Shown here piece after piece: positions 1 through 35,924 of a stretch of 35,924 bases of DNA. The translations under genes and the position numbers were made by a program. Position 1 is the stretch's first letter; each line of letters opens with the position of its first letter. The notes under the pieces were generated by a model that saw nothing but the letters and a program-made list of their open reading frames with translations, did not search any database and was not told where the DNA came from. Source of the DNA: Alphaproteobacteria bacterium (GTDB taxonomy: Bacteria; Pseudomonadota; Alphaproteobacteria; Micavibrionales; Micavibrionaceae); NCBI GenBank assembly GCA_024279035.1, contig JAJRSA010000029.1:1-35924 (forward strand). Reading direction: 5' to 3'.

Positions 1-145
1 ACTGCTGGAAAAACACGGTCATAAGCTCCTGTGCCTCCCTAAATATTCTCCTGACTTTAACCCCATTGAACAAACCTTTGGTGCGCTCAAAACGAACTGG
101 AAAAATGCCCCAAACGAAAGCCCTCTTGATGCGCTTTTTGTCTAA
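1..145 (+). mobile_element. IS630-family transposase, C-terminal fragment
   Basis: An open frame entering from the left edge (codons from position 2) ends at TAA 143-145. It encodes 47 residues including LPKYSPDFNPIEQTFGALK, the C-terminal block of the DDE_3 endonuclease domain of IS630/Tc1-mariner transposases; the glutamate of NPIEQ is the expected last acid of the DDE triad. The rest of the transposase lies outside the window, so whether the gene is intact cannot be judged. The ATG inside this frame at 66 opens a different frame and is not a gene. Family assignment rests on motif recognition. Confidence 0.85.
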
Positions 146-300
146 AATTATTATTTTGAATTACTATAGCTCTCGTACTGAGTCTGTTTCTCCGGGTGCA
201 GACGCACAAGGTGCAACCTCACTACGGGTGACCTATAATGGTCAATCTTACCATGGGCAGAAAGCATGGAACAAAAAGCTCAAGCTTATAAAATGGCTGG
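146..300. other. Gap between the IS630 tail and the beta-oxidation gene
   Basis: About 155 bases between the transposase stop and the convergent stop of the hydroxyacyl-CoA dehydrogenase gene. It should contain the right terminal inverted repeat of the IS630 element, expected close to the stop, but without the other end the repeat cannot be delimited. A weak plus-strand open frame runs through it without a recognisable start or motif. I see no RNA gene or clear terminator. Confidence 0.4.
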
Positions 301-2715
301 TTAGTTTCTCAAAGGTTTTCCATTGAGTAACATGTGCTCAATGCGTGCTTGTGTGCCTTCATTCCTGACAAGCTTCATAAACTCTTGGGCTTCGAGCTTT
401 AAAAGATCTTTTTCAGACAAAGGCTTTGTCCAATCGGCTTTGTCTCCTCCAGAGAGAACAGTTGCAACGGCTTGGGAGACAGGCACATCATAGCCTGTGG
501 CTTTCCCGCTTTGATGAAGATCACTGACAGCCAAATCAAGCGCAGCTTTTCCTGACGCTCCGGGAAGGCGAATATCTTCGATGGGCTCAGGCGCTTTATA
601 GTTTTTGGAGAGTTCTAGTGCTTTTTGTTTTGCATCATACAGTAAACGATCTCTGTTCATTGTAATACCATCACTGTCTGTGAGGTAACCTATTTCTTTG
701 GCTTCCTGCGCAGATTTGGCAACTTTGGCCAAGGCAATGGTTTCAAAGGCTTTACGGGTTGCGCCCATGGGTGTGGTTTTTGGAGAAAACCAGAGAGGCT
801 GTCCGTCCTGCGCTTTATTATAATTCGCGGCTTCTTCTTTCTGAGCACGGAGAATCATTTCCTTACACCCGCCCCATCCCGGGATTAAACCTACACCAAC
901 CTCAACAAGTCCTGTGTACGTCTCCGCATGGGCTTGTACATGATCAGAATGGAGCAAGATCTCACAGCCTCCTCCAAGCGCCATACCACTTGGCGCAGAG
1001 ACAACAGGGAAGGGCGCATATTTCAACGCCATGTACGCTTGTTGTCCCCCTGTGACAAGGGATTCAATCTGAGGCCAGAGAGCTATATTCATGGCAAATA
1101 TGGCAAGACCAAGATTTGCGCCTGCACAAAAATGAGACCCTTCATTGTATATAACAAGCGCTTTATAGTCCTTTGTTCCGTCTCCAATTAATTTTATGGT
1201 TTTGGCATAGAGATCAAAGACGGTCTCATCAATCGCGTTCATTTTTCCTGTAAATTCGAAACACAACACCCCATCTCCAATATCCCAAAGCGTTGCACTG
1301 GCTGTTTTAGCCACAGGGTCGCTGGCACGCTTAATATCTCTGAGAAGAAGAACGCCTTTAGGGTTTTTAAGATCGTGATACTGTCCATCTGTTCCAAAAT
1401 ACTGGAGCTGACCGTCTTCAACTGTGTAGAATGATCCCTCTCCAACAGCCTCAAGAAGAGGTGGGATAGATAATCCTTCTTCTTTCAATTTCTCTGCAAA
1501 CCATGAAGCCCCCAACGCATCGATCATCTCAAAAGGGCCTTTTTTCCAGTTGTAGCCCAAGCGCATGGCTTCGTCGACTTCTGCAATTGTCCCTGCAATT
1601 TCAGGCACAAGAGAGGCGGCATAATGGAGCGTACGGCTGAGCACATCCCATGCGTACGCTCCGCCTTGATCTTCGGTTGTGACCACAGATTTTAAACCCT
1701 TGCGCCCTGCTTCAACAGATTTGAGCTTGGGTTTTATAGATTTGGTATAATTATTCTTATCAAAAGACTCTGCCTTAAGGGGGAAGGATTGCTTCTCTCG
1801 TACACCTTTAGGGGCATCGGGGTTTAAACGGTAAAACCCTCCGTTCCCTTTCCGTCCTGTGTATCCCGCCTCAATCATTTTATGAATGAAGGGATGGTCT
1901 ATAAAGGATTCACGATAGAGATCTTTTTTGGGAAGGGTATCTAAAAGAGATTTTGAGAGATGAGGCATGAGATCAATTCCAATGAGATCTAAAAGCCCAA
2001 AGACTCCCGTCTTCGGGATTCCACATGGTTTTCCCATGATAAGATCAGCGACTTCAACAGAGATGTTTTTCTCTACAGCTACATTAACCGCCGTCATTAA
2101 CCAAAACACACCCAAACGATTAGCAATAAAACCAGGGGTATCGTGGCACTCCACAACCCCTTTCCCAAGCTTAACATCACAAAAGTCTCGGATGGTTTTC
2201 ACGGCTGTCTTATTGGTATTCTTAGCACTCACAAGCTCCATCAAGCGCATATAGCGTGGCGGATTAAAGAAATGCGTGATCACAAAATGCTCTTGAAACT
2301 CTTTATCAAAAGGCTTCACCAAAATATTAAGCGGAATGGTCGATGTATTAGACGAAATAATAGCCCCTTTTTTGCGGTGCTTTTCAATTTTTTCATAGGT
2401 GGCGTGTTTGATCTTAAGATCTTCCAACACCACTTCAACAATCCAGTCACACGCCTTGAGAAGATTAAGATCATCTTCCATATTCCCCGTCGTAATGCGC
2501 TTGGCCGCTTTTTTGGTCATGAAGGGCGCAGGGTCAGCTTTCAGCATTTTCTGCACTGCGCCTTCCGCAAACGCATTCCTATTCCCTCCAAAATCCTCCA
2601 GCTTAGGAGGCACAATATCCAGTAACACAACATCCGTCCCAGAATTAGCAATCTGCGCCGCAATCCCACTCCCCATTAATCCTGCGCCAATAACGGCCAC
2701 TTTATTTATTGTCAT
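301..2715 (-). CDS. Bifunctional 3-hydroxyacyl-CoA dehydrogenase / enoyl-CoA hydratase (FadN-like)
   Basis: This 804-residue enzyme would hydrate trans-2-enoyl-CoA and oxidise the 3-hydroxyacyl-CoA with NAD+, two successive steps of fatty-acid beta-oxidation in the cytoplasm. The dehydrogenase comes first: NAD motif GAGLMG at residues 10-15, catalytic His148 in HFFNPP with Glu160 nearby, and DTPGFIANR at 192-200. The hydratase domain starts near 480, with an oxyanion-hole region CAGANL and two glutamates, Glu585 (GGGCE) and Glu605 (VEVG), spaced 20 apart as in crotonase Glu144/Glu164. This order, dehydrogenase then hydratase, is that of Bacillus FadN and the reverse of E. coli FadB/FadJ. The thiolase of the same pathway lies upstream on the same strand, but about 1.3 kb of small genes and repeat elements separates them. 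The start at 2715 leads directly into the NAD-binding strand. Confidence 0.93.
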   Translation of the reverse strand: MTINKVAVIGAGLMGSGIAAQIANSGTDVVLLDIVPPKLEDFGGNRNAFAEGAVQKMLKADPAPFMTKKAAKRITTGNMEDDLNLLKACDWIVEVVLEDLKIKHATYEKIEKHRKKGAIISSNTSTIPLNILVKPFDKEFQEHFVITHFFNPPRYMRLMELVSAKNTNKTAVKTIRDFCDVKLGKGVVECHDTPGFIANRLGVFWLMTAVNVAVEKNISVEVADLIMGKPCGIPKTGVFGLLDLIGIDLMPHLSKSLLDTLPKKDLYRESFIDHPFIHKMIEAGYTGRKGNGGFYRLNPDAPKGVREKQSFPLKAESFDKNNYTKSIKPKLKSVEAGRKGLKSVVTTEDQGGAYAWDVLSRTLHYAASLVPEIAGTIAEVDEAMRLGYNWKKGPFEMIDALGASWFAEKLKEEGLSIPPLLEAVGEGSFYTVEDGQLQYFGTDGQYHDLKNPKGVLLLRDIKRASDPVAKTASATLWDIGDGVLCFEFTGKMNAIDETVFDLYAKTIKLIGDGTKDYKALVIYNEGSHFCAGANLGLAIFAMNIALWPQIESLVTGGQQAYMALKYAPFPVVSAPSGMALGGGCEILLHSDHVQAHAETYTGLVEVGVGLIPGWGGCKEMILRAQKEEAANYNKAQDGQPLWFSPKTTPMGATRKAFETIALAKVAKSAQEAKEIGYLTDSDGITMNRDRLLYDAKQKALELSKNYKAPEPIEDIRLPGASGKAALDLAVSDLHQSGKATGYDVPVSQAVATVLSGGDKADWTKPLSEKDLLKLEAQEFMKLVRNEGTQARIEHMLLNGKPLRN

Positions 2716-2739
2716 TTACTTTGTTTCCTTTTATTTTTT

Positions 2740-2890
2740 ACCACAGTGAACACAGAAGAAGCACAGGGGCGCTCATAGCACACATCTAAAGACAGTATAG
2801 TCAAAACACTTTTTTTATACAGTGATTTAACAAATAATGTAGAACATCAGGCTGGGAACGCCCCTGTGCTTCTTCTGTGTTCACTGTGGT
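2740..2890. repeat. Short inverted-repeat element, deleted (MITE-like) copy
   Basis: A 151-base segment bounded by perfect 32-base inverted repeats (2740-2771 and 2859-2890; the arm begins ACCACAGTGAACACAG). Sequence just inside both ends matches the inner ends of the larger element at 3271-3732 (GCTCA-AGCACA on the left, ATCA-GCTGGGAA on the right), while the GxxExxY coding centre is absent. It therefore reads as an internally deleted derivative of that element. It lies immediately upstream of the hydroxyacyl-CoA dehydrogenase start at 2715 and could form a long hairpin in any transcript from further upstream. Confidence 0.8.
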
Positions 2891-2895
2891 GAAAG

Positions 2896-3255
2896 TCATA
2901 AACTCCATTTCTTTCCTTCAATCCCTAAATCTTCTCGAATGAACTTTTTAAGACTCTCAAGTGCCGCCCCTCTTTCAGAAGAGCCTGATTCTGTATCAAT
3001 AACATTCTGAATGGATTTTCTTACTTTGGCGTTTGAAATTAATTCACATCTCATCTGCCAATAAGCAAAGTTTTTGGCTGCTTCTAAGGAATTCTGAACC
3101 GCTACTTTATGATAAGCCTCCAATAAGCCAACATATGCTTCTTTTTTCTCCTGAAATGACAGAATTTTTTTATTATGATATATATTGAAAAATGCTTGAA
3201 AAACGGCAGTTATCAATGCCCCGAGACCAAAGGCAGATAAAAATTCTATTGTCAT
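2896..3255 (-). CDS. Small membrane-anchored protein of unknown function
   Basis: A 119-residue protein with one hydrophobic N-terminal segment (about residues 5-25) followed by a charged, helical cytoplasmic-type region rich in Lys, Glu and Ala. I recognise no family. The start at 3255 is supported by a strong ribosome-binding site (AAGGAGGAG about six bases upstream), which abuts the inverted repeat of the neighbouring element. The last residues (about EGKKWSL) are encoded by sequence that is also found flanking the other element copy at 3733-3775, so the native C-terminus may have been replaced by element-associated sequence. The gene lies between two copies of the same repeat element. Confidence 0.6.
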   Translation of the reverse strand: MTIEFLSAFGLGALITAVFQAFFNIYHNKKILSFQEKKEAYVGLLEAYHKVAVQNSLEAAKNFAYWQMRCELISNAKVRKSIQNVIDTESGSSERGAALESLKKFIREDLGIEGKKWSL

Positions 3256-3270
3256 GTGTTCTCCTCCTTC

Positions 3271-3732
3271 ACCACAGTGAACACAGAAGAAGCACAGGGG
3301 CGCTCACAGCACAAATCTATGTATACCATTTTTTACCAATTTTTCGTTAAAATTAATCAAATACCCTAATCTCGATCCGTGTATTTTCATATAAGTAAGC
3401 AACTGTGCTCTATGCACTGGTTGAAGCGCCACACATGCTTTTAACTCCAAAATAATTTCATTCTCTACCAAAAGATCAACTTTATAGGCGTTTTCTATTT
3501 TTAAGGCCTCAAAGGTAAGGGGCAATGATTTTTGTCGTTCAACGTTCAATTTCTGATTATGAATCAAATCATATTCAAGACATTCTTCATATGTATTTTC
3601 TAAAAGCCCTGGACCAAATGTTTGATGAATCTTAAAAATAGATTTTCTAATCTTCGCAGAGATTACATTCAAATAATAACAGGGATCATCAAGCTGGGAA
3701 CGCCCCTGTGCTTCCCCTGTGTTCACTGTGGT
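3271..3732. mobile_element. Inverted-repeat-bounded element carrying a GxxExxY gene
   Basis: The ends 3271-3302 and 3701-3732 are 32-base inverted repeats with two mismatches. They are the same sequence as the arms of the short element at 2740-2890. The interior is almost entirely the GxxExxY open frame, whose stop codon (3304-3306) lies one base inside the left arm. Similar ACCACAG/GAACACAG-type repeats are known next to GxxExxY genes in many bacteria, which fits a small mobile or mobilisable unit. No transposase is encoded, so movement would need help from elsewhere. Confidence 0.65.
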
Positions 3733-3741
3733 GAGAATCAT
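3304..3741 (-). CDS. GxxExxY family protein (PD-(D/E)XK-nuclease-like)
   Basis: The 145-residue product carries GLLENTY, the GxxExxY signature (TIGR04256), followed by a Glu-x-Lys segment (EIILELKA) typical of the PD-(D/E)XK nuclease-like fold of this family, and the C-terminal block LLTYMKIHGSRLGYLINF. The family's cellular role is not established. From the ATG at 3741, preceded by AAAGGA about nine bases upstream, the first 20 or so residues are a translation of the element's terminal repeat (TTVNTGEAQGRS). The conserved domain itself starts near residue 24, where a TTG (3672) would give the usual family N-terminus, so the start is uncertain. Confidence 0.85.
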   Translation of the reverse strand: MILTTVNTGEAQGRSQLDDPCYYLNVISAKIRKSIFKIHQTFGPGLLENTYEECLEYDLIHNQKLNVERQKSLPLTFEALKIENAYKVDLLVENEIILELKACVALQPVHRAQLLTYMKIHGSRLGYLINFNEKLVKNGIHRFVL

Positions 3742-3765
3742 AAACTCAATTCCTTTCCTTCAATT

Positions 3766-4026
3766 TTAAAAATCTTTTTTGTAGAATTTATCAGTCCAAA
3801 CCCTTTTCATCACAGGTAATGTCAATGTTGAAATCAAATATGCCCCAGAAGGCACAATGGCATGAAGCCAATTATGAGGGACATCTAGAATTAATAGATC
3901 AATCGCCACAATTAAATATGTTCCCCCCGCAATCATCAAGCGCCTACTCCAAGAGTTTTCCCATGCCTTGTCCGCTTCGACACGCTTATTACGCTTGATA
4001 ATGGTCTCTATTTCAGCCTGTTTCAT
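3766..4026 (-). CDS. Small two-helix membrane protein
   Basis: An 86-residue protein with a basic N-terminal stretch and two hydrophobic segments (about residues 31-46 and 55-72). No known family recognised. The start is taken at 4026, where ATG shares one base with the thiolase stop codon (TAATG), implying translational coupling; the longer frame back to 4074 would lie inside the thiolase gene and is less likely. Coupling to the thiolase suggests joint transcription, not a shared function. The stop lies just beyond the flank of the GxxExxY element. Confidence 0.65.
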   Translation of the reverse strand: MKQAEIETIIKRNKRVEADKAWENSWSRRLMIAGGTYLIVAIDLLILDVPHNWLHAIVPSGAYLISTLTLPVMKRVWTDKFYKKDF

Positions 4027-5162
4027 TAAATCTTCTCCAGCACAGTCGCGATCCCTTGCCCGCCACCAATGCACATCGTGGCCAATCCGAGTTTTTTGTT
4101 TTCGCGTTTCATGAGGCTGGCGAGCTTTCCTGTGATCCGTGCGCCTGATGTTCCGAGAGGGTGACCGAGGGCAATGGCGCCTCCGTCAATGTTTACTTTT
4201 TTCTCGTCAATGCCGAGCTCTTTGAAGACGGAAAGCGATTGAGCGGCGAAGGCTTCATTTAATTCGAAGAGATCAATGTCTTTGATGTCTACACCCGCAC
4301 GCTCTAAGGCTTTTTTGGAGGCAGGCACGGGGCCTATGCCCATGATTTCTGCTCCACAGCCTGCCACAGCCACAGATTTAATGCGGGCGAGTTTTGGAAG
4401 GCCATGCTTATCTGCATAGGCCTCAGAGGCCACAATCACTGCGGCTGATCCATCTGTGAGAGGAGAGGAGGTGGCCGCTGTCACACTCCCTTTTGTATCA
4501 AAGGCAGGGTTCAGAGTTGCTAACTTCTCTAAGCTTGAGTCTCCACGGATTGTACCATCTTCCAAGATATCTCCAATCGGCACAATTTCATCTTTGAAAA
4601 GCCCTGTTTGCGCTGCATGGGCTGCTTTTTGGTGAGAGGAGAGCGCAAATTTATCTTGATCTTCTCGTTTTATTTCATATGTCTGTGCCAAATTTTCTGC
4701 AGTGATCCCCATGCTGATATAGGCGGCAGGGTAACTTTCAATCAAGGATGGGTTGGGCATTGGGTTAAAGCCCCCCATCGGAATGCGGGTCATAGACTCA
4801 ACGCCTGCGGCGACAAACACCTCTCCAGCCCCCATTTGAATAGCCCCTGTTGCTATATGAATACTGGTCATCGACGAACCACAAAAGCGATTGACTGTGG
4901 CGCCTGCCACGGACACGGGCAAACCTATAATTTGAGCCACAATTTTGGCGAGGTTAAAGCCTTGCTCGGCCTCTGGAAAGGCACAGCCCATTAAAATATC
5001 TTCAATATCCTCTGGCTTCACGCCTGTCTCATCAATAAGGGCTTTAATGACGGTGGCGGCCATGTTATCGGGACGGATTGTGGCAAGCGCTCCTTTATTT
5101 GCAAAATGCATGGGGGATCTTTTGAATCCACAAAGTACAGTAGGGATAGCGAGTGTATGCAT
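4026..5162 (-). CDS. fadA: Acetyl-CoA acyltransferase (thiolase)
   Basis: This 378-residue enzyme would cleave 3-ketoacyl-CoA with CoA to acetyl-CoA and a shortened acyl-CoA, the last step of beta-oxidation. Thiolase landmarks are complete: nucleophile Cys94 in NRFCGSS, the NEAFAAQ block, His334 in GGAIALGHPLGTSGAR and the second cysteine Cys364 in CIGGGQG. The protein is slightly shorter than typical thiolases (about 390). It is the probable partner of the bifunctional hydratase/dehydrogenase at 301-2715 on the same strand. The start at 5162 has GGAG about ten bases upstream. A biosynthetic acetoacetyl-CoA thiolase is possible, but the neighbouring pathway enzyme favours degradation. Confidence 0.93.
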   Translation of the reverse strand: MHTLAIPTVLCGFKRSPMHFANKGALATIRPDNMAATVIKALIDETGVKPEDIEDILMGCAFPEAEQGFNLAKIVAQIIGLPVSVAGATVNRFCGSSMTSIHIATGAIQMGAGEVFVAAGVESMTRIPMGGFNPMPNPSLIESYPAAYISMGITAENLAQTYEIKREDQDKFALSSHQKAAHAAQTGLFKDEIVPIGDILEDGTIRGDSSLEKLATLNPAFDTKGSVTAATSSPLTDGSAAVIVASEAYADKHGLPKLARIKSVAVAGCGAEIMGIGPVPASKKALERAGVDIKDIDLFELNEAFAAQSLSVFKELGIDEKKVNIDGGAIALGHPLGTSGARITGKLASLMKRENKKLGLATMCIGGGQGIATVLEKI

Positions 5163-5309
5163 AAGAGGGGGTCTCCGTAAAAGGTTAAATTCTTCAGCAC
5201 AGAGTGTAATATTAAATACGCGTCGGGTCTATTTATTCTTTGACATCCGTATAAAAATGAGGCAATGGATAGTCCTCAAGAATAGAATTAGATTTTAGGA
5301 GTTATAATC

Positions 5310-5735
5310 ATGGCAAAAGCAGCACAAAAACCCTCAGCACCCTCTGTAGAAGATCCTCGTGGACTTAAAAGAATCTGCTTGTCGTGTAGCACACGCTTTT
5401 ATGATTTGAACAAACGCCCGATTGAATGCCCAAACTGTCAAACAGAATATACAGGTGAGTATAATGTTAAGGGGCAAAAAAGCAAAGTAGATACTCCTAA
5501 AGCGGAGATACCCAAAAAGGCAGAGGCTGTAACAAAAGACGTCGCCGAGACAGAAGACGAAGAGGACGACACAGTTGTCAGTCTCAATGATCTTGAAGAC
5601 GATGACGAGGAAGATTCTGAGGATACAACTGATCCCGACCTCGAAGCTCTAAAAGAAATCGGAGAAGACCTTGATGATACAGACCTTGATGACGAGGACG
5701 ATATAGATGCTACACTGGAAGAAGAAGACAAGTAA
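5310..5735 (+). CDS. FYDLN-acid domain protein (TIGR02300 type)
   Basis: A 141-residue protein with a conserved N-terminal module RGLKRICLSCSTRFYDLNK followed by a second Cys pair (CPNC), probably a zinc ribbon with ligands at CxxC and CxxC. From about residue 83 it becomes very acidic, mostly Asp and Glu. This combination defines TIGR02300, seen in alphaproteobacteria and of unknown function. The ATG at 5310 has TAGGAG about eight bases upstream. The gene is divergent from the thiolase across 147 bases. A Ser-rich frame on the opposite strand is only the complement of the acidic codons. Confidence 0.92.
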   Translation: MAKAAQKPSAPSVEDPRGLKRICLSCSTRFYDLNKRPIECPNCQTEYTGEYNVKGQKSKVDTPKAEIPKKAEAVTKDVAETEDEEDDTVVSLNDLEDDDEEDSEDTTDPDLEALKEIGEDLDDTDLDDEDDIDATLEEEDK

Positions 5736-5737
5736 GG

Positions 5738-6166
5738 CTATCGTACCACTTGTCGTACGGCCTCATTAAATATAGAAAACTCAGAAATGCTAAGATTTTT
5801 TAGGGTGCCATCTATACGTCCGTATTTTTTCTCTTCAACTTCAACATACCCAATATCTGCACGATAATTGAAAATATTTTTTGCTTCATTAAAGGAACAG
5901 ATATAGGTCTGTTCTTCTTCTGCAAACTCTTGATATAAAACAGTCGCATTTAATTTCACTATGCGAATATTTTTGTTTGAAGGTGCTCTTTCAAACTCAT
6001 GACTTTCAACGCTTACATATTTATAGTCGCTGTCTATATGGGTGAGCATATATTTTACAGCTTCTGCACAGCCCTTAACCAGTTTAGCATTAATCTCTGG
6101 CTTTGAAGGCACACAGCCAGTTACAAGAACAACAGACAATACAACGCAGACAGGAAATAGTTTCAT
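5738..6166 (-). CDS. Putative lipoprotein, unknown function
   Basis: A 142-residue protein with a lipoprotein signal: a short positive start, a hydrophobic stretch and lipobox VTGC (Cys18), followed by Val-Pro. The mature part shows alternating strands with no motif I recognise. It lies downstream of tsaE on the same strand with only 19 bases between them, so it may share its transcript. Its stop faces the FYDLN gene's stop across two bases. Confidence 0.7.
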   Translation of the reverse strand: MKLFPVCVVLSVVLVTGCVPSKPEINAKLVKGCAEAVKYMLTHIDSDYKYVSVESHEFERAPSNKNIRIVKLNATVLYQEFAEEEQTYICSFNEAKNIFNYRADIGYVEVEEKKYGRIDGTLKNLSISEFSIFNEAVRQVVR

Positions 6167-6185
6167 AACACCTCCTTTTTATAAG

Positions 6186-6605
6186 TTATGAGATAGAAAG
6201 TGTACGCCGATCATTTTCAATTGCAAATTGTATATTAAGGACAGAGCTTGGCCTCAAATCGCCTAATTTTTCTGCCCATTCAATAAATAAAACGCCATCA
6301 CTCAACGCTTCTTCCCAGCCAATTTCATATATTTCTTGAGGATTTTCAAGGCGATAGAGGTCAAAATGCCACAAGGGAAAGTTTGATGTTTCATACATTT
6401 GTACGAGTGTGAATGTAGGGCTAGGGACAATAAGAGCAGGATCTCCACAAAGAGCACGAATGCACGCCCGTGCAAAAACAGATTTTCCAGCGCCTAAAAC
6501 ACCATGAAGACACACAATATTTCCATTGGAGAGTGTCTGTACAAACTCTTGCGCGATTTTAATCGTCGCATCTTCAGAATTGGAATGATAAATCTTGCCC
6601 CTCAT
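6186..6605 (-). CDS. tsaE: tRNA N6-threonylcarbamoyladenosine (t6A) biosynthesis ATPase TsaE
   Basis: TsaE is the ATPase partner of TsaD and TsaB in forming t6A37 on ANN-decoding tRNAs. The 139-residue sequence shows the family motifs in order: Walker A GVLGAGKS (residues 35-42), PSPTFTLVQMYE, the HFDLYRL strand and FIEWAEKLG. Length is normal for the family. The start at 6605 is only 24 bases from the divergent reductase start at 6630, so the promoter of at least one of the two must overlap the other's coding region. In some alphaproteobacteria tsaE is fused to a phosphotransferase; no such fusion is present here. Confidence 0.93.
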   Translation of the reverse strand: MRGKIYHSNSEDATIKIAQEFVQTLSNGNIVCLHGVLGAGKSVFARACIRALCGDPALIVPSPTFTLVQMYETSNFPLWHFDLYRLENPQEIYEIGWEEALSDGVLFIEWAEKLGDLRPSSVLNIQFAIENDRRTLSIS

Positions 6606-6629
6606 AAGATTACGTTATAAACAAAACGA

Positions 6630-7637
6630 ATGACAAAACAACATAATACAGATGTCGTGATTATAGGCGCTGGGCCTGTCGGACTTTTCAGCATCTTTGA
6701 ATGTGGAATGGTCGGGTTAAAGTGCCATGTCATTGATTCCTTGGAGGAGATCGGTGGACAATGCACAGCCCTCTATCCAGAAAAACCAATTTACGACATT
6801 CCAGGGCTTCCCTCCGTCCAAGCTGAAGACCTCATTGCGAATTTAGAGCACCAAGTTAACCCCTATGCACCTACTTATCACCTTGGACAATCTGTTGAAA
6901 CTTTAACAAAAAAAGACGGGCTCTTCACCCTGACAACCTCCAAAGACATTTCTTTTACAGCCAAGGCCGTTATTATTGCCGCCGGCGCTGGTGCTTTTGG
7001 TCCCAATAGACCGCCTCTTGACGGATTAGAGCAATTTGAAGGCATATCTGTTTTCTATGCTGTCCGAGGCAAACAAAAATTTCAAGGACAAGATGTTGTG
7101 ATCGCAGGGGGAGGAGATAGTGCGCTAGATTGGACGATTGCCCTTGAACCTATTGCAAAATCCGTCATACTCGTTCATCGTCGTGATAAATTTAGAGGGG
7201 CACCCGATAGTATAAAAAAGCTCCATGCTCTTTCTGAGGCTGGAAAAATAAAACTCCAAACACCCTTTCAACTCAAAGCCCTTGAGGGAAAAAATGGACA
7301 TATCAACACAGTGACTGTCTCTGATCTAGACGGACAGACACAAACACTCCCAGCAGACGCACTCTTGTGTTTCTTTGGACTAGCAACATCTCTCGGAGCA
7401 ATTGCGGAGTGGGGCATAGATCTTGAAAAAAAAGACTTAAAAATAAATCAGGAAACATCAGAAACCAATATCTCTGGCATTTACGCCGTGGGAGATATCG
7501 CCACCTACCCTCACAAACTAAAACTCATCCTCACAGGCTTCGCCGAAAGCGCACAGGCAGCACACTCCATCTATAAGCGCATCCATCCCGATACCCCTCT
7601 TCATTTCGAGTATTCAACGACGAAGGGCCATCCCTAG
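6630..7637 (+). CDS. Ferredoxin/flavodoxin-NADP+ reductase, thioredoxin-reductase-like (type 2)
   Basis: A 335-residue FAD enzyme that would pass electrons between NADPH and ferredoxin or flavodoxin. It has the FAD motif GAGPVG (13-18), the family block LYPEKPIYDIPG (49-59), an NADPH-binding GGGDSA (160-165) and the C-terminal FAD segment YAVGDIATYP (285-294) followed by LILTGFAESA. The CxxC redox pair of true thioredoxin reductases is absent, which together with the C-terminal ending STTKGHP marks the YumC-type ferredoxin-NADP reductases. It is divergent from tsaE. Confidence 0.92.
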   Translation: MTKQHNTDVVIIGAGPVGLFSIFECGMVGLKCHVIDSLEEIGGQCTALYPEKPIYDIPGLPSVQAEDLIANLEHQVNPYAPTYHLGQSVETLTKKDGLFTLTTSKDISFTAKAVIIAAGAGAFGPNRPPLDGLEQFEGISVFYAVRGKQKFQGQDVVIAGGGDSALDWTIALEPIAKSVILVHRRDKFRGAPDSIKKLHALSEAGKIKLQTPFQLKALEGKNGHINTVTVSDLDGQTQTLPADALLCFFGLATSLGAIAEWGIDLEKKDLKINQETSETNISGIYAVGDIATYPHKLKLILTGFAESAQAAHSIYKRIHPDTPLHFEYSTTKGHP

Positions 7638-7695
7638 TTGAGGAGGATGTTTCTACAGATTTTCAAGCCTTCCTCCATTTTGCTGCAACCCTACA

Positions 7696-7989
7696 ATGGA
7701 TGAAATAAATTTCACAACAGAACCTATAACCCCACGAATACACTCGAAAGTTTCTGCAAGCTATGAAAACCCGATAGGGATTCTGCATGCTTCTGTTGTT
7801 TTTATGGGAGAACAATTTTCATTTTCAACCTCTACGCTTTCTCCAAAGGCTGGAGACCTCGTGATTTTCAAAGGAAAAGGGAGTGTAGAACAAGGAAACG
7901 CACAAGATAAGCTTCTGGAATATCTTATATCTCCTCACTCCCCTCGTAAAACATCAATCGGTTTATCTATGTGGATGTTTAAACTCTAA
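7696..7989 (+). CDS. Small hypothetical protein
   Basis: A 97-residue open frame following the reductase by 58 bases. The sequence alternates hydrophobic and polar residues (beta-rich by eye), with no signal peptide, membrane helix or motif I know. Its stop overlaps the stop of the convergent epimerase gene by four bases. No good ribosome-binding site precedes ATG 7696. A second frame covering the preceding gap is also open but lacks a start codon. The gene is plausible, not certain. Confidence 0.45.
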   Translation: MDEINFTTEPITPRIHSKVSASYENPIGILHASVVFMGEQFSFSTSTLSPKAGDLVIFKGKGSVEQGNAQDKLLEYLISPHSPRKTSIGLSMWMFKL

Positions 7990-8957
7990 TTTTTTCTTGG
8001 GAACTCATGTACGATGGTATCTGTAAGAGCTTTTCCCAAATCAGTAGGGGCCATAAATCCACATGTTTTATGAGCTTTATCAGCAGAGAATACACTGTTG
8101 GAACAGAATTTTTGAATACGGACACGACTAATGGGAAATGTACGGCGTGTGAGAAAGGCGAGGACATCAAACCCTAATCCTGCACAATATCCAAACCAAT
8201 AAGGAAGGCGACACCCTACACTCTCTTTTTTACCCACGGATTTTCGGACGAGAGAGACAAGAGTATTCATCTCAAAATCAGGCTTATCGACATAATTATA
8301 GACCTCAAAACTTTCTTTTAAGGAAAGTCTATTTTCTATAAAAGAAACAATGTTTTCAACATAGCAAATAGATTTTCTATTTTGACCCTCTCCAATCATC
8401 AAAAAAGTACCAGACGCAAGCTGTTTGAGAAGATTATATACATTGCCTCGATTACCTTTTCCAAACACAACGGTCGGACGAATAATAGTCAGAGTTTTGC
8501 CCTGCCCCTCTCCAAACCATTGCGTATAACGCACCTCTGCCTGTGACTTCGTTTTCCCATACGCATTAAATGGGGCATGGGGCGTACGCTCATCAGGCTC
8601 GCCCTCTTGAAAGCCATAAACAGCTACAGAGCTTGTAAAAACCTGATGCTTTATTCCAAGCTCTTGTGCAATATCACAGATATTTTGGGAACCCTGTACG
8701 TTTGTATCATGATAGAGAGACAGAGGACGTACATCATCGCGATGAACAGCGGCAAGGTTGATAATCACATCTGCGCCCTTACAAAAAGTACGGAGGTCTT
8801 CTTTATCTCGAATATCACACTGCGTCCAAAGATCTGGGTAGAGTATACTGGTTTCAATATCCCCGATACGGATATCATAGTCCATCCCCCTGCAATATTT
8901 TATAAATTCAGTTCCAATAAACCCACTACCGCCAAGAAGAGCTATTTTCATTCTCAT
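7986..8957 (-). CDS. NAD-dependent epimerase/dehydratase (extended SDR)
   Basis: A 323-residue extended short-chain dehydrogenase that probably converts a nucleotide-activated sugar. It has the Rossmann motif GGSGFIG (9-15), an acid strand, INLAA for adenine binding, the catalytic TSS (108-110) and YGKTK (Tyr133, Lys137). The C-terminal half, which sets substrate choice, does not point to one sugar for me. It lies divergent to a glycosyltransferase at 9019, consistent with a polysaccharide role. Two in-frame starts exist (8957 and 8951); the first has TAGGAT at a plausible distance. Confidence 0.85.
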   Translation of the reverse strand: MRMKIALLGGSGFIGTEFIKYCRGMDYDIRIGDIETSILYPDLWTQCDIRDKEDLRTFCKGADVIINLAAVHRDDVRPLSLYHDTNVQGSQNICDIAQELGIKHQVFTSSVAVYGFQEGEPDERTPHAPFNAYGKTKSQAEVRYTQWFGEGQGKTLTIIRPTVVFGKGNRGNVYNLLKQLASGTFLMIGEGQNRKSICYVENIVSFIENRLSLKESFEVYNYVDKPDFEMNTLVSLVRKSVGKKESVGCRLPYWFGYCAGLGFDVLAFLTRRTFPISRVRIQKFCSNSVFSADKAHKTCGFMAPTDLGKALTDTIVHEFPRKN

Positions 8958-9018
8958 GATCCTATTATTTGATATGTCTTTCCCTTGTTTTTACAGGTAA
9001 TCATGCGATTATACCAGC

Positions 9019-10134
9019 ATGAAAATTGCTTATCTCATCACACGAATGGATGAATATGGGGGCGCCCAAGTCCATATTCGAGACCTTACGACATGGCTCA
9101 AACATAAGGGGCATAAGCCCGTTGTGTTATCTGGATGGCCAGGAAAAGTCTCGGACTACATTGAACATATGGGGATTATTTATAAGCATATCCCCGATTT
9201 AGTTCGCCCTATTCGCCCTGTGCAAGATTTCAAAGCATTTCTTCAAATCCGTAAAACGCTCAAGCGTATAAAACCTGATATTGTCTCTTGTCATTCTTCG
9301 AAAGCAGGTTTGGTAGGACGATTAGCCTGTGCGTCTTTACGCATTCCCGTTATTTTTACCGCCCATGGCTGGGCATTTACAGACAATGTGCCTCAACCCC
9401 ATCGGACGCTTTATAAAATCATTGAGAAACTGGTTGGATTTTTCAGTGCGCACATTATCACGGTGAGTGAATTTGATCGCGTGCTTGCCCTCAAACATCA
9501 TATTGCCTCTACCAAAAAGATAACAGCCATCCATAATGGCATGCCTGATATGCCCTATGTAGAACCACAAAATCAAGGTTTGGACAAGGCTGTTCGCTTG
9601 ATTATGGTGGCACGTTTTGGGGTACAAAAAGACCACGAGACTTTAATCCGCGCGCTTGGCATACTCAAAGATCTTCACTGGACTCTTGATCTTGTCGGCG
9701 GAGGAGATAACAGTAAAATCGTGCCTCTGATCGATGAACTTGGTCTGGATCAAAAAGTACGTTTTTTGGGAGAACAAGAAGACATTGCAACATGCCTCTC
9801 ACATGCCGATGTCTATTGCCTTATTTCCCATTGGGAAGGCTTTCCACGCTCTATTTTAGAAGCGATGCGCGCAGGTCTTCCTGTTGTGGCGAGTGATGTG
9901 GCAGGCGTCAAAGAATCTGTTGTGGAGGGAGAGACAGGTTATTGTATCCCACACAAAAATAGCGATGTGCTTGCAGACAAACTCAAAGACCTTATTGAAT
10001 CTCCCGAGACCATTAAAAAAATGGGGCATGCTGGACGTAAAAGGTTTGAAGAACATTTCACTTTTGATAAAATGGCCAACAAAACACTCACTATCTATGA
10101 AAATATCTTGTCTAAACGGACAAAAAAGGATTAG
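9019..10134 (+). CDS. Glycosyltransferase family 4
   Basis: A 371-residue GT-B enzyme that would transfer a sugar from a nucleotide donor to a growing surface glycan. The N-terminal domain opens with a strand and GGAQVHI, typical of GT4; the C-terminal donor domain shows LVGGGD, then EGFPRSILEAMRAGLPVVASD with the E-x7-E pair Glu273 and Glu281 that contacts the donor. The acceptor and linkage cannot be read from sequence. The AMIN-domain lipoprotein starts ten bases after its stop, so the two are likely cotranscribed. Confidence 0.92.
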   Translation: MKIAYLITRMDEYGGAQVHIRDLTTWLKHKGHKPVVLSGWPGKVSDYIEHMGIIYKHIPDLVRPIRPVQDFKAFLQIRKTLKRIKPDIVSCHSSKAGLVGRLACASLRIPVIFTAHGWAFTDNVPQPHRTLYKIIEKLVGFFSAHIITVSEFDRVLALKHHIASTKKITAIHNGMPDMPYVEPQNQGLDKAVRLIMVARFGVQKDHETLIRALGILKDLHWTLDLVGGGDNSKIVPLIDELGLDQKVRFLGEQEDIATCLSHADVYCLISHWEGFPRSILEAMRAGLPVVASDVAGVKESVVEGETGYCIPHKNSDVLADKLKDLIESPETIKKMGHAGRKRFEEHFTFDKMANKTLTIYENILSKRTKKD

Positions 10135-10143
10135 TATGCTTTC

Positions 10144-10746
10144 ATGTCTATACATTTTGGTGTTTTAATCTGTATTGTGTCCGCGGTACTTACCTCATGT
10201 AGCGCCTCACATCATATGCCTAAATCATCAGAGCAGGATCATCTTGTGAATAACACATGGGATGTCAATCAATCGGATATAGAGAACCAAATCCCTTTGG
10301 AAAGTCGTATTGTGCAACTTGAAGATGAATTGGCAAGACTCAAATTGGATCTAGTACAAACCGAACAAAAAGCCTCTCCGCTCCGTCCTTCTCCCCCAGT
10401 CTCCAAAAAAACAAAACCTCAAAAAAGAGGTGTACGTTTTGGTGTCCATGAGGGAAAGACTCGGATTGTCTTGGACTTGCCACAGAGTGTGGAATTTTCT
10501 ACTGACCTTGATAATACAGAGAAATTTCTTTTGATTGAGCTCAAAGGGGTAGACCTCAATCTAAAAAGGGAAGGACAAGGCCTAAAATCTAGCCTTATCT
10601 CTTCCTACACTGTAGACACCAGTACACAGGGCCTCACCCATATCATTCTCACTCTAAAATCCAATGCGTCCATCATTACCCAAGAAAGCCTTAAACCTGT
10701 TGGCCCATATGGACATCGCATTTTTATAGATTTGAAAGAAAGCTAA
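10144..10746 (+). CDS. AMIN-domain lipoprotein
   Basis: A 200-residue envelope protein with lipobox LTSC (Cys19). Residues about 55-78 form a short heptad-like coiled coil, followed by a Pro/Lys-rich linker (79-93) and a C-terminal AMIN-like domain (about 96-198: RFGVHEGKTRIVLDL, then alternating strands). AMIN domains target amidases and secretins to septa and peptidoglycan; here no amidase or secretin domain follows, so it may be a stand-alone adaptor. AGGA precedes the ATG. Its stop overlaps that of metE by four bases in convergent orientation. Confidence 0.72.
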   Translation: MSIHFGVLICIVSAVLTSCSASHHMPKSSEQDHLVNNTWDVNQSDIENQIPLESRIVQLEDELARLKLDLVQTEQKASPLRPSPPVSKKTKPQKRGVRFGVHEGKTRIVLDLPQSVEFSTDLDNTEKFLLIELKGVDLNLKREGQGLKSSLISSYTVDTSTQGLTHIILTLKSNASIITQESLKPVGPYGHRIFIDLKES

Positions 10747-13046
10747 GCGACTTGAGAGCTTTCTTCTTTCTCCCGCATCTCTTTGGCCGCCTTAATCATA
10801 TTTTCCAGCGCAGGTTTAACCTCTGCCCAGCCTCTGGTTTTCAAACCACAATCAGGGTTGACCCATAGTTGGTTGGAAGGAATGACTTTGGCTGCTTTTT
10901 CAAGCAAGACAACCATTTCCTCAATCGTTGGAATACGGGGGGAATGGATATCGTAGACTCCTGGTCCAATTTCATTGGGGTATTTGTAGGTGACGAAGGC
11001 CTCGAGGAGCTCCATCTGGGAACGACTGGTTTCAATGGAGATGACATCTGCATCAAGAGCGGCAATGGCATCAATAATGTCATTGAATTCCGCGTAACAC
11101 ATATGGGTGTGAATTTGCGTTGAATCGGCCACAGAGCATGTGGAGAGTTTGAAACTCTCGACCGCCCACTCAAGATAAGCATCCCAATCAGCGCGACGGA
11201 GAGGCAAGCCTTCACGGATGGCGGGCTCATCTACTTGGATCACTTTGATTCCAGCGCTTTCAAGGTCACTCACCTCATCCCGAATAGCCAAACCAATTTG
11301 ACGACAGGTCTCGGAACGGGGTTGATCGTCACGCACAAATGACCAGCAGAGAATCGTAATAGGGCCTGTGAGCATCCCTTTCATTGGCTGATCTGTGAGA
11401 GATTGAGCATAGTGTGTCCAGTCGACCGTCATAGGGGTGGGACGAGAGACATCTCCGTAAATAATAGGGGGTTTGACACAGCGTGAGCCATAGGATTGCA
11501 CCCAGCCCAATTTTGAAAAGACGTAGCCTTCAAGCTGCTCGCCAAAATATTCAACCATATCGTTGCGCTCAGCTTCTCCATGCACAAGCACATCCATTCC
11601 GATTTCTTCTTGATAGCGCACAACCTGCTTAATTTCTTCTTTCATCGCAAGTGTGTAATCCATTTCAGGAAGAGTTCCCTTTTTGAAGGCTGCACGGGCT
11701 TTACGGATCTCTGTGGTTTGAGGAAATGACCCAATGGTTGTTGTGGGATAAGACGGCAAACCGAGAGAGGCTTGTTGCGCAGGACGACGATCTGCAAAGA
11801 TTTGCTGTCGTGAGGACATCTCAGGCGTGATTGCTTTCACACGGGCTTTCACTTCTGGATTGTGAATACGAGAGGAGGTGCGGCGTTCTTCAGCACCCTC
11901 ATTGCTGTGTACGAGTTCAGAGCTTATGGAGGCTTCGCCCTCATTTACCCCTTTGGTTAACGTCACGATCTCTTGGACTTTTTGTGTCGCAAACGCCATC
12001 CAGTTTTTAATCTGTGGATCCATTTTTACTTCTTGCGCCAAATCCACGGGGCTATGGAGCATAGAACAACTTGACGCCACCATCACGCGCTCTTCCCCTA
12101 GTTTATCAATGGCTGTATTCAAAATAGATAAGGACTGCGCCAAATCATTTTTCCAAATATTGCGCCCATCCACTACGCCAAGAGATAAAATTTTATCCTC
12201 TGGCAGAGCATTGAGCACAGCGTCTAATTGATCAGGCGCACGGCGCAGATCAATGTGGAGCGCTTCAACAGGAAGATTACAGGCCAATTGTGTGTTTTCT
12301 CGTAATCCTTCAAAATAGGTTGTGACAATAATATTCATATCTCCTGCGGCTTTAGAGAGCATATCATAGGCTGTTTTATACGCCGCCTTTTGAGACTCAG
12401 ACAGATCCATCGCTAAGCAGGGCTCATCCATTTGCACCCATTTCACGCCAGAGTCAGCGAGCTGTTTTAGAATGGATTCATAGATGGGAAGAAGGGCTGA
12501 TAATAAAGCCATAGGATCATTATCATCTTCTGTTTTTCCAAGGCTTAAATATGTGATCGGTCCCACAAGAACAGGACGCGTTTCAATGCCTGCTTTTTTG
12601 GCCTCTTGATAGTGATCAAATATTTTTGAACAGGAGAGCTTAAAGCTCTGGTCTTTTGTAAATTCAGGGACGATATAGTGATAATTTGTATCAAACCATT
12701 TCGTCATTTCCATGGCGGTCACATCTTGTCTGTCTGTCTGAGCACCGCGTGCCATAGCGAAGTAGAGATCAAGGGTGATGGCGCCTCCGTCCCAGTTATA
12801 ACGAGAGGGCACAGCTCCAAGCAAACAGCTCATATCTAGCATTTGATCGTAGAACGCAAAATCATTCGAGGGGATGTGATCAAGCCCTGTGTCTTTTTGC
12901 ATCGTCCAATTTTGCAAACGAATAGCCCGCGCTTGAGCGTGTAAATCGTCTTGGCTGATCGCCCCTTTCCAATAGGATTCGACTGCTTTTTTAAGCTCAC
13001 GCTTGCCGCCAATGCGTGGAAATCCAAGATTTGTTGCTAAAACCAT
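10743..13046 (-). CDS. metE: Cobalamin-independent methionine synthase
   Basis: MetE (767 residues, normal length) transfers the methyl group of 5-methyltetrahydropteroyltri-glutamate to homocysteine, the last step of methionine synthesis, without B12. The N-terminal block NLGFPRIGGKRELKKA and the C-terminal catalytic barrel are both present. Zinc ligands are seen as His648, Cys650 (HMC), Glu672 and Cys733 (DCGLKTRGW), with the same spacing as in E. coli MetE. AAGGAG lies upstream of the ATG. The gene follows pheS on the same strand after 92 bases; I found no riboswitch in that gap. Confidence 0.97.
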   Translation of the reverse strand: MVLATNLGFPRIGGKRELKKAVESYWKGAISQDDLHAQARAIRLQNWTMQKDTGLDHIPSNDFAFYDQMLDMSCLLGAVPSRYNWDGGAITLDLYFAMARGAQTDRQDVTAMEMTKWFDTNYHYIVPEFTKDQSFKLSCSKIFDHYQEAKKAGIETRPVLVGPITYLSLGKTEDDNDPMALLSALLPIYESILKQLADSGVKWVQMDEPCLAMDLSESQKAAYKTAYDMLSKAAGDMNIIVTTYFEGLRENTQLACNLPVEALHIDLRRAPDQLDAVLNALPEDKILSLGVVDGRNIWKNDLAQSLSILNTAIDKLGEERVMVASSCSMLHSPVDLAQEVKMDPQIKNWMAFATQKVQEIVTLTKGVNEGEASISSELVHSNEGAEERRTSSRIHNPEVKARVKAITPEMSSRQQIFADRRPAQQASLGLPSYPTTTIGSFPQTTEIRKARAAFKKGTLPEMDYTLAMKEEIKQVVRYQEEIGMDVLVHGEAERNDMVEYFGEQLEGYVFSKLGWVQSYGSRCVKPPIIYGDVSRPTPMTVDWTHYAQSLTDQPMKGMLTGPITILCWSFVRDDQPRSETCRQIGLAIRDEVSDLESAGIKVIQVDEPAIREGLPLRRADWDAYLEWAVESFKLSTCSVADSTQIHTHMCYAEFNDIIDAIAALDADVISIETSRSQMELLEAFVTYKYPNEIGPGVYDIHSPRIPTIEEMVVLLEKAAKVIPSNQLWVNPDCGLKTRGWAEVKPALENMIKAAKEMREKEESSQVA

Positions 13047-13138
13047 AGTACATGTCTCCTTCGTGTGACTTTAATCTTCAAAGGGCATTAGACCAGAGCT
13101 ATTAGGGGGCGACAAGGGGAGAATAAAAAATTATTTCT

Positions 13139-14212
13139 CTAATATGCCCGATTCGGACGATCAAGCGGATCAAAGCCATAATGGTCTAGCCAACGTGTAT
13201 CTCCTTCAAAAAATGTACGGAGATCTGGAATGCCGTATTTGAGCATAGCGAGGCGATCAATACCCATTCCAAAGGCAAAACCTTGATATTCATCAGGATC
13301 AAGCCCAAAATTTCGAATAACATTCGGATGCGCCATTCCACAGCCTAAAATTTCAAGCCACGCCTCCCCAGCTCCAATTTTTAACCCTCCATCTTTGCGA
13401 GAGCATCCAATATCCATTTCGGCACTTGGCTCTGTGAAGGGAAAGAAGCTTGGACGGAATTGAACAGGTAAATCTTCAATTTCAAAAAATTTCCGTACAA
13501 AATCCATCAAACATCCTTTGAGATGTCCCATATGGGTTGTTTTGTCAATCATAAGCCCATCACATTGATGAAACATAGGGGTATGCGTAATATCATAATC
13601 TGATCGATAACATCGCCCCATACAAATGATTTTGACAGGAGGTTTACGTCTGGACATGACATGTGCTTGCATGGATGTCGTATGAGTTCTCAGAACTTTC
13701 TTTGCCTTTTCTCCTGTCTCCTCAGGATCCTCAGGGAGATAGAATGTGTCATGCATTTCACGGGCTGGATGGCCTATTGGAAAATTGAGAGCTGTGAAAT
13801 TGTGGTAATCATCTTCAATATCTGTGCCTTCTTCCAGTGAAAATCCCATCTCTCCAAAGATCGTGATGATTTCTTCCATGGTCTGTGAGATTGGATGGAT
13901 TTTACCTTGGGACTCGGGACGTGGAGAGAGCGTAACATCGAGCTTTTCATTCACAAGGCGTTGATCAATCTCTTGCTTTTTGAGCATCTTGGCTTGTGTG
14001 TCGATGAGAGTTGCAATCTCGTCTTTCAAGACGTTAAGCTCTTGACCCGCAGATTTACGCGCCTCAGGCTCCATCCCCCCAAGCGTTTTCATGAGGCCTG
14101 TGATCTTTCCCTTTTTCCCAAGCGCCGTAATCCGGACTTCTTCCAAAGAGGCGAGATCGTTAGCTGTCTCAATTAGCCCTGTAATTTCTTGTTTAAGCTC
14201 ACTTATATTCAT
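13139..14212 (-). CDS. pheS: Phenylalanine-tRNA ligase alpha subunit
   Basis: PheS (357 residues) is the catalytic subunit of the alpha2beta2 class II synthetase charging tRNA-Phe. An N-terminal coiled coil (about 1-85) for tRNA binding is followed by the class II core: HTTSMQAH, motif 2 around GRCYRSDYDITHTPMFHQ, and motif 3 GFAFGMGIDRLAMLKYGIPDLR. Its ATG overlaps the secB stop (ATGA), so translation is coupled. The usual partner pheT is not next to it; metE occupies the downstream position and pheT must lie outside the window. Confidence 0.97.
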   Translation of the reverse strand: MNISELKQEITGLIETANDLASLEEVRITALGKKGKITGLMKTLGGMEPEARKSAGQELNVLKDEIATLIDTQAKMLKKQEIDQRLVNEKLDVTLSPRPESQGKIHPISQTMEEIITIFGEMGFSLEEGTDIEDDYHNFTALNFPIGHPAREMHDTFYLPEDPEETGEKAKKVLRTHTTSMQAHVMSRRKPPVKIICMGRCYRSDYDITHTPMFHQCDGLMIDKTTHMGHLKGCLMDFVRKFFEIEDLPVQFRPSFFPFTEPSAEMDIGCSRKDGGLKIGAGEAWLEILGCGMAHPNVIRNFGLDPDEYQGFAFGMGIDRLAMLKYGIPDLRTFFEGDTRWLDHYGFDPLDRPNRAY

Positions 14213-14802
14213 GAGGATGACTGCACTTCTTTTTTGGCGTCTTTGAGCGCATCTGGTTTTTTGTCTTCTTTTTTGTCTTCTTCTTTGTTTGCAAATTTAT
14301 TCATATAGAGCTGTGCAAAATCAACAGGGTTCATCAAAAGCGGAGGGTATCCCCCATTTTGAGTAAGATCCGACATGATTTGACGCACAAAAGGAAACAT
14401 CATGCGGGGGACTTCAATTAAAAGTAACGGGTGATGTTTGTCTTCCGGGACTTGACTAAGCTCTACAACCGTTCCGTATTCAACCTCGGCAATAAACACC
14501 GTCTGATCGCCTCGGGTGGCTGTTGCCGAGACTTTGAGCGCAACTTCATATAAAGCCGTTGCTTTCTCATCATCCAGATTGCGCGCATCCATAGTCACGT
14601 TAATATCCATCTTTGGAGGCTCTTGCCCGCCTTTAAGAGAGTCTGGGGCATTCGGATTCTCGAAAGAGACATCCCGTACGTATTGTGCATGCACCTGAAG
14701 AGGAAGGCTTTGCATGGTATCCTGATTTTGGTCAGATTTCTTCTCTTGTTTTTTGGTGTTTGTTTTCTTTTCTTTTGTCTTTGCCATGAGCTTTGTATCC
14801 AT
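14209..14802 (-). CDS. secB: Protein-export chaperone SecB
   Basis: SecB keeps precursors unfolded and hands them to SecA. The core (about residues 33-160) has the family pattern: LQVHAQYVRDVSFENPNAP, the beta strands ending in FIAEVEYGTVV, and IEVPRMMFPFVRQIMSDLTQNGGYPPLLMNPVDF. Two features are unusual in degree: a Lys-rich N-terminal extension (about 30 residues) and a charged Lys/Glu/Asp C-terminal tail of about 35 residues. A second in-frame ATG at 14787 would remove five residues. It is divergent from the TimA-like gene, an arrangement common in alphaproteobacteria. Confidence 0.95.
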   Translation of the reverse strand: MDTKLMAKTKEKKTNTKKQEKKSDQNQDTMQSLPLQVHAQYVRDVSFENPNAPDSLKGGQEPPKMDINVTMDARNLDDEKATALYEVALKVSATATRGDQTVFIAEVEYGTVVELSQVPEDKHHPLLLIEVPRMMFPFVRQIMSDLTQNGGYPPLLMNPVDFAQLYMNKFANKEEDKKEDKKPDALKDAKKEVQSSS

Positions 14803-14872
14803 TTCGTTAGTGTCTTTAGAAAAACATACACAGACTTATCATGATTTCAAGGATATTTACACATCTCTTGTC

Positions 14873-14901
14873 TTGAAAAAATATATAGAATGGACAATAT
14901 A
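14873..14901 (+). promoter_or_regulatory. Candidate promoter for the TimA-like gene
   Basis: TTGAAA (14873-14878) and AATATA (14896-14901) are separated by 17 bases, close to the sigma-70 consensus. Transcription would start near 14908, giving a very short leader to the start codon. It is a consensus match by eye only, in an AT-rich stretch where chance matches are frequent. Confidence 0.3.
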
Positions 14902-14928
14902 GGAAGAGAATAAACAAAGGTGAATTTT

Positions 14929-15639
14929 ATGAACGGCATTCCTGCAGACCTCCTCATTTATATTATTATTGCAATTGGCTTGGTTTTTTGGTTGCGCAAT
15001 ACAATCGGGACACGCCACGGTGATGAACGGCAACGGCCTAATCCGTTTGCAGACACAAAGGATAATAGCTCTGGGTCTATCGTTGATATACTGGATAAAA
15101 TAGAACCACATGTCGTGCCTCTTCCTAAAAATATGATCTTTACCGATTCTGAAGCGGAAAGTGGGGTGAGAGATATTATGCAAGCTGATTCTCACTTTGA
15201 CCCTGCTGAATTTGTTGAAAACGCAAAGGATGCCTTTGTTATGGTGGTTGAGGGATTCGCCGATGGTGACCGTGATATTTTACAAGCGCTTCTCTCTGAG
15301 CCTGTGTATAAAGGGTTTGATGAAGCGATCTCCGCACGCGAAAAAGCAGGAGAAACTGTTGAAACAGAAATTCATGCCATTAAAAAAGCAGAGATTGTCG
15401 ATGCAGGTCTGCGTGATAAAATGATCTTTGTGTCGTTCCAGTTTACCGCCGAAGAAACAGCTGTGATTCGTGATAAAGATTCTAATATTCTCAGTGGAGA
15501 TCCTGATCGTATTACTCAAATGTGCGATATCTGGACATTTGGGCGCAATTTGAAGGATAAAGACCCCACATGGCAAGTCTATGAGACGCGTGACGGGGAG
15601 CCTGAAGACCATAAAACACCTATTCCCGATGCGGGCTGA
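14929..15639 (+). CDS. Tim44/TimA-family putative adaptor protein
   Basis: A protein of about 236 residues with one N-terminal membrane helix (LLIYIIIAIGLVFWL), a short polar linker with RPNPFAD, and a C-terminal Tim44-like domain (about 85-225: GFADGDRDILQALLSEPVYKGFDEAI, then CDIWTFGRNLKDKDPTWQVYET). Such proteins resemble the C-terminal domain of mitochondrial Tim44 and are widespread in alphaproteobacteria at this locus. I chose ATG 14929 (AAAGG eight bases upstream); GTG 14920, three codons earlier and preceded by AGGAAGAG, is equally possible. Its stop overlaps the start of the next gene. Confidence 0.88.
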   Translation: MNGIPADLLIYIIIAIGLVFWLRNTIGTRHGDERQRPNPFADTKDNSSGSIVDILDKIEPHVVPLPKNMIFTDSEAESGVRDIMQADSHFDPAEFVENAKDAFVMVVEGFADGDRDILQALLSEPVYKGFDEAISAREKAGETVETEIHAIKKAEIVDAGLRDKMIFVSFQFTAEETAVIRDKDSNILSGDPDRITQMCDIWTFGRNLKDKDPTWQVYETRDGEPEDHKTPIPDAG

Positions 15640-16264
15640 TCTCTATTCTCCTCCTAAAGATGAGGCCATAACAATTATAGGGTTGGGATCTTTGATGCTT
15701 GAGGCATGGGCAAAAAAAACATGCTCCACCCTCACCAATTTTCGTTTGGGGCATCTTGATGGCTATAAAAGACTCTTTAATAAAACAGATTCATTATTAG
15801 TGCGGAATAATCTGCGCCCTTTAGACTCAAACGCCTATGCGTGTTTAAGTGCGGTTCCCTCTCCTGAGACAAAAACTATGATTGTCTCTGCCTTTGAAAT
15901 CTCATTGAGTGAGTGGGCTTTTTTTGTACGGAGAGAATTCGAATATCGCTTGGTCAAAGTCCCCTTCAAAGATATAGAAACAGATCATGAGAGTGAAGGC
16001 GTCTTGTGTGTGGGAGATTACAAAAATGATCAGGAATGCGCACAAATTGTCCATGCAGACCCTCTCCGTTTGGAGAGATGGAAAGAGTTCAAAGAGAAAT
16101 ATGATGGGCCGATGTGGAGAGATGATCTTCTCCCCGATCCTCACTATTTAGACACATGTTTAAAAACGAGCCAAACATATGGCGATCACGTCTATCATAA
16201 CTTTATTGATACAACTTTTATTGGGGATGGCCGTTCCATTCGTACCTATCTGGAGAACACATGA
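15629..16264 (+). CDS. Gamma-glutamylcyclotransferase-like fold protein
   Basis: A 211-residue protein whose N-terminus IIGLGSLMLEAWAKK, followed by FRLGHLDGYKRLFN, resembles the (V)xGYGSLM substrate-loop motif and later strands of GGCT-like proteins. The tyrosine usual in GYGSL is Leu here. An acidic residue in RREFEYRLV may be the catalytic glutamate. Substrate is unknown. I place the start at ATG 15629, eleven bases inside the TimA-like gene's end, because the domain begins right after; the longer frame from 15581 would be a large overlap. It also overlaps mltA by four bases, so the three genes form one transcription unit. Confidence 0.6.
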   Translation: MRADLYSPPKDEAITIIGLGSLMLEAWAKKTCSTLTNFRLGHLDGYKRLFNKTDSLLVRNNLRPLDSNAYACLSAVPSPETKTMIVSAFEISLSEWAFFVRREFEYRLVKVPFKDIETDHESEGVLCVGDYKNDQECAQIVHADPLRLERWKEFKEKYDGPMWRDDLLPDPHYLDTCLKTSQTYGDHVYHNFIDTTFIGDGRSIRTYLENT

Positions 16265-17394
16265 AAAAACTACTCTCTCTTTTTTGTCTTTTAAGTGTTA
16301 TGGGGTGCGAAACCGTACAAATATCTCAAGACAATGGGTATGAGCTCACCCCCGTTTCTTTTTCTCAACTCTCTGGATGGGAAAGCGCGAACCTAGATGG
16401 TTTTGTCACCGCCTTTAAAAAATCATGTGCCCGTATTGCAAAGAAAGACCCTGCTCTCCCTTTCGGACAAGAAGATGAATGGGGAACAGTTGGGCAATGG
16501 CAATCTGTGTGTCAGACTCTACCTGAAACCCCTGATACACAATGGATAGAAACCGCTTTTCAAGCCTATAAAGTGACCGATAAAAGCAATAACCCGCAGG
16601 GTTTGTTTACGGGGTACTATGAAGCGTCTCTTAAGGGCTCAACCGTACAAACAGAACGCTATCATGTGCCTCTCAGAGAAAAACCACGAGATCTTATCAG
16701 CGTTGATCTAGGCCTTTTCCGCAAAGATCTCAGAGGCAAACGAATTGCGGGACGTCTTGTGGGGGACAAGCTTCACCCCTATGAAGACAGAGCTGAGATT
16801 GTTGCTCAAAAGATGCCTTTAAAATATGACCAGACTTTGATGTGGGTAGACAGTCCTGTAGATGCGTTTTTCTTGGAGATCCAAGGCTCTGGGATTGCTC
16901 AAATGGCAGATGGATCTGTACAACGTGTAGGGTACGCAGGGCAAAACGGGCATGAATATACAGCCATTGGACGCGCTCTCATTGAGATGAAAGAACTCTC
17001 CAAAGACAGTGTTTCAATGCAATCCATTCGAGAATGGTTGGAAACGCATCCAAAAGAATCTCAAAACGTTATGAACGTGAATAGATCTTATGTATTTTTT
17101 AGAAAGTTAGATACACAAGGGCCTATTGGCGCCGAAGGCATCACCCTCACGCCCAACCATTCGCTCGCTGTTGATCGAGGCCTGTATCCCTACGGTCTCC
17201 CTATTTGGATTGATGTTGAACACCCCATAGACACCGAACCCAACCTCCAACGTCTCATGGTCGCCCAAGACACAGGTGGCGCTATCAAAGGCGCTGTCCG
17301 AGGAGATGTCTTCTGGGGCTATGGTGCGCAGGCGGAAGCGATGGCAGGGGCAATGAAATCTAAAGGCACGATGGTTGTCTTAATTCCGAGGTAA
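16261..17394 (+). CDS. mltA: Membrane-bound lytic murein transglycosylase A
   Basis: MltA cleaves the MurNAc-GlcNAc bond of peptidoglycan, making 1,6-anhydro ends. This 377-residue version has lipobox VMGC (Cys16) for outer-membrane anchoring, the MltA domain (GLFTGYYEASLKGS, then FFLEIQGSG) and the C-terminal 3D domain (NHSLAVDRGLYPYGLPIWI and VAQDTGGAIKGAVRGDVFWG) with the conserved aspartates. In alphaproteobacteria mltA commonly follows the TimA gene; the Smr-domain gene often found next is absent here. Confidence 0.95.
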   Translation: MKKLLSLFCLLSVMGCETVQISQDNGYELTPVSFSQLSGWESANLDGFVTAFKKSCARIAKKDPALPFGQEDEWGTVGQWQSVCQTLPETPDTQWIETAFQAYKVTDKSNNPQGLFTGYYEASLKGSTVQTERYHVPLREKPRDLISVDLGLFRKDLRGKRIAGRLVGDKLHPYEDRAEIVAQKMPLKYDQTLMWVDSPVDAFFLEIQGSGIAQMADGSVQRVGYAGQNGHEYTAIGRALIEMKELSKDSVSMQSIREWLETHPKESQNVMNVNRSYVFFRKLDTQGPIGAEGITLTPNHSLAVDRGLYPYGLPIWIDVEHPIDTEPNLQRLMVAQDTGGAIKGAVRGDVFWGYGAQAEAMAGAMKSKGTMVVLIPR

Positions 17395-17433
17395 CGCCAG
17401 TCTCAACTTTTTAAATTGAGTCCCAAAGGGGGA

Positions 17434-17535
17434 TTGAACCTATGGAATCTGATCTTTGGGATTGTCAATTTATCCCTTTTGGCATTGATCTTCATATCTT
17501 TTATCTGGATAGTGGAGCGTAGAATTAGGATATGA
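17434..17535 (+). CDS. Candidate 33-residue single-span membrane peptide
   Basis: In the 147-base gap between mltA and the GT2 gene, a TTG at 17434 with a GGGGGA run immediately upstream opens 33 codons ending at TGA 17533-17535. The peptide is one strongly hydrophobic helix (NLIFGIVNLSLLALIFISFI) followed by a short basic tail (ERRIRI), as expected for a membrane peptide with the C-terminus inside. It ends six bases before the GT2 start. The short spacing of the purine run, the TTG start and the small size make this a candidate, not a firm gene. Confidence 0.35.
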   Translation: MNLWNLIFGIVNLSLLALIFISFIWIVERRIRI

Positions 17536-17541
17536 ATAAAT

Positions 17542-18279
17542 ATGACGCTCTCAATTATAACCATTACCTATAACAATCTCGACGGTTTGAAAAAGACGTA
17601 TGAGTCTCTTCAGGCACAAGATATCCAAGAGTATGAATGGATTATTGTGGATGGGGGATCACAAGATGAGAACGTTTCTTTTTTGGAAACTACACATGCT
17701 AATTGGACAAGTGAGCCTGACAAAGGAATTTATGATGCGATGAATAAAGGGATGGATCGCGCGACGGGGGATTATCTTCTCTTTTTGAATGCAGGGGATG
17801 GATTGGCAAACCCTCATACGCTTGAGATTATCTTGGACTCTCTAGCACATAGCCCTGATTTTTTGTATGGGGATTCATTGGAGCAAGATTTGAAGGGAGT
17901 TATCCATTCTAAGAAAGCCAAACCTTATATCACCATTGGAAAAGGGTTATTTACCCACCATCAAGCTATGATTTATAAGGTAACGGAGTTGCGTTACGAT
18001 CTCTCTTATAGCATTGCGAGTGACTATGATTTCACCTATCGATATTTACGAGATGCATTGGCGCACGATCAAAATATTCGCTATATCCCAGAGCCTTTAT
18101 GTGTGTTTGAGGGAGGAGGGGTGTCTCAAACAGCGGCCAAAACGGGGCGTTTGGAGCAATATTACATTCGCCGACATCACCATATCGCAGGCGCTCATCG
18201 TCTTTATCTGATGCACATGCTTAGTTGGACAGTGCGACGGGTTTGTCCCTCTCTTTTTTGGTTTTTAAAAGTTGGTTAA
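17542..18279 (+). CDS. Glycosyltransferase family 2 (WcaE-like)
   Basis: A 245-residue GT-A enzyme. The nucleotide-binding start LSIITITYNNLDGLKKTYESL, the DGGSQD loop and LLFLNAGD (in place of a classic DxD) are typical of GT2 enzymes of colanic-acid type; SDYDFTYRYL follows in the acceptor half. Donor and acceptor are unknown. Its last 59 bases overlap the end of the convergent GT2 gene in another frame. Confidence 0.88.
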   Translation: MTLSIITITYNNLDGLKKTYESLQAQDIQEYEWIIVDGGSQDENVSFLETTHANWTSEPDKGIYDAMNKGMDRATGDYLLFLNAGDGLANPHTLEIILDSLAHSPDFLYGDSLEQDLKGVIHSKKAKPYITIGKGLFTHHQAMIYKVTELRYDLSYSIASDYDFTYRYLRDALAHDQNIRYIPEPLCVFEGGGVSQTAAKTGRLEQYYIRRHHHIAGAHRLYLMHMLSWTVRRVCPSLFWFLKVG

Positions 18280-19093
18280 CCATTTTGTAATAGTGATAAC
18301 GGGTTTTGGCAAAGTGAAAGCCTGCTCTCCCATCCAAAACTCCCTTTTTCAGAAGATAGGAATGAAGAAAAGCGCAAAGCGGGCGACAGGGAAGAGATCT
18401 AAAAAGGCTTTTTATAGTCTGTCTGATGAAAGAAGGGTCTTGAGGGTAGGCTTTATTTTGAATCATATAGGCTTCCCACAGAGCGTATTTTTGATGCCGA
18501 GTGTCCCATTCTTTCATATCCGCAAAAGCGTAATGATCTAGGATGGTTGTAAGCTGTCCGATTTTATAATGTGAAGCTTTTAGGGTCGGCTGATAATGCC
18601 CTTCAATCTCTCCCATACTCTCACACTTCAAATCATCAATCACAGGAAAGACCATACGGTCTTTATGGAGGAGGCAGAGCTTATTATTCTTCAACCCATA
18701 TTTCAGAGGCTTACCCTTCCAAATATAGCCCCCTTTAATAAAAAACCCGCCATAGTGGTTTATGTCTGTCATATGTAGAATGTTGTCTATTTCTTGAGCC
18801 AATTCAGGAAGCATCACCTCATCCGCATCTAAAAAGAAAACCCATTTGTATTTTGTAGGGATCGTATCGAGACAATATTGTCGTTTTTTGGGATATTGCC
18901 CATCCCATTGGTAGGATATGTAATGTGCTCTATGTTTTTTGGCAAAGGTCTGTAGAGCATGATCTTTCCCTGAATGCACCACCCAGACATCCTCAAAATC
19001 CTTAAGAGACCTCAAGCTATGTTCAAACATGGGGCGAAGGTCTTCGCTAATATCCTTGGTTACGATGATGATGGAGGCAGAGATTGTCATCAC
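18221..19093 (-). CDS. Glycosyltransferase family 2 (WaaE/KdtX-like)
   Basis: A 290-residue GT2 enzyme with the donor-binding start SASIIIVTKDISEDL, the VVHSGKDHAL segment, KKRQYCLD and the metal-binding DxD as FFLDADE. The later LDHYAFADMKEWDTRHQKYALWEA resembles the WaaE/KdtX group acting on lipopolysaccharide core or related glycans. Its ATG overlaps the stop of the Wzz-like gene by four bases, so it belongs to the minus-strand unit 22410 to 18221. Confidence 0.85.
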   Translation of the reverse strand: MMTISASIIIVTKDISEDLRPMFEHSLRSLKDFEDVWVVHSGKDHALQTFAKKHRAHYISYQWDGQYPKKRQYCLDTIPTKYKWVFFLDADEVMLPELAQEIDNILHMTDINHYGGFFIKGGYIWKGKPLKYGLKNNKLCLLHKDRMVFPVIDDLKCESMGEIEGHYQPTLKASHYKIGQLTTILDHYAFADMKEWDTRHQKYALWEAYMIQNKAYPQDPSFIRQTIKSLFRSLPCRPLCAFLHSYLLKKGVLDGRAGFHFAKTRYHYYKMVNQLLKTKKERDKPVALSN

Positions 19094-19944
19094 AAAGCAC
19101 GCCTCGCCAATCCAATGAGTGTGCCTCCAAAAGCCCCTAACAGGGTGAATATCACGATCATTAGTGCAGAGCGAGGATGATAGGGAGCGGAAGAATAGGA
19201 CGGAGGATCAATAATGCGCATCGCAAAAGAACGATCCGAATTCACCATAATGGCTTCCCGTTCCAGCTCAATGAGAAGTTGCCCTAAGGCTTTCTTGTGA
19301 TCAATATTCAGAGCCCCATTAAGGGCTTTGGTAATATAAGCACGACGGTCATTGATAAGTTTTTTGTGATCATTTCTAATGATTTCATCGGTTAAGGCAT
19401 GGAGATGTAATAGAAAACTCTCAGCAAAATCGGGATTAGGGTGAGTGGTGCTGATCTCGATAAGGTCGTGCGTATGATGGATAGGAGCCATACGGATCTT
19501 ACGATGGAAATAATGTGCCAGATCATCCCCTGACCACCCTTGAGGTTCGAAGGAGAACAGACCATAGCGCTTATCGTGGGAAATCGCTTTTATATGATCG
19601 GGTATTTTGACCACCATATTGGCCACACGTGAACTACGAAACATCGTCCGATACATGTTCTGATGCATTTGCGAGAGCGTAGAAGCGGTCTTTGTCTGAG
19701 AGAGAAAAGGAGAAGATGTAAGGGAGCCTCGTGGCGCTGTTTGCATAGAGATTGGGGGGACACCCCCCACAATCATTGTGACCTTATAACTGCTTTGCGC
19801 TGTCCAAACATACAAGAGAGCTATCACTAGTCCAACCATGCTCCCAAGAAAGACCTCTTTTTTTACTGCCCATAAATTTTGCACAAAATCAGAGAGTGTC
19901 TCTGGAGATTGAAAACTATGGGAAGAGGAGGCTATTTCTTTCAT
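19090..19944 (-). CDS. Wzz-like polysaccharide chain-length determinant
   Basis: A 284-residue inner-membrane protein with the Wzz topology: a cytoplasmic N-terminus, TM1 at about 31-49, a large periplasmic helical part and TM2 near the C-terminus (about 259-280) preceded by a Pro-rich stretch (DPPSYSSAPYHPRS). It would set the modal length of the glycan made by a Wzy-type polymerase. No tyrosine-kinase (BY-kinase) domain is fused or adjacent. It starts four bases after the stop of the GT4 gene upstream. Confidence 0.82.
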   Translation of the reverse strand: MKEIASSSHSFQSPETLSDFVQNLWAVKKEVFLGSMVGLVIALLYVWTAQSSYKVTMIVGGVPPISMQTAPRGSLTSSPFLSQTKTASTLSQMHQNMYRTMFRSSRVANMVVKIPDHIKAISHDKRYGLFSFEPQGWSGDDLAHYFHRKIRMAPIHHTHDLIEISTTHPNPDFAESFLLHLHALTDEIIRNDHKKLINDRRAYITKALNGALNIDHKKALGQLLIELEREAIMVNSDRSFAMRIIDPPSYSSAPYHPRSALMIVIFTLLGAFGGTLIGLARRAL

Positions 19945-19947
19945 GAT

Positions 19948-21168
19948 TTAAGGCTGGCGCATCAGATCTTGCATGCGTTGAAGCCAGACTTGCCATGATT
20001 GTTCGGGGAGAAAACGTTGGGCGGCTTCGAGGGCACCTTCTTGATGTTTGAACCATCTTTTCTCACTGTTGCGATAGGCCTGTATGGCCTCGACAAGCCT
20101 TTTTTCGTTATTTTGAGAAACCAGTGTGCCACATTCAAAATCACGGATAACCTTAGAAACTTCAGAGTTTTTAGGCCCTACAAAAATGCTTGGTCGTCCT
20201 GCAGCAAGAGCGCTGTAAAATTTTGAAGGCACCATCAGGCCTTCGGCATGTTCATCCAGAGAAATAAGATGAATATCACCACTTTCCATTAAAGCTTTCA
20301 GAGCTGATTCTGGTTGATAGGGGATCAAACGAATATTTGTAATCCCCCGCCTGTCTTTTTCTTTTTGAAGTCCATCATGGCCTTTCTTATCACCAATAAA
20401 GACAAATTCAATGTCAGGTTCTAAATCTTGTATCTGTCGGATAGCCCCTAAAATTGTGTCCATTTTATGCGCACGTCCAATCGTTCCAGCATATAAAACA
20501 CGAAATTTTTGAGATTCATCAAAGATCATATCTTTCTCTTCTTTTGGCGCTTTAATAGTTGTTTCCACTTTCTTTTTTATGCGCTTTTCAGACAGATCTT
20601 TCTTCTGAACAGGGTTATACCAGTTTGGAATGACACTTAAATGGCTCGCCGGGATATTTTTGTTAACAATTTTACGTGCCATGCATCGTCCAATAACGAT
20701 AATTTTGTCACATTTCCTTAACGCGCGTACAGATAGACGATGCGTTAAAAACTTAAGAATTTTAGGATAACCCAAGACAGGAAACAGATCGGGGTATAAA
20801 TCTTGACACCAATGCACATGTCGGGAGCCTTTTAAACAAGAAACGATATTTCCTACCATGACTAAAAGAGGGGGGTCTGTCATCGTCACAATGATATCCG
20901 TCCGAGGATGAGTAACAGCCATGCTCAGTAAGCGCACCCATGCCCACAGATATCCAAAGAGGCTTTTTCCAAAGAGGGCTTTGGCGGTCTTAATTTTGAG
21001 TTTATTAGAAGGCGTATGATCCTCTTTTGTTGTATGAAGCGAGAGAACAGAGACTTCCCATCCATCTTGTGCAAATGCATGGGAGATATCTCTCAAGACA
21101 CGCCCCGTCTCTCCCTTTTCAGGGTAGAGAACACGATTGAGAAAAAGGATAGAGGGTTTTGTCCGCAT
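19948..21168 (-). CDS. Glycosyltransferase family 4 (WbuB-like)
   Basis: A 406-residue GT-B enzyme. The N-terminus SILFLNRVLYPEKGETGRVLRDIS is of the WbuB/ExoY-neighbour type; FRVLYAGTIGRAHKMDTIL starts the donor domain and is followed by FIGDKKGHDGLQ and a late EGLMVPSKFYSALAAGRPSIFVG, where the acid of the usual E-x7-E motif is shifted or replaced. A long Lys/Glu-rich insert (about residues 195-220) lies between the domains. It is separated by 21 bases from the preceding O-antigen ligase-like gene. Confidence 0.87.
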   Translation of the reverse strand: MRTKPSILFLNRVLYPEKGETGRVLRDISHAFAQDGWEVSVLSLHTTKEDHTPSNKLKIKTAKALFGKSLFGYLWAWVRLLSMAVTHPRTDIIVTMTDPPLLVMVGNIVSCLKGSRHVHWCQDLYPDLFPVLGYPKILKFLTHRLSVRALRKCDKIIVIGRCMARKIVNKNIPASHLSVIPNWYNPVQKKDLSEKRIKKKVETTIKAPKEEKDMIFDESQKFRVLYAGTIGRAHKMDTILGAIRQIQDLEPDIEFVFIGDKKGHDGLQKEKDRRGITNIRLIPYQPESALKALMESGDIHLISLDEHAEGLMVPSKFYSALAAGRPSIFVGPKNSEVSKVIRDFECGTLVSQNNEKRLVEAIQAYRNSEKRWFKHQEGALEAAQRFLPEQSWQVWLQRMQDLMRQP

Positions 21169-21189
21169 AACCCCTCCTCACTAGCATGA

Positions 21190-22410
21190 TCAAGAGGGCT
21201 CTGCAATGGATTTCTCTTCTGAGAAACAGAGACTTAACAAAAGAGTTAAGCACAATCCAAACCCGAGTGATTTGTATCCTCCATATAAAAGCATGTTGAC
21301 TGAGAGGCATAAGATAAGAGCTGTTAACAGGATAAAAGAATGATGGTTTTTTAATGATACTCTTTGAGAAAGACTCCGTAGAGTACTCACACAAAATGCC
21401 ATCATTAAAATAACGCCTACCAAACCAGTCTTTAACCATAAAGAAGAAAATAAATTATGAGTAAAATTAACATACAATCCAGCAGAGGAGGGAGATTCTA
21501 TACCAGCGCCCCATCCAAGACCTATCATATGAGTGATTGGTGATGATCCAAGCTCTTGCGAGACAACAAATATTTCTTCAAAACGTTGATTTAAACCCAC
21601 CTCTCTTTGTTTTTCGAAGAGAGGTGTGAGCTTATCTAACAAGAGATCTTGAAAAACAACAAGACTAACAATACCTATCATAGCTAACATCACACTCTTT
21701 TTGGGACGATAGATTATAGCCCATAAACTCATAGCACTCAGAGAGAAAAAAACGGCGCCAATCCCTGCACGCATAGAACTTCTATAGAGTACATACGTTG
21801 AAAAAAATGTAAGCAGTAAAGTACAACACACAAAAGAAACTTTCTGTATTATTTTTGTATTTCCAGAGAGAAAAATAAAATAAAGGAACATCATACTTAA
21901 AGCACATGCTGTAAACAATATTTCAGGAGATATGGACAAATAAAGAGCTCCTATTTCCCCTGTATCTGATTGTCCATTCTTCTCATGCAAATTTTTTATA
22001 ACGCGCAAGGAAAAAAGGGTACCTATACCAAAAATAAGATATTGAAAGTTTTTTAAAAAATCTTTCTTAGAAAAGTGATAAAAGAAAAAGAGAGGAAGAC
22101 AGAGCATCAAAAAGCTTGCGTAATCCCGTACGATCCAATTTAAATTTTGTCCATGAATAAGTGCCATCCCAACGCCCATAGCTGTCCCCCATATGAAAAG
22201 GAGAAATAGCCAAAAAAGAGGACGGGGAATGGTTTGGACATTTCTAAAGGGTGTTATTATCCCTTGAACCCCAACACTTATCATAAGGATAATAAAAACA
22301 GAGCACTCAACCCAGCTCAGTTGGTCAGGAGAGGAGGATCCAAAAATCCCATATATACTCCCCAAAAGAAAAAGAGAACTCTTCTGTAAAAAGGATAACG
22401 GGTTCTTCAT
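21190..22410 (-). CDS. O-antigen ligase / polymerase-like membrane protein
   Basis: A 406-residue protein with about ten to eleven hydrophobic segments and one larger external loop (about 240-330). That loop holds LGWGAGIE and NFTHNLFSSLWLKTGLVG, the H-N pattern of the Wzy_C/WaaL (O-antigen ligase) superfamily, and YRSSMRAGIGA precedes it. It could ligate glycan to lipid A-core or polymerise repeat units; sequence alone does not separate these. The adjacent Wzz-like gene favours a polymerase. Confidence 0.8.
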   Translation of the reverse strand: MKNPLSFLQKSSLFLLGSIYGIFGSSSPDQLSWVECSVFIILMISVGVQGIITPFRNVQTIPRPLFWLFLLFIWGTAMGVGMALIHGQNLNWIVRDYASFLMLCLPLFFFYHFSKKDFLKNFQYLIFGIGTLFSLRVIKNLHEKNGQSDTGEIGALYLSISPEILFTACALSMMFLYFIFLSGNTKIIQKVSFVCCTLLLTFFSTYVLYRSSMRAGIGAVFFSLSAMSLWAIIYRPKKSVMLAMIGIVSLVVFQDLLLDKLTPLFEKQREVGLNQRFEEIFVVSQELGSSPITHMIGLGWGAGIESPSSAGLYVNFTHNLFSSLWLKTGLVGVILMMAFCVSTLRSLSQRVSLKNHHSFILLTALILCLSVNMLLYGGYKSLGFGLCLTLLLSLCFSEEKSIAEPS

Positions 22411-22435
22411 AAGGAGATATTGGACTCAAATGTAG

Positions 22436-22906
22436 TTATCTAAAATCTTTGAAGATAGGCTTAGGTTTTTTAGAATCCTCACTACTTTTCCGCCTAATAA
22501 TAGTGGTTTTTTGTACCGATCCATCAGTGGTTTTTGAGGCCGTAGGGCGTCCTGTTGTACTTGTTAGTGTACCTGTGCCAGATTGTTGAAGCTGTTTTCT
22601 GTAGTTATCTATATTTTCTTGTTGTTGCCTTTGCATAAAATTTTGAGTCTCGCTCATTAAGCGCCCCCTCTTTGCCATAGCATTTTTCATGGATTGTCTA
22701 TTGATGTCTGCCTGATTCATAGTTTGGGCTTGTTTTTGTTTTGAATGTGACGGGGTAGGTTTTACCGTACTATTTTTCTTCTTAGAACTTGAAGACCCAC
22801 TGAACGCATTTTTTATTTTATTTAAGAACACGGGACCTCCCGCATAGGAAGCAGAACTTACCAATGTTAAAAAACAAATAGTAAAGAGGATTATAATTTT
22901 GTTCAT
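22436..22906 (-). CDS. Secreted Gln/Lys/Ser-rich small protein
   Basis: A 156-residue protein with a clear signal peptide (NKIIILFTICFLTLVSSASYA, cleavage near residue 22). The mature part is low in hydrophobics, rich in Lys, Ser, Gln and Thr, and strongly basic, with a Gln-rich helical stretch in the middle and a Lys-rich C-terminus. I recognise no family. It lies 25 bases upstream of the O-antigen ligase-like gene on the same strand, so it may be the first gene of that transcript. Confidence 0.65.
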   Translation of the reverse strand: MNKIIILFTICFLTLVSSASYAGGPVFLNKIKNAFSGSSSSKKKNSTVKPTPSHSKQKQAQTMNQADINRQSMKNAMAKRGRLMSETQNFMQRQQQENIDNYRKQLQQSGTGTLTSTTGRPTASKTTDGSVQKTTIIRRKSSEDSKKPKPIFKDFR

Positions 22907-23222
22907 TTCTTGAACTCCTTCAATTATACATGATGACTTATTCTATCTAGAAATAATTTTTAAGGAAGAGATATTTGTCCGCCCGTATTTGTTTGAAACT
23001 GTATAGGGTTTCTCAAACGACTTTCTTCCACAAGTTTTTTGTAAACACTTGATTCACTCCCATGATAACTCAAAATAAGCTGAGTGTGCAAATTTGAGCC
23101 TCTTTTGAGTTATCTTCTTTTTAATCAGATATATTCCAAAAGAGAGTATTAACAGTTTCTTTACCTTTTCAGGGCACACTTGAGGCACAAAATGAAATTG
23201 CACAGAGAAAGAGGAGTGCACC
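22907..23222. other. Intergenic region between divergent unknown genes
   Basis: A 316-base AT-rich gap that must carry the promoters for the genes at 22906 (minus) and 23223 (plus). Its only marked structure is a 12-base perfect inverted repeat (23064-23075 GATAACTCAAAA and 23103-23114). No RNA gene or convincing reading frame; the short minus-strand frame across it lacks coding character. Confidence 0.5.
23064..23114. repeat. 12-base inverted repeat, possible hairpin
   Basis: Arms GATAACTCAAAA (23064-23075) and its exact complement (23103-23114) enclose 27 bases. On the plus strand the right arm is followed by CTTCTTTTT, terminator-like, but no plus-strand gene precedes it nearby. It could act in the leader of the 23223 gene or be a protein-binding site. 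Confidence 0.45.
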
Positions 23223-23894
23223 ATGCACATTAATATCAAAAAGTTTTTAAAAGAATGTGGTCTTGAGCAAGAGAGATTTTATCCTGGAAAACGATTCGTA
23301 AAAAAATGTGTACAATTTGGTGAGTTTAAAAGCCATGCAATTGTGTATGATTGGAAAAATCCTGATCTTATTCGTATTGAAGTTAAAGCTGGACTTTCTG
23401 GAGATCATTCTAATCTTCTTCCAAAGGAATTAGCTAAATATCCAGTTAGTTTACAAGCAGAAACTTTCTTTGAAATCGATGTGAACTCAGGGTATCTATC
23501 CCATGTGTCTTCAGAGGAGGAAGAAGGGGAGGAAGAAGGATCAAAAGGGAAATCGGGCGATAGCAAAGGACAAAAAAAGAAGAAAAAAAGTGCCTTAAGT
23601 ATATCAAGTTTCTCTGAAGCCGTTATAGGCCTTATTCCTGATGCTGGAGAAATAACAAAAGCTGTTATTATGGGGATGGAAATTGCTCAAGAAGCAATGG
23701 CTCCTGTTATAGATGCCTTTATCAAGCAGGCAGAAAAATCAAAAATCACTGCGAGTGATCTTTTGTCAAAAGCTGGAAAATTTATTACAAAATACCAACC
23801 CCCTGCCTTCATGGAAGCTAAAGGGAATGAAGATGCTCCGTACAAGTATGATAGTGAGAAAAATCAATCAATGTTTGGCATGAACTTAGGATAG
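23223..23894 (+). CDS. Hypothetical protein with charged central linker
   Basis: A 223-residue protein in three parts: an N-terminal module (about 1-95) rich in aromatic and charged residues; a very charged low-complexity linker (about 97-122) that is first acidic (SSEEEEGEEEG) and then Lys-rich (KKKKK); and a C-terminal helical part with a hydrophobic stretch (AVIGLIPDAGEITKAVIMGMEIA), not convincingly transmembrane. No signal peptide and no family that I recognise. GAGGAG sits at good spacing before ATG 23223. It converges with coaE across ten bases. Confidence 0.65.
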   Translation: MHINIKKFLKECGLEQERFYPGKRFVKKCVQFGEFKSHAIVYDWKNPDLIRIEVKAGLSGDHSNLLPKELAKYPVSLQAETFFEIDVNSGYLSHVSSEEEEGEEEGSKGKSGDSKGQKKKKKSALSISSFSEAVIGLIPDAGEITKAVIMGMEIAQEAMAPVIDAFIKQAEKSKITASDLLSKAGKFITKYQPPAFMEAKGNEDAPYKYDSEKNQSMFGMNLG

Positions 23895-23904
23895 AACGTG
23901 CTGA

Positions 23905-24507
23905 TTATTTAGTTCTTTCTTTAATATTTTGTAAAACGTTAAATACTTGGCGATGAGTAAATGCTAACCCTTGTCCTGTCTGTACAATAAAATCTGCTCT
24001 CTGTTGTTTTTCGGCATCGCTCATTTGAGCGTTCAGGATCGCATTGAAACGCTCTATAGTCATATTGGGACGGGACAGAATGCGCTGGGTTTGGATAAAG
24101 AAGGGGGCGGTTACGACGAGTGTATGATCTACGCGTGACTCTGCGCCTGTTTCAAAGAGGAGAGGGATATCTAACACAATTTTTTTGATGCCTTTGGCAC
24201 GCATAGCATGGATAAACTTTTGTTGCTCATAGCGTACAAAAGGATGAATGTAGTTTTCCAATAGCTGTTTTTTCTCTGGATCAGAGAAAACGAGCTCTCC
24301 TAGTATCTGGCGATCAAGTGTATTTTTCTTTTTATTCCAGCTCTCTGGAAAAGTTTTTGCAATCGCTTCAAAGACAGGACTGTGATAGTCGAGTGCTTTG
24401 TGCGCAGCTTTATCGGACTCATGGACGGGAACGCCGTGTCGAGAAAACAGAGTGCCGACAGTTGATTTCCCCATTCCAATCGAGCCTGTAAGACCTAGAA
24501 TAATCAT
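23905..24507 (-). CDS. coaE: Dephospho-CoA kinase
   Basis: CoaE phosphorylates the 3-prime hydroxyl of dephospho-CoA, the last step of CoA synthesis. The 200-residue protein begins with the P-loop GLTGSIGMGKST (Walker A, residues 5-16), has DIPLLFE for the substrate site and the C-terminal region typical of the family (RFNAILNAQMSDAEKQQRADFIVQTG). Its ATG overlaps the aroE stop (ATGA), giving coupled translation in the order PPSR-aroE-coaE. Confidence 0.96.
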   Translation of the reverse strand: MIILGLTGSIGMGKSTVGTLFSRHGVPVHESDKAAHKALDYHSPVFEAIAKTFPESWNKKKNTLDRQILGELVFSDPEKKQLLENYIHPFVRYEQQKFIHAMRAKGIKKIVLDIPLLFETGAESRVDHTLVVTAPFFIQTQRILSRPNMTIERFNAILNAQMSDAEKQQRADFIVQTGQGLAFTHRQVFNVLQNIKERTK

Positions 24508-25325
24508 GCGAGAACCTTTTGAATAAGGAGATTATCCACTTCAGGCACAATGCCATACCATGTTTTAAAGGCTTGTTGGGCTTGATAGAGAAGCATCCCA
24601 ATACCTGTGACAATAGGGTTGCCTCGTGCCTGTGCCTCTTGTAATAAAGGCGTTATTAATGGAGCGTATACAATATCATAAACAGTTGCGTGAGAGGGGA
24701 GTGTCTCTAAAGGCATTTCTAATAGGCTTTGTCCTTCCATCCCCAATAATGTTGTATTAATGAGAAGATTACACTCTTTTATAGCCTCTGTACGTTCTTC
24801 CCATGGCATCACAGATCCACCCATATCAGCGACAATATTTCCTGCTTTTGAAAGCGTACGATTACATATTTTGATTACAGGTACATTTTTGTCTTTGAGG
24901 GCGTACGCAACCGCACGTGCTGCGCCCCCCGCACCCAAAACAACAGCAGGGCCTGCACCCCATTCAAAATCAGGGTGAGACATTTCTAAGTTCTTGGAAA
25001 ACCCGTACGCATCTGTATTTGATCCATAGAGTTTATGATCTTTTAAATGAAGGGTATTCACAGCGCCAATTTCGTGGGAAGTCGTATCAAAGAAATCACA
25101 ATAGGATCGAATAGAGTGTTTATGAGGCAGGGTCACGTTAAACCCGTTATAGTCCTCTTTAAGGCATCTTCTAAGTGTTCGCTCCAGTGTATCAGGAGGG
25201 CTATCAACGGCGTCATACTGGCCGTCTAAGCCATATTTTTTAATCCAGTATTTATGGATTAAGGGGGATTTACTGTGTTGAACAGGATGCCCAAGAATGG
25301 CTAGTTTTTTATAATTATGTGCCAT
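24504..25325 (-). CDS. aroE: Shikimate dehydrogenase
   Basis: AroE reduces 3-dehydroshikimate with NADPH in aromatic amino-acid synthesis. From the chosen start the protein has 273 residues, the family's usual size: shikimate-binding SKSPLIH (18-24), catalytic Lys69 in NVTLPHK and Asp105 in NTDAYGF, the NADP motif GAGGAARA, and GMLLYQAQQAF at the end. The start is ATG 25325 with GAGAAGG upstream; the frame runs back to 25400 but that part lies inside the PPSR gene and precedes the conserved N-terminus. It overlaps PPSR by 11 bases. Confidence 0.96.
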   Translation of the reverse strand: MAHNYKKLAILGHPVQHSKSPLIHKYWIKKYGLDGQYDAVDSPPDTLERTLRRCLKEDYNGFNVTLPHKHSIRSYCDFFDTTSHEIGAVNTLHLKDHKLYGSNTDAYGFSKNLEMSHPDFEWGAGPAVVLGAGGAARAVAYALKDKNVPVIKICNRTLSKAGNIVADMGGSVMPWEERTEAIKECNLLINTTLLGMEGQSLLEMPLETLPSHATVYDIVYAPLITPLLQEAQARGNPIVTGIGMLLYQAQQAFKTWYGIVPEVDNLLIQKVLA

Positions 25326-26160
25326 GTTTAGACCTTCTCTTTTGAAGCAAAACCATAATTTCAGCAGCGGTTTCTTCAATAGAGCGCTTGGTAACATCAA
25401 TAATTGGCCATTTATTTTCCTTAAAAAACTTATGAGCCGTACGGACTTCTTCTTCTATGTTTTCAGGATCAAGATAGGCGTTTCTATCAAGTTTGTTATG
25501 TTCATCGGCGCGCAACCGTGTAGAGCGGAGTTGAAGGAGACGGTCTGGGGACTCGGTCAAGCCCACAAATAAAGGTGGATGCTCAAGATGGAGAAGGTTT
25601 TCTGGAAAAGGGACATGAGGCACAAGAGGAATATTCCCTGCCCGAATTCCTCTGCGCGCTAAAAAAATACAGGTGGGAGTTTTAGATGTACGGGAGACTC
25701 CGACGAGAACAACATCTGCCTCTTCTAATCCTTTTAAATGTTGTCCATCATCATAGCCGAGTGCAAAATCAATGGCTTCAATCCGTTTAAAATAATCATC
25801 ATCCATTACATGTTGTAATCCCGGAACACCTTGCGCATGTAGCCCTGTATAGGAGGAAAGCGCTTTAAGTAGGGGATCCATAACGGCAATACAAGGAATA
25901 TCAAGTTTTTCACAATGTTTACGGAGTACTTTACGCATCGCCCCCTCCACAAACGTAAAAAGCACTGGCCCAGGATGTTTTTCAATATTCTCCAATACAC
26001 GTGACATTTGGCGTTGTGTACGGATCAAAGGCCAGTAGCGCTCTTGCGGATCAATTCCCTCGAACTGAGAAAGTGCTGCGCGCGCCAGACTTTGCAAGGT
26101 TGTCCCTGTTGCATCTGAGACAAGATGAATATAAAAACTTTTAGTTTTGGAGCCCGTCAT
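25315..26160 (-). CDS. Pyruvate, phosphate dikinase / PEP synthase regulatory protein (PPSR)
   Basis: This DUF299-family enzyme is a bifunctional kinase and pyrophosphorylase that uses ADP to inactivate, and phosphate to reactivate, pyruvate phosphate dikinase or PEP synthase. The 281-residue sequence has the N-terminal HLVSDATGTT and the nucleotide-binding GVSRTSKT (154-161) followed by PTCIFLARRG. Whether the target here is PPDK or PpsA cannot be told because neither lies in the window. Its place before aroE and coaE is a common alphaproteobacterial order. Confidence 0.93.
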   Translation of the reverse strand: MTGSKTKSFYIHLVSDATGTTLQSLARAALSQFEGIDPQERYWPLIRTQRQMSRVLENIEKHPGPVLFTFVEGAMRKVLRKHCEKLDIPCIAVMDPLLKALSSYTGLHAQGVPGLQHVMDDDYFKRIEAIDFALGYDDGQHLKGLEEADVVLVGVSRTSKTPTCIFLARRGIRAGNIPLVPHVPFPENLLHLEHPPLFVGLTESPDRLLQLRSTRLRADEHNKLDRNAYLDPENIEEEVRTAHKFFKENKWPIIDVTKRSIEETAAEIMVLLQKRRSKHGT

Positions 26161-26214
26161 TTGTCTATCGTATCATGCCAATGGGGCATGACAAGGGAAG
26201 ATAGAATACGTCCT

Positions 26215-27159
26215 TCATCCCTGCGGGAAAATTTTGGCGGCGAGTGCCTTATCTCGAAAACGAACACCGTCGATTTGGACGGTTTCCAGATCATTCATGA
26301 TATGAAAGAAATGAGCTTGGTTAATGTCATCTGGAATGGTACAAAAATCTGGATTTGTGAGCATATGATCAACATCTTTAAGGTAGGGAAGATGGTTTTG
26401 TACATCTTGGGCTTTGAGACGGCCTTTTCCGAAAGGCGTGCCTAAATTCTGGGTCAAGAGTATTTCATCAAGGGCGGCTAACGTTGTAGAGTCTGTTTCA
26501 TTAATACGGTCTTTGGCCATAAACCATTGGCGGAATGTATGAAGAAGTGCATCCATGTGTGAATTGTGCTCGCCCTGATTTTCATCAATCTCTTGGAAAA
26601 CCATGGCCATATCCCCATTTTCACTCCCCATAAGGGTGCGCCAAAGATCCCGTTGTCCTGCAACACGAAGTTCCCATGTGACACATACGGTAAAGCTCTC
26701 AATATCTGCAGAGCGGATCTTTTCCCATTTGAGCCAGTCTTCAGGCACTAATGTTTCATAGAGATCAAAATGATGATCTTCATACCATACATCCCGCAGG
26801 GCACGGATTGTATTTAAGAGCAGATTGTAACGGCTATGTGACTTTTTCATCAGAGAGGGAAGGATGAGAACATTCTCTTCCACATCAATTCTATAAGATT
26901 CGGCTGTCCCCTTTGATAGGACAACAGACCACCCCTTTTGATCGATCTCTTTCATTAAAGCGTTTAATGTTGGACTGTGCGAGAGAAGGGATGATATCCA
27001 TGTCATAATTGTTTGTGGAGAAGATTGACGAGATGGAGCGCGCACTTTTGTTTGATCGCTTTGAGACATAGATGTCCACAGCCTCCCAAGGCACAAGGAA
27101 TCTTGATAAATAGCCTGTGTGTGTGTCTTTACAATAGGGTGTGGATTTATATCATCCAT
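26215..27159 (-). CDS. Unknown protein, paralogue of the gene at 27221-28483
   Basis: A cytosolic-looking protein of about 314 residues. It shares with its neighbour a region of the form LLNTIRALRDVW ... SADIESFTVCVTWELRVAG-RDLW, aligning with LMASAELRRVWQ ... EADANAFMVRIAWELKLAH-TEAW. From memory this resembles the DUF6782 group, described as putative metallopeptidases, but no HExxH or other metal site is visible. I place the start at ATG 27159 with GGAG five bases upstream; the frame continues to ATG 27318, which would overlap the upstream gene by 98 bases. Confidence 0.6.
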   Translation of the reverse strand: MDDINPHPIVKTHTQAIYQDSLCLGRLWTSMSQSDQTKVRAPSRQSSPQTIMTWISSLLSHSPTLNALMKEIDQKGWSVVLSKGTAESYRIDVEENVLILPSLMKKSHSRYNLLLNTIRALRDVWYEDHHFDLYETLVPEDWLKWEKIRSADIESFTVCVTWELRVAGQRDLWRTLMGSENGDMAMVFQEIDENQGEHNSHMDALLHTFRQWFMAKDRINETDSTTLAALDEILLTQNLGTPFGKGRLKAQDVQNHLPYLKDVDHMLTNPDFCTIPDDINQAHFFHIMNDLETVQIDGVRFRDKALAAKIFPQG

Positions 27160-27220
27160 AGTGTCTCCAGATATAAAAGTCATATCAAAAGAGGTAGGCC
27201 TTTGACAAGACTCAATATTT

Positions 27221-28483
27221 TTAGTGTTCTTGACGAGAAAAGGGAAGGATTTCACAGTCTCCTGATATTCGACCCGTTTTTGAGTGTGTTTGGGGGAATT
27301 GGATGATATCCGCTTCATAAATGTGCTGTCCTTTGTCTAAATGTGATGAGGTGCCATCAAGAGAGCTATCCATTTGCAAGTCCTGTTCCGCTATCAATTC
27401 TGCCTGTGCAAAAGAACTCTCGAACTTCACAAACCATAGGAAATTAGCGTTAGAGCGATCACGCACTTCAGAGAAAATAGGATCTTCAATGAGGAGCTGA
27501 ATATGAGGAGCAAGGTAATTATTGCCGTATGGATTTTCTCCAAGGGCATAAATCACCTCGATCAAGGCTTGACGCGATAAATCCTGTGAATGGGCAAACC
27601 CTTCTGGTGCTTGTCCCGCCAGCATGCGTTGAATCAGTGTTCTGTCATGTTTACGACAGCGCTCTGAGAGAAACCATGCTTCTACGATACTCAGTAACGC
27701 TTTCCCATTATTGGCTGCACGAAAATCTGTACAGGCTTCTTGCGCAAAAGAGCGCCCCAAATCTGCAAAAGGAGAATGTTCAACCAAATGCCACGCTTCA
27801 GTGTGATGCGCTAATTTGAGCTCCCATGCAATACGGACCATAAACGCATTGGCATCAGCCTCTTGTAAACGATTAATCAAAATCCCATGATCAGGATAAA
27901 AGGCCATAGGATCCACCAAAGCCCCATTTTTATGTTGCCAGACACGGCGTAGTTCTGCGGAGGCCATGAGAATTTGATATCCCATTTCAAGAGAAGGATG
28001 AATAAATATCTTTCCAGCGTCCCGATCATATTCTGATATTTTAACATGAGACGAGTATTCAAGTTCAACCCCATGCGCCGTTGCATAGTCAATGAGTGTG
28101 TCCGCAAAACGGCTTTGTGTTAGAATGTTTATTAATGTTTGGAGAGAAGCCTCGTTTGGGAGTTCGGAGGTTACAAATTTAGCCTCTTTTAGAAAGAGAT
28201 CAGAAATAGATATTTCTTCCGTATGGAATTCCTTTGAAATGGCTTCGTAGGACACCATCTTGTGCTTAAGATCCTCAAGCTCTTCTGAAAATATTTCTAA
28301 GGAAAAATCCTCAAATAATCCATCTTCTTCAATGAGTTCATCTGTATCCATAAAAAATAATGGATCTGTCCCGATAAAGCTACATTTCACAGGTTGGTGA
28401 TTATTCAACGTATAGGCCGTGCGTGCACTTGCAAGAGGTGTAAGGTTGATTTCTATTTCTTGTGTTTCTGTTGGGCCATTCAT
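27221..28483 (-). CDS. Unknown protein, longer paralogue (DUF6782-like)
   Basis: A 420-residue protein with an acidic N-terminal 120 residues, a middle region shared with the downstream paralogue (IHPSLEMGYQILMASAELRRVWQ, then EADANAFMVRIAWELK), and a C-terminal tail with DIIQFPQT. The region around AELRRVWQ sits where a peptidase would carry its HExxH helix, but the histidines are missing. No signal peptide or membrane helix. No clear ribosome-binding site at 28483. Family name is from memory and low in confidence. Confidence 0.6.
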   Translation of the reverse strand: MNGPTETQEIEINLTPLASARTAYTLNNHQPVKCSFIGTDPLFFMDTDELIEEDGLFEDFSLEIFSEELEDLKHKMVSYEAISKEFHTEEISISDLFLKEAKFVTSELPNEASLQTLINILTQSRFADTLIDYATAHGVELEYSSHVKISEYDRDAGKIFIHPSLEMGYQILMASAELRRVWQHKNGALVDPMAFYPDHGILINRLQEADANAFMVRIAWELKLAHHTEAWHLVEHSPFADLGRSFAQEACTDFRAANNGKALLSIVEAWFLSERCRKHDRTLIQRMLAGQAPEGFAHSQDLSRQALIEVIYALGENPYGNNYLAPHIQLLIEDPIFSEVRDRSNANFLWFVKFESSFAQAELIAEQDLQMDSSLDGTSSHLDKGQHIYEADIIQFPQTHSKTGRISGDCEILPFSRQEH

Positions 28484-28786
28484 AACATGTATCTAATCTC
28501 GTTTTTAATATTTTCGCAGGTCTCCAAACACGAAGACCTTATAGTTCCTATTATCCCCTCAACTGGTTACTGAGACGTTAACAAAAACAGAAAGAGTGAA
28601 AAATTTTTCTTATATTAACCAATAGTTTACGTAAGTTAACAAAAACTTACTGATATTATTTGATTTATAGTGTTAAAATAAAAAATTATGTGGATGAGAG
28701 GTATGATCTGTCTTTGAATTTTAAAAGAATCACCTCATATTTATTACCAGTGTTTTAATATAGAATTTTACGAAAGAAGAGACCTC
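28484..28786. other. AT-rich regulatory gap before trxA
   Basis: About 300 bases between the divergent paralogue gene and trxA, with no gene. It contains a 12-base direct repeat GTTAACAAAAAC (28577-28588 and 28635-28646) and a palindrome GTAAGTT-AACAAA-AACTTAC (28631-28650) overlapping the second copy, which look like binding sites for a regulator. The candidate trxA promoter is weak: TTGAAT at 28714 and TATTTA at 28738. AAGAGA lies before the trxA ATG. Confidence 0.45.
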
Positions 28787-29107
28787 ATGGCTACACCCGT
28801 TTCAGATACAGAGTTTCAAAAAGAAGTTCTCGAGTCCACTCAACCTGTTATTGTTGATTTTTGGGCAGAATGGTGTGGGCCGTGTAAAGCCCTGATGCCT
28901 CTTGTTGAAGAATTAGCAAATGAGATGGGCGATAAGCTCAAAGTTGTGAAAGTCAATATCGATGAAAATCCTGAAGCCCCGACTAAATACGGCGTACGTG
29001 GTATTCCAACCCTCATGGTTTTTAAAAATGGAAAAGTGACCAATACAAAAGTAGGGGGCATGAGCAAATCCCAGCTTACCCAATGGGCGGAAGAGCAAAT
29101 CAGTTAA
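28787..29107 (+). CDS. trxA: Thioredoxin
   Basis: A 106-residue thioredoxin that reduces protein disulfides in the cytoplasm. The active site WCGPC (Trp29, Cys30, Cys33) is preceded by VIVDFWAE, and the cis-proline loop GIPTLMVF and FKNGKVTNTKVGG complete the fold. No signal peptide. It is followed directly by the small zinc-finger gene, whose ATG touches its stop, as is often seen in alphaproteobacteria. Confidence 0.96.
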   Translation: MATPVSDTEFQKEVLESTQPVIVDFWAEWCGPCKALMPLVEELANEMGDKLKVVKVNIDENPEAPTKYGVRGIPTLMVFKNGKVTNTKVGGMSKSQLTQWAEEQIS

Positions 29108-29278
29108 ATGAAGATGTCTACCCCAGAGATCATCACCCTTGATGAAAGTGCTGACGGAGTTTCTTGTGATGGAGGGATGGGCGCACTCGGTCATCCCACT
29201 GTCTATTATAGTTTTGATGGGAAAGAAAAACTCATTTGTGGCTATTGTGATCGTGAGTTTGTGAAAAGCTCGACCTAA
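29108..29278 (+). CDS. CHCC zinc-finger protein (NDUFS6-like)
   Basis: A 56-residue protein read from ATG 29108, directly after the trxA TAA (29105-29107). The ligand pattern Cys20-x8-His29-x14-Cys44-x2-Cys47, with GHPTVYYSF and ICGYCDREFV around it, is that of the zf-CHCC family, homologous to the zinc-binding domain of NDUFS6, a mitochondrial complex I accessory subunit. A second ATG at 29114 could also serve. It is cotranscribed with trxA by position. Confidence 0.85.
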   Translation: MKMSTPEIITLDESADGVSCDGGMGALGHPTVYYSFDGKEKLICGYCDREFVKSST

Positions 29279-29330
29279 GTTCCTCTCTTTTTTCTTTATT
29301 TAAATTCCATATTATGTTAGAAAGATCTTT

Positions 29331-29966
29331 ATGGATATTTTAATCAACGCACTTCTTCTTGCTGGAATTTTTGGGGTTGCTGTACTTTCTCCGGGCCCTG
29401 ATTTAATCATGGTCATTCGTAATGCCCTCTCATACGGGCGTTTGGCAGGGTTTTGGACAGCTCTTGGGCTTGGGTTTTCTATTTTTGTTCACGTGACCTA
29501 CACATCGTTAGGGCTTGCTACTCTTATTGCGCAATCTATTCTACTCTTTACAGTGATTAAAGTGATTGGAGCGGTCTATTTGATCTATATGGGGGTCAAG
29601 GCTCTGCGTTCCAAAGGCATAGACACTCTGGATGTGAAGACAATAGACTCAAAACAATCTTTATCTGCGTTCAAAGCATGGACACAAGGCTTTATCACGA
29701 ATCTCTTTAATCCAAAGGCCACCCTCTTCTTTTTGGCGTTATTTAGCCAATTCATACATCCAGATCATCCAGTTTGGGTCTACGGCGTGTATGGAGCTGT
29801 TTGTTTTAGTCTCATTGTTGTTTGGTTTTCTTTGGTCTCTCTCTTCCTGACCATTCCTTCAATCCGAGACATATTTATGCGCCTCTCAAAATGGGTTGAC
29901 CGCGTCTGCGGAACATTGTTTATTGCTTTAGGTATTAAATTGGCGTTGGCAAAAAATCCAAGTTAA
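29331..29966 (+). CDS. LysE/RhtB-family exporter
   Basis: A 211-residue inner-membrane protein with six hydrophobic segments and the family's start region VLSPGPDLIMVIRNALSYGRLAGFWTALGLG, followed by YLIYMGVKALRSK and GFITNLFNPKATLFFLALF. Members export amino acids such as homoserine, threonine or lysine; the substrate cannot be told here. It lies 15 bases upstream of lptB on the same strand and may be cotranscribed with it. Confidence 0.92.
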   Translation: MDILINALLLAGIFGVAVLSPGPDLIMVIRNALSYGRLAGFWTALGLGFSIFVHVTYTSLGLATLIAQSILLFTVIKVIGAVYLIYMGVKALRSKGIDTLDVKTIDSKQSLSAFKAWTQGFITNLFNPKATLFFLALFSQFIHPDHPVWVYGVYGAVCFSLIVVWFSLVSLFLTIPSIRDIFMRLSKWVDRVCGTLFIALGIKLALAKNPS

Positions 29967-29981
29967 GGGCGTATTCTGACT

Positions 29982-30737
29982 GTGACTCTCAAGACAAACC
30001 ATCTCAAGCCTGTCGAAAAAGGGCTGTATGCTGAGCATATTTCCAAGAGCTATAAGAAAAAGCCAGTGCTTCGAGATGTGTCTATGCATGTCCGCGCAGG
30101 AGAATCTGTGGCGCTATTGGGGCCAAATGGCGCAGGGAAAACAACCTGCTTTTATATTATGATGGGGCTTATTAAAGCCAATAACGGACATATTCTCTTG
30201 GATGGAAGCGATATTACACATTTACCGATGTATCAACGGGCGCGTCTCGGGATTGGATATCTCCCTCAAGAATCCTCTATCTTTCGTGGATTAAATGTCG
30301 AGGATAATATCCGTCTTGTTTTACAAGGGCAGGACATGCCCAAAGATCGGCAAGAGATTTTACTCGAAGAGCTCCTCGCTGAATTTTCTATTGGGCATTT
30401 ACGTCGGACACCCTCTGTGGCTTTGTCAGGGGGAGAACGTCGTCGCTGTGAGATTGCACGCGCCTTGGCAGCACGCCCGCAGTTCATTCTCCTTGATGAG
30501 CCCTTGGCTGGAATTGATCCCATCGCCGTGAGTGATATTCGAGACCTCATCGGACAGCTGAAGACACGAGGCATTGGAGTTTTGATTACAGACCATAATG
30601 TCCGAGATACGCTCGGCATTGTTGATCGCGCTTATATTCTCCATGACGGAAAAGTCCTTATGGAAGGCACAGCCGAAGAAATCGTCGCCGATGATGATGT
30701 CAGACAAGTGTATTTAGGTGAAGGCTTTTCACTGTAA
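29982..30737 (+). CDS. lptB: Lipopolysaccharide export ABC transporter ATP-binding protein
   Basis: LptB powers the LptB2FGC complex that extracts lipopolysaccharide from the inner membrane. The 251-residue protein has Walker A GPNGAGKT (47-54), Q-loop LPQESSIFRGL, signature LSGGERRR, Walker B FILLDEPLAGID and the H-loop DHNVRDTL. The LptB-specific PQE(S/A)SIFR and C-terminal YLGEGFSL support LptB over other branched-chain-type ATPases. The start is GTG 29982, as no in-frame ATG lies before the conserved region; AAGG is about 13 bases upstream. The lptA/lptC genes that often precede it are not in the window. Confidence 0.94.
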   Translation: MTLKTNHLKPVEKGLYAEHISKSYKKKPVLRDVSMHVRAGESVALLGPNGAGKTTCFYIMMGLIKANNGHILLDGSDITHLPMYQRARLGIGYLPQESSIFRGLNVEDNIRLVLQGQDMPKDRQEILLEELLAEFSIGHLRRTPSVALSGGERRRCEIARALAARPQFILLDEPLAGIDPIAVSDIRDLIGQLKTRGIGVLITDHNVRDTLGIVDRAYILHDGKVLMEGTAEEIVADDDVRQVYLGEGFSL

Positions 30738-30767
30738 ATTTAGAGTGGGCGTGATAGACTCCCTTTT

Positions 30768-32207
30768 ATGAACACACCGCCTCGACTCGATCTTAGACAG
30801 ACCCAATCTCAAACGCTGGTGATGAACCAGCAGATGCAACAGGCGATTAAACTTTTGCAACTCTCGAATTTAGAACTCTCCGAGTATTTAGATAAAGAGT
30901 TGGAAGATAATCCTTTGCTCGAGCGTGATGAGTCTCACCCTGAATTAGATAAAGAGCCAGAACAGGACAATCCAGAGAAGGAAGACACAGACCCTCCTCT
31001 CATGGATTTTGATGCAGGCTCTGCCCATGTTGACTCTTCTCACGGTTCAACCCATAAAAACTCGATTATGGGGTCTACAGACAATATCCTTGAAAACACA
31101 ATTTCAGATAAAAAGACACTCAGAGAGCATCTTCTAGAACAAGTGCATATGAGCTTCAAAGACCCACGAGACAGGATAATAGGCGCTTTATTGATTGAAC
31201 AGCTTGATGAGTCTGGTTATCTCCGAGATGAGCCTAATCATCTAGCCCAGCGCTTGGGATGCTCAATCGAGCGGATTACAAACCTTCTTCCACAACTCAA
31301 ACAGTGTGATCCCACGGGCATTTTCGCCAAAGACCTAACAGAATGCTTGGCGCTTCAATTGGACGAGAAGAAGCTCCTTGGAGCGGGAATGAAAAAGCTT
31401 TTGGAGAATCTTCATCTTTTGGGAGAGCATGATTATAAACAACTCTCTCATCTCTGTGGAGTGGAAGAAGATATTGTCAAAGAAATGGCAGAAGATATAA
31501 GAACATTGCGCCCTAAACCCAGCATTGATTTTGATCATTCTGTGACACAAACCATTGTCCCAGATGTCCTCATGAAAAAATTGCCTCGTGATCTTGGTGG
31601 GGGATGGAAAGTAGAACTCAACAGCGACACCCTCCCTCGTGTTTTGGTCAATCGGGACTATTACACGACTGTCTTGAGCCAAACCTCAGATAAAAAAGAC
31701 AAATCCTATTTAAGTGAAAAAATGCAAGCGGCAAGCTGGTTAGTCCGTGCTCTAGATCAACGCGCCCAAACAATTTTGAAAGTGGCCGCCAGTATTATTG
31801 AAGAGCAAAACCCGTTCTTTCTCTATGGAATCGAGTTCTTAAAGCCCATGGTACTTAAAGATATCGCCAAAGACATAAATATGCATGAAAGTACAATCAG
31901 TCGGGTCACGAATAATAAATATATAGGCACATCACGGGGGATCTTTGAACTGAAATTTTTCTTCTCTTCTTCTATCTCTTCCGTAGATGGAGGGGCGGAC
32001 TATTCCTCCGAAGCCGTCAAAGCCAAAATCAAAATCTTGATTGATGCAGAAGAAATAAAAACCATCCTCTCTGATGACGCCCTCGTCAAAGCCCTCAAAT
32101 TAGAGGGCATAGAGATCGCCCGTCGTACTGTCGCAAAATACCGTGAAGCAATGAATATTCCCTCTTCCGTTCAGCGCAGACGTGTGAAAAAGAATGTGGA
32201 GAGATAA
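30768..32207 (+). CDS. rpoN: RNA polymerase sigma-54 factor
   Basis: Sigma-54 directs polymerase to -24/-12 promoters and needs an AAA+ activator. The 479-residue protein has the Gln-rich region I (LRQTQSQTLVMNQQMQQAIKLL), an acidic variable region II, the core-binding region III, the helix-turn-helix part (MVLKDIAKDINMHESTISRVTNNKY) and the RpoN box ARRTVAKYRE (451-460). The usual activators and the neighbours hpf and ptsN are not present downstream. It starts 30 bases after lptB. Confidence 0.96.
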   Translation: MNTPPRLDLRQTQSQTLVMNQQMQQAIKLLQLSNLELSEYLDKELEDNPLLERDESHPELDKEPEQDNPEKEDTDPPLMDFDAGSAHVDSSHGSTHKNSIMGSTDNILENTISDKKTLREHLLEQVHMSFKDPRDRIIGALLIEQLDESGYLRDEPNHLAQRLGCSIERITNLLPQLKQCDPTGIFAKDLTECLALQLDEKKLLGAGMKKLLENLHLLGEHDYKQLSHLCGVEEDIVKEMAEDIRTLRPKPSIDFDHSVTQTIVPDVLMKKLPRDLGGGWKVELNSDTLPRVLVNRDYYTTVLSQTSDKKDKSYLSEKMQAASWLVRALDQRAQTILKVAASIIEEQNPFFLYGIEFLKPMVLKDIAKDINMHESTISRVTNNKYIGTSRGIFELKFFFSSSISSVDGGADYSSEAVKAKIKILIDAEEIKTILSDDALVKALKLEGIEIARRTVAKYREAMNIPSSVQRRRVKKNVER

Positions 32208-32219
32208 GCTCTGAGTGTT

Positions 32220-33503
32220 TTAGGGTGTAACCATTGCTAAGTCAGGGGTTTTCGAGAAAGTCATAAGATTAAACATCTTTCCTGTTTGCTCTTTGGTCGT
32301 ATTGACAGCAAAATCAAACATTGTTCGAATGGAGGCTTTCCTTTCCGTGGATATATTCTCTGCAAATTCACATACCCTCAGTTTAGAGCTACACACAGCG
32401 TTCATATTGACACTGGAAAGCTCAAGCTTTATTTGCGCTTCAGTGCTTAGATCAAGTGTTTTAGCCATTCCATGTTTAACGAGTGTTTTCATATCTTCGA
32501 TGGATTTTGGATGCCCTTTTTCGACAAGTTCTTCCAGTTTATCCAGTCCTAAATCGAAATCTTTTGAAAATCCATATCTTCCATTCAAAAGGCCAATGGC
32601 CGCATCATTTCCAGCTTGAGGATCACCCGCTGCAGATCTGTCTAGAATGTCTTGGGCTTGTGGTTTTAAATTATCCAGTGTGGAGAGCTCTTCCTCAATG
32701 GTCAGATTGTCCAGTAATCCCATTGTTTCAAGAATTTTAACATCTTTCATGGCCTGAAGATTGCCCAGATCTGCTGCCTTTTTCATTAATTGTGCGCCAA
32801 GCTCTTTATTCTCTGCAAAGTCCAGCTTTTCGTTTAAGAGACCATAGGCCACATCTTTCAAAGCTTGAGGGTTTCCAGCAAGTGCTTTATCTCTTAATGC
32901 ATCATTTCCTGTAAGCGTCGCCAGTTGTTCCATGGGTGTTGGAGAGACTGTAATCTCTGGTTCTAGATCTTCAACCTGTTGGAGAAGCTCTGTAGTTTCT
33001 TCAATAATAGGAGGGTTAATCTCAACAATGGCAGGTTTTTCCATGAGTGGGTTTTGAAGTTCTTGGGGTGATTTAGGTATATTTACTCTAAATTTAGGAA
33101 GCCAGTTTTTAAAAGAAGTGACGACTGTATTTTTCATTTCTTTGATCTGGTCTATATAGGGAGATACATGAGGGAGAATTTTTTCAGCAAGCATGCCCCC
33201 GATCCCTCTAATTTCTTCAAAATTAACACCGATGGCCATGCTTGCCCCGAGGCCAGCACTGTTTCTGAAAGATTGTCGTGTTAATTCTTTGAATTGTCCC
33301 CAGTGTGTGTCTTCTTTTTTATAGTAAGCCTCTTTATCGAGGAGTGTTTTCCCAACCCCGTATGTAAAGGCTAATCCTCCGATAACCAATCCTGCGCCAC
33401 TTGCCTGTGCCGCGGCATTAAAGGCCATCTTAATCCCCACCCCAAGGGCAATCCCCCCAGAAAATTTTAACCCTGTTTTTATATGTGATCGTGTGAGTTT
33501 CAT
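32220..33503 (-). CDS. Membrane-associated Sel1-repeat-like protein
   Basis: A 427-residue protein. The first 65 residues have Gly/Ala-rich hydrophobic stretches (FSGGIALGVGIKMAFNAAAQ and AGLVIGGLAFTYGVGKT), possibly two membrane helices without a cleavage site. A Pro-rich linker (about 140-190) leads to two degenerate Sel1-like repeat units: AGNPQALKDVAYGLLN ... AADLGNLQAMKDV and AGDPQAGNDAAIGLLN ... VEKGHPKSIEDM. The C-terminus has a Cys-containing segment (VCSSKLRVCEF). Sel1 repeats mediate protein contacts. I cannot assign a process. It converges with rpoN across 12 bases. Confidence 0.65.
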   Translation of the reverse strand: MKLTRSHIKTGLKFSGGIALGVGIKMAFNAAAQASGAGLVIGGLAFTYGVGKTLLDKEAYYKKEDTHWGQFKELTRQSFRNSAGLGASMAIGVNFEEIRGIGGMLAEKILPHVSPYIDQIKEMKNTVVTSFKNWLPKFRVNIPKSPQELQNPLMEKPAIVEINPPIIEETTELLQQVEDLEPEITVSPTPMEQLATLTGNDALRDKALAGNPQALKDVAYGLLNEKLDFAENKELGAQLMKKAADLGNLQAMKDVKILETMGLLDNLTIEEELSTLDNLKPQAQDILDRSAAGDPQAGNDAAIGLLNGRYGFSKDFDLGLDKLEELVEKGHPKSIEDMKTLVKHGMAKTLDLSTEAQIKLELSSVNMNAVCSSKLRVCEFAENISTERKASIRTMFDFAVNTTKEQTGKMFNLMTFSKTPDLAMVTP

Positions 33504-33699
33504 CTCTTCATTGTCCTATTGTTAAATGACATAAAAAATTAATTGAAATCTTATACATATAACAAAACAAAAAAGCAAGGAAAAAACACCCTCAAAAATA
33601 TTTTACAGAGAATGTATTATTAATCTTGACATATGGATTTGATCCTATTATCAATCGCCCAAGTAAAATAATTTAATGTGTACATATAAGGATATTATT

Positions 33700-34614
33700 A
33701 TGAATAAATTTTTAATAACAACATTGTTTTTGGCGTCTACAAATAGTGCAATGGCGGGGGAGAAGCCTAAGCCACCAGTAAACAAGAACATCCTTCAAAA
33801 CACCAATGTTGTCCAACAGGGAACAGTTGTTGGTGTGAAAATACTGCAAGAGCAGGCCTCTAAGTCATTCATTCAAGATTCAGGTAATAGTAGATCTAAG
33901 TCATTCATTCAAGATTCAGGTAATAGTAGATCTAAGTCATTCATTCAAGATTCAGGTAATAGTGAATTAAAAATTGTTGATCACAGTGTCGTAAAGCCAG
34001 TGGCCATTGTTAAAGATGTGAAAACTGGAGATCAAATTGTTAATGATGGAGATGTAATAATTGATGGAGATACCTATAAATCTTCAAAGATCCCAGTTTC
34101 TACTGCATTTGCTAGTGCTCCTTCCTTTAATACTGCACACCCTTGTGGTGGCGCTTACAGTGGAGCTGTAGGTGTCCAATTGACAGGGGTAGGTCTTTCT
34201 GGTAGTGGAGGAGAGTCTGAGCCTGGAGGGTATGTCAATAAAGAGACAGGACTGACTGATATAGACATAGCCCATCTTAAGCCAGCGAAAAGGATATCAC
34301 ATTTAGAGGACATAGATGATAAAGGAATATGTGGGACTTCGGGGGAAGTTGGTAACATTAAGGCACGTGAAGCGAATATAGAGGCCATTAAAACTACAGC
34401 AGCATCGAATGCCATGCATGACATTATAGTGCAAGACTATAGGTCTAACTGTACCCGTTTGGGGGGCGGTAAGGGATATCAGGGAGAGGAGAGTGAGTGT
34501 ACAAAAAAAGTTCAGAGCGCTTGGGCGTTTGTAACAGGCAATGCTTACGACGTTGAAGATGCTGAGGTTGCCAAAGTTACTATTTTAGAGCCACAAGCAC
34601 CTAAGCTTCAATAA
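33700..34614 (+). CDS. Secreted protein with perfect 12-residue tandem repeats
   Basis: A protein of about 304 residues with a signal peptide (NKFLITTLFLASTNSAMA, cleavage before Gly-Glu-Lys). Three copies of SKSFIQDSGNSR follow after about 50 residues; the third ends in SE. The rest has a Gly-rich stretch (about GVQLTGVGLSGSGGESEPGG) and four Cys that could pair (in HPCGG, GICGT, SNCTR and SECTK). No family recognised. The start at 33700 has AAGGA eight bases upstream and begins the signal peptide; a frame open from 33676 adds eight residues and lacks a good site. A terminator follows the stop. Confidence 0.75.
   Translation: MNKFLITTLFLASTNSAMAGEKPKPPVNKNILQNTNVVQQGTVVGVKILQEQASKSFIQDSGNSRSKSFIQDSGNSRSKSFIQDSGNSELKIVDHSVVKPVAIVKDVKTGDQIVNDGDVIIDGDTYKSSKIPVSTAFASAPSFNTAHPCGGAYSGAVGVQLTGVGLSGSGGESEPGGYVNKETGLTDIDIAHLKPAKRISHLEDIDDKGICGTSGEVGNIKAREANIEAIKTTAASNAMHDIIVQDYRSNCTRLGGGKGYQGEESECTKKVQSAWAFVTGNAYDVEDAEVAKVTILEPQAPKLQ
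33859..33966 (+). repeat. Three tandem copies of a 36-base repeat
   Basis: The unit starts TCTAAGTCATTCATTCAAGA and has a period of 36 bases (copies start at 33859, 33895 and 33931). Copies are identical at the DNA level except for the last few bases of the third. The period is a multiple of three, so gain or loss of units keeps the reading frame. Confidence 0.93.
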
Positions 34615-34634
34615 ACTACTCGTTGATATCACTT

Positions 34635-34670
34635 AAAAAACACCTTTCGAGCATTTTGAAGGTGTTTTTT
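34635..34670 (+). terminator. Rho-independent terminator after the repeat protein gene
   Basis: A stem of 12 base pairs (34635-34646 AAAAAACACCTT with 34659-34670) closes a 12-base loop; the right arm ends in six T residues followed by ATT. It lies 20 bases after the stop at 34614. Confidence 0.8.
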
Positions 34671-34733
34671 ATTGACTTAATATTTAAAATCATATAATAA
34701 ATTATGTATATTTAATTGAGAGCTAAAAATAGA

Positions 34734-35450
34734 ATGACTTTAAAGTACATAAAACCACTATCACCTCTTTTTTTCCTTGCGATGGCGGGATGTTCAATTC
34801 TTGCTAAACAGCAAAGTAGTTATACTGATTGCTTTAGACAAACAAATGATGTTGTAAATATAGATTTGAAACTTCTTTCAATAAAAGGGAAGAAATTTAT
34901 TTCTTCAGAATGGGATTCGGAGTGTGAAAAAGCAAAGGTAGCAAGAAAAAAAACAGGATTCTCTGCAAAGACAATGTCTCAATTATTGGTAGACTCTTTG
35001 AGATATGGTTCACCAGAAAGAAGGGCAGAATTAATAGATAATGTACTGGCAGAACTTAAACGCAAAAACCCCTCCGTGGAGAAAAACCTAAGTGATCTAG
35101 GAATAACCCCCGAACAATTACTCATCAAGAAAATAGAAAATTTAGTACAAGATGTGGTTAAAACCCCAAAGTCCCCTCAAGCTCAGGACGCCAGAGGCGA
35201 CCTTATTGCACTCCATGCAGGAACAGAATACCCTCTCTATGCAGAGCAGTCAGCACGTATTGTTACTCATGTTCTTCGAGAAAATGGCCTTACTCTCGAA
35301 AGGATCACAGACGAGTATCTGGGAAAGGAGCCAGAACAGAAAAAAGGAGCAGACTGCCAGTGGAAAGGGGTTAACATACACTGTGTTGAGTCTCATAATG
35401 ATCAATTTATGTTTGGACAACCAGATCTATTCTTAAAGCTATCTGTATGA
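34734..35450 (+). CDS. Putative lipoprotein, unknown function
   Basis: A 238-residue protein with lipobox MAGC (about Cys20) after a hydrophobic stretch (PLSPLFFLAMAGC). The mature part is helical and charged (LLVDSLRYGSPERRAELIDNVLAELKRK), with five further Cys, two near the C-terminus (ADCQWKGVNIHCVES). No family recognised. I start it at ATG 34734 with GAGAG upstream; a TTG at 34716 in the same frame has no binding site. It lies behind the terminator of the preceding gene, so has its own promoter or reads through. Confidence 0.68.
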   Translation: MTLKYIKPLSPLFFLAMAGCSILAKQQSSYTDCFRQTNDVVNIDLKLLSIKGKKFISSEWDSECEKAKVARKKTGFSAKTMSQLLVDSLRYGSPERRAELIDNVLAELKRKNPSVEKNLSDLGITPEQLLIKKIENLVQDVVKTPKSPQAQDARGDLIALHAGTEYPLYAEQSARIVTHVLRENGLTLERITDEYLGKEPEQKKGADCQWKGVNIHCVESHNDQFMFGQPDLFLKLSV

Positions 35451-35462
35451 TATAGTTAGACC

Positions 35463-35729
35463 ATGTTCTGGTCGAAAAAACCTAAAAAATCACTCTCTCA
35501 AAAACAATCCCGTGAAGCGATGCTTGCGGATTTGAAAAAGAATGCGCAAAGTGCGCGGGAAGCCATTGGAGAAGAAAAGCTTCAAAAATTAGCGGCACAG
35601 ATCACAGGGAAAACACCCGATGTAAATGTTGAACCTTCCCCCATGCACCAAGCCCGTGAGATCCTTAAAAATATGGATGAAGGGCGCTTGGCCGATAATT
35701 TACGGGCATTGTCTAAAGATAAAGAGTAA
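35463..35729 (+). CDS. Small charged hypothetical protein
   Basis: An 88-residue soluble protein, Lys-rich at the start (FWSKKPKKSLSQKQS) and helical throughout, with a Pro-containing break (TPDVNVEPSPMHQ). No family recognised. It starts 12 bases after the lipoprotein stop. Its stop lies in the left arm of a short inverted repeat that may act as a terminator. Confidence 0.6.
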   Translation: MFWSKKPKKSLSQKQSREAMLADLKKNAQSAREAIGEEKLQKLAAQITGKTPDVNVEPSPMHQAREILKNMDEGRLADNLRALSKDKE

Positions 35730-35743
35730 TAGCTTTACTCTTT
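35721..35743. terminator. Possible weak terminator at the end of the 88-residue gene
   Basis: AAAGAGTAA (35721-35729, containing the stop) pairs exactly with TTACTCTTT (35735-35743) around a five-base loop. The stem is AT-rich and the T run is interrupted, so termination strength is doubtful. Confidence 0.4.
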
Positions 35744-35806
35744 ATTACTCCCACTCAATCGTTACCATGCACTTAACTAATTTATTGTCACTTTTTAGGT
35801 TATAAA

Positions 35807-35840
35807 CCTCCGCCTTCAGGCGGAAAGAGGCTTCAGCCGT
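35807..35840. mobile_element. IS200/IS605-like element end (hairpin)
   Basis: A perfect hairpin CCGCC-TTCA-GGCGG (35810-35823) inside a looser CCT/AGG pair, followed by GGCTTCAGCC (35829-35838). Subterminal imperfect hairpins of this CCGCCTTCAGGCGG plus GGCTTCAGCC form are familiar from ends of IS200/IS605 elements, which transpose as single strands. The body would lie to the right, beyond the window, where a start codon (35917) begins ATGAGCTA. Assignment rests on resemblance only. Confidence 0.45.
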
Positions 35841-35845
35841 AATTT

Positions 35846-35922
35846 GCTCATATACTCTCTCCTTAAAATGGGTATCAGGCGTAGCCGATTAAATACCCAT
35901 TTTAAGGAGAGAGTATATGAGC
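35846..35922. repeat. Perfect 30-base inverted repeat covering a ribosome-binding site and start codon
   Basis: Arms 35846-35875 and 35893-35922 are exact complements around a 17-base loop. The right arm contains AAGGAGAGAG (35904-35913) and ATG (35917) in a textbook arrangement, so a gene probably starts here and leaves the window. The left arm offers the same signals on the minus strand (ATG 35851-35849), but that frame stops after 11 codons. In an RNA from upstream, the site would be fully paired. Confidence 0.75.
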
Positions 35923-35924
35923 TA

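Follow-up and report, generated by a model that had tools for sequence, protein, structure and literature searches.

In the RAYT/REP systems, the closest described parallels to the locus analyzed here, the gene lies between two inverted repeats and the repeats and protein coevolve, as set out in the accessible parts of one report (PMC2817692). According to the same report and the available portion of a second one, the presence of the gene tracks the abundance of the cognate repeat, inverted doublets of the repeat are dispersed, and each genome contains few, distinct genes (PMC2817692, PMC3116915). The rayt genes are described in the accessible text as rapidly evolving (PMC2817692).

The DNA analyzed here (the window, a stretch of 35,924 nucleotides) contains a gene of the GxxExxY family that resembles these systems in several respects. 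GxxExxY genes lie between inverted cognate repeats (54 of 77 genes, so not every member), appear to coevolve with them, are accompanied by dispersed inverted doublets, and occur as few, distinct genes per genome. As with RAYT, the presence of the gene tracks repeat abundance, a link that is weak inside family f29 and that the window's own repeat flavour, which has no dispersed copies, does not show. Unlike a RAYT, the GxxExxY protein is a PD-(D/E)XK nuclease (PF13366/TIGR04256) and not a Y1 HUH transposase, its gene is under purifying selection, and each of its arms is a run of three direct units rather than a REP palindrome. We propose, with a probability of about 0.6, that GxxExxY and the ACCAC-type repeats together make up a two-part system working like RAYT/REPIN.

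Two inverted-repeat units in the window

An earlier note on this DNA had placed 32-base inverted repeats around positions 3271-3732, which encode GxxExxY, and around 2740-2890, which have no coding center. Both units are present, far above chance, and are called elements B (3268-3734) and A (2737-2893), respectively. The top inverted-repeat score in the region was 37, whereas none of 60 two-base-block shuffles exceeded 18. The arms of element A are 44 nt long, 91% complementary, and 71 nt apart, and those of element B are 42 nt long, 90% complementary, and 382 nt apart. PF13366 and TIGR04256 both match the open reading frame of element B, and element A is without a gene, as the note had read them. 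The features of the region are as follows.

301-2715, minus strand: fadB-like gene (3-hydroxyacyl-CoA dehydrogenase/enoyl-CoA hydratase), the downstream operon gene
About 2736-2779, plus strand: element A left arm, with the 32-base core at 2740-2771
2780-2850, no strand: element A center, gene-free, with ∼10-13 bp at each end resembling element B
About 2851-2894, minus strand: element A right arm
2896-3255, minus strand: 119-aa ORF between elements A and B
About 3268-3310, plus strand: element B left arm, 3' of the GxxExxY gene and overlapping its last codons
3304-3741, minus strand: GxxExxY gene, PD-(D/E)XK nuclease of 145 aa, first codons within an arm
3693-3734, minus strand: element B right arm, 5' of the GxxExxY gene
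3735-3764, minus strand: copied 3' tail of ORF 2896-3255, adjoining element B, a mark of segmental duplication
3766-4026, minus strand: orf102, 86 aa from ATG, with a longer GTG-start frame at 3766-4074
4026-5162, minus strand: thiolase gene, the upstream operon gene

The 119-aa ORF had no Pfam, NCBIfam, or PADLOC match and one weak PHROG match, and the GTG-start frame of orf102 had no Pfam match. A search of the window with Rfam found no family, and that of five further loci found a tRNA only.

The inner ends of the two units, which the earlier note had reported to match, do so for ∼10-13 bp past the arms. The match does not extend to the remainder of the 71-nt center of element A, which is not alignable to element B (17 of the first 30 nt and 15 of the last 30 nt agree), and with only ∼10-13 bp of common inner sequence per side, A may or may not be a simple deletion of B. 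The two elements are also alike outside one arm, where 28 of 32 bases agree between 2891-2922 and 3733-3764, the stretch at A being the 3' tail of ORF 2896-3255 (ending IEGKKWSL, then stop). Because this likeness continues for ∼30 bp beyond one arm, A and B are better seen as copies from a segmental duplication than as two clean transposition events, and from these alignments the pair looks to have arisen at least partly by a small segmental duplication. A longer segmental duplication, which the note had named as a finding that would speak against its own reading, is thus in part what the locus seems to contain.

Comparison with related genomes was informative about the history of the block. 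In one congener (G002), orf102 follows the thiolase gene and ends in a stop that overlaps the start of fadB; in another (G001), fadB directly follows the thiolase gene; and a relative of orf102 is present in the thiolase loci of 7 of 29 relatives. In the window species, ∼1.05 kb made up of the ORF-tail copy, element B, the 119-aa ORF, and element A separates orf102 from fadB, and the gene order of G002 and G001, which lacks this block, identifies it as an insertion. The site comparison suggested in the note therefore revealed where the block is absent; base-exact ends could not be read because of the divergence from G001 and G002. The search with the arm, likewise suggested there, found no further copy of the window flavour in the 1.82-Mb genome and none in the two congeners, so that the note's other ground for rejecting its reading, a lack of further arm copies and of empty sites, also holds in part. 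Elements A and B represent a degenerate, private flavour, probably spread locally by segmental duplication. At another locus (L023, G253:C274), a truncated GxxExxY copy and a right arm lie just upstream of a full gene, an arrangement resembling the A/B duplication.

The GxxExxY protein and the arms around its gene

The window protein matches PF13366 (E 1e-36, 126.2 bits, cut-off 22) and TIGR04256 (E 1e-37, 128.8 bits, curated cut-off 35). PF13366 was its sole Pfam match, and a Y1 (HUH) transposase domain was not found in it. Residues G45, E48, Y51, D89, E99, K101, Q113, and Y117 (window numbering) are invariant in the 59-sequence structure alignment, which leaves out L112, L126, L130, L102, L139, L143, L146, L149, and L154, and at least 143 of 148 GxxExxY genes retain the catalytic and motif residues. 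The dN/dS values for the six closest gene pairs (0.02-0.25) show that the gene is under purifying selection. Internal stops in 48 of the 148 genes were set aside as a probable artefact of match ends merged past the start codon.

The AlphaFold model of the window protein has a pLDDT of 93.3 (mean 61 for the first ten residues, which are partly arm-encoded), and its best structural matches are PD-(D/E)XK nucleases. The top match, and the only one above Z 8, was 4ic1 (SSO0001; Z 9.5, rmsd 4.4, 100 residues aligned), which we take to be a Cas4; 4r5q gave Z 6.3, and the best Foldseek E value was 0.006. The PADLOC Cas4 profile gave weak matches (E 0.0007-0.008) to two of the three GxxExxY proteins scanned. 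Sequence searches of solved structures yielded no match for the single protein and one weak, unrelated match for the profile. In its fold and motif order (D, ExK, and QxxxY), GxxExxY is like the Cas4/RecB-family nucleases; it differs from them in its size of ∼120-145 aa and in having a dispersed arm repeat as its partner.

The arms are not peculiar to the window. Of 299 genomes sampled from the phylum, 55 have TIGR04256, and a scan of named genomes gave at least 80 GxxExxY loci, taken as the best by query similarity with flanks not used for the choice. By their record titles, these loci belong to Proteobacteria, Planctomycetota, Verrucomicrobiota, Bacteroidota, Acidobacteria, Chloroflexota, Cyanobacteria, Chlamydiae, and others; viral contigs contributed only 3 GxxExxY loci. 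Among the 77 genes tested (80 named loci minus 3 with short flanks), 54 had an inverted repeat scoring at least 15 between their 400-bp flanks. Among the controls, this score was reached by 8 of 1208 windows taken from the same loci and by 23 of 2832 other stop-to-stop frames, and several of these control matches were themselves copies of the motif without a gene. For direct repeats, a score of at least 15 was found in the flanks of 13 of the 77 genes. In the larger set of 148 distinct genes (160 minus 12 duplicates), arm pairs were scored for 142, with 6 genes left out for short flanks, and 63 of these had no arm pair scoring at least 15, a result that counts against the two-part model.

Each arm consists of three direct CRCNNAN units, 8-11 bp apart and pointing inwards, with AC preceding the first unit in 139 of 187 called arms. 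Inward unit triples were found on the 5' side of 84 of the 148 genes, on the 3' side of 103, and on both sides of 69, whereas the corresponding numbers for triples in the wrong orientation were 19, 23, and 4. The two arms of a gene have identical spacing in 66 of 69 cases (shuffled mean 14, maximum 26 in 10,000 shuffles), and the seventh and last base of the unit is identical in both arms in all 69.

The flavour of the arms follows the protein. The division between genes whose unit ends in G (98) and those whose unit ends in T, A, or C (20) requires one change on the protein tree, compared with a mean of 18.9 and a minimum of 15 in 200 shuffles; being a single evolutionary change, it has the weight of one event. 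Inside the G clade, the tree requires 30 changes for spacing (shuffled mean 55.9, minimum 47), 38 for unit positions 4-5 (mean 53.6, minimum 47), and 18 for unit position 2 (mean 29.5, minimum 22), in shuffles that leave relatedness in and on a poorly resolved protein tree with 73 of its 145 inner branches open. The dispersed copies behave in the same way: for 54 copies in six relatives, the nearest flavour was that of the genome's own gene in 42.5, compared with a mean of 9.0 and a maximum of 38.5 for the other 719 assignments. The six, all with known arms, were drawn from 11 relatives positive for gene and repeat, and copies beside genes were excluded. All 3 relatives that carry a clade-II gene have repeats of the T flavour, as do 2 of the 34 that lack such a gene (p = 0.0013, with clade and flavour sorted by eye). 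Based on these comparisons, repeat and protein appear to coevolve, as described for RAYT. One relative (G302) has T-flavour repeats even though its three genes look to be of clade I, an observation that counts against the two-part model.

Dispersed repeats and a second nuclease family

A strict arm pattern (ACCACVVAK N1-3 CACVVAK N1-3 CRCVVAK) had 909 matches, arms beside genes included, in 77 of 299 genomes, with up to 114 in one genome; the reversed control pattern had 26 matches in 11 genomes (summed by hand). At least three matches were present in 34 of 55 gene-positive and 18 of 244 gene-negative genomes (Fisher 1e-17), and among 37 relatives any match was present in 11 of 13 gene-positive and 3 of 24 gene-negative ones. 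Several results count against the two-part model. In f29, the one large and well-sampled family, the link is weaker, with at least five matches in 28 of 43 gene-positive and 12 of 31 gene-negative genomes (p = 0.03). Fifteen of the 55 gene-positive genomes have no strict match, including all 7 genomes of the window genome's class other than itself, in a search whose pattern requires ACCAC and with arms in the matchless genomes of this class that partly differ from it (for example, L077 and L079). In G158 and G310, 87 and 15 repeats, respectively, were found with no GxxExxY gene detected, which may reflect gene loss or an assembly gap.

Many of the dispersed arms are organized as inverted pairs, and such gene-less pairs are common. 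Neighboring arms less than 250 bp apart were in +- orientation in 50 cases, -+ in 10, and on the same strand in 13. In 49 of the 50 +- pairs, the two arms are of equal length (shuffling expects 22%), and arm identity is 0.87 within pairs versus 0.78 between pairs. The outer consensus of the pairs is TT[TG][AC]ACCRC, and no target duplication beyond chance was found at the +- pairs (1 of 50 at k=4, 2 of 50 at k=3). When two sister species (G027 and G019) were compared over a collinear ∼180 kb at ∼80-92% identity, 2 arm pairs were present only in G027, 2 only in G019, and 1 was common to both. The stretch also has two single arms, one of them identical between the species and the other interrupted in G019. 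Two gaps are occupied in both species, by elements that differ in flavour between them (G027:C1 at about 246856 and 307631; G019:C25), which may mark a hot spot or replacement. Base-exact empty sites were not obtained in the G027/G019 comparison, which counts against the two-part model.

The window genome has two more GxxExxY genes, both in what we read from the ORFs as the ATP synthase operon (L010, G000:C34:66000-71500). The one between atpA and atpG has arms of the form ACCACGAAG-ACACCAAG-TCACGAAG, and the one between atpG and atpD adjoins ACCACGGATGA-type arms and a gene-less inverted pair. Each of the three genes in this genome has another arm flavour, and their proteins are 26-41% identical, so they are not recent copies of one another; their neighborhoods read as metabolic operons. 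At up to one mismatch, the genome contains 24 T-flavour arms, 18 of them in nine inverted pairs, five of which have a loop of 19-31 nt. At three sites (G000:C15:66555-66700, C20:7276-7435, and C33:199-358), a different palindromic repeat, also dispersed, lies within the long loops of ACCAC pairs, and the two repeat families are thus nested.

The same genome contains four small GIY-YIG genes (L340-L343) at the following positions.

G000:C15:37839-38063: small GIY-YIG gene
G000:C15:41528-41737: small GIY-YIG gene
G000:C2:29527-29751: small GIY-YIG gene, the match containing two TGA
G000:C2:31835-32056: small GIY-YIG gene

Each of these genes has its own variant of a dispersed GTCATCC-type repeat, inverted, on both sides (GTCATCCTGAACTTG..., GTCATCGCCTGAA..., GTCATTCCTGCGCAGG..., and GTCATCCCCGCGGAGG...). 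The inverted-repeat scores were 28, 25, 13, and 28, and the 99% point of control windows was 13.9, so one score is not above it. A fifth GIY-YIG match sits in a 643-aa frame and is not stand-alone. Two of the GIY-YIG-linked repeat types also occur inside long ACCAC-pair loops. These data suggest that the small GIY-YIG genes and their repeats are, in this one genome, a second case of nucleases paired with repeats in the same manner.

Explanations for the nuclease-repeat pairing

The earlier note had proposed a small mobilisable unit and its non-autonomous derivative. The gene indeed sits in a unit with defined inverted ends, the family of these ends can be traced across phyla, and gene-less pairs exist; it is the A/B pair itself that does not fit, looking instead like a segmental duplication. 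In its conventional form, with gene and arms transposing together and the gene-less pairs being MITEs cut and pasted by GxxExxY or another transposase, this explanation would account for the terminal inverted repeats, the gene-less derivatives, the presence or absence of pairs in sister species, and the insertion into conserved operons. Gene-less pairs are indeed like the MITEs of IS elements in being short and having inverted ends. We nonetheless consider a conventional mobile element unlikely, given that the three genes of the window genome differ in flavour and are not recent copies, that at many orthologous loci the gene is kept at the same place across genera, and that a target duplication at k=4 was seen at 1 of 50 pairs; unlike IS-element MITEs, the gene-bearing unit has no transposase and its ends consist of tandem units. 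The mobilisable unit may be better read as a nuclease plus its cognate repeats, by analogy with RAYT/REPIN. About equally improbable is that the repeats serve regulation or self-recognition as sites bound by the nuclease (operators, or marks protecting or tagging the chromosome in defence or uptake) and are copied by other means. The operator-like architecture of tandem units, the covariation of arm and protein, and the weak Cas4 profile matches are consistent with such sites, which would not by themselves explain the mostly inverted, arm-matched gene-less pairs or their turnover between sister species.

Two other explanations are far less probable. If the arms paired in the transcript and the gene were cut from a polycistronic mRNA in the manner of an intervening sequence cleaved by RNase III, the location of arms in operons and the long stems (predicted RNA folding energy of -86.9 kcal/mol for element A) would be expected, and so would an excess of G-U among mismatches in stems under selection as RNA. 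Across 79 arm pairs, mismatches in the sense strand were G-U in 70 cases and A-C in 69 (p = 1.0); the lack of a G-U excess indicates that, unlike in an RNase III-cut intervening sequence, RNA pairing is not what is conserved, and gene-less pairs are common. Least probable of all is that a RAYT or another Y1 transposase moves the repeats as REPs, with GxxExxY as a bystander. Their inverted doublets resemble REPINs as presented in the accessible text of PMC3116915, but of 37 relatives only 7 have a Y1 match, and of the 14 that are repeat-positive only 4 do, with short matches (46, 77, and 44 residues) in three of the four; none of the 7 matches had a unit triple in its 400-bp flanks (three had one flank shortened by a contig end, one almost wholly). 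A RAYT as the agent was set aside, with no Y1 domain found in 10 of the 14 repeat-positive relatives.

The two-part system of GxxExxY and ACCAC-type repeats thus remains our preferred explanation, and the results suggest that a plain nuclease, not a transposase, spreads or maintains a widespread repeat family. We infer that the nuclease binds, cuts, or moves the repeats and that cutting drives their dispersal. In the mechanism that we propose, a stand-alone PD-(D/E)XK nuclease with a Cas4-like fold would be kept at few loci per genome with two inverted arms around it, and would recognize, on DNA, its own flavour of unit and spacing. The dispersing form would be an inverted arm pair with a short loop. 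The nuclease would cut within or next to the paired arms, perhaps folded into a hairpin or cruciform, after which repair might place a copy of the hairpin at an AT-rich intergenic site elsewhere or make the arms match again. More tentatively, stand-alone nucleases of at least two unrelated kinds (GxxExxY and small GIY-YIG) may drive a broad class of genome-repeat systems in bacteria. Both kinds occur in this genome, with inverted repeats of their own flavour beside each gene, and for GxxExxY at least these repeats are also dispersed as pairs.

Literature searches on GxxExxY and PF13366 found neither a repeat partner nor a function described for the family, and a link between GxxExxY and repeats was not found described in searches whose coverage excluded most subscription journals. 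In their accessible parts, papers on multicopy sequences of Geobacter describe dispersed repeats and do not mention a gene-repeat pairing (PMC2700814, PMC2996986), and the available text of the RepRanger paper contains no word starting with "nuclease" or "RAYT" (PMC12306157).

In many bacterial phyla, GxxExxY genes lie between ACCAC-type repeats, and this link gives the protein a hypothesis for its function, the repeats a candidate agent, and both a testable specificity code in the last base of the unit and the unit spacing. If the two-part model is true, the RAYT/REPIN principle would hold for a different enzyme fold as well. If the broader class is real as well, nucleases would have made much of the unexplained dispersed repeats of bacteria, such as those of the ACCACAGAG, ACCACGGATG, and GTCATCCTGAAC types.
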